DNA from: Haloquadratum walsbyi J07HQW2
GTDB lineage: Archaea > Halobacteriota > Halobacteria > Halobacteriales > Haloferacaceae
DNA length: 55,090 nt
Reading direction: 5' to 3'
Assembly (NCBI RefSeq): GCF_000415985.1
Contig: NZ_KE356561.1
Span: forward strand, 797,641-852,730
Position numbers and translations under genes: made by a program. Position 1 is the first letter of the stretch. Every line of letters begins with the position of its first letter. Below the pieces are notes generated by a model, which made no database searches, was not told the origin of the DNA, and was given only the letters and a program-made list of their open reading frames with translations. This document shows positions 1 through 55,090 of this stretch, in pieces.

Positions 1-1
1 G

Positions 2-796
2 TCGCGACTAGAGGCGGTCGCTCGCGAGCTCACTAACCGATACGATCATTCCACTGGACCACTTCATATTGAATTTCTTGAAGCTGATAATTGGCTCTCG
101 ACACCTATGATTGTTGATGAGAAGTGGTTCGTTAAAGTTATCTCAAAACAAAATTCTGTTGTTCACGCACTTTTAACCGCTGGTCGAAATCTTGGGGCAT
201 TCTCTGCTGGAACCGAAGGCGAGGGGTTTTTTGAGCATTTTACAACACCACTAGAGATGGCAGAGCACGAGTTCACAGCTGCCAAACGAATGCGTGACCT
301 TGGATTAAATACTCCTAAGCCAATTGAAACGTTTGAGGTGGATAATCTGGGCATTCTCGTCTCTGAGTATCTTCCGGATTTCCAGACGCTTGATGCGGTT
401 GACCGACAGACAGAGACTGATATTGCACCAGTTATTTTCAGGATGCTACGACAGATGCATGAAGACGGACTGTATCACGGCGACCTCCGTTCAGAAAATA
501 TTCTTCTGTATGAGAGTGATGTATATTTCATTGATGTCACGAATGTAAATGAAGAGAGCGTTGCTGATGCGATGGCATATGATATTGCTTGCGCATTAGG
601 AGCACTTGAACCGCATCTCGGTGCCAAATCGACTATCGATGCAGCTCTTTCGTCGTACACACTCTCAGAACTTCTAGTAGCAGCACGCTTCCTTGATTTT
701 GTCAATATTCGCCCGGATCATGACTTTGATTCCGCTGTCCTCAAAGGTGAAATTGGAACCCGAGCTGCATCTGCTGAGTCAAATCCAGCAGCATAA
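2..796 (+). CDS. Protein-kinase-like (RIO/LPS-kinase type) protein, 5' truncated by window edge
   Basis: The reading frame is open from base 2, before the first ATG at 107, so the N-terminus lies outside the window. The visible part is about 264 residues. It shows a WFVKVI segment that can serve as the nucleotide-binding Lys strand and a clear catalytic loop HGDLRSEN near residue 159. An IDVTN segment follows in the place of the usual DFG metal-binding motif. This is the layout of atypical kinases of the RIO/lipopolysaccharide-kinase group found in archaea. The substrate is not evident. The next 800 bases hold no gene, so no operon partner is visible downstream. The kinase-fold call is fairly secure; the biological role is unknown. 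Confidence 0.75.
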   Translation, partial: SRLEAVARELTNRYDHSTGPLHIEFLEADNWLSTPMIVDEKWFVKVISKQNSVVHALLTAGRNLGAFSAGTEGEGFFEHFTTPLEMAEHEFTAAKRMRDLGLNTPKPIETFEVDNLGILVSEYLPDFQTLDAVDRQTETDIAPVIFRMLRQMHEDGLYHGDLRSENILLYESDVYFIDVTNVNEESVADAMAYDIACALGALEPHLGAKSTIDAALSSYTLSELLVAARFLDFVNIRPDHDFDSAVLKGEIGTRAASAESNPAA

Positions 797-1604
797 CGAC
801 CGCAGTATTTCTGATTCGTTAGTTGATAATATATCACTAAGTGTAATATATGTGATGTACTCATGAGATCGGTGGGAGTCATCACTATTGCACACCCTGG
901 CCTAAGTAATAGTAGTCATTATCTCAAGTTCAAAGAGAGGTGTGGGTGAGAACCCAGAGTGGAACCGGAAGGTGAAAGGGTGGAGGCGAAGGCGACGCAG
1001 TGAAGAGCGGAGGCGAGTGGTAACCGCAGCGGACCCCGAAACACTGCGGTGTGAATGTGATGCGGTGTGCGGTTGTTAGATTTGCCGACTCGACGAGAAA
1101 AGCGTCTTGTGTCGGCATATAACCAAAGAATGTGTATCCGGATAAACCCACCGAGTGACTGCTTGTGAAGTACCTCGGGGGCAAGCCCCCCTCCCTGTGT
1201 CGACCGCACTACCCCAGCAAGGGAATTTCAGTCCTCCCGATGTTTCCCTTTTCAGTGAGGAATCGGCTGGAAGTAACACCAGAACACACCGCACCGCACC
1301 GCAGCGTCCGTGGGAGTCGGAGTCGGTCACTGCCACTCCACCGTGACCATGCCCGGTGAAACCTCTGTCCCCGTCGCACTGCCACTGGCGGGTGTCGAGA
1401 GGGGCCACATTTCCAGACTGCTGCAGCCAGCAGTAGATGAAGGTCGGTAATATGTCTATGAGATTTTCTGGCTGTACCCTTTATAACTCATGTAGCGTCA
1501 TCACTGTGTATATCGGCTTCACCCTCTCGGTCTCGAGGTCACATCAGTACAGTATCAAAGCCCTGACTACTGACCCCGAAGCACTTGCCTCGTTTATGTG
1601 TAGA
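797..1604. other. Gene-free GC-rich island, probably decayed mobile DNA
   Basis: No credible gene is visible in these 808 bases. Bases from about 935 to 1440 are clearly richer in G+C than the AT-rich DNA on either side. All frames there give Arg/Pro/Ser-rich translations unlike the acidic proteins of this genome. Around 1174-1187 there is a GGGGG-caa-GCCCCC hairpin resembling transposon-end palindromes. I read the block as a remnant of an inserted element, but I could not identify the element. Confidence 0.45.
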
Positions 1605-2057
1605 TTATTTGAAACTCTGTCGGAGCGCCGACTCAAGATTATCAAGTTCATCGTCTAGATTGCGCTTAAAATAGCGTTCAACACCTGGAACACGACCATC
1701 AACGACAAATTCATTGATTAACCGAGTAATATCCCCCGTCTCATTGCGTTCAATTGTGTGCTCACCGGTAACATTCATCATTGATGATTTTCCAACAAAC
1801 TTGACATGCGTTGGCGGATCTCTTTCAACATCTTCCGTGTCAACTGTTGCTGTCGAGTCAATGAGTGGAATCGGCAGCGCCACCTCCCATGTAGCTGATG
1901 TTGGTACGTTATCATCATTAGTATTGAGTGAGTTATCAACCTCATACGTATCTACAACACTAATCGCGTCCGCCCGTTTCGATGGGTCAGCAATAAACTC
2001 CCACACATCTGAAGGCGATACCGTGAATTCGAAGACACGCCTGACCCGTACTGTCAT
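1605..2057 (-). CDS. SRPBCC-superfamily protein (polyketide cyclase / CoxG-like)
   Basis: The protein has about 150 residues. The N-terminal strand VRVRRVFEFTVSPSDVWEFI and the following DPSKRADAI are the typical start of the START/Bet v1-like (SRPBCC) ligand-binding fold. The C-terminal half ends in a long helix (ERYFKRNLDDELDNLESAL), as expected for this fold. The Met at 2057 is preferred over the upstream Met at 2072 because the conserved strand begins directly after MTV. These proteins bind hydrophobic ligands, but the ligand cannot be told from sequence. The gene stands alone between two stretches of mobile-element debris. Confidence 0.75.
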   Translation of the reverse strand: MTVRVRRVFEFTVSPSDVWEFIADPSKRADAISVVDTYEVDNSLNTNDDNVPTSATWEVALPIPLIDSTATVDTEDVERDPPTHVKFVGKSSMMNVTGEHTIERNETGDITRLINEFVVDGRVPGVERYFKRNLDDELDNLESALRQSFK

Positions 2058-2208
2058 ACCGCGATTATACATGGCGGTGATAAAAATACTACGTCATCAG
2101 AACTTATCGAATCAAAATGTGCGTCAGGGTGATTCTTTGAGACCAATCTGGGAGAGAATCATTGTTTGCTTTGATTTTTGATTCGTGTAGCCAAAATTTA
2201 TAACCGAT

Positions 2209-2410
2209 GTGAACTCTCCCGACCTACTCACTCACGGCTCGTCGCCGTTCGCTCCTTACCGACGGGGCTTCCAGCGAAGCCGACGTTTCCGTCAATGTCT
2301 GCCCAGATGCAGATGCAGATGCAAATGCAGGCTCAGAGAGGCTTATTCGTCGTGAGGCGTGGTGTGGCGTCCACAGCCCGCTCTACTCTACTCCCTCCAC
2401 AGAGCTGAAC
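2209..2410 (-). pseudogene. Remnant of TnpB C-terminal tail with terminal palindrome
   Basis: Read on the minus strand this encodes a Ser/Thr/Glu-rich tail ending in SERRRAVSE and a stop, like the last residues of haloarchaeal IS200/IS605 TnpB proteins. The palindromic end (about 2209-2276) matches in pattern the copies at 17557, 18315, 46213 and 53726: GTGAACT...CCTACTCACTCAC... followed by a CTTACCGACGGGGCTT arm. No TnpB catalytic region remains upstream. The (CAGATG) tract near 2305-2325 looks like microsatellite drift within the tail. Confidence 0.6.
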
Positions 2411-2500
2411 AGTTCTGAATTGGGATTTCCTATGCTCTTTCGAGCCATTTGCATCCGCGCTATATCGCGTATCATCAGGTTATCTATAGTTTGTGTTTTC

Positions 2501-2564
2501 GGGCGTGTCCCTTTCCCTCCATACTCGCTCACTTCGCTCGCTCCCTGAGGAAGGGGCTACGCCC
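2501..2564 (-). repeat. Orphan transposon-end palindrome, variant type
   Basis: GGGCGT pairs with ACGCCC as the outer stem and CCCTTTCC with GGAAGGGG as the inner stem. A near copy lies at 46771-46830, where it abuts the broken end of a TnpB fragment. The central TACTCGCTCACTTCGCTC block resembles that of the other TnpB tails in this window, so I treat it as a right-end variant of the IS200/IS605 group. Confidence 0.6.
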
Positions 2565-2697
2565 TTGAATTTACATAAAATCATCTACTGTATTACATAA
2601 ATGGGCATATCAGAAACTACTAGATTAATATCGTCAATAACTGATAGTGCGGCAAGGATAAGATATTAACAGACTGAAAAAATTACTCGACTGAATA

Positions 2698-2922
2698 CTA
2701 TCCACGAGTTATGCGCCATGTTGTTGATCTTGCCCGACCCCATTTCTCGATATCAACATCATCGGATTTCTCCGCCAACTGGGGTAGTCGTGCTCCGACT
2801 TGTTTCGCCGAGAGGTCAATTGCGTCGGCGATATTTTTCGCACGGAAATATCGTTCTCCCGCAGCGACGCTATCGCGCAAGTACGCGACGATTTGTCGTT
2901 CCTCTTCGGTGTATTTACTCAT
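2698..2922 (-). CDS. Small haloarchaeal winged-helix protein (DUF7123-like)
   Basis: A protein of 74 residues: MSKYTEEERQIVAYLRDSV, then FRAKNIADAIDLSAKQVGAR, then KWGRARSTTWRITRG. The helix - recognition helix - wing order is that of a compact winged helix-turn-helix, with the basic wing RARSTTW likely touching DNA. From memory it matches a family conserved in haloarchaea and annotated as DUF7123. No operon partner is visible. Its target is unknown. Confidence 0.75.
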   Translation of the reverse strand: MSKYTEEERQIVAYLRDSVAAGERYFRAKNIADAIDLSAKQVGARLPQLAEKSDDVDIEKWGRARSTTWRITRG

Positions 2923-3237
2923 CAGTACGATGGTATGTGGGGATTGGGCTTAATCGTTTCTTGTCTGTTCAGTTTGCGCACAAGTTCACACCCCACTGGT
3001 CAATAATCAATGAATCTAAATATTTCAGCGAGAGTTCCACGGGTCACCCGACCTGTGGTCGTTTACAGATATGGAAGTATCTCAGAGTATGAAATTCATT
3101 GCTGGTATGACTCAATTGACACGTTCTCGATAGAAAGTGTAGTGTGACGATTATGATCAATTGAGGGTAATTGGTAATATAGCGCTGCTATCGTCTTGCT
3201 TCGGCGATTTTTTTACCTTCCTCATCGTCGGATTAAC
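2923..3237. other. Divergent intergenic region, no gene seen
   Basis: About 315 AT-rich bases between the divergently transcribed small winged-helix gene and the K+ channel gene. Promoters for both must lie here. I found no confident operator or RNA gene. Confidence 0.5.
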
Positions 3238-4899
3238 ATGGCGCCTAACACCCAACAGCCAATTTCACCTACGAGACGGCGACTTGGGCTATATATTCTT
3301 ACTGCATCTGGTTCTATTATACTTTTTACTGCACTGTATCAATGGTCAATGGCAACGTTTGAGGGCATTTCTGTGAGTTGGATTGAGGCACTTCATGTCG
3401 TTGTCGAGACATTCACTACTACAGGGTATGGTGAGGACGCTGATCAATGGAGTTCAACACCTGTGCTTGCGCTTTCGATATTTATGCAATTGACTGGGGT
3501 TGCATTCATCTTCACTACGCTGCCGTTATTTGTTGTTCCACTCGTTGAACGAGCACTTGAGCGGAGTCCGCCAACAACAACGACACTTGAAGATCATGTT
3601 GTTGTCTCTGCGTTTACCGACCGCGGGGCAGTCCTTGTCAATGAGCTACAATCACAAAGTGTCTCACATGTTGTGATTGAACCTGATCGGAATCGAGCAG
3701 TCGAACTTACTCAGCAAGGGTATGAGGTGATACATGGTGACCCTGAGTCAGTTGATACATTGGCAAGTGCAAATGTATCGACAGCTCGTGCCCTCGTTGC
3801 TGATGGAGATGACCGTCGGAATGCAAGTGTGATCCTCGCAGCACGTGAATTGACGAGTGAGCTTCGAATTGTGAGCTTTGCCGAGGATCCGCAGGTAACC
3901 GATTATCACGAGTACGCTGGTGCTGACCAGGTCGTTTCCCCAAGGCAGTTGCTAGGCAAGACTCTTGCACAAAAGGCTGCATCACCAATCGCATCAAAAT
4001 TTAACGAGGCAATTCCGATTGGTGATGACTTTGAGATTGCGGAAGTGCTTATTCATCCTGATAGCACGCTTGTCGGAAAGAAGATCATCAACAGCGAGGT
4101 TGGTCAACGAACTGGTGTTAATATAATTGGAATTTGGTTTCGTGGTGAATTCGTCTCACCACCATCACCAGAAGCTGAACTTGATGAACATTCTGTGTTA
4201 GTCGTCACCGGAACTGAAGATCAGCTCGAACGACTCCGTGTGCTTGCACAGTCACAGACACGACGACATCGACGTGGGCGCGTCATTGTTGCTGGATATG
4301 GTGAAGTTGGTCGATGTGCTGGTGAGACACTTGAGTCTGCAAATCTCACGCATGTTATTATTGACCGAGATCAATCCGACACTGGCAGTGTCGATGTGGT
4401 CGGGGACGTGACGAATGCTGAGACATTACACGAGGCGGAAATTGAAAACGCTGAGAGTGTTCTCCTTGCGATTGATGATGACACGACAGCTATCTTTGCA
4501 ACGCTTGTCATCTCACAAGTGTCTCCTCAAACGGAGATTATCGTCCGGGCAAATGATGCTGAGAGCGTTCCCAAGCTCTATCATGCCGGAGCTGAATATG
4601 TCCTCGCGTTATCGACCGTCAGTGGTCGTATTCTGGCATCAAGTCTGACCGAGCAGGATGTCATTGTCGCACAATCACAGATTGAGGTTGTTCGTACCGA
4701 CGCTCCAGGACTTGCTGGACGATCGCTTATTGAGGCGGATGTCCGGGCGCAAACAGGAAGTACGGTTGTTGCCGTAGAGCGTGATGATGAACTGCAAACC
4801 AACATTGGTCCGGATTTTGTAATTCAAGAGACAGACACAGTCGTTGTTGTTGGCACTGATGCTGGGATTAGGAGATTTAACGAACTGGCATCAACCTGA
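3238..4899 (+). CDS. Two-RCK potassium channel protein (TrkA/Kch-like)
   Basis: About 553 residues starting from the Met at 3238. Residues 15-110 form two transmembrane helices flanking a pore loop with the K+ selectivity filter TTTGYGED (60-67). After this come two RCK/TrkA-N Rossmann domains, starting near HVVVSAF and RVIVAGYGEVG (the classical GxGxxG-like nucleotide loop). Each is followed by a TrkA-C domain. This is the plan of MthK/Kch-type gated K+ channels with a tandem RCK module, placed in the cell membrane. K+ handling is central to a salt-in halophile. The upstream in-frame ATG at 3196 would add 14 basic residues and looks less likely. It ends convergently with cox3. Confidence 0.9.
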   Translation: MAPNTQQPISPTRRRLGLYILTASGSIILFTALYQWSMATFEGISVSWIEALHVVVETFTTTGYGEDADQWSSTPVLALSIFMQLTGVAFIFTTLPLFVVPLVERALERSPPTTTTLEDHVVVSAFTDRGAVLVNELQSQSVSHVVIEPDRNRAVELTQQGYEVIHGDPESVDTLASANVSTARALVADGDDRRNASVILAARELTSELRIVSFAEDPQVTDYHEYAGADQVVSPRQLLGKTLAQKAASPIASKFNEAIPIGDDFEIAEVLIHPDSTLVGKKIINSEVGQRTGVNIIGIWFRGEFVSPPSPEAELDEHSVLVVTGTEDQLERLRVLAQSQTRRHRRGRVIVAGYGEVGRCAGETLESANLTHVIIDRDQSDTGSVDVVGDVTNAETLHEAEIENAESVLLAIDDDTTAIFATLVISQVSPQTEIIVRANDAESVPKLYHAGAEYVLALSTVSGRILASSLTEQDVIVAQSQIEVVRTDAPGLAGRSLIEADVRAQTGSTVVAVERDDELQTNIGPDFVIQETDTVVVVGTDAGIRRFNELAST

Positions 4900-5102
4900 A
4901 GAGGACACTAAATGTAATGTTGTGACTCAAGTTTCGGTCAATGTGTGCATGTTGTGTTTTTATTGACGGAGAAATCCTGTTGAGAGAATGACTGTGATTA
5001 CCTTGGAGACCCGCACTATGATTATGATCAACAAGCGAGTCTAAGATTTAACAGTTAGTATGTACCATCGCAAATAATTGATATTAGATAACTAATCTAC
5101 GT

Positions 5103-5957
5103 TCAGACCTCAGCGCCAAGATACAGGACGACGACAAGGAAAATCCAGACAACATCAACAAAGTGCCAGTACATAGACGCAGTACTAACGGATACGTGCC
5201 GATCAGCGGAGTACTGTCCAAGCAACCCACGGAGTGTTACAACTCCGATCAACACCGCTCCAAGACTCACGTGAATTCCATGCAACCCTGTTAATCCGAA
5301 GAATGCTGATGCGAAGATGCCTGAGGTGAGTGTGAACCCCTCATGGATAATAAACTCATAGTATTCATATACTTGTCCACCAATGAACACGACTCCAAGC
5401 AAAAGCGTTCCTAAAAGACCGCCAATGAATTTCTTTCGCTTATCATTTCGAATTGCAACATGTGCATAATGAAGGGTTACAGATGATGCAATCAATAACG
5501 TCGTATTAATCAATACAAGTGATCCTGTGAGAGTCGGAATGCCAACAAAAATCGAACTCCAGTTACCAGCGCGTATATAAAAGTAGTATCCAAATAATGC
5601 TCCGAATGTTGCGAGTTCAGATCCAAGAAATGCTAACATCCCCCAGCGGAGTTTATTTGCGCTTTGCCCGCTTGATTCCCGTGACCAGAAATGACTGACA
5701 AAGGCATGATATACCCAGCCGTATAGACCAGCAAGAAAGATACCAACAGCAACAACCATTGTTGCAGGACCTACCATCGGTCCAACAAGTCCACTGCCAC
5801 TCTGCCCTAAAATGTATAATGCTGCTGCCACATATACACTCGCCGCCCCAGCTGCAGTGACGAATGGCCACCAACTCGCTTCGCCAAACCCCCGAGGCCA
5901 GTCCTCAACTGCAGGGAGATGATGCCCATGATCATCCTGTGCTTCTTCGGTACCCAT
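5103..5957 (-). CDS. cox3: Cytochrome c oxidase subunit III (heme-copper oxidase)
   Basis: About 284 residues with seven hydrophobic helices. The conserved family segments are present: WPFVTAAGAASVYVAAALY early, KLRWGMLAFLGSELATFGALF in the middle and GLHGIHVSLGAVLIG / YWHFVDVVWIFLVVVLYLG at the end. The last two carry the His/Glu pattern typical of COX3. It acts in the membrane as the third core subunit of the terminal oxidase. The Met at 5957 is chosen over 5978 because AGGGAG lies just upstream of it. Subunits I and II are not in this window, so the gene is separated from the rest of the oxidase or in a partial cluster. Confidence 0.93.
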   Translation of the reverse strand: MGTEEAQDDHGHHLPAVEDWPRGFGEASWWPFVTAAGAASVYVAAALYILGQSGSGLVGPMVGPATMVVAVGIFLAGLYGWVYHAFVSHFWSRESSGQSANKLRWGMLAFLGSELATFGALFGYYFYIRAGNWSSIFVGIPTLTGSLVLINTTLLIASSVTLHYAHVAIRNDKRKKFIGGLLGTLLLGVVFIGGQVYEYYEFIIHEGFTLTSGIFASAFFGLTGLHGIHVSLGAVLIGVVTLRGLLGQYSADRHVSVSTASMYWHFVDVVWIFLVVVLYLGAEV

Positions 5958-5962
5958 ATAGA

Positions 5963-5968
5963 CTCCCT
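5963..5968 (-). promoter_or_regulatory. Shine-Dalgarno-like site deciding the cox3 start
   Basis: On the minus strand AGGGAG lies about six bases before the ATG at 5957. It also lies downstream of the alternative ATG at 5978, so it supports the internal start. Confidence 0.55.
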
Positions 5969-6097
5969 TGCGATTCAATGATTAAAAACCCACTCAAAGC
6001 CGTATCTATACGATCTGATACACGGTGCGAGACCACTGACTCATCTGCTATAATAACAGAAACACAGATTGATCATGAGACAGTCTCACGATCAATA

Positions 6098-7171
6098 TCA
6101 ATCAGCACTTGTTGGACGTCGGTGATACGGTTCTTCAGCAATCCGTGTACGAAGCTGTTTGAGCACCTCACGATCAGTCGTTCCTGACATTTCTTCGACA
6201 ACCGCAAATACTTCTTCGCGAGAAACCTTCACATCTGTCTCAGAGAGAGCATCCTCAGGGCGTGACAGGAGTTCACGAAGGGTACCAACGGCTAATAAAA
6301 ATGGAATTGCCCATGCTTCAAGCGTATTCCCATCTTGAAGTGGGATTGTTTCAAGATACGTTTGAGCATCATCAAGAAACGAACCAGCAAGTGACGCTGT
6401 CCGCCGAACGACAGTCGCGGCGCCAGCCTCATGTTCGGGATCAACGAGTTCACCCTGTGGGACATCCTCATCATCAAGCCACTCAGCTGGAAGATAGATA
6501 TTATCCTCATCGGTATAGTCATCATAGACATCTTTTGAGACATTCACCAACTGCAGTAATAATCCAAACTCCTCTGCTGTTTCATATAGCCGTTGTCGTC
6601 GTTCTGAGGCGATTCCATCTCGTGTGAGAAGATTTGTGATGAGATTTCCAACTGTTCCTGCCGCATAATAGCAGTATTCTTCAAGTTCCTCACGCGTCTG
6701 AATGCGGAGTCCGCCATCATTGGAATATCGATCGACGAAGGTGGTCATTCCCTGGACAAGCTCTCTTGCCGGTGGAATGATAGCTGTTTGAACCTCGTCA
6801 GGAAGCGCTTCAAACGTACGAAGAACACGGGGCGCATCACGAACAACGGCCCAGTCATCATTCAATTCACCGGCCGGAAGATGCGGCTTTACAGCAGACG
6901 CAAAGGCAACAGCGTCTGTTTCACTTTCAGGATCAAGCGCAGCATCATACATCTCAAGTAACTCTGCTTGTGTTTCTGATGAGATATGTGAGGCATCCTC
7001 AATTGTATCCGCAATCCGACAAACAAGGTAGCCAAGACAAATATACGACGACATCGGTTCCTCAAGAACGTCGACGGTAAGCGCGAAAGTCCGTGAGACG
7101 CCCTGCACCGACCTATGGCACCAATTTAAATCAGCCTGGTCGACTCTCGGGTGGTCATCCTGCTGAGACAT
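6098..7171 (-). CDS. Squalene synthase family protein (farnesyl-diphosphate farnesyltransferase)
   Basis: A protein of 357 residues. The first Asp-rich motif ADTIED (residues 54-59) sits after SRTFALTVDVLEEP...YLVCRI, which resembles the eukaryotic squalene synthase pattern SRSFA...YLVLRALDTVED more than phytoene synthase. The second motif DVYDDYTDEDN (about 214-224) binds the second diphosphate through Mg2+. The enzyme joins two farnesyl diphosphates head to head, giving squalene, an abundant haloarchaeal membrane lipid. It lies upstream of cox3 on the same strand with about 140 bases between, so co-transcription is possible but unproven. Phytoene synthase is the alternative. Confidence 0.85.
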   Translation of the reverse strand: MSQQDDHPRVDQADLNWCHRSVQGVSRTFALTVDVLEEPMSSYICLGYLVCRIADTIEDASHISSETQAELLEMYDAALDPESETDAVAFASAVKPHLPAGELNDDWAVVRDAPRVLRTFEALPDEVQTAIIPPARELVQGMTTFVDRYSNDGGLRIQTREELEEYCYYAAGTVGNLITNLLTRDGIASERRQRLYETAEEFGLLLQLVNVSKDVYDDYTDEDNIYLPAEWLDDEDVPQGELVDPEHEAGAATVVRRTASLAGSFLDDAQTYLETIPLQDGNTLEAWAIPFLLAVGTLRELLSRPEDALSETDVKVSREEVFAVVEEMSGTTDREVLKQLRTRIAEEPYHRRPTSAD

Positions 7172-7520
7172 TCGGGGTAGTATGCCAATATGAAGTAAGG
7201 ATTAAAAAGGTTCGCGGGAGGGAACGGTAACTTGGTATCTCTCAGTGTGTATTACCTCAACCAATGAAATAACTGAATGTATTATCGATGCTGTGTGGCG
7301 TATAGGTATCATAATACTGAATATAATTTTATTCGTTCAACTCTAGAAAGTAATCCGTCAGCAACATAGAGCGTATGTTAGAAATAGTCGTTACTAGTAT
7401 AGATATAAACATAATAGTTGTACATACAGTGATTATTTATCAACTATATAAATATTAATTGACTACACTGCTCGTGACACGACCGGTAGATACGACTATC
7501 TCGGTATCTAAACACCTGAT
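7172..7520. other. Divergent intergenic region, AT-rich
   Basis: About 350 very AT-rich bases between squalene synthase and the following small gene, both of which must be promoted from here. The translations of the open frames on the minus strand are Cys/His-rich and shadow the small gene. No RNA gene was recognised. Confidence 0.5.
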
Positions 7521-7802
7521 ATGGTTGCGAATGAGACAGAAGCCGATGGCATCGTGGCACGATATCGTGAAACCGAGACCGAACGTGTGCTTGAGTTTGA
7601 AGCAGAGACTGGCGGACAAACAGCTGCAGTTGCACAGAATATAGAGGGATATGCAATGTTGAAGGTACGACCTGACGCAAACGGCGATGAACTGGAGCGA
7701 TATTATGGATTTGATATGGCACTTGATCACGCCGCAGAATTGCTTAGTGTGAATGTCCATGAGCTTCCAATCCCCGAACCTGCTGCGGATATGGGGATGT
7801 AA
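7521..7802 (+). CDS. Small conserved haloarchaeal protein (DUF7111-like)
   Basis: A protein of 93 acidic residues. The pattern includes AVAQNIEGYAMLKVRPDANG, DELERYYGFDMALDHAAELL and the C-terminal PEPAADMGM. I remember this as a family widespread in haloarchaea (DUF7111). It is probably a single alpha/beta domain with no catalytic motif I can recognise. The function is unknown. It stands alone between squalene synthase and the lipid enzyme. Confidence 0.75.
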   Translation: MVANETEADGIVARYRETETERVLEFEAETGGQTAAVAQNIEGYAMLKVRPDANGDELERYYGFDMALDHAAELLSVNVHELPIPEPAADMGM

Positions 7803-8004
7803 TTTACAGTCATATTTGACTTGAGAATTAAGTTTAATCTGCGATTATCTCACCCTAGTATAACCAGACACAGGACGAGTCATTCAAATATCGTTTAGAG
7901 CTCGGAGAAAGAACTTATACGCCCTGTATCACTCGATAATATTCACCTTGGGAGTCAATAGCTGATACTACCGACTTTGATCCCACCTCAATCAGTTGTA
8001 TCTA

Positions 8005-8703
8005 TCATTCACGCCGCCAGTAAAATCGCGGTCCCAATACGAGATAAGCGAGTGATAAAAACAGCAATCCGAAGGCGAATCCTTCTCCGAGCGTGCCGGC
8101 AATGCGATGTCCAAACGGTCCGCTCAATCCAATAGCTGCTAGTTGAACAGCCCCCATCACAATGGCATCCTGGGCATGAAGATCAGGGTACGTAATTGGC
8201 GCGAGCATAAGCGCTGTCAGAATTATTACAAGCAAAGAAAGAATAACTGGATTCGTGAATCCAGCAAGCACGCCGGCAGCAAGAACTGTTGCTGCTAATG
8301 TTGTTTGGACGCCCTCAGTCTCAGCACTTGCACTATCGTAGGCTGTATACAAACCCAGTCGTGTTACTGCAGCGGCGACAAATAGAGCTGTGCCGGCAAG
8401 AGCGAGCCCCCACCAGTCCGATTGACTCCATACGTCGAGAATTGCTACCGCAGCTACTGACGCTGGTGCAACGCCGAATGAGGCAACATCTGCGAGTGAG
8501 TCAAGATACTCACCGACAGCTGTCCCTCCACGACGACGAGCAACAACTCCATCAAGCGCATCGGCAATCGCTGCAAGTAAGATGAGCCGTGCGGCAAGTG
8601 TGATGTTTACTGTTGCGGCTACTGTAGCAAGAAATCCAACGGCGGCATTGGCGATAGTCACGACGTCGGCAAGTCCAACCCGACCGACGAACCGTGGTTT
8701 CAT
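8005..8703 (-). CDS. pssA: CDP-alcohol phosphatidyltransferase, probably archaetidylserine synthase
   Basis: A protein of 232 residues that is mostly membrane helices. The signature DxxDGxxAR...GxxxDxxxD is complete: D48, D51-G52, A55-R56, G64, D68, D72. The segment after it, DSLADVASFGVAPA, is typical of the PssA branch. The enzyme would transfer the archaetidyl group from CDP-archaeol to L-serine (or another alcohol) at the inner membrane face, using Mg2+. C-terminal helices fit the six-TM family plan. Archaetidylglycerol or archaetidylinositol phosphate synthase are the alternatives. Confidence 0.85.
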   Translation of the reverse strand: MKPRFVGRVGLADVVTIANAAVGFLATVAATVNITLAARLILLAAIADALDGVVARRRGGTAVGEYLDSLADVASFGVAPASVAAVAILDVWSQSDWWGLALAGTALFVAAAVTRLGLYTAYDSASAETEGVQTTLAATVLAAGVLAGFTNPVILSLLVIILTALMLAPITYPDLHAQDAIVMGAVQLAAIGLSGPFGHRIAGTLGEGFAFGLLFLSLAYLVLGPRFYWRRE

Positions 8704-8912
8704 ACTCTCAGCAATTCAGAGGACCAATTTACCTCTTTACATTCGCATATTTCGATTGTAGTTACTGACGATAATTACAATTGCTAACATGCACTGCCCG
8801 AAAGGTAATAAAACGCTAATCGATAGACGAAGTCATTATTTAGGATCTTAACAATCGTCATTAAATATTCTTACTAATAAGTGATATACCCTTCGCGCTT
8901 TCATAAGTATGC

Positions 8913-9386
8913 ATGAATAATAAAATAGTGAATGACGTAGATGGTCCCTCACGTCGGCAGGTTCTCGCATCACTCGGTGCTAGTGCCAGTGCTGTTATCA
9001 CAACGGGTATGGCTGGGTGTCTCGGTAGCTCTATGTCTGAAAGCGGTGATGCATACGATATCGGAATGACAGCAATCGCATATACACCACAGGAGATTAC
9101 AGTTACAGTCGGTGAAAGTGTTGTGTGGCAGAACACCAGTTCCCGTGGTCACACAGTTACGGCATATGAATCAGGGATCCCTGATGAAGCATCATTTTTT
9201 GCAACTGGTGGATATGAGACTGAGGATGCTGCTCGTGAGGCATTTCGGAATGATCTGGGTGGGCTAATTGATGGAGGTGAAACCTGGGAATATACCTTTG
9301 ATATACCAGGGACGTATGAATACCTCTGTATCCCACATGAACAGCAGGGCATGATTGGGACTGTCATCGTCGAGTCTACTGGGTGA
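8913..9386 (+). CDS. Halocyanin-like blue copper lipoprotein
   Basis: A protein of 157 residues. The N-terminus has a twin-arginine motif (SRRQVLA, residues 13-19), a hydrophobic stretch and a lipobox AGC with Cys36. This implies Tat export and lipid anchoring outside the cell membrane. The rest is one cupredoxin domain. The type-1 copper ligands are His80 (RGHT), Cys139 (YLCIPH), His142 and Met147, in the normal order. Such proteins carry electrons between membrane complexes, possibly to the terminal oxidase. The gene is divergent from pssA and monocistronic. Confidence 0.9.
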   Translation: MNNKIVNDVDGPSRRQVLASLGASASAVITTGMAGCLGSSMSESGDAYDIGMTAIAYTPQEITVTVGESVVWQNTSSRGHTVTAYESGIPDEASFFATGGYETEDAAREAFRNDLGGLIDGGETWEYTFDIPGTYEYLCIPHEQQGMIGTVIVESTG

Positions 9387-9605
9387 TTGAACCGCCGGAT
9401 ATGATATTCTAAATTATAGAATACTGATTGAACTGAGTTTCTTTATATCGTATATCCGCTCCGTCCGGATCCGTCATGCGTCTCAGTTTAATTGCTGATT
9501 AAATCACTATTGGCATATGATATCGCAATATATCAACTATTGGCTATCTGATTTTACTTCTATTAGCAGATATCGCACCTCAATAGTGATTGATGCTCGA
9601 TAATA

Positions 9606-10244
9606 TTATTCGACTGCGACGTCTGTTTCGCCGACATCAACCGCAGCAGCCTCCTCAGCGGCAACCTCTTCAGGACGAGCTTCAAGCGTTAGCTTCTGCA
9701 CTTCAACGCGGCGAAGTGGATAGATTGTTTTCGCCTCACCGTATATTGCGGAAGATAGTCGACCTTCAATTGCGCCATCGATTAGATCTGCAAAAGTACG
9801 TTCATCGGCGGCATCTTCAACAAGATCAATCATAACGCGTCGAATTGCCTGTTCCTGACTCCGGTCAGCTTTCTTTGTCGTGAATGCAACCGGCTGTAAT
9901 TGCACACGGTAATCGTCTGTTGTGCGGACGGTGATTGCAGCATCAATCTTCGACGCGCCTCGTCGAATGAGACTTCGTAAGTAATCACGTGCAAGCTCGT
10001 GTTTAATAAATTCAGTGTATGCTGCATCGCTCGTAACATCATTTATTTTGAACTTGAGCTTCGTATTATTCTCACCCTGGTCGCCGGTGATATCACCAAG
10101 TGTTACTTCAACAGTTCTCCCGTGTATTTTCTCAGGATCGTCTGCAAAGGTTGATCCAAGTTCACTTCGGTCAAATTGCTCTGGAGCAATTATGCTATAC
10201 CATCGGTCGCTACTCTTCTGTTTTGAAACTGATCGTTCACTCAT
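9606..10244 (-). CDS. rps3ae: Small-subunit ribosomal protein eS1 (S3Ae)
   Basis: A protein of 212 residues. It starts MSERSVSKQKSSDRWYSIIA, followed by GRTVEVTLGDITGD and LRSLIRRGASKIDAAITVRT, all hallmarks of archaeal/eukaryotic S3Ae. The Met at 10244 is chosen because the ORF before it is an Ser/His repeat that overlaps the end of the Pcc1 gene in another frame. The short C-terminal tail after LTLEARPEE is Ala/Glu-rich and variable in the family. It is the last gene of the cluster uS15 - RecJ-like - Pcc1 - eS1, a conserved haloarchaeal arrangement. Confidence 0.95.
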   Translation of the reverse strand: MSERSVSKQKSSDRWYSIIAPEQFDRSELGSTFADDPEKIHGRTVEVTLGDITGDQGENNTKLKFKINDVTSDAAYTEFIKHELARDYLRSLIRRGASKIDAAITVRTTDDYRVQLQPVAFTTKKADRSQEQAIRRVMIDLVEDAADERTFADLIDGAIEGRLSSAIYGEAKTIYPLRRVEVQKLTLEARPEEVAAEEAAAVDVGETDVAVE

Positions 10245-10254
10245 GTGTTTGTGT

Positions 10255-10797
10255 TTATGACTGTGACTGTGACTTCGACTTCGTACGATCTGTACGGCAC
10301 TGTTCAACTGCGGTGATGATGGCGTCTGCCACCGTCAGATTGACTATCGTGTCATCAACTGTTGATTGAACCCCACCAGTCGTCTCGCGGGTTATTGTCG
10401 TCTGAAGGGTTTCTGCACTCTTATCAACAGTCATTGACATTGATGCGGTATTATCTGGTCGTAGTGCTGCTGCAACAACCTCAATATCAGTGTGCGTTGT
10501 CTCAAGTTGTGCAGTCCGTGATACCTTCATCGGATCTGCATTAGCATGCGACTCTGTATCGATAGACATAGACGTGGATGATGGCGTTGACAACGACTCC
10601 GAGTCTAGATCTGAATCTAACGTTGGGTCTTGTCCTTGGGTCACATCCATGCTCGCGCCATCGTCGTCTGTTATATTTTGTTGGTCATCCGCTCGGTACT
10701 TTATTTCGTTGTTATCGTCTTTGTGTTCGCAATCTGCATTAGCTGTATAAGTATCAGTTTTCTCTCCTTGATTCTCGCCTGTATCATTATCTCTCAT
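10255..10797 (-). CDS. pcc1: KEOPS subunit Pcc1-like protein with long acidic N-terminal extension
   Basis: The last 90 residues (from about MKVSRTAQLETTHTD, coordinate 10530) form a Pcc1 domain with VAAALRPDN, TTGGVQSTVDD and a final helix NLTVADAIITAVEQ. Pcc1 dimerises the KEOPS complex, which makes t6A37 in tRNA. The frame stays open upstream to an ATG at 10797, 10 bases after the RecJ-like stop and with GAGG about eight bases before it. That extension is about 90 residues of Asp/Asn/Thr/Ser low complexity. Either it is a real disordered tail or translation starts at 10530. The compact spacing favours the longer form, but I am unsure. Confidence 0.75.
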   Translation of the reverse strand: MRDNDTGENQGEKTDTYTANADCEHKDDNNEIKYRADDQQNITDDDGASMDVTQGQDPTLDSDLDSESLSTPSSTSMSIDTESHANADPMKVSRTAQLETTHTDIEVVAAALRPDNTASMSMTVDKSAETLQTTITRETTGGVQSTVDDTIVNLTVADAIITAVEQCRTDRTKSKSQSQS

Positions 10798-10807
10798 ATG
10801 TTCGTCC

Positions 10808-12490
10808 TCATAATTCCTCTCGGGTGAATTCACGAACTATAGCGATGATCTCTGCCGGGGGAATAGTTGGATCGACGCGCACAAGTGCTTGATTCGAATC
10901 TCCAATCCACCCGTGTTGCATTTGATTTATTTCACCATTATGATCATTGTCAGTATCATTAGATTCCGGTGACGATGTTGATGCGTTCATGTGACTGACA
11001 ACGTCATCACTCACAGAGGCATCGGTTGTATCTGCACCGGCATTTGTTCTAAGCGTCTCTGCGAGTGCAACTGCATCAGTATTAATCGATCCCGACTGCG
11101 AGTTCACTGTCGATTGCACAGCAACCCCAACGAACTCATCGCATAATCCGAGCACAAGAGGTTCAGGCGCTTGATATCTAGCAGCAAGTTCCACAGCTGT
11201 TAGTAATTGTCCTGGGCTTGGAGTTGGAATATCATCTACTGACACTGACACTGACTCTGACTCTGTTGCTGCTGTCGTTCCAGACTCAATAGTATCAGTC
11301 GGGTCACCATCATTATCATTTACATTTGCATCTGCATTTGAACTTGGATCTGAATTTGTAGTCGGGCTTTGTGTGTCATCTTGATTGTGACACCGGAGAA
11401 CATAGACTCCATCATATCGCCCAGTATGCGCGGTTTGTAGTATGGCATGAACAGTTTGTGCATGCTCACGCCAGGCAGTGACTGCTGCATCATTCACATC
11501 CTGATTGATTGCGAGTGCAATAGCAGCACCTGGACGCTCGCGCGAAGCCGAACGAAGAACGTCTGCGTATCCTTCGACTGTCGTCATCGGAGCTTCCGAT
11601 AGATACTGTGGATGAAGAGCCTGCTCAATCGATACTGCAGTTTCAGTCGACGCTATTGATGTTTTGACAATATCGATGGTGACTGCAGAGGCAATCACCC
11701 GCTGATCCTCGGCTGATAGATGTTTCAACAATGCTGCTTCGGCGGATCCGCCCGTATTATCACTATCATCGCTAGCCTCAAAACATATGTCAGCATCGGT
11801 ATCAATTTCAGTCATCATTGTCCGAGTAGCATCGACATCGCCACTGAATGATGCATGAATCAGCGTTGAGTGAGCAAGCCCATCAACAATATTATTCACA
11901 GGAATTCCGACTCCTGGCTGTTGATTAACAGAGATCATGTCTGTTGTTGTCAGTGTTTCAAGTAATGATGCAGCAAACTCGGTGTCATTCTTTATTTCCG
12001 ACTGTGTCTGAGTCTGCTCCTGTGTGCCAACTACTGATTCAATATTGAGTGACGCACCACTCGCAACAATACCGGCAAGTGCGAGCAGAGTGTCAGTTGG
12101 TGGAATATACACATCATTATTATCTCCGCTCGCGTCGCTCACAGTATCGAAACTGGACTGGGATACCTGTTGTGGTGTATTGAGTGATTTGATGACGGCA
12201 TAAACGCTGCGCGTCACCGATTGTTCAAATGGATTGATATTGATATCTGCTGCCGAGTGCGACAGTCCAAGTGCGATACAGAGATCCTCATCCTGATCAT
12301 CAGCCGTTGGGTCAGCCCGTCCAAACTGGTCGGCACGGATTTGAAATGGAATATTCTCTCGACGAAGCGTACGTGCGAGTAGCCCTGCTGCTGCAATAGC
12401 ATCACCGTCGCTCCGACATATGACATGAACAAATGCCGTATCCATAAGCGTCGCTGCAACGCTCTCAGCAGAGACATCTGTTGTCGGCAT
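10808..12490 (-). CDS. RecJ-like DHH-superfamily protein lacking a visible DHH triad
   Basis: About 560 residues between uS15 and Pcc1, the position of the small RecJ-like protein in haloarchaeal genomes. The N-terminus has the motif-I-like stretch CRSDGDAIAAAGLLARTL, but no Asp-His-His follows, so it is probably not an active DHH nuclease. Glycine-rich GVGIPVNNIVDGLAHSTLIH and a C-terminal substrate-domain-like part (GWIGDSNQALVRV) are conserved. About 50 residues in the last third and some near the end are Asp/Ser/Thr/Asn low complexity. The start may instead be the ATG at 12514. The role is unknown; an accessory function with GINS/CMG or tRNA modification is speculation. Confidence 0.7.
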   Translation of the reverse strand: MPTTDVSAESVAATLMDTAFVHVICRSDGDAIAAAGLLARTLRRENIPFQIRADQFGRADPTADDQDEDLCIALGLSHSAADININPFEQSVTRSVYAVIKSLNTPQQVSQSSFDTVSDASGDNNDVYIPPTDTLLALAGIVASGASLNIESVVGTQEQTQTQSEIKNDTEFAASLLETLTTTDMISVNQQPGVGIPVNNIVDGLAHSTLIHASFSGDVDATRTMMTEIDTDADICFEASDDSDNTGGSAEAALLKHLSAEDQRVIASAVTIDIVKTSIASTETAVSIEQALHPQYLSEAPMTTVEGYADVLRSASRERPGAAIALAINQDVNDAAVTAWREHAQTVHAILQTAHTGRYDGVYVLRCHNQDDTQSPTTNSDPSSNADANVNDNDGDPTDTIESGTTAATESESVSVSVDDIPTPSPGQLLTAVELAARYQAPEPLVLGLCDEFVGVAVQSTVNSQSGSINTDAVALAETLRTNAGADTTDASVSDDVVSHMNASTSSPESNDTDNDHNGEINQMQHGWIGDSNQALVRVDPTIPPAEIIAIVREFTREEL

Positions 12491-12705
12491 CTCAGAGCGT
12501 GTCGATATTGTCATCGTCGTATGTAGTGAGTTGAGCTGAGTCGGTTGGTAGTATGGTGAGGTCCTAGCACGGTGATTGTACGCGTATGATTACTGTATAC
12601 CTCTGTTATTTTACTATGAACATATATGGAGATTGTCTAAGCAATCATCACGACACCGTCGTATGATCGGTCTATATGTTCTGTATCGCGGCTTTTGTGT
12701 TCGGT

Positions 12706-13182
12706 TTATTCCTCTTCTGCGTCAAGTAACTCGACAGCAACCTCAAAGCTATATGTGAAGTCCTCATCAAGTTCGCTACCACGGTAGTACGAGGCGAGAC
12801 GACGGATTTTAGATTCAGTGTTTTGGAGTGCGCGCTTATTCTGCATATCCTGTCCGTTCTCGTTGACATGCCGTCTGAGTCGGATTGCGCGTTCCATGAG
12901 ATTCCGAAGATCTTCGGGGAGCTCCGGCTTTGCGTTATGTTCTTCAAGAATCGTCGTTACTTTCTTATCAGTTGCGAGTTTGATGTCTGGAATTGGAGTT
13001 CCTTTGACGCCTTCATCACGGAGCTTCATACCAATTTGACTTGGTTCATGTCCTTGTTCTGCAAGTTCGACAACACGTTCTTCAATTGCCTCAGCACCAA
13101 CGTCACTCCATTCTGGGGGGTCATCTGCCACCGGTTTGTCCGAGCCGGACGAACCACGGCGGCGGGTATGCATTCGTGCCAT
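12706..13182 (-). CDS. rps15: Small-subunit ribosomal protein uS15
   Basis: A protein of 158 residues. It begins MARMHTRRRGSSGSDKPVAD, with PPEWSDVGAEAIEERVVELA, the archaeal/eukaryotic N-terminal domain. The S15 core contains LMERAIRLRRHVNENGQDMQ and SKIRRLASYYRG, the 16S rRNA-binding helices. The acidic end (ELLDAEEE) is usual in halophiles. It is the first gene of the four-gene cluster ending in eS1. About 215 bases separate it from the RecJ-like start. Confidence 0.96.
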   Translation of the reverse strand: MARMHTRRRGSSGSDKPVADDPPEWSDVGAEAIEERVVELAEQGHEPSQIGMKLRDEGVKGTPIPDIKLATDKKVTTILEEHNAKPELPEDLRNLMERAIRLRRHVNENGQDMQNKRALQNTESKIRRLASYYRGSELDEDFTYSFEVAVELLDAEEE

Positions 13183-13451
13183 TGTTGTATTAGTCTAATG
13201 TAGTCAATATATGATTGGAACCGCACAGACCGCAGAAAAGCGGTGAAATAAGAGACGAGTATTGACTCTAGTATCACACTTCCGCAATCCCAAGCCGTCA
13301 AAATACGGCGAGTCAGACTTGCGGCCGTGCTGTTCCCAACATAGTTAGCGGTTGAGTATATTAAAAACATTGCGACCGATACCTGTGGAAAATACTAATG
13401 TATGAGTCGAAGGGCTTAATATCGTAATTAGGCTAGCTATATTTAGCATGT

Positions 13452-13523
13452 GGGCTCGTAGATCAGGGGTAGATCACTCCCTTGGCATGGGAGAGGCCCC
13501 GGGTTCAAATCCCGGTGAGTCCA
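13452..13523 (+). tRNA. tRNA-Ala (anticodon GGC)
   Basis: Acceptor GGGCTCG pairs with TGAGTCC, including G-T pairs. The anticodon stem is CTCCC/GGGAG with loop TTGGCAT, so the anticodon is GGC. The T arm CCGGG-TTCAAAT-CCCGG is complete, and the discriminator base is A at 13523. No CCA is encoded and no intron is present. A T6 run follows at 13535. Confidence 0.95.
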
Positions 13524-13534
13524 TCAAAGATCGC

Positions 13535-13540
13535 TTTTTT
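13535..13540 (+). terminator. Oligo-T terminator after tRNA-Ala
   Basis: TTTTTT begins 11 bases after the tRNA 3' end. T-rich tracts of this kind terminate archaeal transcription. Confidence 0.55.
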
Positions 13541-13609
13541 ATTATCGCAGTCGATTGGAAGATCCTTATTTCAAGACCGAAACGATTAGATCCGCTACGG
13601 TATCGGTTT

Positions 13610-13650
13610 GACATCCTCCTCCGCCTGAACTGAAGGCGGGAGGAATCCCG
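13610..13650. repeat. Transposon-end hairpin (IS200/IS605-like)
   Basis: GACATCCTCCTCCGCCTGAA is followed by CTGAAGGCGGGAGGAATCCC. CCTCCgCC.. pairs with ..GGCGGGAGG around a short loop. The GACATCCTCC...GGAATCCC frame is familiar from ends of haloarchaeal IS200/IS605-group elements. No transposase follows it. Confidence 0.55.
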
Positions 13651-14236
13651 AGCGTTGAGAGTGGCAGGTTTCCAACCATGGTTGCTGTCACTTTACGGGA
13701 ACGCATCTCACCCAGCCATCGTGATCAGTTCAAGTTCAGTGGCTGGCTGACTGGCAGTGCCAAACTACCGTTACTCCTATTCTCAGTGTCACTGATTCAC
13801 TGCTGTTATGTTTGGTTTGCCAACAGCGAGTTAGTGACACGTTGGGAGACTCAGACGTAGAGGTATCGTATCGTTGTGTACTCAACTCACCTCACTGACA
13901 CGGACACAGACACAGGCACAGGCTTCTCGCCTGCGTGATCCATCGGTGAGCGTTTCGGATACTGTCTCATTACTGGCGGAGAAACCGCCTCCGAAGGTCG
14001 GTCGGAATCGCTTCGTTCCGACCTGACCTTGTTAGGACATACGTTATCTAGTTTCTTCACTGTGCTGATAATGGATTCAGCCTAGCCTGTCCTATCCTGT
14101 CCTGCGCCGACAGACGCAGGGATTCTCCTTGAATCTCTATAAACATGTCAGGCTCAATTTTCATCATATAGTCAGATTATTTCTTGAGGTGATTACGACT
14201 AATGGCATTTTTAATTTTGCACACATGAACTAACCT
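13651..14236. other. Palindrome-rich decayed region without genes
   Basis: No acceptable gene is present. There is a strong hairpin at about 13996-14032 with arms AAGGTCGGTCGGAA and TTCCGACC-t-GACCTT, a second at GGCGG-agaaa-CCGCC just before it, and short tandem runs (CACGGACACAGACACAGGCACAGG near 13900; CCTGTCCTATCCTGTCCTG near 14095). With the hairpin at 13610 this looks like the body of a decayed insertion element. Confidence 0.45.
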
Positions 14237-14644
14237 ATGGGTCAGTCCCTCCCCACATTCAGTAAAAAACGATTGGCTGGACTCATTGCCATTCTATCCT
14301 TTGGGCTCTCCTCATTATTCGCGGTTCTCGGATTGGGTACTATTGTATCAATCACGTTCATTCTTGGATTTTTCATCCTGATACCACTGATTGGACTGCT
14401 TGGTGAGGACTTCCCACTTATCGAAGCTGGCGATGTTGAGTCTTCAGTGAATGAAACGACGGATGACGAGGACCCTCTCACGACGCTTCGGCAACGATAC
14501 GCTAATGGGAAAATTGATGAAGCTGAGTTTGAGCGGCGACTGGAATTAATGCTCGAAACCGAGGATGTTCAGGAATCCACGACTACCTCAAACAGCGATG
14601 ATGTATCCGATCAATTACGTGAAATAAAACGTGAATTAGAGTGA
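14237..14644 (+). CDS. Membrane protein with C-terminal SHOCT domain
   Basis: A protein of 135 residues. Two adjoining hydrophobic helices (about residues 12-32 and 34-54) are followed by an acidic linker. The SHOCT motif comes next: DPLTTLRQRYANGKIDEAEFERRLELML. An acidic coiled tail (VSDQLREIKRELE) ends the protein. SHOCT segments are short helical oligomerisation or targeting modules often attached to membrane proteins. The function is unknown. No operon partner is seen. Confidence 0.8.
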   Translation: MGQSLPTFSKKRLAGLIAILSFGLSSLFAVLGLGTIVSITFILGFFILIPLIGLLGEDFPLIEAGDVESSVNETTDDEDPLTTLRQRYANGKIDEAEFERRLELMLETEDVQESTTTSNSDDVSDQLREIKRELE

Positions 14645-14728
14645 ACTGTGAGCCACTGTCTGACTCGATACAGAGATGAATATTATATACACTACCTGAG
14701 TGATATAGTTGGAGTTACCGATATCAAA

Positions 14729-14781
14729 TCACAGTGGTAGCAGCGCGGGAGCCTACGGCTTCAGCCGTGCGGGTACTGACT
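14729..14781 (+). repeat. Orphan TnpB-type right-end palindrome (family C, copy 1)
   Basis: GGTAGCAGCGCGGGAGCC, then ACGGC-ttca-GCCGT, then GGGTACTGAC. About 47 bases match the copy at 43315-43366 closely, in the same orientation. The layout parallels the intact TnpB end at 27345. No TnpB coding sequence is next to it. Confidence 0.65.
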
Positions 14782-14887
14782 GTCTTCATCATATCCATTT
14801 AGAATCTCATGATGTAGTCGTTTGTTCGCAGTTAATTCTCACACTCGCCGACAGAACAATACCACTGCCCATACAGTGTGGACAATA

Positions 14888-15606
14888 ATGTCTGGAAGTT
14901 ACACTCGCAGTGTACTATGTCCGATTGTGACACCATTTACCAGTGGTGATGATAATGACACTAATGTTGATCATGCCGGACTGCGTTCGGTCATCGAATT
15001 TGTGAGCGATGCCGGAATTGATGGAATTATTCCATGTGGCACAACCGGTGAATTTGCGAGTCTCACGACAATGGAATATCGTGCAGTTATTGATACAGCA
15101 GTCGATGCAACGAATAATATCCCAGCATGCACCGGACAGCAAATCGAGCCTCAGACGGTTGCTACACTGGCTGAACATGATGATATTATTGGTTTGAAGG
15201 ACTCAGGTGGTGATTTCGATTATATTCTTGAAGTGTTATCAAAGACTGATTCTTCATTTCATGCATTTGAGGGATATGACCGACACTATGTGAGTGGTGT
15301 TCATGCTGGAACAGCCGGCGGGATTAATGCGCTCGCAAATGTGCTTCCAGAACGATTTGATACTATCCGAAATACAGCATTTCGAGGCGACACACAAACT
15401 GCACTTGAGATTGAGCAATCAGCCCTTGCACCGTTATTCGACTTCTGTGTTGAATATGGTATGGATTTGCACCAGTGACAAAAGCAGGACTCGCATATCG
15501 TGGAATCATCGATTCGGCACGTGTGAGATTGCCACTCGTTGAACTTCCTAATAATGCACATTCACGAGTCACATCTCTCATTTCAGACGCTATCGTTGAC
15601 GAATAG
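14888..15606 (+). pseudogene. Broken DapA / KDG-aldolase family gene
   Basis: The N-terminal half is clear: SVLCPIVTPFTSGDDND, GIIPCGTTGEFASLT. The Schiff-base lysine region IIGLKDSGGDF and AFEGYD are also kept. Two lesions are visible. First, the protein jumps from VDATN straight to NIPACTGQQIEP, losing roughly 55 residues in frame, including the strand that carries the catalytic Tyr of the YNxP motif. Second, a perfect 5-bp duplication TATGG-TATGG (15455-15464) shifts the frame and causes a stop at 15476. Removing one copy restores FAPVTKAGLAYRGIIDSARV to the end at 15606. It is therefore a pseudogene of a class I aldolase (dihydrodipicolinate synthase or 2-keto-3-deoxygluconate aldolase type), followed at once by an alcohol dehydrogenase. 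Confidence 0.85.
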
Positions 15607-15649
15607 GCGACATCGACACCTTATCATATCCCGCTATCAGATAACCAGT

Positions 15650-16666
15650 ATGCCTGAGAATATGCAGGCTGCTGTTGTTTCTGAACCGGGAGCAGAATTT
15701 AATCTTGTTGATCGCCCAGTTCCAGAGCCTGGGTCAGATGAGGTCCGCATTGCTGTCGACGCGTGTGGAATCTGTCATAGTGACGTATTTGCTAAGGAGG
15801 GAACTTATCCGGGCGTTGAATACCCACGTGTTCCAGGTCACGAAGTCGCAGGACGGATTGATGCTGTCGGAACAGATGTCGATATGTGGGAAAATAATGA
15901 CCGTGTCGGTGTTGGGTGGCATGGTGGTCACTGTTTCAATTGTGATGCATGCCGGCGCGGTGATTTTCAACAATGTGTCGACGCACAAATAACTGGATTA
16001 TCCTATGATGGGGGATACGCCGAATACATGACTGTCCCAGCGGAGGCAGTGGCCGCAGTCCCCGATGAGTTGAGTGCTGTTGAGGCAGCCCCCCTCTTGT
16101 GTGCTGGTGTGACAACATATAATGCCCTCAGAAATACGGAAGCTCGTCCAGGTGACCTAGTTGCTGTACAAGGGATTGGTGGTCTTGGTCATCTTGGTAT
16201 TCAATATGCACATGCAGCAGGCTTTGAAACGGTCGCTTTGTCACGAAGTGCAGATAAGGAACCACTTGCAAAGGAACTTGGTGCTGATCATTTCATTGAT
16301 GCAACATCAGTCGACCCAGCAGAGCGGCTGAATGAACTTGGTGGTGCTTCGGTCATCCTTGCAACCGCACCTGCTAGCGATGCAATTAGCAGTGTCGTTA
16401 GTGGGCTCGGATCTGACGGATCTGTTGTTGTTGTGGGTATTCCAGGTGAACCAATCGAAGCCAGTGGGCAGGATCTCGTTGGAGCCAGAAGTAGTGTTGA
16501 GGGATGGGCATCTGGAGATGCACGCGATTCACAGGATACGCTTGAATTTAGTGCTCTTCGTGAGATCACCCCTGAAGTCGAGAGATACTCACTTGATGAG
16601 GTCACAACAGCTTACAGCCGGATGATCGAAAATGAAGCACGCTTCCGTGCTGTAATTGAGCCGTAA
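15650..16666 (+). CDS. Zinc-dependent alcohol dehydrogenase (MDR family)
   Basis: About 338 residues from the Met at 15650. The catalytic zinc site is DACGICHSD with GHEVAGRIDAVG. The structural zinc loop has four Cys as C-x2-C-x2-C-x7-C (HCFNCDACRRGDFQQC). The Rossmann loop GIGGLGHLGIQ shows NAD(P) binding. It oxidises or reduces an alcohol/aldehyde pair, but the substrate is not evident. The earlier Met at 15539 belongs to the broken aldolase region and is not used. Only 44 bases separate it from that pseudogene, so the two may once have been one operon. Confidence 0.9.
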   Translation: MPENMQAAVVSEPGAEFNLVDRPVPEPGSDEVRIAVDACGICHSDVFAKEGTYPGVEYPRVPGHEVAGRIDAVGTDVDMWENNDRVGVGWHGGHCFNCDACRRGDFQQCVDAQITGLSYDGGYAEYMTVPAEAVAAVPDELSAVEAAPLLCAGVTTYNALRNTEARPGDLVAVQGIGGLGHLGIQYAHAAGFETVALSRSADKEPLAKELGADHFIDATSVDPAERLNELGGASVILATAPASDAISSVVSGLGSDGSVVVVGIPGEPIEASGQDLVGARSSVEGWASGDARDSQDTLEFSALREITPEVERYSLDEVTTAYSRMIENEARFRAVIEP

Positions 16667-17065
16667 TACAGATACCTGCTGTCAAACGTCGTAATTAGCT
16701 ATAGTGGCTCCTTCTCAGATGGTTTGATAATATTATACTCGAGTCGTATCCCATCGGTTGATTCGCATCTGATATGAACAAACACGTTCTTTACTTCATC
16801 ATTTGATTACCGGCTAACTGTGAGGTGAGCCCCTCCTTGGAAAATAATATAAATTCGAATAGGCACTTGTCATTGGTGATACTTTGATGAAACCAGTATG
16901 TCGGCTCACAGAACTATTAAAAATCATTTCATCGGGTAAGTTGGTATCAACAACGGCTGCAGGTGAAATCACTTCGAAAATAAAACTGATATGTGAATCA
17001 GCTCACCGGGAGAATATCCCGCAGCACGTCAGAGAATTACAGCATATATTCGTTGACCGATATGC
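16667..17065. other. Intergenic region, no gene accepted
   Basis: About 400 AT-rich bases. A plus-strand frame from 16887 continues into the next small gene on the opposite strand. Its translation is basic and without recognisable motifs, so I do not call it. Confidence 0.4.
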
Positions 17066-17266
17066 TCAGTCGGCGCGGTGTTGTTCAATCGTCTGGGTAA
17101 GACGCTCTCTACTCACCGGGAGTCGGATTGGCTGTCGAGCACCAAGGCGGGATCCAATGGTTGACTCAAGTCGATCAATTGCTGCTGACACAGCAATTCC
17201 AGGCAAGTAGAATTCACGTTCGTCTTCGGCACTGCGTTGTCGCTGTTGTGGGATGTTTTGTTTCAT
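17066..17266 (-). CDS. Small hypothetical protein, 66 residues
   Basis: I do not recognise this one. The translation begins MKQNIPQQRQRSAEDEREFY and contains LPGIAVSAAIDRLESTIGSR and PIRLPVSRERLTQTIE, which look like two amphipathic helices. Codon use (GAA, GAT, CGA, CTT) fits neighbouring genes. It competes with an overlapping plus-strand frame. A TATATATA stretch lies immediately before the start. It could be a degraded remnant. Confidence 0.4.
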   Translation of the reverse strand: MKQNIPQQRQRSAEDEREFYLPGIAVSAAIDRLESTIGSRLGARQPIRLPVSRERLTQTIEQHRAD

Positions 17267-17556
17267 CTATATATACAGATGTTATATCTAGGTATGAGGC
17301 TTTATCAGTACTAATTCATGCCTTTATATCCGGTATTTATCACGAATTATATAGCCGAAATATGGAGTCCCAGTGCGACGAATGCATCCATGTGAATTGC
17401 CTGCAAACAGCATGAGAATGGACAAAACGGTAGATAGCGTATATCCATCAGCTCTATATTTTTATGTTAGTGCAACGATAATTACTCATATATTTATTAA
17501 TTCTGAAATATATTACGAGCAAAGACATCACACGTAATTAATCCTTACTCAATCAG

Positions 17557-17640
17557 TCAACTACCCCACCCTACTCGCTCACCGCTGACGCGGTTTGCTC
17601 CTTGAGGGTGGGGCTTGTCAGTGAATACAACTCGACGCTT
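17557..17640 (-). repeat. Orphan TnpB tail and right-end palindrome (family A)
   Basis: CTACCCCACCC pairs with GGGTGGGGCTT, with an inner ACCGC-tga-cGCGGT stem. Minus-strand translation gives SPTLKEQTASAVSE and a stop, the exact style of a haloarchaeal TnpB C-terminus. No other TnpB sequence remains. The surrounding 17267-17734 holds nothing else I can support. Confidence 0.7.
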
Positions 17641-17734
17641 TGAATAGCGTCGTCGGATAAAAACACGCTCGGATCGACAGAAAAACAGGTAATTATTCGC
17701 AGGATGTCATGAGAGTTCGAACGAGTCCTATTGA

Positions 17735-18163
17735 TTATATCGATAATAATTCGACAAGATTTGATTCAGGATCACGCAAAAAACAAACCCGTGTTCCTGT
17801 ATCGGTCGTCTGGGGAGAACTCACCGTCTTGACATCATCTGGAAGCGACGCGTACACTGCGTCGATATCCTCAACAGTAACTCCGATATGCACTGTCCCA
17901 GAGGTGTTCAACCCAACTGAAGTATGCTGTGTATTTGATGGGGTATATGAGACGAGTTCAAGTCGACCATCACCAGTATCGAGATGGACAAACTCAGCGT
18001 GTGCATTGGGCACATCGACAGCAGTTGCAAACGCCTCATCACCAACGTTGAATCGTGTGAGAATATCAAGATTGAGCGTTTCAGTGTAAAAATCAACCAT
18101 TTCCTCAAGCACATCAACAGTAATTCCGATATGATGCAGTGTTGGTGACGGTGTCGATGTCAT
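17735..18163 (-). CDS. VOC/glyoxalase-family protein
   Basis: A protein of 142 residues with two betaalphabetabetabeta repeats. The first begins LHHIGITVDVLEEMVDFYTE and the second VHIGVTVEDIDAVY. The four metal-ligand positions of the vicinal-oxygen-chelate fold are present: His in HHIGI, Glu in LELVSY, His in VHIGV and Glu in NLVELL. Members include glyoxalase I, methylmalonyl-CoA epimerase and ring-cleavage dioxygenases; the substrate is undetermined. The Met at 18163 is chosen because the longer ORF to 18307 adds a non-acidic, unrelated leader. Transposon-end palindromes flank the gene on both sides. Confidence 0.85.
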   Translation of the reverse strand: MTSTPSPTLHHIGITVDVLEEMVDFYTETLNLDILTRFNVGDEAFATAVDVPNAHAEFVHLDTGDGRLELVSYTPSNTQHTSVGLNTSGTVHIGVTVEDIDAVYASLPDDVKTVSSPQTTDTGTRVCFLRDPESNLVELLSI

Positions 18164-18314
18164 TGTCGAGACTAACAGCTGGAATAATAAATACGACTGT
18201 GGATTATCGATGAATAGAATATCACTGCTTTTGAGATTCCACACAAAATGATAGCTGATTATCCACACTCGTGCCTGTGGGATTCGTTGAATGATCCCTA
18301 TGGACATCGTGAAT

Positions 18315-18380
18315 GTGAGCTACCTCACCCTACTCGCTCACCGTTATTTCGGGTCGCTCATTGAGGAAGAGAACCTAGCT
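18315..18380 (-). repeat. Degenerate TnpB right-end palindrome
   Basis: GTGAGCTACCTCACCCTACT, CGCTCACCG and CTCATTGAGGAAGAGAACCT follow the same pattern as the copies at 17557 and 53726, but the stem is eroded. No coding sequence is attached. Confidence 0.55.
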
Positions 18381-18546
18381 AACACATCTTAATCCCGTGG
18401 ATCTCTGTATTGTATCTACTTCCACACCCAGAATATATACAGTCCTCGTTAGCATAATCAGTAGACGAGAGTATGTGACTGAAGATTATTATTTGGTTGT
18501 AAAATCGCATAATAATTTTAATGCTCCGTTGATATAGACTGAATAT

Positions 18547-19212
18547 ATGACATTCACAGATGAGATACGTCCCCGAGCGGACGAAATTTGGACAGCGATT
18601 GTTGAACATCCAATGGTTTCCGGCATCGGTGACGGAACTCTTCAAACAGATCGATTTAAATATTGGGTCCGACAGGACTATCAATATTTGATTGAGTATA
18701 GCAGACTCTTCGCGCTTGGAGCGGCTAAAGCGCCAACATTTGATCGAATGAAGACATTCACAGATTTACTCACTGCAACGGTCGAAGAAGAAATGAGCCT
18801 TCATCGATCATATGCAGCAGAGTTTGGAATTACTGAGACTGAACTCGAAACGACACCACTATCGCCGACCACGCAGGCATACACTGATTTTCTCCTTCGA
18901 ACCGCAGCACTCGGTTCATTTTCAGACCTCATTGTGGCATTGCTACCCTGTATGTGGGGATTCAATGACGTCGCCACACGTCTTGCTGCTGATGGGTTGC
19001 CCGCAGATGAGCGGTACGCGGCGTGGATTGAGATGTACACCGGTGAAGAGTTTAATCAACTCACAGAGTGGTGTCTGACCCTCACCGATGAGGTGACTGC
19101 TGAAGCAAGCGAGACAGATATTGAGCGCTATCGCGATATATTTGAGACCTCAGCACAGTATGAATATCGCTTTTGGGATGCTGCATGGCAGCGCGAAGAG
19201 TGGACGGTCTAA
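18547..19212 (+). CDS. tenA: TenA-family aminopyrimidine aminohydrolase / thiaminase II
   Basis: An all-helical protein of 221 residues. The active-site residues fall at almost the same numbers as in Bacillus TenA: Asp44 (VRQDYQYL), the catalytic Cys135 (ALLPCMWGF) and a C-terminal Glu near 206 (QYEYRFWDAAW). TenA recovers the pyrimidine part (HMP) of thiamine from breakdown products. The next gene, 86 bases downstream on the same strand, is a Na+/solute symporter, which suggests salvage of an imported thiamine-related compound. That substrate link is an inference. Confidence 0.92.
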   Translation: MTFTDEIRPRADEIWTAIVEHPMVSGIGDGTLQTDRFKYWVRQDYQYLIEYSRLFALGAAKAPTFDRMKTFTDLLTATVEEEMSLHRSYAAEFGITETELETTPLSPTTQAYTDFLLRTAALGSFSDLIVALLPCMWGFNDVATRLAADGLPADERYAAWIEMYTGEEFNQLTEWCLTLTDEVTAEASETDIERYRDIFETSAQYEYRFWDAAWQREEWTV

Positions 19213-19298
19213 AAGATGCATCTGATATATCCGTGGAATGTTAGTATAACCTCAAAGCGTCGACCCACGATTATTAGCAAAGCTGGAGGCTGGATGCC

Positions 19299-20888
19299 AT
19301 GGTGAGCACGACTCTTGTGCTTGGATTGACGGTGATGACACTCATTGGATTCACGATTGCTGGTATGTGGTATAGCCAGGGTCGGGTTGGATCAATTGAA
19401 GACCTCATCACCGCGCGTAATCAAGCAGGAGCTAATCGGACAACAGCGACACTTGTTGCATCGGTAATGGGTGTGTGGATTCTTTTTGCAGCACCAGAGG
19501 CAGGAGCGGGCTTCGGTGTAGCAGCAGTCATTGGGTACGCAGTTGGCGAGGCTGTGCCAATGTATGTTTATTCTCGATTGGGTCCGCGTATCCGAGATCT
19601 CATTCCATCAGGACACTCACTCACTGAGTATGCACGCGCACGCTACGGAACAGCGATGTATGGGTTTGTCGTCATCGTAAGCGGTCTGTATATGTTTGTG
19701 TTCGTTGCTGCGGAGTTGACCGGTATTGCGGGGGCGCTTGCGTTCGTCGCCGATGTCCCACAATGGCAGACGGCAACACTCGTTGGTGGGTTTGTGTTAT
19801 TATATACCGGCTATGGTGGGCTTCGAGCAAGTATATTCACTGATACGGTGCAAGCAGTTATTGTCATTCCATTGTTAGCTGTTGCATTCGCAGCAACGGT
19901 ACTCGCACTTGGGGGACCGACGTCAGTTATCGGGAATATCACAGCCACAGACCCAACGCTTCTCAACCCGACGGCGGCAGCAGGATTCCAGTTTGGGCTT
20001 GCACTTGCGTTTGCGATTCTTGGAGCAGAGTTGCTTAATCAAACATGGTGGCAGCGGATCTATGCAGGAACAGATAGTGAAAGCGTTACAACTGCATTCC
20101 GCCGCGCAACGATTTTGAATGGAGTTATTGTTTTCATTGCTGCATTTCTTGGTGTCGTTGCGACTGGGCACACAGATATCGTGACTGACCCAGCAAGTAC
20201 AGCATACAACGCTGATGTGGCATTTTTCGTGTTACTTCAGACAGCAGTCCCAGAGTGGGTTATTGTCGTGGTGGTGCTTCTTGCATTATCACTTGTAATG
20301 AGTTCTGTTGACACACTGTTTAATGCACTTTCAAGTCTCATCACGGTTGATCTTGCGCAGATATACACAGAAAGCACTGATCGTCAACTTCAGTGGATCG
20401 CACGCGGATTTACCCTCTGTATTGCATTTGCAGCTGTCTATGTGAGTGTCCGGGCACAGAGTGTGCTTCGATTATTTTTCCTTGCCGATCTTCTTGGGAC
20501 AGCGCTTGCGTTCCCACTTGTGTATGGGCTCTACAGTGAGCGACTTACTGGCGTTGGTGCACTTATCGGGAGTCTCTCTGGACTTACTGTCGGGCTCGCG
20601 TACTTTCCGGACCTTCGCGGGTTTATTACTGCAATCCCACTTGTCGGTCCAGTGCTCCCGAGTGCTGACCCGTTGTATCTCACAGCGTTTGGCGGATCAT
20701 TTCTTACTTCAATCGCTGTTACGATAGTTATTTCTCGGCTCACTACGACGCGATTTGACCTTGATACGCTTGGCACTGAGATCACCCGTCTTGATGACCC
20801 GATAGCAGATGGTGGTCAGGCATGCGCCGAGGAGTCAGCATCTACATCTTCTGATATTGAGTCTAACGAGCACACCTCGGAGAGATAA
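19299..20888 (+). CDS. Sodium/solute symporter family (SSS) permease
   Basis: A protein of 529 residues with about 13 hydrophobic helices. N-terminal DLITARNQAGANRTTATLVA is the usual SSS opening. The segments AAVIGYAVGEAVPMYVYSRL and DTLFNALSSLITVDLAQIY match the core family. A hydrophilic acidic tail of about 45 residues follows the last helix. It couples substrate entry to Na+ in the cell membrane. The substrate is unknown, but the tenA gene just upstream on the same strand points to a thiamine precursor or HMP-like compound. Confidence 0.88.
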   Translation: MVSTTLVLGLTVMTLIGFTIAGMWYSQGRVGSIEDLITARNQAGANRTTATLVASVMGVWILFAAPEAGAGFGVAAVIGYAVGEAVPMYVYSRLGPRIRDLIPSGHSLTEYARARYGTAMYGFVVIVSGLYMFVFVAAELTGIAGALAFVADVPQWQTATLVGGFVLLYTGYGGLRASIFTDTVQAVIVIPLLAVAFAATVLALGGPTSVIGNITATDPTLLNPTAAAGFQFGLALAFAILGAELLNQTWWQRIYAGTDSESVTTAFRRATILNGVIVFIAAFLGVVATGHTDIVTDPASTAYNADVAFFVLLQTAVPEWVIVVVVLLALSLVMSSVDTLFNALSSLITVDLAQIYTESTDRQLQWIARGFTLCIAFAAVYVSVRAQSVLRLFFLADLLGTALAFPLVYGLYSERLTGVGALIGSLSGLTVGLAYFPDLRGFITAIPLVGPVLPSADPLYLTAFGGSFLTSIAVTIVISRLTTTRFDLDTLGTEITRLDDPIADGGQACAEESASTSSDIESNEHTSER

Positions 20889-21083
20889 TGAACCGAAACC
20901 AAACCTGAAACTCAACTGTCATATAGGCAAGTAGATAGTATAATTCATTCAACGAGCGATCTGTTGTATCCACTGTCATTGCCAGATGTGGAATACGCTC
21001 TCTGGTTTGAGTGCAATAACCTCGGAAGACCACAGAAAAGTTATTCAATATAATATATAACAATAACTGAGGACAGATATCCT

Positions 21084-21656
21084 ATGAGCACAACACCTGA
21101 TGACTGGCAGGAAGAGATACAAAAAACTCGAGCGAACAAAGAGCAGTATTTCCGCAGTAGCGACCGATCGCCGATGCCACCGAATTTCAGAGGTGAATCA
21201 TTCCCTGGTTTAGAGTACTATCCAATCAATCCGGACTATCGGTTTAATATCCCGCTTGCGCGTGATGATGACCCAGAAATCATTACCGTTGAGACAACTG
21301 CTGATGGAGAGCAGACATATCGCCGTGTTGGAGAGTTTAACCTTACAGTCGACAAAACTGCAATCTCCATTGCGGCATATGAACCCACAGATAGTACTGA
21401 TCGGCTATGGGTCCCATTTCGCGATACAACAAGCGGATCCGAGACATATGGTGCAGGACGATATGTCGACCTTGAGCCAGCGGAGGACCACACTGACAAC
21501 GGAGCATGGACGCTTGATCTAAATCGTGCATATAATCCAACATGTGCATACAATCCAGCGTACGAATGCCCACTTGTTCCTGCAGAAAATTGGCTTGATA
21601 TTCCGGTCGAAGCTGGTGAAAAAGACTTTCCAGGGAAGTTACATCATGAAAAGTGA
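21084..21656 (+). CDS. DUF1684 family protein
   Basis: A protein of 190 residues. The signature is in the C-terminal half: GAGRYVDLEPAEDHT, LDLNRAYNPTCAYNPAYECP, then AGEKDFPG. Two Cys residues lie in the NPTCAYNPAYECP segment. DUF1684 proteins are widespread in bacteria and haloarchaea and have no established function. The N-terminus is hydrophilic, with no signal peptide, so it is cytoplasmic. No operon link is evident; the nearest genes are the symporter (195 bases upstream) and Sco1 (267 bases downstream). Confidence 0.9.
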   Translation: MSTTPDDWQEEIQKTRANKEQYFRSSDRSPMPPNFRGESFPGLEYYPINPDYRFNIPLARDDDPEIITVETTADGEQTYRRVGEFNLTVDKTAISIAAYEPTDSTDRLWVPFRDTTSGSETYGAGRYVDLEPAEDHTDNGAWTLDLNRAYNPTCAYNPAYECPLVPAENWLDIPVEAGEKDFPGKLHHEK

Positions 21657-21923
21657 ATAATCATCACCAACGGTCCTCAAATTACTCTTACGTTACGACA
21701 GTTAGCGGTTGAATCCGGCATATGATTCAGTCGTATCCAGGAGTATTAGACGCTCCATATTCTGACGTGAGAATACTCTTTCACCCTAGACCAGCGCTCG
21801 TCACTCATATTGCAATGTTTGGTATACTAGGGTGCACAGTTAGGCTATACCATAACAACGTTTCGTTCGTTATCAGCGCTCAAATCGCGATGTTTATTGC
21901 TCCGATGACACAATACTACTGGC

Positions 21924-22601
21924 ATGGACAGACGGAATTATCTTCACGGCGTTGCCGGTGTCGGGGCTTTCGCGACGGCTGGATGTCTTGGGTCGACACT
22001 GAGCCTTGATGATGGTAACCCGAATGTCACTCTCTCCGAACCTGACCGCGAGTACACAAGCGAAGAATTACCGTACCCAGCATGGGGACAGCGTGTTCCA
22101 GATGTAACATTACCTGCTTCGATTGCGTCACGCACAGTGACAGTCAGAGATATTGAGACACCGTCGATTGTGACATTTTTTTATAGTCACTGTCAAACTG
22201 TTTGTCCGATATTAATCCAAACAATACGCAATATCCAGGCGGATGCAATTGAAAATGACTACACTGACCAGATACGGTTCCTTCCGACGACATTCGACCC
22301 ACAACGAGATAATGCTACTCGCCTTCGGGAGTACAGCAAAATGATGAATATTGTCGTTGATGACGCTAACTGGCAGTTCCTCCGTCCGGGATCACCTGAA
22401 CGGGCAAAGGCAGTCGTTGATAAAGAATTTGGCGTCACGTTTGAGCGAACACAACCAGAAGATATGGATATGTATATGTTTGCTCACTCTGCACTCACCT
22501 ATTTGATAAATGCTGACGGTTATATTGAACGCGCTTATCGAACACAGACACCAGATGTCACGCGAATCATCACCGATCTCAAAACACTCCGAAATCGATG
22601 A
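21924..22601 (+). CDS. Sco1/SenC-type copper chaperone lipoprotein
   Basis: A protein of 225 residues. The N-terminus MDRRNYLHGVAGVGAFATAG-C has an Arg pair, a hydrophobic run and a lipobox Cys at 21, so it is exported and lipid-anchored. The thioredoxin-like domain carries the copper site C90-QTV-C94-P and the matching His188 (MFAHSALTYL). Sco proteins insert copper into the CuA site of cytochrome oxidase subunit II. It overlaps the next gene by four bases (ATGA), so the two are translationally coupled. Confidence 0.9.
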   Translation: MDRRNYLHGVAGVGAFATAGCLGSTLSLDDGNPNVTLSEPDREYTSEELPYPAWGQRVPDVTLPASIASRTVTVRDIETPSIVTFFYSHCQTVCPILIQTIRNIQADAIENDYTDQIRFLPTTFDPQRDNATRLREYSKMMNIVVDDANWQFLRPGSPERAKAVVDKEFGVTFERTQPEDMDMYMFAHSALTYLINADGYIERAYRTQTPDVTRIITDLKTLRNR

Positions 22602-23197
22602 AACGGCGTACAATTTTGAAGGCTGCCGGTGGAATTACGCTCACTGGTGGGAGTGTGTTGGTATTACAGCGTGGATTGCCGACTCCATCTGTAACACGGT
22701 CAGACACTACCGGAGAATCAAATGAGTCAATAGGCTACCCGACAACCCTTCCGATTCAGTTATCGACACTCAATAAAGGGGAGTCCAGTGAGCGAACAAT
22801 GCGAGTTCCAGCGATGGGGACGCCAACAGTGATTGACCTGTTTGCAACATGGTGTACACCATGCCAGACGCAGATGGATGCACTCTCAACAGTGTATGAA
22901 CAATATAATGATCAGGTCACGTTCGTTTCGGTCACTAACGAGCGGATCGGTGGGACACTTAGCCGTGCTGATATCAAATCATGGTGGAGTAAGCATGATG
23001 GCGAATGGAGCGTTGGTCTCGACTCAGAAGCGAGACTGATGAGTATCCTCGGTGCACGGGGACTTCCATATCTTGTTATCACCAATGCATCAGGAGAAAT
23101 CCAATGGAAGGACGCTGGTGTGACATCAGTACAGACACTTCAACATGAGCTAGATGCTGTACTGAGTGGAAGTGGAAGTGAAACTGAAGATGGTTGA
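22598..23197 (+). CDS. TlpA/ResA-like thiol-disulfide reductase, Tat-exported
   Basis: A protein of 199 residues. It starts MKRRTILKAAGGITLTGGSV, a twin-arginine signal. The thioredoxin-like domain has VIDLFATWCTPCQTQMDAL with active-site Cys86 and Cys89, and the cis-Pro loop GLPYLVI. It should act outside the membrane, reducing disulfides during cytochrome c or CuA centre maturation. The four-base overlap with the Sco gene and the CcdA gene 160 bases downstream support this: CcdA would pass reducing power across the membrane to it. Confidence 0.9.
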   Translation: MKRRTILKAAGGITLTGGSVLVLQRGLPTPSVTRSDTTGESNESIGYPTTLPIQLSTLNKGESSERTMRVPAMGTPTVIDLFATWCTPCQTQMDALSTVYEQYNDQVTFVSVTNERIGGTLSRADIKSWWSKHDGEWSVGLDSEARLMSILGARGLPYLVITNASGEIQWKDAGVTSVQTLQHELDAVLSGSGSETEDG

Positions 23198-23359
23198 ATA
23201 TGATTTAAATGAGCATAGCTCTGTCCTTACGAGCTTTTTGATCACATGTTCCACCACTATCTCTTGTGTATATATTCACACCACTCAGTGGCAATTGACT
23301 CGGTCATATCATTCTGTGTGAATCTGTGGAGATCATAGCTGTATTTACTGATTAGTATA

Positions 23360-24034
23360 ATGAACGAAATTGCACTCCTAGGATTCGATCTAAAAGTTGC
23401 TGGCACAATTGGATTCGCTGCGGGTGCTGGAATTGCAACGTTTTTTGCACCGTGTGCATTCCCGCTATTGCCTGGGTATATTGGGTATTATATTAATCAA
23501 TCTGAAACATCATCAGGACTGCTTTCAGGGATCATAGCCGCGAGTGGTGCAGTTGTCATGCTTGGGATTGTTGCAGGACTCACTACGGTTGTTGGTCGTC
23601 GTCTCACCACTGCATTACCGTTATTCGAGCCGTTTGTTGGGGCTGCACTCATCGGGCTGGGAATGTTGTTATGGATTGAGTGGACACCGGCAACAATTCC
23701 CCTCACGCGTCGACCGGACTCACTACTTGGATTCGGTATCTTTGGGGCAGTGTATGCAGTTGCTGCTGCTGGGTGTGTTATTCCATTGTTCCTTGGCGTG
23801 GTCACACAGGCGGTTTCACTCTCGCCGAGAAACACAGTGATCGTCCTTCTGACATATGCTGCCGGAGTTGCGCTTCCACTTATTGGTGTGACACTTCTTG
23901 CAGAATCTGGTATGACCGTTTGGAAGCGATTCGGGCATTATACGGGACAAATTGAGCAGATAGCTGCAGGTCTGCTCGTCGCTGCTGGTGTTGGACAACT
24001 ATATCTCTCGATTGTTGTTCTTGACGTATTGTGA
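23360..24034 (+). CDS. ccdA: CcdA-type transmembrane thiol transporter
   Basis: A protein of 224 residues with six hydrophobic helices. The redox Cys pair typical of CcdA/DsbD-beta is present: Cys32 in FFAPCAFPLLPGY and Cys139 in AAAGCVIPLF. It moves electrons from cytoplasmic thioredoxin to extracytoplasmic thiol-disulfide proteins. Together with the Sco1 and TlpA-like genes just upstream it forms an oxidase/cytochrome maturation group. Confidence 0.93.
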   Translation: MNEIALLGFDLKVAGTIGFAAGAGIATFFAPCAFPLLPGYIGYYINQSETSSGLLSGIIAASGAVVMLGIVAGLTTVVGRRLTTALPLFEPFVGAALIGLGMLLWIEWTPATIPLTRRPDSLLGFGIFGAVYAVAAAGCVIPLFLGVVTQAVSLSPRNTVIVLLTYAAGVALPLIGVTLLAESGMTVWKRFGHYTGQIEQIAAGLLVAAGVGQLYLSIVVLDVL

Positions 24035-24305
24035 GTAATTCGAGTCAGAGCCGTTGTTTCGTCGCTTTGTGACTCCACTATCATTAAATACGGGAGTGTA
24101 ATGACTATTCATGTTTACCGGTCACTGTCGTCGAAGCCGAGCGTTTTGAATATAGTATAATAGCATGAACATCGAAGGTATTATTATTATTTTCACGGAG
24201 TAAGCAGACTTCGATCTAAGTGTATTGAATGCGAGTTCGCTTATATCATATAGTTGAATATCCAGCAACGACGTGTTCTTTAGCCCTGAATCATAGTATT
24301 CCCGT

Positions 24306-24941
24306 ATGCGAGGAGGTGTCGTCCTTGCCGGCGGTCGATCGACACGCTTCGGCGATCAGGATAAAGCAGTCGTGACGCTCGCTGGGACGCCACTGATTAG
24401 ACGAGTTGTTGATCGAATCGCAGGTGTCGTTGATGAAGTTGTCATTAATTGTCGTCAATCACAGCGTGATTCTATTACTGCAGCACTAGCCGAGAGTAAC
24501 ACTGAATTGCGATTTGCAATTGATCAGACTCCAGACCGTGGTCCAATGGCGGGATTAGCTCGTGGACTTGAGATAACGGACGCGACACATAGTATCGCCG
24601 TTGGCTGTGATATGCCGTTTATCGATCCTGATTTTATTGAGTATCTTTTCGATCGTATTACTGAAGGATACGCTGATGCTGTTGTCCCACGATTGAATGA
24701 GTGGTACCAGCCAACGCATGCAGTGTATACAACGAACCCTACGTACGCTGCATGTCGTCGCGCGCTCAATGATGATGCACGACAACTGATTGCTCCGTTC
24801 GAGTATCTCGATATTCTTACCATTTCTGAGCCAACAATCAGTTCACACACAACACATCAGACGTTTAGAAATATCAATACCCCTAAGGAACTTTCAGTGG
24901 CTGCGAGTGAACTCACTACCAGTTCTGATACCCCGAACTGA
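24306..24941 (+). CDS. mobA: Molybdenum cofactor guanylyltransferase (MobA-like)
   Basis: A protein of 211 residues. The nucleotidyltransferase start GGVVLAGGRSTRFGDQDKA binds GTP, followed by RGPMAGLARGLE and the metal-binding AVGCDMPFIDP. QPTHAVYTTN and the late FRNINTPKEL are MobA-like. It would attach GMP to molybdopterin to form the dinucleotide cofactor of DMSO-reductase-type enzymes. Broader IspD/GlmU-type nucleotidyltransferases are less likely. It stands alone. Confidence 0.9.
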   Translation: MRGGVVLAGGRSTRFGDQDKAVVTLAGTPLIRRVVDRIAGVVDEVVINCRQSQRDSITAALAESNTELRFAIDQTPDRGPMAGLARGLEITDATHSIAVGCDMPFIDPDFIEYLFDRITEGYADAVVPRLNEWYQPTHAVYTTNPTYAACRRALNDDARQLIAPFEYLDILTISEPTISSHTTHQTFRNINTPKELSVAASELTTSSDTPN

Positions 24942-25233
24942 CCAGATGATTCAGATAATACCCGAGTGAACGATACTGTGCGTGATTGATAATATAATGG
25001 AAGTAAATCAGTATTATCCAAATATACCTGTTACAGAGTTCTTACAACTCACAGGACACCTCTCTATTAGTTTTTAATCGGTGAATTGCATCAGGAAAAG
25101 TGAGGAACAGAGTAACTCAATGAGTATTATTATAGATAGTAATTTCGAGATATATCGACCCGGGCATAATACGACGTCTATTGGTGAGTGCTGTTGACAC
25201 AACTGTAGATGAAAGGCCTGATATTCTGTTGTG

Positions 25234-25461
25234 TCATGATGAATCCAATCCAGGATGACTGATGAACAATGCATCTCCGACAATGATCCCTCCAGCAAGC
25301 GAGGCAACGCCCATTGAGACTATCTGAGACAAGGTAAGTACAAGCACACACGTAATATATGTAAGAAATACAACAGTCGGGATTGCAATGAGAAGTTTAT
25401 CGTATACTGTAACTGGGAGTGAGAAGATAGGTGATTCAAATTGAGTGGACAGCCCTGGCAT
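25234..25461 (-). CDS. Small membrane protein, 75 residues, hypothetical
   Basis: I do not recognise a family. Two hydrophobic segments are separated by a short turn: LLIAIPTVVFLTYITCVLVL and VSMGVASLAGGIIVGDALFI. The protein opens with MPGLSTQFESPIFSLPVTVY. The length and hydrophobic pattern are those of many small haloarchaeal membrane proteins. The second helix has a Gly-rich face. About 290 gene-free bases follow on its left side and about 320 on its right. Confidence 0.5.
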   Translation of the reverse strand: MPGLSTQFESPIFSLPVTVYDKLLIAIPTVVFLTYITCVLVLTLSQIVSMGVASLAGGIIVGDALFISHPGLDSS

Positions 25462-25779
25462 TATCCTTGTAATTATATCTAATTAAGTACAGAGTAATAA
25501 AATGAGGTCATTCATACACAGCAACAGCACTCTACTGAGATTGGTTGATTATTTATTATGAACATGCTGATTACTCTCTTTTGCCTGAGTGACACTGGTT
25601 TTTCACACACTATTGATTGCGGTCGATCTTAAAAACAGCTAGTAAATATCGATCCGAGTGGACATCATATTCGAAAATTCGAATTACTGATGTACATACC
25701 AGTGGTGTATAATCCACTATTAATTCAAAATATGATGGGTGTCGTATGTTTTTTTAATATTCATTGCAATAAATCATTG
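25462..25779. other. Divergent intergenic region, no gene seen
   Basis: About 320 very AT-rich bases. An ORF extension of the next gene up to 25690 is open but encodes a non-acidic hydrophobic leader and is not accepted. Confidence 0.45.
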
Positions 25780-26100
25780 ATGACGAAGATTGATCCAGAT
25801 ACGTTATTGCCGAATGAGCAGGTAAAGAATGCTGTTCATAGCGGGGATATCACACAACTTAGCCGGGGGGCAACAGATCAATATGCTTCAAAGGGTGATA
25901 GGTTTTCAATTGCTGAAGATATGTTCATCATTGCAAGTGTCGATGAGCAAACGCTTGGTGATTTGACGGATGCAGACGCTCAACGAGAAGGATCAGAGTC
26001 ACTAACAGCATATCGAGAGCGGATGCAGCGTGTTCACGGTGGTAGTTTTGAGTGGGATCCAACGAGTGAAATACTCACCTATCGATTTGAGCCCGCATAG
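25780..26100 (+). CDS. ASCH-domain protein
   Basis: A protein of 106 residues from the Met at 25780: MTKIDPDTLLPNEQVKNAVH. It follows the ASCH/PUA-like pattern: a small beta-barrel with DQYASKGDRFSIAEDMFIIA, the LTDADAQREG-SESLTAYRERM segment where ASCH proteins carry a conserved acidic helix, and a final strand ILTYRFEP. ASCH domains bind RNA or modified nucleotides, so a role in RNA metabolism is likely. It converges with the glycerophosphodiesterase gene. Confidence 0.75.
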   Translation: MTKIDPDTLLPNEQVKNAVHSGDITQLSRGATDQYASKGDRFSIAEDMFIIASVDEQTLGDLTDADAQREGSESLTAYRERMQRVHGGSFEWDPTSEILTYRFEPA

Positions 26101-26122
26101 GTGTCTAAACTCTCGGATTGAA

Positions 26123-26839
26123 TCATTCAAGCGTTTGACATTGCTCAATCAATGAGCAATCATCAATAATAATACCGTCGACTGCCGTAGAACAGTTATT
26201 GCCATCAATTCTAGATAATGCAACAAGTGTCTCAGTGTCGTCGACGGTCCATGCGTTGACAATCAATTCTTGTTCATGAGCTGCTGCGACGATGTCGGTT
26301 TCAATACAGAGAGATGCTGAGGGATGAACTGCTGTACACCCAATTTCGACAGCACGTTTGATAGCACTCTCCGGGTCGGTTGCACACAATAATGCAACGT
26401 CTGTGAGCCCCTTTGAAACAGCTACAGTGAGTGCAGTCGGATCAAATGATGAGATAATAATATTATGATCAAAATGGTCGGAATACGTCACAACATCATC
26501 AATTACAGATGATTCTTTCAGTTCAATATGTAATGTAACATCTTCGGGTACTGTCTCAAAAACTTCCTGTAATGTTGGCACATGTGCGTTAGAATCCTCC
26601 ACATGTGTTTGTTGTAATTCGGTAACTGAGGTATCTGAAACGAGTCCTTCGCGACTGGTGACACGGTTAAGTCCCTCATCATGTATAACAACAGCTTCAC
26701 CCGTTTCACAGCGACGGACATCGAATTCAACCGCACCGGCTCTGTTTCCAGCGTTTTGAAGCGCTATGAGGGTATTTTCAGGATACTGATATGGACAGCC
26801 GCGATGAGCGATCGGTTGCACGTGATTCGATTTCGTCAT
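26123..26839 (-). CDS. Glycerophosphodiester phosphodiesterase
   Basis: A protein of 238 residues in a TIM-barrel of the GDPD family. Catalytic residues are visible in IAHRGCPYQYPENT (general acid/base His plus Arg-Gly), VEFDVRRCETGEAVVIHDEG (Glu/Asp metal ligands and second His) and LHIELKES (third acid). It hydrolyses glycerophosphodiesters to glycerol phosphate and alcohol. No signal peptide is present, so it acts in the cytoplasm, probably in lipid turnover. Confidence 0.92.
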   Translation of the reverse strand: MTKSNHVQPIAHRGCPYQYPENTLIALQNAGNRAGAVEFDVRRCETGEAVVIHDEGLNRVTSREGLVSDTSVTELQQTHVEDSNAHVPTLQEVFETVPEDVTLHIELKESSVIDDVVTYSDHFDHNIIISSFDPTALTVAVSKGLTDVALLCATDPESAIKRAVEIGCTAVHPSASLCIETDIVAAAHEQELIVNAWTVDDTETLVALSRIDGNNCSTAVDGIIIDDCSLIEQCQTLE

Positions 26840-27003
26840 CTTGTATCATAGTACCATCGCACTGTGAACGACTTACATTTACCAGCGATCACAGCGAATC
26901 CAATAGGGCTTGACCCCGAAGCGGTTCACTTGCCGTTCTTTATGATTTATAATCAGTACATATAACTGATAGTCATATGTCTAGTTTCAACGGACTCTTG
27001 TAG

Positions 27004-27363
27004 GTATCATTACCAGGTATAGGGTTAAATAACAATTCGGACAGGATTCAACGTGGGCTGTGGAAATGTTCGTCGTGCGAGACAATTATTCACGGTGATC
27101 TGAATGGAGCAGAGAGTATTCGTCAGAAATCGATAAGCGTAATTCCGCCATTAGCACGCCTAGCTGGGGATAGCGGTAACGGGAGCGTGGCACTTCCTTC
27201 GACCTACCTGTCTGACCGCTCTCATGAATTCCAACCACGAGAAGCGGTGGTAGATCGTAAAACTAAGGCTTCCAACCCAGTTTCATCGACTCGTTCTGGT
27301 TCGAAGAATGAGTCTAACAGTCTTAACAAAGTGGCTGGTGAGACAGGAAGCCTACCTCTTTAG
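27004..27363 (+). pseudogene. C-terminal remnant of a TnpB (IS200/IS605 OrfB)
   Basis: The frame is open from 27004 and recognisable from DRIQRGLWKCSSCETI (27040). It encodes the second half of the TnpB zinc finger (W-K-C-S-S-C) and the third RuvC Asp region HGDLNGAESIRQK. The usual tail follows (ALPSTYLSDRSHEF...), ending GETGSLPL and a stop at 27361. About 300 N-terminal residues are missing. It is not in the short-ORF set because it lacks a start. It sits between the convergently placed carotenoid oxygenase end and the GDPD promoter. Confidence 0.85.
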
Positions 27364-27386
27364 AAGTGGGTAGATGTCACACCATA
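27345..27386 (+). repeat. TnpB right-end palindrome, probable omega-RNA 3' end
   Basis: CTACCtCTT-tag-AAGtGGGTAG forms the stem, overlapping the TnpB stop codon and followed by ATGTCAC. In IS200/IS605 elements the right end doubles as the scaffold of the TnpB guide RNA (omega RNA). Here the end is intact while the protein is lost. Confidence 0.65.
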
Positions 27387-27408
27387 TGGCTAAGACTGCT
27401 CAGGAAAA

Positions 27409-28866
27409 TTACGCAACATGGACGTTCGGAAAATACCGTCCATGAAAGTCAAACGGTATTGCGTGTGGAAGCGTGACCCGGGCGTGCTCGTTGAGTGTGT
27501 CACCAGACAACACAAATAATCGTGATCGGTCTTGATCAGTGTCAAGCCCAACTGTAAGGACAACTCCATCATCGCGTGACTCACCCACTGGGTTGGGGAC
27601 AAAAATTGGCTCAGTAAAATAATCAGCACCCTGTCCATATTCGATTGAATTTGTTGTTTCCGTATCAAATTTCAGTATCGCTTGAGCCCACTCTGTCACC
27701 GGTTGTTCCATGCTCATTGCATAGATATAGCGATGTGGCTGACACCACTGTGCTGGTGACGTCGTCGGCAGCGCAGTTCCATCGTCATATAACATTTGCT
27801 GGCTGACTGTTGCAGTAGTACTACCATATCGATCACCTGCAGGTGACCCAAGGTCAACTACAAACCGCTCAAGTCGACCAGCAAGCGTTCCCAGTTTACC
27901 CTCGCGTAGTGTATCAAGATATAATGAATCAATCGAGGTATCATCAGGAACCGTCTCAAGATCGAATACCACTTTTCGACCGCCATCTCGTTCGAATGCA
28001 TTGACATGATGGAATCCAAACACAGGATCAACAACGGGGTCAGCAACAATGTCACCCGTCATGCGATCCACAACAACAATTCGTGTCCCACGGTCAGGCT
28101 CCCATTCAAACTGTTCAATAAACGGGTCCTGGCGACCTGGACGAAGAAACTGAAGTGGGTCAAGACGGAGTGGAAACTCTGTCAGAATAACATATCGCGG
28201 CGTAAGACCGAAACTATGCATATATGCCGGTTTCTCAGTCGGAACACTGCCAATATGAGTATGTGAATCAGTGCTATCGATCGTATAGATATGATATTCA
28301 CTTCTGCGACCAAATGACGTATCGACAGTCAACAGTGTCCCTGTTGCCGGGTCACGTCGGAAATGCGCACATCGTAGTTGCCCAGTTGGCGCTGTGCCAT
28401 CATACTCAATTTGACCACTGGTCTCGAGCGTTGTCGGATTAACTGAGACGCTTCGTGGAGACTCAGTGAGCGCGAGGAATGTATCATCAACCCGCTCAAC
28501 GATGATATTTGTATTATCATATGTTGCTGTGAGAAATCCAGCAAGACGTGATCGCAGTGTTGTTTCACCGGTCGCAAACCCACCGGTGAATTCCCCTTCA
28601 CGAGCAGCCTCATACGCATCCGTTCGAAGGAACCGATTTTGATAGTGGACTATATCATCTGCGCCCTTCGTTGGATCAAACGTAAATCGCGTGAGCATTG
28701 CGAGACCATCGAACCAGTGATCAACTGAACTCCCCTCAGAGAATGAGAATGCCCCTGGACCATTTCGAATGAGCGTTCCAGTAAGCCATGACGGGAGCGA
28801 CCCTTCAACTGATATTGACGTATCCGTTTCGGTTGTGAGTGAGTGAAATCCCGGATGCGTCGACAT
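27409..28866 (-). CDS. Carotenoid oxygenase (CCD/RPE65 family)
   Basis: About 485 residues from the Met at 28866. The four iron-binding His of the seven-bladed propeller are present: His168 (RCAHFRRD), His217 (YMHSFGLT), His286/287 (FGFHHVNAFE) and His475 near the end (FDFHGRYF). The start GTLIRNGPGAFSF and HWFDGLAMLTRF are family hallmarks. It cleaves a carotenoid or apocarotenoid double bond with O2; retinal for rhodopsins is one possible product. Its substrate cannot be read from sequence. Full length for the family. Confidence 0.93.
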   Translation of the reverse strand: MSTHPGFHSLTTETDTSISVEGSLPSWLTGTLIRNGPGAFSFSEGSSVDHWFDGLAMLTRFTFDPTKGADDIVHYQNRFLRTDAYEAAREGEFTGGFATGETTLRSRLAGFLTATYDNTNIIVERVDDTFLALTESPRSVSVNPTTLETSGQIEYDGTAPTGQLRCAHFRRDPATGTLLTVDTSFGRRSEYHIYTIDSTDSHTHIGSVPTEKPAYMHSFGLTPRYVILTEFPLRLDPLQFLRPGRQDPFIEQFEWEPDRGTRIVVVDRMTGDIVADPVVDPVFGFHHVNAFERDGGRKVVFDLETVPDDTSIDSLYLDTLREGKLGTLAGRLERFVVDLGSPAGDRYGSTTATVSQQMLYDDGTALPTTSPAQWCQPHRYIYAMSMEQPVTEWAQAILKFDTETTNSIEYGQGADYFTEPIFVPNPVGESRDDGVVLTVGLDTDQDRSRLFVLSGDTLNEHARVTLPHAIPFDFHGRYFPNVHVA

Positions 28867-28999
28867 ACAAATGGTATAACTGCCAGTCGCTAACACCTGT
28901 TGGTACGATGGTGGAATTCATGAATACAATATCTGTGATATTAACACTATCATCATCGCCATCGGGAGAACTGTCATCGACAGTTTTGATTCGTTTGGT

Positions 29000-30499
29000 C
29001 TAATTTCCTTTTGGACTGTAATTCGGCGCTTCATCAGTTATCATGACATCATGTGGATGGCCCTCAGTCTGACCAGCAGCTGAAACTCGGACAAATTCAG
29101 CCCGTTCTTTGAATCCAGGGAGTGTCTCAGCCCCAACGTACCCCATTCCAGATCGCATGCCACCAACGAGTTGATACAACTCTGATGCGAGTGTCCCCTT
29201 ATACGGTGTCGCCGCTTCTACCCCTTCAGGAACAAACTCTTCATTCTCATCAGCCTCTTTTAGATACCGATCGCCACCGCCTGACTTCATTGCACCAACG
29301 GAACCCATCCCACGATATTGTTTGTATTTCTTACCGTTCATCGTGATAACGCGCCCTGGAGCTTCATCGGTCCCTGCAAAGTATGACCCAAGCATTACTG
29401 CGTCCGCACCAGCGGCAATCGCTTTGATTGCATCACCAGAATATCGGATTCCACCATCAGCAATCACAGGAACGCCCTCTGGGGCAGCAACATCTGCCAC
29501 TTCAGAAATGGCTGTAATCTGTGGCATCCCCGCTCCAGAAACAACACGAGTTGTACAGATTGACCCTGGTCCAATTCCAACTTTGAGTCCATCAGCAAAA
29601 TCAACTGCAGCCTCAGCTGCCTCCCGCGTTCCGATGTTGCCAACAACAACATCGGCTCCTACACTCGTTTTGATTTCACGGGCACTGTCGAGCACATTGA
29701 GATTGTGTGCATGTGCACAATCAATAAATAGAATATCAGCTCCAGCCTCATCAGCAGCTACTGCACGGTCGGTCTCAAATGGACCAACAGCAGCACCAAC
29801 GCGAAGACGTCCATCATCATCCCGGATAGCATCCTCATGTTGACGTCGCTGAAGAATCCCCTGCATCGTGATAAGACCAACAAGACAATTTGACTTATCG
29901 ACGAGTGGGACGCGCTCAATTTTATGATCATACATTAATTCAAGTGCATCGCGAGCATCAACCGTGAGTGATGCCGTCACAACCTCATCGGTCATCGCCT
30001 CACTAACAGCGTCTGAGTCACCAACCTCAAGATATGGGCGAATATCTGTGCCAGAGATAATTCCTAATACGGTATCATCATCATCAACGACCGGTGCACC
30101 CGAAACGCCCTCATGTTCCATCATCGCATCAACTTCACGGACAGTTTGTGTTGGACTTGCAGTTACAACGTTTTCACGACGAATAACTAACTCATCAGCA
30201 CGTTTGACCCGCTCAATCTCAGCAATCATTTCTGTTGTGTCCATATTTCGATGCAGAACACCCAATCCTCCCTCACGAGACATTCCAATTGCTGTTCCAG
30301 ACTCTGTTACAGTATCCATCGCCGCAGAAACAATCGGAATGTTCAATTCAACATTTCGTGAGACACGAGTCGACACATCTGCAGCATCGGGCTCAACGCG
30401 ACTTTCCATGGGTCGTAAGAGCACATCATCAAATGTGAGTGCCTCAGGAACCTGTAACTTCTCAGAAAACCGCCCCCTCCCAGAAACGTTATTCGCCAT
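29000..30499 (-). CDS. guaB: IMP dehydrogenase
   Basis: A protein of 499 residues. The TIM barrel opens with [18 protein letters not shown]. Two CBS domains are inserted at about residues 105-225. The catalytic loop [18 protein letters not shown] holds Cys315, followed by [20 protein letters not shown] and the flap region with RGMGSVGAM. The enzyme oxidises IMP to XMP with NAD+, the committed step of GMP synthesis. The Met at 30499 is preferred to 30565, which adds a non-conserved leader. Confidence 0.97.
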
Positions 30500-30713
30500 G
30501 TAAACGGTCAGCAGGGAACCGACAAAAACATTGCGAGAGCCTATATCCGTGTGTATTGCTGGCATACGGCGTCAATCGTACGAATATATAGTCTGCTATT
30601 CACGGTTGATCAAGGGATATTTGACACTCGTACCGCCGGACCAACATCGATTCAGACACCGTGTCGTTACATCCCACACAAAGGTTAAATTGATCAATCA
30701 TTTTATATTGCAT

Positions 30714-30980
30714 ATGGACTCCATGTGTCCTGCTGCATCGTGTATCGCCAGCCAGTCAAGTGACGACTTTGGTGAGGCATTTACTACAACATTTACACAG
30801 ATGTGGGACACACTCAAGCGAACAAATCGGATGCTGTTATCAACACTAACTACAGTATCTGTTCGCGATGGGTATGGAGTGCGCGGGCGATCGTCCGATG
30901 TTGGATCTGTTCTTGTTTCAGAAGGTCCACATCCGGTCGACCGCCGATATCGCCGGTTGACCGATGGTGACGGTCACTAA
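30714..30980 (+). CDS. Small hypothetical protein preceding the DUF5794-like gene
   Basis: An 88-residue protein of no family I know: MDSMCPAASCIASQSSDDFG, then a helix TFTQMWDTLKRTNRMLLSTL and a charged C-terminal part GPHPVDRRYRRLTDGDGH. An alternative start is the Met at 30723. Only six bases separate its stop from the next ATG, so the two form an operon. A TTTATATT box-like stretch lies just upstream of the start. Confidence 0.65.
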   Translation: MDSMCPAASCIASQSSDDFGEAFTTTFTQMWDTLKRTNRMLLSTLTTVSVRDGYGVRGRSSDVGSVLVSEGPHPVDRRYRRLTDGDGH

Positions 30981-30986
30981 TTTCGA

Positions 30987-31973
30987 ATGAGTGTCTCACG
31001 ACATCCGGTTGCACTTCGTCTTGAACAGCAGGTAGGAAGTGCGACCCGGCTATTGGCGACCGTTATGGCACTCCCACTCATCGATGGGATCTTTCCAGCA
31101 CTGATTATCGCTGGTGCACTCGATAGCCCACTTGGCATTCTTGAAGCAGGTTTATTGATATTTGGTGGATCAGCAACTGTTGCTGTCATCCTTGCAGAAA
31201 TGGATGGAACTCGCAAAGAACAAGTCCGCTCAGTACTGATCCTAGGCGCAATATTACTTCCAATTGCCGGGGTTGAGGCGCTGTTCGCTGAGACATTAAA
31301 ATCAGTACTTGACTTCGCTGTGTTCCATCGATTTGCTGGATTAGTCATTCTTGCTGTCGCTGCAAAAACCGCCTCTGCAAAGATTGGTGAATATCTCCCA
31401 TCCTCAGGTATTATCATTGCTCTTGGATTGGTTGCCAGTGTTAATCTCAACAACGCATCGATTATTCTTGATCCAAATATTACGGTGGTCACACAAGCAG
31501 TCGCTGCCGCAGGTGTTGGGGTTGGGTTTGCCCTGCTTGTTGCACTCTTCGCGCCACGGCTTCGGGGTATTGTCGATCTTGATCGCTTTCGGTTTGGGAG
31601 TTCTGTTGCACTTGGAATGCTTGCACTTGATATACTCGGATTGCTCCCGACGGAGGCACCGGTCGCCCTTGGTGTTCTTTGTGTGACTGCAGTCTTCGCA
31701 TATGATCCTGATAGTCCAGGTGTGGGGAACTCCGTGGCAGCTGCTGGTCATGCAGTCGGCAGTAATCAAATCGATGACCCTGTTTCTAAGATGGGGACTT
31801 CACCACCGGCATCGACATCTGATACAACCCCAAACGTTGGCGGCAACAGTAATGTCGCAGCATCAGTCGACGGTGCCGAGAGTGACTCTCACACATCAGA
31901 TACTGATTCGGACTCCGGAGAGGCTGGATATGGATTTCCAGACGATAGTGACTCACATGCGCCATGGCTATAA
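30987..31973 (+). CDS. Multipass membrane protein, DUF5794-like
   Basis: A protein of 328 residues. About seven hydrophobic helices occupy residues 25-240 (for example ALPLIDGIFPALIIAGALDS and ILGAILLPIAGVEALFAETL). A disordered Ser/Asp/Gly-rich tail of about 85 residues follows, ending in GYGFPDDSDSHAPWL. From memory it matches the haloarchaeal DUF5794 family. No transport or enzyme motif stands out. It is the second gene of a two-gene operon with the small protein before it. Confidence 0.78.
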   Translation: MSVSRHPVALRLEQQVGSATRLLATVMALPLIDGIFPALIIAGALDSPLGILEAGLLIFGGSATVAVILAEMDGTRKEQVRSVLILGAILLPIAGVEALFAETLKSVLDFAVFHRFAGLVILAVAAKTASAKIGEYLPSSGIIIALGLVASVNLNNASIILDPNITVVTQAVAAAGVGVGFALLVALFAPRLRGIVDLDRFRFGSSVALGMLALDILGLLPTEAPVALGVLCVTAVFAYDPDSPGVGNSVAAAGHAVGSNQIDDPVSKMGTSPPASTSDTTPNVGGNSNVAASVDGAESDSHTSDTDSDSGEAGYGFPDDSDSHAPWL

Positions 31974-32253
31974 GCTGGATTTGACTCGTATGGACTCGCC
32001 AACGATAGATTTAGCCCACCCCAGAATTACTCTAGCGTAGTTCATGCTGAATATGGTGAAAATATGAGCATGGAAGGATTCATTTCCGCCCTAAACGACG
32101 GGGCTTTCTCCTCTATTTTCTGGTAAATACACACACACAGAGGTCACACTCCGACGAGTGTTGTTATGCCAGCTGCAGAGATAACAGAGTCGATATAGAT
32201 CAATTTTTAGGGGACACGACGGACTTACATCGTTTGATATCATCTACTCTCAT
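31974..32253. other. Intergenic region with transposon-end-like hairpin
   Basis: No gene is present. At 32086-32112 CCGCCC-taaacga-CGGGGCTTTCTCC forms a short hairpin with a T/C-rich tail. It resembles ends of haloarchaeal IS200/IS605 elements, but could instead act as a terminator for the preceding operon. Confidence 0.45.
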
Positions 32254-32475
32254 ATGAGCAATCGTGTCGTCGAAGGTCGAATGGTGACCCCAGAGCGCCT
32301 TGCAGAGCTTGTTGAGGGCGAACGGCCACTTGAAGCAGAGCCAATCGAGGACGCCGATCACTCGTGTCCAGAATGTGATGAAAATGTTATTTCTGTTGGA
32401 TATATGCCGAGCGTTACTGAGTTCGTTACCGCATATAAGTGTCAAGAGTGCTCATGGTCTGATACGGACCGATAA
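32254..32475 (+). CDS. Zinc-ribbon miniprotein, DUF5795-like
   Basis: A protein of 73 residues: MSNRVVEGRMVTPERLAELV, then a zinc ribbon with CPEC (SCPECDENV) and CQEC (YKCQECSW) separated by VISVGYMPSVTEFVTA. From memory it matches the haloarchaeal DUF5795 family. Such small CPxCG proteins often bind nucleic acid or other proteins, but the role here is unknown. It lies 75 bases upstream of tRNA-Trp. Confidence 0.8.
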   Translation: MSNRVVEGRMVTPERLAELVEGERPLEAEPIEDADHSCPECDENVISVGYMPSVTEFVTAYKCQECSWSDTDR

Positions 32476-32549
32476 TCGCTGACGTATTCTCTTTACCGAT
32501 AATCGTAACCACTTTAGGCAGCATCGGTTTATGCATGATTGCGGAATGG

Positions 32550-32728
32550 GGGGTCGTGGCCAAGCCCGGTATGGCGACTGACTCCAGAGGCAGACCGCCC
32601 GGTGACGATACTCCAGACTGATATACCGAGCGATCAACTGATCATTGATCGCAGTGACGACCCTCTGGGGTACCGAGGCGCGAACCGGAGATATCAGTCG
32701 ATCGGGGGTTCAAATCCCTCCGACCCCA
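32550..32728 (+). tRNA. tRNA-Trp (anticodon CCA) with 105-base intron
   Basis: Exons are about 32550-32587 and 32693-32728. Acceptor GGGGTCG pairs with CGACCCC and the discriminator is A. The anticodon arm is ACTGA-CTCCAGA-TCAGT once the intron is removed between positions 37 and 38. CCAGAGG...CCTCTGG around the splice sites can form the bulge-helix-bulge cut by archaeal splicing endonuclease. T arm: GGGGG-TTCAAAT-CCCTC. Haloferax has an intron of similar length at this site. Confidence 0.95.
32588..32692 (+). ncRNA. tRNA-Trp intron with box C/D-like guide RNA elements
   Basis: The intron contains two exact GTGACGA elements (C/C'-like) near 32601 and 32654, and two CTGA elements (D/D'-like) near 32619 and 32637. 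In Haloferax volcanii the matching intron guides 2'-O-methylation of C34 and U39 of tRNA-Trp itself. The same role is expected here; I did not map the guide pairing base by base. Confidence 0.65.
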
Positions 32729-32920
32729 TACTGTTCTGTTCTGTTGATTATCATCACGGATATCGTCATAGATGACATGTGATCACGTCCGATATCAAAA
32801 ATATTGGAGCTAATTCACTAACCTTGCTGTGTTTACCGTATTATAATACGATATGGTTAGAAATATTGAGTTATTCTGATGTAGCGTAAATATTATACTT
32901 TTCTTTGGATATACTGCATA

Positions 32921-33067
32921 ATGATGATAGACGCAGAGTTCGGAGCATGTGTCGAGTGTGGAAACCTACATATGGAGGGTGGATCTGCACCCAATGATAT
33001 CGATGAATGCGCTGTCTGCGGAGGTTACGTTTCTGAGGTTGAACTTGACGACCTCATCGGGTTATGA
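32921..33067 (+). CDS. 48-residue double CxxC zinc-ribbon miniprotein
   Basis: The translation is MMIDAEFGACVECGNLHMEG, then GSAPNDIDECAVCGGYVSEV, then ELDDLIGL and a stop. The two CxxCG knuckles (CVECG, CAVCG) give one four-Cys zinc site. The C-terminal part is acidic. Translation may start at the second Met (32924). This is the CPxCG-type miniprotein class common in haloarchaea. It has no other gene within 70 bases. Confidence 0.7.
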   Translation: MMIDAEFGACVECGNLHMEGGSAPNDIDECAVCGGYVSEVELDDLIGL

Positions 33068-33138
33068 ATAAAATGGAAGTTTCTGTATCAATATCTGTTT
33101 GTATTTGTGTATCGCATTGATTATAGGATAAGGACCCC

Positions 33139-33684
33139 TCAATTGGTCTGATAATCCACTTCAGTGGCTGATTGTGGTTCCCACATGTATGTAGTTCCAT
33201 ATCTTCGTTGTGGGTTATCATTGATTACAATCACATTATACGCATGATTATTTTCAGGGTCAACCATCACTCCAACCGAGTTTATGAATGGATCCATCCT
33301 GGTAAATGAATCTCGAAGGTCAAATGCGAAATTATCACAGTCATATCGGTTGTGTTCATACACTTGATTGAGTTGTCGGTGGAACAGATTTGCGTGCAAT
33401 TTCACCACCTCATATGATTTTGGAACGCGATATTCTCTATCTGGACCAATATAATATATCCCACGATCTGGTTGTTCCCAGTATTGTGGAAGCGAATTGT
33501 CCAAGGTTCGTTTCATCCAGTCAATATCTTGCTCTGTTGTCTCTATTGAGAGTATCCTATCAATATTCAATTCAGATTTTGCAGATTCTGTCTGCGCAAA
33601 CATTTCCGTTGACTCGGACGATGGAAGCGTTGGTGGCATAGCCGTTGCAGCTCCGATAAGATTCAAATGACTCCGACGAAGCAT
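33139..33684 (-). CDS. Papain-like cysteine peptidase related to agglutinin (MOA) C-terminal domain
   Basis: A protein of 181 residues. A short hydrophobic N-terminus (MLRRSHLNLIGAATAMP) may be a signal or anchor. The C-terminal half has a putative triad in the right order and spacing: Cys116 (RYDCDNFAFDL), His147 (NNHAYNVIV) and Glu169 (YMWEPQSA). The same C-D-x-F-A / H-A-Y-N-V / E-P-Q pattern is known from the protease domain of the mushroom lectin MOA and its bacterial relatives. The target is unknown. The gene is AT-rich compared with its neighbours and could be acquired. Confidence 0.65.
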   Translation of the reverse strand: MLRRSHLNLIGAATAMPPTLPSSESTEMFAQTESAKSELNIDRILSIETTEQDIDWMKRTLDNSLPQYWEQPDRGIYYIGPDREYRVPKSYEVVKLHANLFHRQLNQVYEHNRYDCDNFAFDLRDSFTRMDPFINSVGVMVDPENNHAYNVIVINDNPQRRYGTTYMWEPQSATEVDYQTN

Positions 33685-33940
33685 GGATCACCGAAAATTA
33701 ATCTAACATTTTGTGTTATTAACTGTGTCATTAATTTATCTTCATAATGAAAATATGTATCGACTGTCATGAGGACTGCGTGGGCATATGTTCATAGTAT
33801 ATTATATCAGACATGTATACAGTGTAACTTATAGATGAAATCACAATATTATAACAAACTCCAATCCTTCAGAAATACACTGCCGAATCATGGCGAAAAT
33901 ACCGTTGACTGAGCACACTAAGTCACTTTAGCATAATCCA

Positions 33941-34588
33941 CTATAATTCATATATTTTGAGACAGTCAGAAACAGGCGGATGTTTGCCTACCTCACGAAC
34001 AACCAATCTAAATTCATCGATACTCAGTGTGGGAAGGTTGAGTTCTCGATTAGATTCAAGATACTCAATAAGCTCATTATATTCCGTCATATCATTCAGA
34101 TATCCAAATGTTAAATGTGGAATAAATTCCTCGCCATCACGATCCAGTGTGGTTGTTTCTGCGTATGTACAGAGTCTACGGTTGATATCGGCTAATTCCC
34201 CACCATCATCAATCTCAGAGTACACGACATCAGGAAAAATATTAAATTGAGTTAGCTCAATCTCAAACGGATCTGTCCGTTGTAGCTCCTGTGAAATGAT
34301 CTCATCAATTCGCTCAGTTGGGTTACCATCTGTCGTCACTAATTCAACCGGATCATCAAAGAGTTTCACGGTTAAATGAAGTATTTCACACGGAACGGGG
34401 TCAAAACATGAGAAATCAGTAAGTGTGTCAATAACTTGGTTGTACGCTGAACAGGAAAGTGTCTTACTGGCATCAGCAAGCAACACGAGTCGTCTTTTTG
34501 TATCACTATCATAATTTGGAGGAGTGATATCATGGCGACGGGTCCAAAACTCGGCAGCTTTGGATGCCATGTCTTCATCATGTACCAT
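33941..34588 (-). CDS. 2H phosphoesterase-like protein (2'-5' RNA ligase fold)
   Basis: A protein of 215 residues, or 209 if the Met at 34570 is used. Two HxT motifs, ILHLTVKLF (H71-T73) and FIPHLTFGYL (H158-T160), are 87 residues apart, the hallmark of 2H enzymes such as LigT/ThpR and cyclic phosphodiesterases. Those enzymes act on 2',3'-cyclic phosphates or 2'-5' linkages in RNA and small nucleotides. It lies 256 bases from the peptidase gene on the same strand. The sequence is AT-rich. The specific substrate is unknown. Confidence 0.75.
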   Translation of the reverse strand: MVHDEDMASKAAEFWTRRHDITPPNYDSDTKRRLVLLADASKTLSCSAYNQVIDTLTDFSCFDPVPCEILHLTVKLFDDPVELVTTDGNPTERIDEIISQELQRTDPFEIELTQFNIFPDVVYSEIDDGGELADINRRLCTYAETTTLDRDGEEFIPHLTFGYLNDMTEYNELIEYLESNRELNLPTLSIDEFRLVVREVGKHPPVSDCLKIYEL

Positions 34589-35246
34589 ATTTACCTGCTG
34601 AAGGAGACAATTGGATTAATTTTGATTCCCACTGAGAAATAATCGATTTTGTGTGGTCACCGCCGGAATGAACGATAGCGTCACAAATGATGACATGAGC
34701 ATTTTGTGTGTGTGTGTGATATTGGTTCATTTGGCTGTGAATTTCTCTCTGTGAAGTTGAGTATTAAAAATAGCTGCGATGGTTGTGTTCAAAATAAAAA
34801 AACGATACGTCCGGTACCGTGTATGTCTATCATTATGATACAGCCGAGCAGACAATATTGAATAAACGAAAAGTACCTCAGAAAGCAGATATGATCCGAA
34901 TATCGACCAATTTCTGTGTGTGTGTGAGCATATTAATGATATAAAATTTGCATACGCAGATATATAGTAGAAGGGTAATTTATTAATTTGCGTGAATCCA
35001 TGCCTAATAGCAGTCATATTATAGATGAACAGATAACCTAACTGTTCAGTTGTCAGTGCACTCACACGCATAAATTAACTTATTGATGATGAGAGATGTG
35101 TGAATATATATGCTTGGATGTGTATAGTTATTTCACTGATATGTCGGGGTCCCGTAGTGGTCTAACTGAGTTGCAGATCTGCCTTCAGAATTGAGTTAGT
35201 AATAAACACGGTCAGTTTTTGTTCTATCGGCTATTTATTAGCGTAG
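34589..35246. other. AT-rich non-coding stretch with two TG microsatellites
   Basis: No gene is present in about 660 bases. (TG)n tracts occur at about 34704-34718 and 34914-34926. A minus-strand open frame here is basic and rich in Tyr/His, unlike local proteins. Promoters for the divergent genes on both sides must lie within it. Confidence 0.5.
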
Positions 35247-35879
35247 ATGGTAAGCCACCGGGACGGCAGCGAGATCAACTTACTTGATTCATCAATCCGA
35301 ACGACAGGTGGAGCGTTATTTTCAACCACAGTATATGCACTTAGTGGGATTGTCTACGCTGCTGTGACGACGCCATCCGTCGCTGGAACGTATTTTTTTA
35401 TTGCGATTGGGGTTGCACTCATACTACGACCTATAAAGGGAGTCAGTCAAACGCTTCAAAAAATTGGAAGCGAGCAGGGTGAGTCTGTTAGTGCGTACTT
35501 CGGTCTCACGATTATATTTGCACTCGGCTATCTCGGTATAACGCTCGGCGGATTCATTATTGCACCACTTCGGCGATTGTTGATTGAATCGACAGTATTT
35601 GCTCCATCATTGGTAACACCGGTCACTCTGCTTGCAATCTCCACAACGTCGTTAATGATTGCACAAAGCCTTGTTGCTGCGATTGGCTATCCAAGTGCTG
35701 GAACGTGGATTACGGCAACGAAGGGGACACTCCAGTTGGTTATTCTACTTGTATTTGACGGAGTGTTCACAACACCGGCAGATCTCATTATCGTTGTTGT
35801 CGGGACTCGACTGTTCGTTACAGGTATTGTTATCATGGCTGTTCGGACAGCCCCAGCAGTTCCAACGCGTCGTGAGTGA
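35247..35879 (+). CDS. Polysaccharide flippase, N-terminal part (split gene)
   Basis: 210 residues with about six hydrophobic helices, opening NLLDSSIRTTGGALFSTTVY, typical of oligosaccharide/lipopolysaccharide flippases (MATE-like MOP superfamily). The protein stops at VPTRRE, where family members continue for about 290 residues. The missing part is encoded next door in the -1 frame. Full-length family members have about 480-510 residues and move lipid-linked glycans across the membrane. The two halves together make about 496. Confidence 0.75.
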   Translation: MVSHRDGSEINLLDSSIRTTGGALFSTTVYALSGIVYAAVTTPSVAGTYFFIAIGVALILRPIKGVSQTLQKIGSEQGESVSAYFGLTIIFALGYLGITLGGFIIAPLRRLLIESTVFAPSLVTPVTLLAISTTSLMIAQSLVAAIGYPSAGTWITATKGTLQLVILLVFDGVFTTPADLIIVVVGTRLFVTGIVIMAVRTAPAVPTRRE

Positions 35880-36736
35880 CTCGTGCATGGGAGTTTGCAA
35901 AATGGAGTATTCCTGATCAGGTGTTTGACCGATTCAGTTATAATATGCCTGTTTATGTGCTTGGTGTAGTCGCAACGCCGGCAGCTGTTGGGATTTATGA
36001 GACCGCCGATCGATTCGCAGACTTTGGGGCGACGATTTCTTGGCGACTTGCATCACCGCTGCTCACGAAGGTGAGCGGGGATGCTTCTGCTGGTGAGTCT
36101 GCATTTGCATACCTAGATGGGGCTGTAACTGGTGGTACAGGGGTCACGTTTGTCGTCCTTGGGTATCTACTTGCTGGACACGATTTGATTGCTGCTATTG
36201 TATTTGGTGGGACGGCTGTTAGTTCCTTTTCGACGACAGCATTGATTGTTGGAGGTATCAATATATTCCGAGGATTTTGGACGCTATCATCACATGCAAT
36301 GGAGGGGCTTGGTTATCCGAGTGTGAGCTTTCGAACAAAACTATATGGACTTATTATTAGCGTCCCAATTACAGCATTTTTAGGGGCACAGATGGGCGCT
36401 GCAGCCGGAGCCATTGGCTATGCAGTCATGAATCTCGTGATCTTTGTTTACGTTGTCTATTATGCACGACCTGTGCTTGGTGGAGTTCCACTTGACCGTC
36501 CACTGGCAGTAAAATTAACTGTCGGAACAATAATCGCAGCACTCGTCACAACAGCGACAATAGAACTTCTTACTGAACTTGGAAGCACTCCAGGCGTGAC
36601 TGCGATTATAGCGGCTGTGATAACAACAATTGTGTTTACTGGCTTTTTGATGACCGTCTCGGTTGGTACTCGCGAGGCTGTCCGGCGTGCATTTGCCATC
36701 TATCTTGGCGACGCACGACAGTTTACCAGTGGATAG
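35876..36736 (+). CDS. Polysaccharide flippase, C-terminal part (split gene)
   Basis: 286 residues starting at GTG (35876), overlapping the upstream stop as GTGA. The sequence continues the flippase without a gap: TRAWEFAKWSIPDQVFDRFS, VGIYETADRFADFGATISWR, then about eight helices. The most likely explanation is a single-base deletion at about 35875-35877, making this a frameshifted gene. A coupled two-gene arrangement through the GTGA overlap or a -1 ribosomal shift would keep it functional. A sequencing error is also possible. Confidence 0.75.
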   Translation: MTRAWEFAKWSIPDQVFDRFSYNMPVYVLGVVATPAAVGIYETADRFADFGATISWRLASPLLTKVSGDASAGESAFAYLDGAVTGGTGVTFVVLGYLLAGHDLIAAIVFGGTAVSSFSTTALIVGGINIFRGFWTLSSHAMEGLGYPSVSFRTKLYGLIISVPITAFLGAQMGAAAGAIGYAVMNLVIFVYVVYYARPVLGGVPLDRPLAVKLTVGTIIAALVTTATIELLTELGSTPGVTAIIAAVITTIVFTGFLMTVSVGTREAVRRAFAIYLGDARQFTSG

Positions 36737-37043
36737 TGGGTGCGATATTACGGTTCAACTCTATCACAGACAGAACTGATATTATTGAGTTGATGAATAC
36801 AAATCCGCCCTTATCCTAACTCATAGGACCTGTAAAATAATTATAGGCATACGCCTATGGCATACATTAATAATCGCATCGATTAACTATTAATAATATC
36901 ATCTCTGAAGATCCTGAGACAGATTTCTATGAACTATCTACAATATCTATTTTTATACATAGGCGAATGGGGGTACAGATGAATTATTTTCTACATTCTG
37001 ATGTCCGATACTCTCTTAACGTCATGTCTAATGTATTCAGGTA
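36737..37043. other. AT-rich intergenic region
   Basis: About 300 bases without a gene. A small perfect palindrome ATAGGC-atac-GCCTAT lies near 36843. Nothing else could be supported. Confidence 0.45.
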
Positions 37044-37505
37044 ATGACAGTGGAAGCGGTAAGCGCTGGAGCTATCCTCTTCCGCGACACTCGCGGTGAA
37101 CGGGAGTATTTACTCCTTAAAAGCCGACCAGGTGATTGGGAATTTCCAAAAGGCGGGGTCGAAGGAGAAGAGGAACTCCAGCAAACAGCAATCAGAGAGA
37201 TTGAAGAGGAAGCCGGCATTGAAGACTTTCGTCTTGTTGATGGCTTTCGTGAAGAATATGATTATATGTTCGAAGCAAACGGTAGAACGATTCACAAGAC
37301 AGTCCATCTTTTCATTGCGCATTCATTTGAGGCGAGTGCAGAGCTGTCAAATGAACATCGTGATCTTCAATGGCGCGATTATCAACAGGCACTAAATACG
37401 ATCACACAGGATGGACCACGAGAAATTTTTGAACGGGCACACACGTATCTGGATGAACTAGCTGCAAAAAATGCTAATCGTGAACGACCGACATATCTCC
37501 CATAA
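37044..37505 (+). CDS. Nudix hydrolase, Ap4A-hydrolase-like
   Basis: A protein of 153 residues. The Nudix box is GGVEGEEELQQTAIREIEEE-AGI (residues 35-58) with the REIEEE metal-binding core. It is preceded by SAGAILFRD and GDWEFPKG, the usual signature of the diadenosine tetraphosphatase/mRNA-decapping-like subgroup. It would cleave dinucleoside polyphosphates or other NDP-linked compounds. Complete in length, with a short polar tail RERPTYLP. Confidence 0.92.
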   Translation: MTVEAVSAGAILFRDTRGEREYLLLKSRPGDWEFPKGGVEGEEELQQTAIREIEEEAGIEDFRLVDGFREEYDYMFEANGRTIHKTVHLFIAHSFEASAELSNEHRDLQWRDYQQALNTITQDGPREIFERAHTYLDELAAKNANRERPTYLP

Positions 37506-37750
37506 CTTTTCATAATTTCTATGTTAATGCGCGTGACTTACTTTCCGCTCACATATGTATAATGTATGATATCGCCAATACTGTGACAGTGGTGTCCGTG
37601 ATTTTGAGTTGATTATCGGTCTGTGCACTCAATTGGACTAGATAGGACGACATGATATCTATCTACTGCATCCTGTGTTGAGTACTGAATTTATCCTCTA
37701 GCGGTGAAAGCTAAAAGAGCTAATCCAAATCTTGTTTAAATCATAAAAAT

Positions 37751-39037
37751 ATGTATGAATATCCTGGCAACGCTGAGTTCGGATTCGAGTTACTCGTCTG
37801 TCGGTGGGCTGAGCAGGAATGGCCGCCACATGACAGTAATACTGATAGCGATAACTCCGCGATTGTCATTTCACGACAGCGCGGAACCCAGCACCGACGG
37901 TGGGATACGATTGTTCTTGAGTGTGATCCGGTGGGACTTGAGGCACGAAAGCAGTTTGGTTCAGAGACCCTCGATTCAGATCTCCTGCGTGTTGTCCGAT
38001 GGGCACCGGAGACATGGACATGGTACCGCGAGGCGATTCCTCAGCCTGATTTCCCCTGGCGATATGTTCGAGAAGCAGTACATCGAGCTGCAGACCGGGG
38101 CATCCTAAACACCCGTCGACAAGGAAATCGGATCGAAATAAAACGAGTTGCAGCCTATCCACGGTGGCTTCGACGCATCATCGCAATCGAGAATAAGCCG
38201 GATCTTGATGCAAGTGCAGCTCGAGCACTCGGCGATCAACTACAAAGGGATGTTGAAACAGCGCTTGCCGATGAAGTCTGGGTTGCAACGGCAGCAACAA
38301 ACAGCCAGGTTGAGCCTATATTGCTCAAGGATCTCCCGGCTGAGGTTGGAATACTCACTTTCGAGTTTGATCCTGATGCTCATCATAATCAATGGGCTGA
38401 GGCGTCGGTGATATGGCATCCGACAGGATTGAACGCAGTCACTACTCAGAGTTTATCAGATCAGAAGAAAATTCAACAAAAAGAGCAAACAACGTCATCA
38501 TCAGAGCATCCAGAAGCAGGAACAAACTCAAAGACACCTAATATCAATATAAACACAACACAGGATTCAACATCTAATTTACGGCCTACCGATACAACAA
38601 CCGCTATGTCTGATATGAATAAATCGATTGACGCCGAGAAATATCGACGACAACTGGTGCTTGCTGAGCGTGCATATGGGGCAGGATGGCGCTCATATCA
38701 CGAGACAATGCGTCCAGACTGTCGACACTTCGAACTTCAGCGATTTGGTGACGTCATGATTCCATACTGCGCTGCAAAACAACGATCACAGACTGCCACA
38801 GAATGTGCTGGCGATTGCTCAGATTTTGAGCCAGAGCCTCCAAGTTGGCGAATGCGTGAGTGGCCAATTACTGGTGGTCCTGGGGCTCGAATCAAGAAGC
38901 TACTTACAACGCGTCGTGAACGCATGCGAGAACGGGAAATATCACGGCTGGAATTTAATCAACAGTCATCTATTGTTTTGAGTGATATTCAGGCGACAGA
39001 TACTGAAACGAGCGACGACAACAGCCAGCCAGAATAG
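37751..39037 (+). CDS. Predicted PD-(D/E)xK-like nuclease with C-terminal Cys4 cluster (DUF5787-like)
   Basis: A protein of 428 residues. Residues 1-180 hold a restriction-endonuclease-like pattern: WDTIVLECDP, then IIAIENKPDL with E147-x-K149, then a helix GDQLQRDVETALADEVWVAT as in ExK nucleases. A disordered Ser/Asn/Thr linker follows (about 240-295). The C-terminal part has four Cys (324, 340, 352, 356; spacing C-x15-C-x11-C-x3-C) that could hold zinc or an iron-sulfur cluster. From memory it matches haloarchaeal DUF5787. The nuclease role is inferred from motifs only. It stands between a Nudix gene and a DUF5797-like gene. Confidence 0.7.
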   Translation: MYEYPGNAEFGFELLVCRWAEQEWPPHDSNTDSDNSAIVISRQRGTQHRRWDTIVLECDPVGLEARKQFGSETLDSDLLRVVRWAPETWTWYREAIPQPDFPWRYVREAVHRAADRGILNTRRQGNRIEIKRVAAYPRWLRRIIAIENKPDLDASAARALGDQLQRDVETALADEVWVATAATNSQVEPILLKDLPAEVGILTFEFDPDAHHNQWAEASVIWHPTGLNAVTTQSLSDQKKIQQKEQTTSSSEHPEAGTNSKTPNININTTQDSTSNLRPTDTTTAMSDMNKSIDAEKYRRQLVLAERAYGAGWRSYHETMRPDCRHFELQRFGDVMIPYCAAKQRSQTATECAGDCSDFEPEPPSWRMREWPITGGPGARIKKLLTTRRERMREREISRLEFNQQSSIVLSDIQATDTETSDDNSQPE

Positions 39038-39108
39038 TTCGTATGTATTTTCGTGAGTGATTATATCTCGATCAAATAGCAGAACCATCCCCATCCCCAA
39101 GCCGTGTT

Positions 39109-39780
39109 TCAGTTGATATCCTCAAATTCCGTCTCAATCTGTTTCATCGTGGAAGCGTCTTCACCATCTGTTGTATTGGCGCTCGAATTTGACTGTGAAT
39201 GTGAATGTGAGACTGTGTTTGTATTCACCTCTGTCTCTTCACGATCTGAATTGATATTCGACCCGTCTGTGTTTGACCGATGTGTCTGTTCGACATCGAT
39301 TGCATCACGTGTAGTTGCTAGTTGAAATGTTGGGACAGTCCGGTATACAACCGTGACAACGTCCTTCTGGCGGAGGCTTTGTAATGCTTCTCTCACATCT
39401 TCGACGGATGGGTCAATGTCGAATTGCTCTCTGAGGTCGTTGAGAACGGACACAACGCTCTGTGATCGCTCTTCAGGTCCGGCAAGTACGGTGAATATGC
39501 GTGCATGGAGTTCTGGAATGCGAATAATCGATGGAATGCCACCATCATCATCGCCCCCCTCGACGCCAGGGGCAACATCGACAAGTTCTGCTGCCTCTTC
39601 AGTCGCGCGGATAAGACTGTTATCATCACGATAATAATACTCACTAAGCTCTGATTCCAGATATTGGTGAATTTCACTCCCGGAGTCAATTCCCCAACAT
39701 TCCTGTAGTTCTTTATTCTTTGTTGGTTGTAATTGAACAACATCTGCCAGTCGCTTCTGAGCTTGTTTTGAGAGGGACAT
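39109..39780 (-). CDS. Winged-helix protein, DUF5797-like
   Basis: A protein of 223 residues from the Met at 39780. The N-terminal part (MSLSKQAQKRLADVVQLQPT, then KELQECWGIDSGSEIHQYLE) and the middle (FTVLAGPEERSQSVVSVLND, SVEDVREALQSLRQKDVVTV) look like two winged-helix segments. The last 65 residues are an Asp/Ser/Thr/Asn disordered tail. From memory this is the haloarchaeal DUF5797 family. A DNA-binding or regulatory role is likely but unproven. It converges with the nuclease-like gene. Confidence 0.75.
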   Translation of the reverse strand: MSLSKQAQKRLADVVQLQPTKNKELQECWGIDSGSEIHQYLESELSEYYYRDDNSLIRATEEAAELVDVAPGVEGGDDDGGIPSIIRIPELHARIFTVLAGPEERSQSVVSVLNDLREQFDIDPSVEDVREALQSLRQKDVVTVVYRTVPTFQLATTRDAIDVEQTHRSNTDGSNINSDREETEVNTNTVSHSHSQSNSSANTTDGEDASTMKQIETEFEDIN

Positions 39781-40052
39781 ATCAGCGGTTATACGCGCGA
39801 TTATATAAAAACGAGCGATACAGCATGCCGAGATCGGCATTTGTCACCGATGGCAGGGAGCGTTCGTGGATGGTAATCGTATGGGCATTATCCAGTGAGA
39901 TATGTTATTTACATCCAGAAGTCAACACAAAGAAACCACACGGTGAGCTATCCCGGGGTCAAGCCTCAATACACTCTGGGTTATCTCTCTAAATCGAGTA
40001 ATTGATTGTAAGTATAACAACTATTAGAAGGGACCCAGACGAGAGTCTTGAT

Positions 40053-40826
40053 ATGGCTGCTGAACCTGTTACACTCGAATGGGATGAGGATGTCGCGACT
40101 ATTACGATCAATCGCCCAGAGCAGATGAACGCACTAAATGAGGTTGCACTTGATTCACTTGAGACGCATCTTCGGTCGGCTGCTGATGATGATGCGCGAT
40201 GTCTCGTAATTACTGGTGCGGGTGAGAAGGCGTTCGTCGCTGGTGCTGATATCGAACGAATGCAATCGTTTGGAACAAAAGCCGCTCAGCAGTACACCGA
40301 ACAGGGACATCGTATTGCGAATATGATTGAATCGTTCCCAGCCCCAGTTATTGCCGCAATCAATGGATACGCATTCGGCGGCGGATGTGAATTGGCACTT
40401 GCGTGTGATCTTCGAGTCGCCTCCGAACGGGCGGTCTTCGGGCAGACAGAAATCGACCTTGGCATCATACCTGGATGGGGTGGCACACAGCGTCTTCCGG
40501 CACTTGTCGGTGATGAGGTAGCCCGTCGGATGATCTACTTCGGTGAACGAATTGATGCAACTGATGCATACGAGCGTGGTCTCGTTGGTGAAGTCGTTGC
40601 ACACGATGATCTTACAGACCATGTCTCAGAGCTTACAGCGGAACTGGCTGCCAAGCCGGCGACTGCAATGCGTGCCGCAAAAGAGGCGATCAATACTGCA
40701 CATAATGCCCCACAGTCGACAGGGCTTGAGTTTGAGGCTCGAACATGGAGTGGACTGTTTGGAACGCCAGACCAACGCGAAGGAATGTCAGCGTTTCTCG
40801 AAGATCGCGACCCGGACTTCGAATAA
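40053..40826 (+). CDS. Enoyl-CoA hydratase/isomerase family protein
   Basis: A protein of 257 residues from the Met at 40053. Crotonase hallmarks: CLVITGAGEKAFVAGADIER (first oxyanion-hole segment), AINGYAFGGGCELALACDLR (second) and GQTEIDLGIIPGWGGTQRLP, where the two active-site Glu are expected. It hydrates trans-2-enoyl-CoA in fatty-acid or amino-acid breakdown. The ORF can be extended to 40002 but the leader is not conserved in style. No beta-oxidation partner is beside it. Confidence 0.92.
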   Translation: MAAEPVTLEWDEDVATITINRPEQMNALNEVALDSLETHLRSAADDDARCLVITGAGEKAFVAGADIERMQSFGTKAAQQYTEQGHRIANMIESFPAPVIAAINGYAFGGGCELALACDLRVASERAVFGQTEIDLGIIPGWGGTQRLPALVGDEVARRMIYFGERIDATDAYERGLVGEVVAHDDLTDHVSELTAELAAKPATAMRAAKEAINTAHNAPQSTGLEFEARTWSGLFGTPDQREGMSAFLEDRDPDFE

Positions 40827-41014
40827 TAACGAAATCACCGACAGAGCACATGAGATAGATACTGAGGAAGCCAACATCTCATCGTCACTATAGGTATATT
40901 TGATAATAGCGACTGCAGTGGCTTTGAATATACAATGACGTCTCACGTCCCGCAGCTTGTGTGCGCTGGAGAAGCTAAGAGTTTAAACCCATGAGGATGC
41001 TGACTGGGTCTATA

Positions 41015-41338
41015 ATGAAATTCTGTGATGAGTGCGGATCGATGATGAAAAAACAGGACGACACCTGGATTTGTGGTGACTGCGGATTCGAGGAGCTAGC
41101 TGATGAGGCTGAAACAGCGACGATGACCTCCACGGAAAGTCAAGAAGAAAGTGGAGCCGTCGACATGTCGGATGTTGATGATGCTGAGATTGGACCAACG
41201 ACGACTGTTATCTGTCCAGAGTGTGATAACGACACAGCGAGATACGAGATGAAACAAATCCGCGCAGCTGATGAGTCTGAGACACGATTTTTCACCTGCA
41301 CAGAGTGCGATCATAAATGGCGCGAGGATGACCATTGA
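41015..41338 (+). CDS. tfs: Transcription factor S (TFIIS-like)
   Basis: A protein of 107 residues from the Met at 41015. The N-terminal zinc ribbon is MKFCDECGSM...WICGDCGFE. An acidic linker follows. The C-terminal ribbon is TVICPECDNDTARYEMKQIR and TCTECDHKW, with the ADESET tip carrying the acidic pair that enters the RNA polymerase active site. It stimulates transcript cleavage by backtracked polymerase and rescues elongation. Full length for archaeal TFS. Confidence 0.95.
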   Translation: MKFCDECGSMMKKQDDTWICGDCGFEELADEAETATMTSTESQEESGAVDMSDVDDAEIGPTTTVICPECDNDTARYEMKQIRAADESETRFFTCTECDHKWREDDH

Positions 41339-41425
41339 TTCATCAGTGTATTCGGTATATGATCTATCGTAGTTGTTTAGCTCATACTGACAACTCATAT
41401 TTGCCTACAGTCCGATTATTCAGCC

Positions 41426-41998
41426 GTGCCGGTGGACGTCCCCCCGCCAACAGTCAGTCTTAGCGATCGATGGCAGTTACAGACTGATAAAATAACAACG
41501 CCGTTTGATAATGCTATCGTGACCGTTCAGGCACATACGTGTATATTCACTGATACGGAGCTGAGTGCTGCAATCAACACTGGTGAGGACGCTGGCTCAG
41601 AGACAACGACAACATGGCGTTTTGTCTTTGCGAGTCGGGTTCAACTTTCTCGATCAGACTCAGTGTCGGATTCAATTCTCAAACTCGTTCGTAATCGTGC
41701 AGGCTCCCGATTTGTTGATATTCTTGAACGACGGGGGTTTTCCTCAATTCGCAAAAGTGACACGCGTCGGTTTGATCGCGGTGAAGAGACGGTGCCGATA
41801 CAGCAATACCGCGCCACTGTCGCCCCTACGGCTAATACCACTCAGACTCCTGTTGAAGCGTATGTTGTAACGTGGGCACAATCACAGGATATCATTATCG
41901 CTGGAGGGGCGTACCCACTATCTGTCCCGAGTCACGTCCAATTTAATCGCGAGCAAGGTCGAAATGAGCTATTTGACATTATCCGGTCTGTTGAGTGA
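41426..41998 (+). CDS. Conserved haloarchaeal protein of unknown function
   Basis: A protein of 190 residues with a GTG start at 41426. It opens MPVDVPPPTVSLSDRWQLQT and contains AIVTVQAHTCIFTDTEL, WRFVFASRVQLSRS and VVTWAQSQDIIIAGGAYP. I recall similar proteins in other haloarchaea but know no function. The pattern is alpha+beta with no membrane segment or catalytic motif I recognise. It follows tfs by 87 bases on the same strand, so co-transcription is possible. Confidence 0.75.
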   Translation: MPVDVPPPTVSLSDRWQLQTDKITTPFDNAIVTVQAHTCIFTDTELSAAINTGEDAGSETTTTWRFVFASRVQLSRSDSVSDSILKLVRNRAGSRFVDILERRGFSSIRKSDTRRFDRGEETVPIQQYRATVAPTANTTQTPVEAYVVTWAQSQDIIIAGGAYPLSVPSHVQFNREQGRNELFDIIRSVE

Positions 41999-42094
41999 TT
42001 TTCAATTACCCGAATTATCCGATTGGTAAGTACTGATAGAAGTCTACCAACAACTCCTGTATTGCGCGTACAATATGCCGTATACGATATTTAT

Positions 42095-42844
42095 CTATTC
42101 AGTTCGTCCAATAGTCATATAGCCCGTATGACCAACACCAGCAGTCGATGGTCGTGACCCACGTTCATCAAAATCCATCTCACGTTGGATAGTTTCATAC
42201 GTTTCAATTGCTGTGACTCCGGCTTTACGAGCTGCTTCAACAGCTTCGCGGGTATGTTCAACGAACGGTACATACACCGCAATATACCCCCCAGGCGCCA
42301 GAAGTGTCTGTGCCGCTTCAATGATTGTCGGGGCATCAGCTGTATCAAGTGTCAATACATCAAATGGCTCCTCATCGCCAACAGTGTCGAGCGCTGCTGT
42401 GAGATCACCAGTGCGAATCTCCACCTGATCTGCTACGCCAGCAAGTGACATATTTTCACGTGCAACGTCAGCAAACTCTGAGTCAATTTCATAACTAGTG
42501 ACATCAACGCCAAGTCGACCAAGATACGCTGCAAGGACACCTGTTCCCGTCCCAGCATCAAGCACACGATCACCATGCGCAACACCGGTCTGACCGATCA
42601 AGAGTCCAATATCGCGCGGAATCATCGGTGCGCCGGTGCGTTCAAAATGATTAAATAAATCTGGACCGCGGAGCTGACGAACGGTGAATGGTACATCAAG
42701 ATGTGTCTCAATGACATCTCCTGGGTCAACATCTACTGGCACCTCAAGCACACCGAGATCTGTCTGGAGTTCCTCGCCTGCGGCACGGAGATATTCGCGG
42801 TCGTGTTCGTTGTTAACGAGGAGATACGAACTGGAGGTAGTCAC
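42095..42844 (-). CDS. trmI: tRNA (adenine-57/58-N1)-methyltransferase
   Basis: A protein of 249 residues with a GTG start. The Rossmann methyltransferase core carries [20 protein letters not shown] (SAM-binding motif I), then [20 protein letters not shown]. Upstream [20 protein letters not shown] is the TrmI N-terminal region and [14 protein letters not shown] precedes motif I. The C-terminal [13 protein letters not shown] matches. It methylates A57/A58 of the tRNA T loop. It overlaps the NAC stop by four bases (GTGA), so translation is coupled. Confidence 0.94.
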
Positions 42845-43233
42845 TCCAATTGAGCAATCGCGGCTGCAAGGTCGCCATCAGTCGATTCAAGAGCAGCACG
42901 CGCATCATCTGTATTAACACCAGCACGTTCTGCGACAATCTCAATATCTGCCTCTGGGATACCTCCGGTATCATCACCACTGGTATCACCGCCAGTGTCA
43001 TCGGTTATTTGCTGTTGTGTGTCGGTATGCTCCTGGGTTTCGGGTTCGCCAACAATCTGATACGTCTGTTGACCCTGTGCGTCCATTCGCGTTACCTGTG
43101 CATCATCAAATACGAGATCTTCCTCTGCCATTTGTATCCGGACTTCTTCGACGTCAAGTTCAGTAACGTCGATACCCATTTGTTTCATCATCTGTTTCAT
43201 CTTCCGGGGATTCATTCCGCCTCCACCAAACAT
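42841..43233 (-). CDS. nac: Nascent polypeptide-associated complex protein
   Basis: A protein of 130 residues: [20 protein letters not shown], then a NAC beta-barrel strand set ([28 protein letters not shown]), a linker rich in Thr/Asp/Gly ([20 protein letters not shown]) and a C-terminal UBA domain ([20 protein letters not shown]). NAC binds the ribosome exit tunnel and emerging chains. The linker is longer and more acidic than usual. It is followed by trmI with a four-base overlap. Confidence 0.95.
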
Positions 43234-43557
43234 GATTATCTAAGCTGACGGTTGCTGATAGCAAAAACGTGGCGACCGCAATCGGACATGGTGATAGAAA
43301 CGAATCATACTGCTATCACAGCGGTAGCAGCGCGGAAGCCCACGGCTTCAGCCATGGGTAGCTGACTCACTGATGAGATTGAGGCTGAGGCTGAAGCGTT
43401 TGAGATAACAAAACCGTGAGTATGTTCAACATTAATGTATTGTAGTAAGTTATATTATTTATGAATGATAGATTTCTTGTCTTTTATATATAGATGTAAT
43501 AACAGTAGTAACGATGAGTAGTCAACGCGCTCAATATCGACGACTGAGTGAGTAATA
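43234..43557. other. Intergenic region holding an orphan palindrome
   Basis: About 320 bases with no gene besides the palindrome at 43315. Promoters for the divergent nac and menE genes must be here. Confidence 0.5.
43315..43366 (+). repeat. Orphan TnpB-type right-end palindrome (family C, copy 2)
   Basis: GGTAGCAGCGCGGAAGCC, CCCAcGGC-ttca-GCCaTGGG, GGTAGCTGAC. It matches the copy at 14729-14781 over about 47 bases with few changes, in the same orientation. No TnpB coding sequence is next to it. Confidence 0.65.
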
Positions 43558-45078
43558 ATGATGCGGCAGTGGCTTTCACAACGCGCGGAAACCTCCCCAA
43601 CTGCATGTGCACTTATCGACGCAGAAACAGGTGATGAGTATACCTTTTCAGCACTTGATCAGGCCGTTGAGCAACTTGCTGGACGGCTGAGCAAATTTGG
43701 TGTGAGTCAAAGCGATCGAGTTGGAATTATCCTTTCTCCTCAGATTGAATCAGCGCTCACATTTTATGCTGCAGCACGGATAGGTGCAACAGCAGTCCCC
43801 CTTGGTCATCGTCTCACAGCAACAGAAATAGAGACACGGCTCACTCGTGTGACAGTGCAGACCATCGTTTGTGAACACTGTACCGAAAGGACAGTTTTTG
43901 AGGCGACAGCGGCTGTAGATGATGATATATCTGTTATTTCAGTTGATAATTCAACAATTGATTCGGTTGATTCGGTTGAGACTGTGACGTCAGCCGAAGT
44001 CAATACAGTCGCCTGGAATCCACAACGGACACAATTGGTTCTTTTTACCTCTGGAACAACTGGATCGCCGAAAGCTGTCAAGTTGACTGCAGGCAATATT
44101 CTATGGAGTGCAGTTTCCTCAGCATTCCGCCTTGGAATCGACCCAAATGAACGATGGCTTGTTACACTTCCACTACATCACATGGGTGGTATTGCACCAA
44201 TTCTTCGAGGTCCATTATACGGAATGACAGTCGTACTACGTGGTGAATTCGATACAGAACAGGCAGTAACCGATCTCCATGAGCACAGTATTACCGCTGT
44301 GTCGCTTGTACCAACGATGCTTCGTCGAATGCTCAATGCAAATAATACCTCTTCATTTCCAGAAAGGCTCCAGACTGTTCTCCTTGGCGGCGCACCGGCT
44401 TCAACAACACTGATCAATCGCTGTCAGGGTGAATCAATTCCAGTTTATCCAACGTATGGATTGACAGAGACCGCTTCACAGGTCGCGACTGCTCGTCCAC
44501 AAACAGCGTTTGATAATCCGCAGATGGTTGGTACACCGTTGCTCTGGACTGATGTAACCATTGTTGATGAATCTGGTAATCCGCAATCCGCGGGCAATCC
44601 TGGTGAGATTGTTGTTGAGGGACCAACTGTAACACCAGGATATGCTAGTCCAGAGTCGATGGTCAAGGGAGAGTATGGATTCCATACCGGCGATATTGGC
44701 GTACTCGACACAGATGGACGACTCACAGTGATAAATCGGCTTGATGATCGAATCGTCACTGGAGGTGAAAATGTCGACCCTGGCGAGGTAGCAACGGTTC
44801 TTGAATCACACCCTGACGTTGCTTCGGCTGCTGTAGTCGGTATTTCAGACACTGAGTGGGGTGAGCGTGTTGTGGCTGCCGTCACGCCAATGACCGGAGA
44901 AAGTATAAATAAAGATGCTCTTCGATCACATGCACGCAACCATCTTACTGGATTCAAAATCCCGAAAATGATTCGAGTCACCGATACTCTTTCACGTACC
45001 GTTTCCGGAACTATCGACAGAGATGCTATTCGAGAATTGTTTATTACTGATACAGATGGAACTTCTGAGGATAGATAA
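43558..45078 (+). CDS. menE: O-succinylbenzoate-CoA ligase-like acyl-CoA synthetase
   Basis: A protein of 506 residues in the ANL superfamily. The adenylation signature is LVLFTSGTTGSPKAVKLT. The motifs YPTYGLTETASQVAT, YGFHTGDIGVLDTDGRLTV and DRIVTGGENVDPGEVATVLE are all present, as is the catalytic Lys region near the end (RTVSGTIDRD; Lys expected in this loop is not obvious here). It would form o-succinylbenzoyl-CoA in menaquinone synthesis. The menE call rests on overall resemblance. Other acyl-CoA ligases remain possible. Confidence 0.8.
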   Translation: MMRQWLSQRAETSPTACALIDAETGDEYTFSALDQAVEQLAGRLSKFGVSQSDRVGIILSPQIESALTFYAAARIGATAVPLGHRLTATEIETRLTRVTVQTIVCEHCTERTVFEATAAVDDDISVISVDNSTIDSVDSVETVTSAEVNTVAWNPQRTQLVLFTSGTTGSPKAVKLTAGNILWSAVSSAFRLGIDPNERWLVTLPLHHMGGIAPILRGPLYGMTVVLRGEFDTEQAVTDLHEHSITAVSLVPTMLRRMLNANNTSSFPERLQTVLLGGAPASTTLINRCQGESIPVYPTYGLTETASQVATARPQTAFDNPQMVGTPLLWTDVTIVDESGNPQSAGNPGEIVVEGPTVTPGYASPESMVKGEYGFHTGDIGVLDTDGRLTVINRLDDRIVTGGENVDPGEVATVLESHPDVASAAVVGISDTEWGERVVAAVTPMTGESINKDALRSHARNHLTGFKIPKMIRVTDTLSRTVSGTIDRDAIRELFITDTDGTSEDR

Positions 45079-45139
45079 TTAGATTCTGCTGTAACAGCGA
45101 GCGATGCTGAGGTGTGCTATATTAGAAGAATATCACTGG

Positions 45140-46000
45140 TCACACGGACTGATATGGACCAAGACGTGTTCCATCGAGCAAGTATGCGTCAGTGTGATTT
45201 TTCTGAAATGCTGCTGGAAGGAATGGTGAAAGGAATCCCTCGTTGGTGTTGACTTTTGTACCACCAGAGCGCTCATTGAAAGCGGGAAAGACAATTACAT
45301 CGGGCGGATCTTGGCTGATTGTTTGTGTGTCATCAGGTGACTCGAATGTAGTTTTAATTTCCAGTTTGTTCTGAAACGGCGTCCAATCAAGGGGTCCTCG
45401 AAGCCATGCTCGAGTTTGCTGACTCCCACCAACATGATCTGCAACCCTGAGTTGAGGGTGTTCATGACCAACACAGAGGATATCACAATCGAGCACTGTC
45501 TCATCAGGCCAACTATGTCCGTGAACAAATCCAATATCACCGAAGTTAATGCCTGATGCCTCAGTTACATCGATTGTATTTCCGGTCTGGGCACTGTCTG
45601 TCTCGACAGCTGTTGCGACTGATTCAATCCCTGCATCGTGGTTGCCACGAACTACTGTGATTGGGGCATGGTTCAATACAGCCTCAAATACAGAAGTAAG
45701 CTCCTGCGTTTCTTTATCATCTGGATTACCAATTCGATGACCGGCATCACCAAGAATAATGAGTCGATCGACAGGATGTCCTGTGAGTAGGTTCAGAAGG
45801 CGATGACGTCTGTCTTCGGCGTTACTATCAAGTTCGACCCCACGCTCATATCGAAGTCCAATCTCAATACCAGCATGATAATCAGCAATCACAAGCGCCG
45901 TCTCCGTGCCAATGTGTGCTAATGCGGCCGGAACCGATGGAAGTGGCTCAACAAGTGACTCAGCAGTTGTGCTTACATCGGCGTTTGTATCTGCGGACAT
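45140..46000 (-). CDS. rpe: RPA-associated metallophosphoesterase
   Basis: A protein of 286 residues in the calcineurin-like phosphoesterase fold. Metal-binding motifs are VIADYHAG (D40, H42), IILGDAGHR, VVRGNHDAG, FVHGHSWP and CVGHEHP. In Haloferax the third gene of the rpa1 operon, rpe, is such a phosphoesterase. Here it lies downstream of rpa1 and rpap1 on the same strand, so the identity is likely. However, about 880 bases, containing a broken TnpB, separate it from rpap1. Substrate unknown. Confidence 0.85.
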   Translation of the reverse strand: MSADTNADVSTTAESLVEPLPSVPAALAHIGTETALVIADYHAGIEIGLRYERGVELDSNAEDRRHRLLNLLTGHPVDRLIILGDAGHRIGNPDDKETQELTSVFEAVLNHAPITVVRGNHDAGIESVATAVETDSAQTGNTIDVTEASGINFGDIGFVHGHSWPDETVLDCDILCVGHEHPQLRVADHVGGSQQTRAWLRGPLDWTPFQNKLEIKTTFESPDDTQTISQDPPDVIVFPAFNERSGGTKVNTNEGFLSPFLPAAFQKNHTDAYLLDGTRLGPYQSV

Positions 46001-46212
46001 ATATCAAATGAATATCATATCGGCGAGATAGTCACTAAGCGTGTACGTGTAAATTCACTTCTATGAGGTGGGGAACAAGACTGCCACCGTGCGTGTATTA
46101 AACCTAATTGATCGGGTTGTCTCATGGCAGTAGTTATTGCTCAATGTATTATTTGTAGGGGAATATATGTTTCACTTACACGGATAACGAAGCACAAAGT
46201 CGATTAATTACT

Positions 46213-46280
46213 GTGAACTACCCCACCCTACTCACTCACCGCTTTCACGATTCGTTCCTTGAAGATGTGGCTTTCCTTAT
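46213..46280 (-). repeat. TnpB right-end palindrome (family A)
   Basis: GTGAACTACCCCACCCTACT, CACTCACCG and CCTTGAAGATGTGGCTT follow the pattern of the copies at 17557 and 53726. It is the right end of the TnpB fragment that follows on the minus strand. Confidence 0.65.
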
Positions 46281-46327
46281 TCTCACTCGGGTTTCCTGTT
46301 TCAACGACGGTCCTTGCAGGTACTGAT

Positions 46328-46770
46328 TTATAATGAATCTTCTCCGTATCCGTAGGGAGACCAGTCTATTTCAGACGTTTTACTTTGGACTGCCCCAGCA
46401 GCCCTAATCGCTCTCCTTCTTGTCCTCGTCCTCATCCTCATCCTCATCCTCACAACTCCAACACATTGGTCGAGGCATTCCAATCCCTGTCCTGTCCTGC
46501 CCAACTCAAAACCACACGATGGACAACAATGCTCTCTAACCCAGACAGGTTTATCGGATGTCAAACCACACTCGGAACGCGCTTTCGTCGTGTCTACTGG
46601 CGTAAATCTTTCGACATAACAGCCGTTCAGGTCAGCCTTCTATTCGAGTGCCTGGATGCACTGACTCCAAGCCGAATCCTGCTTGTTCCGAGCGTTGTGA
46701 GACTGTTCCAATATCGATTTCACATCTAAGTCCTCGACAAACATAGCCTCGTACTGTACTCTGTAGTGTC
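46328..46770 (-). pseudogene. Truncated, decayed TnpB between rpap1 and rpe
   Basis: Minus-strand reading gives ARHYRVQYEAMFVEDLDVKS, ILEQSHNARNKQDSAWSQCI, QALE, a TAG stop where a Tyr is expected, then KADLNGCYVERFTPVDTTK and a zinc finger SECGLTSDKPVWVREHCCPS-CG. The RuvC Glu (VEDLDV) is kept. The first zinc-ligand Cys is Arg (ARSECG), and the last RuvC Asp region is replaced by a frameshifted (GATGAG)n microsatellite. The N-terminal 200 residues are missing; the break abuts the palindrome at 46771. Confidence 0.8.
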
Positions 46771-46830
46771 GGGCGTATCCCCTCCCTACTCGTTCGCTTT
46801 TATTACTCCCTGGGGAAGGGGTATTACCTT
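46771..46830 (-). repeat. Orphan transposon-end palindrome, variant type (second copy)
   Basis: GGGCGTATCCCCTCCCTACT, CGTTCGCTT and CTCCCTGGGGAAGGGG resemble 2501-2564. It marks the point where the TnpB fragment is cut off, which suggests a second element inserted into the first, or a recombination between ends. Confidence 0.6.
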
Positions 46831-46881
46831 CCAATTTGGAATAATGTATTGCAGGCACTGATGACCCTAGCGTCAGAGAAC

Positions 46882-48867
46882 TCAGATTGCTTTTAGCGCA
46901 TCTTCACCGGACTCATAACAACGCCCACTCATGAGTGCAGACTGAATTGCGCTTTCGACTGCATTGGGGCTGACATTATGTCTATCGACAACCGCACCAA
47001 TAACCGCGTCACGAGTCGCACCATCACCATCATCAAGTTCACTCATCATCGACACTGCTGCTTGCTCCAGATCAACATCCTGTGTTTCATTTGAGTCGGT
47101 CGTGTCTCCTGTAGTGGCATTGTCATTCACATTACTCTCCGTTTCAGCTTCGGAGAGGTTTCTGTCAGTGGACGCAGCAGGGTCAGAATCGGAATCGAAA
47201 TCGGTCTCAAAGTCACCAAGACTACCGGACGTAACGGTATTCTCAGCTGATATGTCATCTGTTGGGTCATCAATACCAGTATCAGTATTGGTATTCCTAT
47301 TGGTATCGGCATCTATGTTGGATTCAGTTGATGCGTCTAATGAGTCAACGCCACTCGCGTCTGTATCAGTCGCGTCGGCACTGACATCGACAGACGTCTT
47401 TTCATCACTCGGGTCCATATCAGGTGCTGTCGGAACATCGATATCAGCACTGCCGGGGGCGTCGATTTCATTACCTGTCGAGAATTCAGTCCCAAATTCG
47501 TCTTCAATCTCAGCCCGCTCATCATCATCGAATTCATACATTTCTGTTGGGTCTGCTGTCATATCTCCTTCAGCATCCGCAGACCCAATAGTTGATGAGT
47601 CATCACTATCACCCGATGCAACCCCTTCTCCAGCGGATGTAATATCAGGAGTAGATGTAGAGTTAGGTTCAGACTCAGATTCAGATACATCGTTTGTATT
47701 TATTGAGATATCTGACTCATCAACTTCTCGTTGAATTTCATCGTCAAGCTGTGTTTCAATTGAGTCTGTCTCATCTGCGAGATCATCAACTGTGTCTACC
47801 ATCTCATCATCGAGCCCTGAGTCCTCAGGGAAATCAGAAAGTGAACCATCACCCTCAGTTTCATGACCGGTATTTGCTGTAGCGACACCACTTTCGGCGT
47901 CATCTTCAGCACTGATTGGATCTGGTGTACCATACTCATCTGGCTCATCTATTGACTCGGGTTTAGACTCACCATCGGCAGCTGGCTGCACAATATCAGT
48001 GTCAACATCGAGTTCTTGAGACGGAGATGGCTCTGCACTACTCGTTGTGTCTGCAGCTATATTATCGTCATCAACGGACGCACTAGCATCAATTTCAGTA
48101 TCCTGAATACCTGCAGTTGTACCGGTTGGAGCTGGAGTTGTATCGATTGCTATTGATGGAAGTGCGCCTAAGTTTGTGTCTCCGGTCTCGCTTGGACCAG
48201 GCTCAGTCGTCTCAACTGTCTCGCGATCACCGGCAACAAGCTCTAGCACTTGGATTGCAACTCTGCGGAGTGATTCAAGATAGAATTCAGTTGTTCCGTA
48301 ATGTTCGATTGCAAGTGCTGTTCCCTCAGCGCGTGCTTCATCAACGCCGCGAGATTCAAGTTCATCCTGTAGTGCATTACCGCGGAGTGATAATGACTGT
48401 GCGGCATCCATCATTGCAATGCGGCGAAGTGTCGCTTCCGCGGCACCCACTACCCATCGATCACGTGTGTCAGTGTCAACTGCTGTGAGACCCTCCGGTC
48501 TGGCAGATGTCAACACCTCGTCTGAGTCTTCTGGCTGATATGTTCGAGCTTTCCCGGTTAGTGCAACAAACATTGGTGGTGTTGCCTGCTCGAGAAAATT
48601 AGCCGCCGCTGGTTGATACTGACCTGCGTATGTGACAAACACACCTGTCGGATCAGCGATTCGCCCGCGCCGAAGGTTATCAGTGACAGATTCAACGGCA
48701 GTTAACGCTCCAACAGCAAACAACCGGTTAATTCGCCCGCCAGTTGGGGTCACTACATAGTTCGGCGCCCGTTCATCATCACCTGATGAGTATGATAATG
48801 TTGCATCCTCAAATTCAGTTGCGAGGAGTCGATATGCAATCTCACGGCTATTCTGAGCAGTACTCAT
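46882..48867 (-). CDS. rpap1: RPA-associated protein with very long acidic linker
   Basis: A protein of 661 residues. The N-terminal domain (MSTAQNSREIAYRLLATEFE, VVTPTGGRINRLFAVGALTA, then FVTYAGQYQPAAANFLEQAT) is the COG3390 RPAP fold. A helical section follows to about residue 215. Then comes a disordered linker of about 380 residues dominated by Asp, Ser, Thr and Glu. The end (GATRDAVIGAVVDRHNVSPN and ALMSGRCYESGEDALKAI) is a winged helix like the RPA C-terminus. It overlaps rpa1 by four bases (ATGA). It works with RPA on single-stranded DNA. Confidence 0.92.
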   Translation of the reverse strand: MSTAQNSREIAYRLLATEFEDATLSYSSGDDERAPNYVVTPTGGRINRLFAVGALTAVESVTDNLRRGRIADPTGVFVTYAGQYQPAAANFLEQATPPMFVALTGKARTYQPEDSDEVLTSARPEGLTAVDTDTRDRWVVGAAEATLRRIAMMDAAQSLSLRGNALQDELESRGVDEARAEGTALAIEHYGTTEFYLESLRRVAIQVLELVAGDRETVETTEPGPSETGDTNLGALPSIAIDTTPAPTGTTAGIQDTEIDASASVDDDNIAADTTSSAEPSPSQELDVDTDIVQPAADGESKPESIDEPDEYGTPDPISAEDDAESGVATANTGHETEGDGSLSDFPEDSGLDDEMVDTVDDLADETDSIETQLDDEIQREVDESDISINTNDVSESESEPNSTSTPDITSAGEGVASGDSDDSSTIGSADAEGDMTADPTEMYEFDDDERAEIEDEFGTEFSTGNEIDAPGSADIDVPTAPDMDPSDEKTSVDVSADATDTDASGVDSLDASTESNIDADTNRNTNTDTGIDDPTDDISAENTVTSGSLGDFETDFDSDSDPAASTDRNLSEAETESNVNDNATTGDTTDSNETQDVDLEQAAVSMMSELDDGDGATRDAVIGAVVDRHNVSPNAVESAIQSALMSGRCYESGEDALKAI

Positions 48868-50150
48868 GATGTCACCTCTTCAAGTACCGATTTGGCACGT
48901 GTTGCCGGATCATCACTCGTCCGTTCAAATTCAGCCGTCTCAAGATTTGCACCATACTCATCAACAGAGATATTCCCGCGGATGCGATACTCTCGACCAA
49001 CAATAGTTGAACGAATCTCCTCAGCAATGACTGACTTATCCATTGCATCGCGTGCGACTGTCATTGCTTCGTCCATACTCCCGCCGTAGATAGACTCAGT
49101 TAGTTCGCGATCAAGAATCGCCGTGACGGCACCTGTGCCATCGTCGATAATCGCTTTGACTCGCATATCATCTTCACCCTCAACGCTACCATGTTCGCGA
49201 CATTGACCACTCTGGAGTGCACGATTACACTCCGGGCATCGCTCAATCAGTCCCGAGCCCTCACGAACCTCAAGAACGGTTCCGGTAACTTCAGCATCAA
49301 AAACGCCACCCGAATCAACTGCTTCGCCGATTGCTACTCGCTGGGCATCTTGATTGACTTCAACTGTTTTTGACAGCGCTTCGACAGTTGTAAAGCTTGA
49401 AAGGTTAACTTGTGGAGCGCCACGGAATTCGCGTATGTAGACATCATCAAACCGGAACGTCTCACCAGCTGAGAGAGTTGACCGCGCCTCCCAATCAGTG
49501 AACGGTAATCGTCCAGATTCATCAGCGATTACCCCAGAGTGAATTGTTGTCTCTCCATTGCGTCCATTGATCACACGCTTTTCAAGTTCAATAATTTCGA
49601 CCTCAACAACGCGTCCTCGGTTACCAGGTGCTAACTCAAGAAGCGACGTATAACCACCAATTGAGCAGGGTAGATCATGCTCCACAACCGATACAGAATC
49701 AGTCTCAACAGCGACTGTTGAAGATTGTCCAATATTTAATTCCGGCTGTCCATCCCACTCACGGACACCAGCGTTACCGATTGTAATTGAATCTCCTGAT
49801 TCAAACCCGAAGTCCTGCCACGCAGTATATGGGATCGTACCTGTCTCATCAGCGAGAACTCCTTCACGAATTGCCTGCTCCTCACCTTGATACTGGATTG
49901 TCCGACAACCAACCGTAATGACACGAACAGTGACAGTCACGTTCCCATCACCTGTTTCGACTGCCTCGATATCTTTTGCTGATGGCATGGCACCACTATC
50001 GGTGTCATTTCCATACTTCCGGCGAATACTTTGCTTGGCCTCGTCAACAGGAACGCTGTATGCAACGAGGTTTTCTAAATCTGATTTGACCTCCGCTTTG
50101 TCAACACCGAGGGTGGAGGCAAGTTCCTCAGCGTGATCGTCTACGTCCAT
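48864..50150 (-). CDS. rpa1: Replication protein A, three OB folds plus zinc finger
   Basis: 428 residues from the Met at 50150 (MDVDDHAEELASTLGVDKAE), chosen because this is how the Haloferax protein starts. The N-terminal helical part is followed by three OB folds (around VTVTVRVITVGCRTI, RGRVVEVEIIELEKRVINGR and VTGTVLEVREGSG). A zinc finger C-x2-C-x7-C-x2-H (ERCPECNRALQSGQCREHG) follows. It binds single-stranded DNA in replication and repair. It is the first gene of the rpa1-rpap1-rpe operon and is divergent from the permease. Confidence 0.96.
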   Translation of the reverse strand: MDVDDHAEELASTLGVDKAEVKSDLENLVAYSVPVDEAKQSIRRKYGNDTDSGAMPSAKDIEAVETGDGNVTVTVRVITVGCRTIQYQGEEQAIREGVLADETGTIPYTAWQDFGFESGDSITIGNAGVREWDGQPELNIGQSSTVAVETDSVSVVEHDLPCSIGGYTSLLELAPGNRGRVVEVEIIELEKRVINGRNGETTIHSGVIADESGRLPFTDWEARSTLSAGETFRFDDVYIREFRGAPQVNLSSFTTVEALSKTVEVNQDAQRVAIGEAVDSGGVFDAEVTGTVLEVREGSGLIERCPECNRALQSGQCREHGSVEGEDDMRVKAIIDDGTGAVTAILDRELTESIYGGSMDEAMTVARDAMDKSVIAEEIRSTIVGREYRIRGNISVDEYGANLETAEFERTSDDPATRAKSVLEEVTS

Positions 50151-50284
50151 TGACGCATTGTTAGAACTGCCTGCAATAAAAAGCGTTCCTGCAGGCATAG
50201 TGATATCTAGCTTATTAGCAATCACCTGTCGAATATTCGCCAAATTCACCATAGGCTTTTGACGTATGCGATCCCTCTTTTGAT

Positions 50285-51520
50285 ATGTCGTCTCGATCAA
50301 TAGACCGGACACAACTCGCGTGGTGGGTTATGGGACTCGCACTCGCTGGTGCTTTGATATTTGTTGTCTATTCGTTTATTGGAACAATCGTCTTTGGACT
50401 ATTTTTCTACTATGCGACGCGTCCGCTTTATCAACGAATTAACCGACGAATCGGTCCACCAAGTCTGGCAGCTGCTGTTGCGTTATTACTGCTTGCGCTT
50501 CCAGCATTATTATTGGTATTGTATACAGCAGCAATTGCAGCGGATGAGCTGGTTAGACTCACAAATCAGACCCTTATTCAGATGGCTGACTCGCCAATTA
50601 CCTCCCAACAACTGGCACAGATCACTGATCTTGAGCGACTTGTCCAGGTTGAACTCACTCAATTAACACCTGATCAACTCCAGCGTGTGCTCAGTTCGCT
50701 TGGGTCAGCAGGAAACGCTCTCTCAGTCATTGGCGTTGGGCTTGTCCACCTGTTTGTGATGATTGCGCTTGCATTCTATCTTCTGCGAGATGATCACCAA
50801 CTTTCACGATGGGTTCGAAGTCGCTTTGGCGATGAACGTGGAGTTCTTGAAACGTATCTTGACGCGGTTGATAATGATTTTACAAGTATCTTCTTTGGTA
50901 ACATCCTTAATGCAGTAATAACAGGGACAATTGGTGTGTTAACCTACTCAATTTTAAATATCATTGCACCGACAGATATCGCGATTCCAGCAGCAGCGCT
51001 GTTAGGTCTTGTTGCAGGCGTTGCGAGTCTTATTCCTGTTGTTGGAATGAAACTTGTCTATGTTCCAGTAGCTGTGTATTTAGCCGTGACATCGTATATT
51101 ACAGATCCGCAGACACTCTGGTTTGCCGCGATGTTCGTCGGTGTTTCACTCATTATTGTTGATACAATCCCCGATCTTGTGCTTCGACCATATGTCTCAG
51201 GACGACGACTCCACGTTGGTGCAGTGATGGTTGCATACACATTTGGTCCGCTTCTGTTTGGATGGTATGGCGTTTTTCTTGCGCCGATTATTCTCGTATT
51301 GGTAGTGAACTTCGCGCTGTATGTCCTTCCAACACTCATTTCACGTGAGCAAATACGTCCATACAGCGTTGATCCGAGTGTTGCTGTTCGTCAACAACAA
51401 TTATTTATCCCAGATGATGCCGTTGCCGGCGATGGTCATGGTGGTAAAAAAGATACCTCAGTTAGCAATGTTGACGGGGAAGAAAATGAGACCTCTGGTG
51501 CTGATGGAAGCAAGGATTAA
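50285..51520 (+). CDS. AI-2E/PerM-family membrane permease
   Basis: A protein of 411 residues with seven to eight hydrophobic helices. FGLFFYYATRPLYQRINRRI, a helix-loop in the middle and VASLIPVVGMKLVYVPVAVY then LVLRPYVSGRRLHVGAVMVA are typical of the UPF0118/AI-2E family. A polar tail of about 50 residues ends the protein. Some relatives export autoinducers or work as Na+/H+ antiporters; the substrate here is unknown. It is divergent from rpa1 with about 130 bases between the two starts. Confidence 0.9.
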   Translation: MSSRSIDRTQLAWWVMGLALAGALIFVVYSFIGTIVFGLFFYYATRPLYQRINRRIGPPSLAAAVALLLLALPALLLVLYTAAIAADELVRLTNQTLIQMADSPITSQQLAQITDLERLVQVELTQLTPDQLQRVLSSLGSAGNALSVIGVGLVHLFVMIALAFYLLRDDHQLSRWVRSRFGDERGVLETYLDAVDNDFTSIFFGNILNAVITGTIGVLTYSILNIIAPTDIAIPAAALLGLVAGVASLIPVVGMKLVYVPVAVYLAVTSYITDPQTLWFAAMFVGVSLIIVDTIPDLVLRPYVSGRRLHVGAVMVAYTFGPLLFGWYGVFLAPIILVLVVNFALYVLPTLISREQIRPYSVDPSVAVRQQQLFIPDDAVAGDGHGGKKDTSVSNVDGEENETSGADGSKD

Positions 51521-51606
51521 TGTTGATATTGTTTGGATAATCTGTATCCTCAGTTATATATCAAATGATTTAAACAAAGTCAGTAGTTGACGAATATATA
51601 CGCTAG

Positions 51607-51900
51607 CTATTCGAATCCGTCAAATGAGATTTCGATGTATGACCCCTCCCAATCTGCCCTCGCATCAATTTCTCGTTGCCCCCGTCGGGTAAGCGTGTAG
51701 TAGTTCGTTCGTCGATCAAGTTCTCCTTTATCAATCAGCCCTTTGTCGACAAGTGTATCAAGATTTGGATATAGACGCCCGTGATGAATTTCTTTTTCAT
51801 AATAACTTTCAAGTTCGTCTTTTATTGCAAGTCCGTGTGGTTTCTCCAAACCAGCGATCACATATAATAAATCACGCTGAAATCCTGTCAAGTCATACAT
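51607..51900 (-). CDS. PadR-family transcriptional regulator
   Basis: A protein of 97 residues. The winged helix is typical: MYDLTGFQRDLLYVIAGLEK (first helices), HGLAIKDELESYYEKEIHHG, RLYPNLDTLVDKGLIDKGEL (recognition helix region) and RRTNYYTLTRRGQREIDARA (wing). Archaeal PadR-type proteins repress drug- or stress-response genes. The nearest possible target is its own promoter or the permease that ends 86 bases upstream of its own stop codon (convergent), so no target is evident. Confidence 0.92.
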   Translation of the reverse strand: MYDLTGFQRDLLYVIAGLEKPHGLAIKDELESYYEKEIHHGRLYPNLDTLVDKGLIDKGELDRRTNYYTLTRRGQREIDARADWEGSYIEISFDGFE

Positions 51901-52771
51901 CGTCGAACTATTGTTATGTTAGTATGCAATAAAATAAACATGTCGAATGAACTTGAATAACGGAGCGCTACTGTTTGGTATAGACAAATGCTGAGGCTTA
52001 GCATTTATACTTGTTTTTATTATATCAAATAACAGATAGCACTTACTTCAACGTTCTTATATTTTCTGCATCAAACATCAGTATACTAACATTTATGATA
52101 GTGTTTTGCGAATTCCACATCTATACCTCAATCATATCTGTTGTATATATAATGTAGTGGATTCGAGTAAAACTGTGGTGGCGAAACGTATAGAAGATAT
52201 ATTCTGACCACCGACATTGGGCCGGAAGGTAGCTCATCGGATCTATATTACATACAAAAGCACAGGTATTCTCTCATATATTTCTGCAGTCATTAACATA
52301 AACAGCGGCAGTGACATCTGGAAGATTATGTCATCGGTAAAAGCGGGAAGCGACCCGCGCAAATTACGCGGGCGCTCACCGCTCTAAATTGGTCCCCGCT
52401 GACGCTTCGGCCCTCCAAAGCGAAGCGTCATGTGCAAAACTTAGTGGTAGAGATTTAATACTGTCGCCTGTTCGTATATATGGTATAATTGCCTCTACGA
52501 ATACGGAAAATAAAATAAATGATGTTGGATCTGATGGTACCATTCTCGACGGTCGAAGATCTTACACTCCGTGTTTTGATATTATCTCTGCAGTGGAGTT
52601 GTGAACCGACTTGAGGTCAAGCCCCGTGGCATTCGCCGTGTCCGCTCGTAAAAAGCTCAAAATTCGCATTGTGGTATGCCAGAATGGATGCATACATCCG
52701 ACATCAGTATATAAGTAATACTACATATTTTCACGACGCGCTTTTGTTTGTTGGAAGTCGAAAATTCAAAC
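51901..52771. other. Long AT-rich non-coding stretch containing a GC-rich hairpin locus
   Basis: About 870 bases without a confident gene. Nearly all is AT-rich except 52320-52440, which is GC-rich and forms two strong hairpins (see that entry). A frame from TTG 52389 to 52604 (71 codons) is not accepted because it starts inside the second hairpin's neighbourhood and has no recognisable motif. Confidence 0.5.
52325..52440. ncRNA. Candidate structured RNA or cis element, two strong hairpins
   Basis: Hairpin 1 (52342-52383): AGCGG outer stem with CCGCT; inner AGCG-a-CCCGCG with CGCGGGCGCT around a CAAATTA loop. Hairpin 2 (52400-52430): TGACGCTTCG pairs perfectly with CGAAGCGTCA around an 11-base loop. 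The stretch is much richer in G+C than the 400 bases on either side. Small in-frame peptide: ATG at 52328 gives MSSVKAGSDPRKLRGRSPL and a stop at 52385. Strand and class unknown; it could also be a transposon end of an unrecognised type. Confidence 0.4.
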
Positions 52772-53554
52772 ATGGAGATTCGGGGTCAGCGCCAATGCAG
52801 TGAATGTGGTCAAGAGTGGTCATACTTTGACACAGGACAGGTTGCCTGCCCGGCGTGTGGGAGTCTCAAAAGTGTAGGTCGTGGACAGAGAGAAACGCAT
52901 ACAGACAGTGCTGTTGAATTAGATCTATCGAATCATCAACAAGCACTCGATTCAGAGACTGATATTACTACGATCACAGATGACCTCACCACAACCCTTC
53001 GTGACTACATTCGTCAGCGCGGATTTCTCAATGGTGGAACGTTGCAGGCTCCGGACGAGACGCTGCTTTCAGCGGCTGAGCTACTACATGCAGTTGATGT
53101 ACTTGACCGCCGTCGTCGTCCGACAAATGAGACACGGCTGTATGTGACCAAACTACTTGCCGGTACGGATGACGGCTATCGACCAACTCCAGATTCAGTC
53201 CCAACCTCAATGACAGCTGCGCGCGGACTTGCATATACTGAAATTCTCTCCAGATTTCACCAAGATTTCGGTAAATGGCTTAGTGAGGAATCATCAATAA
53301 TGAGTGTATCTACGGAAGGAACCACAGCAACACGAGATTCTGAACTATCTGTCAGCCAGTTGCGTGAGCGGTTTAGAACATACCTTACTCGCAGTGAGGC
53401 ATTACAAGGAGACATTCCCGTCGAGACAAGCGAGATATTCCTAACAGTAGCTCGAAAGTTACACGAGGGTGCCGTGAATGATGATATAGATGCGCTTGAA
53501 ATTGCACGGACGAAACTTGATTCAGTACAGTTTGATACATCAGCCACAGAGTGA
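52772..53554 (+). CDS. TFIIB-type zinc-ribbon protein, haloarchaeal (DUF7117-like)
   Basis: A protein of 260 residues from the Met at 52772. It opens with a zinc ribbon MEIRGQRQCSECGQEWSYFD, TGQVACPACGSLKSVGRG (two CxxC pairs). The rest is helical (LRDYIRQRGFLNGGTLQAPD, LLHAVDVLDRRRRP, ARGLAYTEILSRFHQDFGKW). From memory it matches a haloarchaeal family annotated DUF7117. A nucleic-acid or transcription link is plausible, but no function is known. The longer ORF from 52748 adds eight residues and is not preferred. Confidence 0.75.
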   Translation: MEIRGQRQCSECGQEWSYFDTGQVACPACGSLKSVGRGQRETHTDSAVELDLSNHQQALDSETDITTITDDLTTTLRDYIRQRGFLNGGTLQAPDETLLSAAELLHAVDVLDRRRRPTNETRLYVTKLLAGTDDGYRPTPDSVPTSMTAARGLAYTEILSRFHQDFGKWLSEESSIMSVSTEGTTATRDSELSVSQLRERFRTYLTRSEALQGDIPVETSEIFLTVARKLHEGAVNDDIDALEIARTKLDSVQFDTSATE

Positions 53555-53725
53555 TTCTGACGGAGATATTCAGATCACCAGACCGGGTTTGTCATCATTG
53601 TACCATATCCTTCCACTACTGAACCGATACATGATATCTTTAGATGACTAGAACAGCCAACAAATACTGATATTCGCCATGTTAATCCGAATAAATCCTA
53701 ATCCTGAGTGTAAGTGATGACAACT

Positions 53726-53795
53726 GTGAACTACCCCACCCTACTCAGCCGCTGACGCGGCTTCCTTGAGGGCGGAGCTTCCTGATTCAACGACG
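53726..53795 (-). repeat. TnpB right-end palindrome (family A)
   Basis: GTGAACTACCCCACCCTACT, then CAGCCGCTGACGCGGCTTCC and TTGAGGGCGGAGCTTCC. The TnpB stop (53741-53743) lies inside it, as in intact elements of this group, where this region also forms the guide-RNA scaffold. Confidence 0.75.
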
Positions 53796-55026
53796 CAACT
53801 TGCATCGACCACGGCGGATGAACCTCCGTCAGTCGACACAGCGGTTGCAGTCTTCACAGGCGTTTCTTCGGGGTGAACCACTCCTCGTTTCTGTAGTCCT
53901 CGTGACAAGACGTTCAAAGCCGCGTTGTAATCTCTGTCCGCTTCAAACCCGCACCCGCACGTCGGACACGAGTATTCTCGAACCCACAACGGTTTGTACA
54001 CACTCGTTCTACACAACGCGCAATCCAATGTTGTATTCTCTGGTTTGACCGTGACCACGTAACACCCGTTCTTCTTCCCGTGGTGTTGCATAATAGAAAT
54101 GAAGTCTCGCCACCCGACCCGACTTCGGCCTTGTTTCGAGCGCTCTGCGGGCTTTCGAGCATCCCTTTCACGTTCAGGTCTTCGAGGAACACCGCCTTGT
54201 AGTGGGTTGTGTAGTAGTATGCGAGTTTGTTCTTGAAGTCCCACTTCTTTTGATTCATCCGAGCGTGGACTTTTGCTATTCGCTGGCGGTGCTTGTCCCA
54301 GTTGTTCGACTCGTACTCTTTACGAGACAATGCTCGTTGCTCACGTTCGAGTCGTCCTCGGTCTTCGAACAAGTCGAGTTGGTCGACGACGAGGCCGGTC
54401 GGATTATGGATATAGTTGAGAACCCCGAGGTCGATACCCACACAGTCGTCCACAGATAGTGATTCGACGGGTGGGTCTTCGGGGTCTTCCACTTCGATGC
54501 AGAACGACGCGCACCACGCACCACTCGCTTCTTTCTTCAGCGTCACCTCTTTGATTTCAGTGTCTTCAAGTACGTCGCGGTGTAAACAGGTTGGGATCCA
54601 TCCTATTTTCGAGAGGTACAGTAATCCACGTCAATCCGAGTCACTCTTATGATCGTGTCTGAAGCCTGATTGGTTGTACGTGAAACTGCGGAATTCTCTC
54701 GGGTTCTTTCAGTTCAACGAGCCAATTTTGTAGCCTTTCGCTTTGAGTTTCCCGAGGTTTTCGATGTTTCGGGCGATGCGCTCTACGTGTGTCTGCAAGA
54801 CTTTCGAGTACACGCCTTGCAAATCTGTCCACCATTGTTTGAGTTCGGGGAGTTCGTCTCGGATTTTGGTGACTCGTTGTTTCACGGTTCCTTCCGAGTC
54901 GTCGAATTGGTTGAATCGGTAAAAGACCGTGTGGTTGCAGGTTTGCCGTACGGTGTTTCGGGTCCAGTCAAGGTTTTCTCGTTGCGCTTCGTTAGCGAAA
55001 AGGCGGAAGTGTGGAGTGTACTCCGT
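53741..55026 (-). pseudogene. tnpB: Nearly full-length TnpB (IS200/IS605 OrfB) with several inactivating lesions
   Basis: A read-through of about 426 codons. All three RuvC acids remain: Asp in VGIDLGVLNY, Glu in VFLEDLNV and Asp in ADRDYNAALNV, plus the zinc finger CALCRTSV...YSCPTC. Lesions: an in-frame TGA at 54709-54711 (LN-stop-KNPREF, Trp in relatives), a second TGA at 54631-54633 (DSD-stop-RGLL, Gly expected), and a perfect 5-bp duplication CCCGA-CCCGA (54113-54122) that shifts the frame. The start position has ACG (55024-55026) where ATG is expected before EYTPHFRLFA. The left end of the element may continue beyond the window. Confidence 0.88.
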
Positions 55027-55090
55027 ACGACGTATCAGAAGTTAAGAGACGTGCTGTATTAATCATCTCTGCTTGAGGCGGTGTTTTTGA

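Follow-up and report, generated by a model that had tools for sequence, protein, structure and literature searches.

What maintains two strong hairpins in a stretch of DNA that seems to encode no protein? The window analysed here, 55,090 nucleotides from the genome of Haloquadratum walsbyi J07HQW2, contains a gap of ~870 bases between the end of a PadR-like gene (51900) and the start of a DUF7117 gene (52772) in which, as a first-pass annotation had reported, there is no open reading frame of credible length. The two stems described in that annotation are both present, at 52340–52430 inside the gene-free gap: a perfect 10-bp stem, TGACGCTTCG/CGAAGCGTCA, and a longer, interrupted one that comprises 20 pairs when read on the minus strand. 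The accompanying claim that GC content jumps sharply relative to both sides is borne out on the left, where an immediate flank at 0.30–0.39 gives way to 0.53 at 52325–52474, but the right-hand side shows less contrast than was claimed, with 0.40 in the immediate flank and 0.49 again further out, at 52550–52699. The hairpin region folds better than all 200 of 200 dinucleotide shuffles (z = -3.6 for the plus strand and -4.2 for the minus strand), and for the predicted 93-nt transcript described below the fold z is -4.9.

The best evidence against a chance origin is conservation. When 60 related genomes were searched by blastn, 55 gave matches, one or two apiece and to the same stretch every time, and a covariance model built from the collected copies of the RNA finds it in 289 of 292 genomes drawn from across the haloarchaeal class, with best E-values of ~1e-19 to 1e-32 (the window copy is matched at G000:C1:849975-850071, minus strand, with E 7.9e-26). 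By this model most genomes carry one copy and most Haloferacaceae two; the window genome has a single copy. Outside the class, ~242 genomes of the same phylum gave only two marginal matches, and the RNA is class-wide haloarchaeal. Just three genomes in the class sample (G043, G045 and G058) lack a match; they are small (1.9–2.3 Mb), belong to two families and may hold divergent copies. Three other genomes, G306, G103 and G106, carry six, four and four copies, respectively, as against the usual one or two.

What, then, do the two hairpins belong to? The loci compared here comprise 80 from blastn matches and 118 stretches retrieved with an exact 19-mer from named haloarchaeal genomes, the latter taking in Haloferax, Halorubrum, Haloarcula, Natrialba, Natrinema, Halococcus and Halorussus. 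In reverse-complement orientation, the parts follow one another in constant order across copies, namely promoter, 5' hairpin, linker, 3' hairpin and U-run (Table 1). Judged from this anatomy, both hairpins are the predicted start and end of one minus-strand small RNA gene, and the locus is almost certainly a stand-alone small non-coding RNA gene. A small RNA had been among the candidates put forward in the first-pass annotation; to that suggestion can now be added the strand and the placing of both hairpins in one transcript.

Table 1. Features of the locus and its flanking genes, in window coordinates.
Feature	Position	Strand	Basis or remark
Predicted small RNA gene, ~93 nt	52431..52339	-	Predicted 5' end ~52431; predicted 3' end in U-run, ~52339
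BRE/TATA promoter	52453..52466	-	TATA-like TTAAAT at 52458-52453; spacing conserved in 178 distinct copies
5' hairpin, perfect 10-bp stem: UGACGCUUCG / loop CUUUGGAGGGC / CGAAGCGUCA	52400..52430	-	Alignment identity, 50 copies
Nearly invariant block GACGCTTCG-(2-4 nt)-TGGAGGGCCGAAGCGTCAGCGGGGACC	52391..52429	-	Invariant alignment columns
3' hairpin (interrupted stem), hypervariable, terminator-like	52340..52385	-	Folding z and arm-swap test
U-run (UUUU) after 3' hairpin	52339..52342	-	T-richness at the same place across copies
PadR-type regulator gene	51607..51900	-	Pfam PF03551; co-directional, ~440 nt downstream of the RNA
DUF7117 zinc-ribbon gene	52772..53554	+	Pfam PF23430, E 3.5e-79; divergent from the RNA

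On the upstream side, at constant spacing from the 5' hairpin, the 178 distinct copies share the BRE/TATA consensus CG.YA...TTTAAGT, with TT at -27/-26 in 97–99%, A at -25 in 96%, and the C and G of the BRE at -35/-34 in 95% and 88%, respectively. The corresponding TATA box of the window copy, TTAAAT on the minus strand, places the predicted start at ~52431. An independent archaeal sRNA gene would be expected to have a BRE/TATA promoter of its own at archaeal spacing, and this locus has one. A bacterial promoter scan was set aside as irrelevant to archaea.

Downstream of the promoter, the 5' hairpin and the single-stranded GCGGGGACC are almost invariant. In an alignment of 50 diverse copies, 48 rows of which are the window and genome regions found by blastn, the 5' stem is unchanged throughout, save for one A-U pair that has become G-U in two copies. 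The nearly invariant block occurs in just 10 distinct versions among the 178 copies, a count biased by exact-match selection in that part of the set collected with the 19-mer, and the chief change tolerated in the 5' module is in two to four loop bases. (Folding the window sequence singly yields an alternative 5' hairpin; the one adopted here is that of the centroid and of the alignment consensus.) Because the core is 38 nt long in 128 copies and 39 nt in 50, any reading frame through it is broken, so that the RNA is not protein-coding; a small protein gene, for which this 38/39-nt core would have to conserve a frame, was rejected. The same fate befalls a 19-codon frame that had been proposed as an attenuation peptide: it overlaps the hypervariable 3' hairpin and is missing in both nearest relatives, one of which has an ATG followed immediately by a stop and the other no ATG.

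The two hairpins have been conserved in quite different ways. A search for compensatory changes among aligned haloarchaeal copies, as the earlier annotation had recommended, yields none for the 5' stem, which gains no support from covariation because it does not vary; what is conserved is the sequence itself. For the 3' hairpin, pairing has been kept although the sequence has been rewritten. There are 146 distinct 5' arms of this hairpin among the 178 copies, and yet it folds with z < -2 in 98% of them (median -5.2). Since variable lengths and bulges spoil any fixed-register count of its pairs, an arm-swap test was used instead: the two arms of any one copy pair at a mean of -30.3 kcal/mol, versus -17.1 for arms exchanged between copies. 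At the place of the U-run, 162 of the 178 copies have at least three T per 5-nt window. A hairpin followed by a U-run looks like an intrinsic terminator, and at the level of sequence the gene would accordingly possess, as an independent sRNA gene should, a 3' terminator of its own.

Could the hairpins nonetheless serve a neighbouring gene in cis? As a leader or attenuator, the RNA would act on the downstream PadR gene or, as had been suggested, on the zinc-ribbon gene at 52772. Both of these neighbours recur: of 209 copies, 121 have a co-directional PadR gene downstream, an arrangement compatible with a cis leader, and 77 have DUF7117 upstream. The RNA and PadR are, however, parted by the terminator-like hairpin and several hundred nucleotides, DUF7117 is divergent, and in other genomes copies lie beside other genes. 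In Haloferacaceae a second locus (copy B, the window's DUF7117/PadR locus being copy A) adjoins DUF5813 and TrkA genes; its far side is occupied by ribosomal protein S8e and PhoU in Halobellus-like genomes, and by a chemotaxis-type transducer in Haloferax. In all eight Haloferax genomes searched there are two full copies, which lie at different loci and have a common core but differing promoters and 3' hairpins. Copies at different loci with different neighbours argue that the RNA is independent of adjoining genes, and we consider a cis-acting role very unlikely. In Halobellus-like genomes (L045–L047, L062–L065 and others), copy B immediately precedes S8e in the same orientation, adjacent to PhoU and phosphate-uptake genes.

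Less credible still is that the locus acts as DNA, whether as the end of a mobile element (another proposal of the first-pass annotation) or as a recombination or replication site. A short, highly conserved, intergenic locus might suggest as much, but the window genome has a single copy, synteny is conserved, and a promoter stands at fixed spacing on one side only. Multi-copy matches, which had been named as the sign of a mobile element, are not the rule: most families have one copy per genome, with conserved neighbours, and most genomes have one or two. A phage collection gave no match, plasmids gave short haloarchaeal matches only, and the sole match in viral contigs, a 17-mer, falls inside an unrelated ORF and lacks both the promoter and the downstream core.

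The best explanation of the locus as a whole, to which we assign a probability of about 0.88, is thus a small RNA gene with its own promoter, its own terminator, and the 5' module as its working part. Transcription in H. walsbyi would proceed along the minus strand from the BRE/TATA promoter and be ended by the hairpin/U-run terminator. The working 5' module would consist of the invariant 9–10 bp hairpin, exposing UGGAGGGC in its loop, and then the single strand GCGGGGACCAAUU. The 3' hairpin would need only to fold, which would be why its sequence drifts. A stem that lacks even compensating changes across the class suggests instead that its sequence is recognised by a conserved partner, most probably an RNA-binding protein, and it is for this reason that we prefer a ribonucleoprotein. 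More tentatively, and at somewhat worse than even odds, the exposed G-rich segments may work on other RNAs in trans, with translation or the control of mRNAs as the probable setting.

Two more specific modes of action can be weighed against what is known of these segments. In the first, the RNA would use its GGAGG loop, which resembles a Shine-Dalgarno sequence, to engage the anti-Shine-Dalgarno end of 16S rRNA, tuning ribosomes or leadered mRNAs. GGAGG is indeed invariant and mostly unpaired in predicted folds, and several H. volcanii sRNAs that lack coding potential show ribosome occupancy (PMC12482152). Yet the complementarity between GGAGG and the 16S tail amounts to just 5 bp, the duplex with the tail (-15.3 kcal/mol) is equalled by 30% of shuffles and by 13% of all 17-mers in 16S, and the whole 5' stem is conserved, beyond the need of Shine-Dalgarno pairing; we regard this mode as improbable. 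Complementarity to the 16S and 23S rRNAs of the window genome includes no perfect run longer than 9 nt that stands out inside them. The rRNA genes of that genome yielded one full-length 16S match (2220122-2221594), one partial 16S match of 779 bases (G000:C1:994040-994818) and 23S in five pieces, and its second rRNA operon looks truncated or misassembled.

In the second mode, somewhat less improbable but still unlikely, the RNA would regulate specific mRNAs by base pairing with them through its GCGGGGACCAAUU strand or its loop. The invariance of that segment, largely unpaired in predicted folds, is what such a regulator would display, but three related AT-rich genomes offer the 11-mer no complementary site that is orthologous: in each of these close genomes the 11-nt complement of GCGGGGACCAA occurs exactly at one additional place, every time at an unrelated gene. 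Pairing through short seeds would be compatible with both this result and that for the 16S tail.

Comparison with established RNA classes leaves the predicted RNA gene without a namesake. Neither the window locus nor 12 other loci match Rfam 15 at gathering thresholds, and the best weak match at relaxed thresholds is a nematode snoRNA (E 2.4). An H/ACA guide RNA was rejected, as the RNA ends in CCCGCUUUU, neither hairpin of the window copy is followed by ACA, and there is no Rfam match; a C/D box sRNA was likewise rejected, there being neither a C box (RUGAUGA) nor a D box (CUGA) within 52339–52431 on the minus strand. The literal core sequence is absent from the literature searched, and no description of the RNA family or its anatomy appears in the main texts of the part of the literature covered. 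Elsewhere in the window, the S15-Halobacteria ribosomal protein leader (Rfam RF03143) is found at 13276–13339 on the minus strand, and a tRNA match of 179 bases at 32550–32728 on the plus strand implies a tRNA gene with an intron of ~100 bases. A TnpB/IS605-like gene (53741–54885, minus strand), named by eye from translations, is split over several overlapping frames and apparently frameshift-decayed; this remnant lies ~1.3 kb from the RNA gene.

Gene order, by contrast with these classes, does provide a known relative, the H. volcanii sRNA hts10 (Heyer 2012; Jaschinski 2014, PMC3956466). Also designated HVO_2213s, hts10 is 161 nt long, lies on the forward strand, was detected by RNA sequencing and prediction, and was reported in 18 other haloarchaeal genomes; its deletion, described in 2014, was viable with mild phenotypes (PMC3956466). 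In Haloferax elongans and H. mucosum, copy B follows genes for E1-alpha, TrkA, a small Lrp-like protein (78 aa in H. mucosum) and DUF5813, and is succeeded by the transducer. Given that HVO_2209 is the E1-alpha gene oadhA4 (PMC8305020) and that HVO_2212 is 78 aa long (PMC12850539), DUF5813 should be HVO_2213 and the RNA after it HVO_2213s. The order of the hts10 orthologue group, HVO_2209 (E1-alpha) through HVO_2212 (78 aa) and HVO_2213 to an sRNA on the forward strand, is that of copy B, whose strand also agrees with the direction predicted by ascending HVO numbers. We conclude, from gene order as opposed to sequence comparison, that hts10 is the Haloferax copy B. The window copy differs in occupying the paralogous DUF7117/PadR locus, and the reported 161 nt exceeds the ~100 nt predicted for the RNA here; in the text of PMC3956466 neither a family nor a paralogue, and no invariant core, promoter or terminator, is described for hts10.

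Other haloarchaeal sRNAs bear a looser likeness. Two of them, HVO_2908s and H3.2 (Babski 2011), are enriched in the extracellular vesicles of both H. volcanii and Hbt. salinarum (PMC10927574). Compared by description only, they resemble the present RNA as intergenic sRNAs conserved between these two species, and one of them could be a copy of the family, perhaps copy A. The H. volcanii rancRNA_s194 (PMC6104027) is similar in being a separate intergenic gene of 97 nt but is reported to be confined to that species (PMC3956466, Table 5), unlike the class-wide RNA here. The widely conserved H225.2R is a different RNA, located between HVO_1727 and the 16S gene HVO_1728 (PMC3956466; PMC4983044).

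The description of the locus as undescribed holds, then, insofar as Rfam 15 has no match, and fails insofar as gene order equates one of the Haloferax copies with an sRNA that is known, though uncharacterised: the finding is stronger than had been thought in being an RNA gene conserved across the class, and less new in this one paralogue. Haloarchaeal sRNAs were found in 2014 to be hardly conserved, with 22 of 27 restricted to H. volcanii (PMC3956466); the RNA described here, in contrast, occurs in 99% of the sampled genomes of the class, with a core that is almost fixed, and is missing from Rfam. A speculative reading, to which we give somewhat less credence than to action in trans, is that it is a previously unrecognised class-wide core ncRNA, distributed like SRP or RNase P RNA, with the invariant 5' hairpin as the RNA part of a putative RNP of housekeeping or global regulatory function, and with paralogues masking single deletions. 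Because a second copy is present in every one of the eight Haloferax genomes searched, the hts10 deletion strain probably kept a paralogue, and the presence of two Haloferax copies may explain why the phenotype of the single hts10 deletion was so mild.
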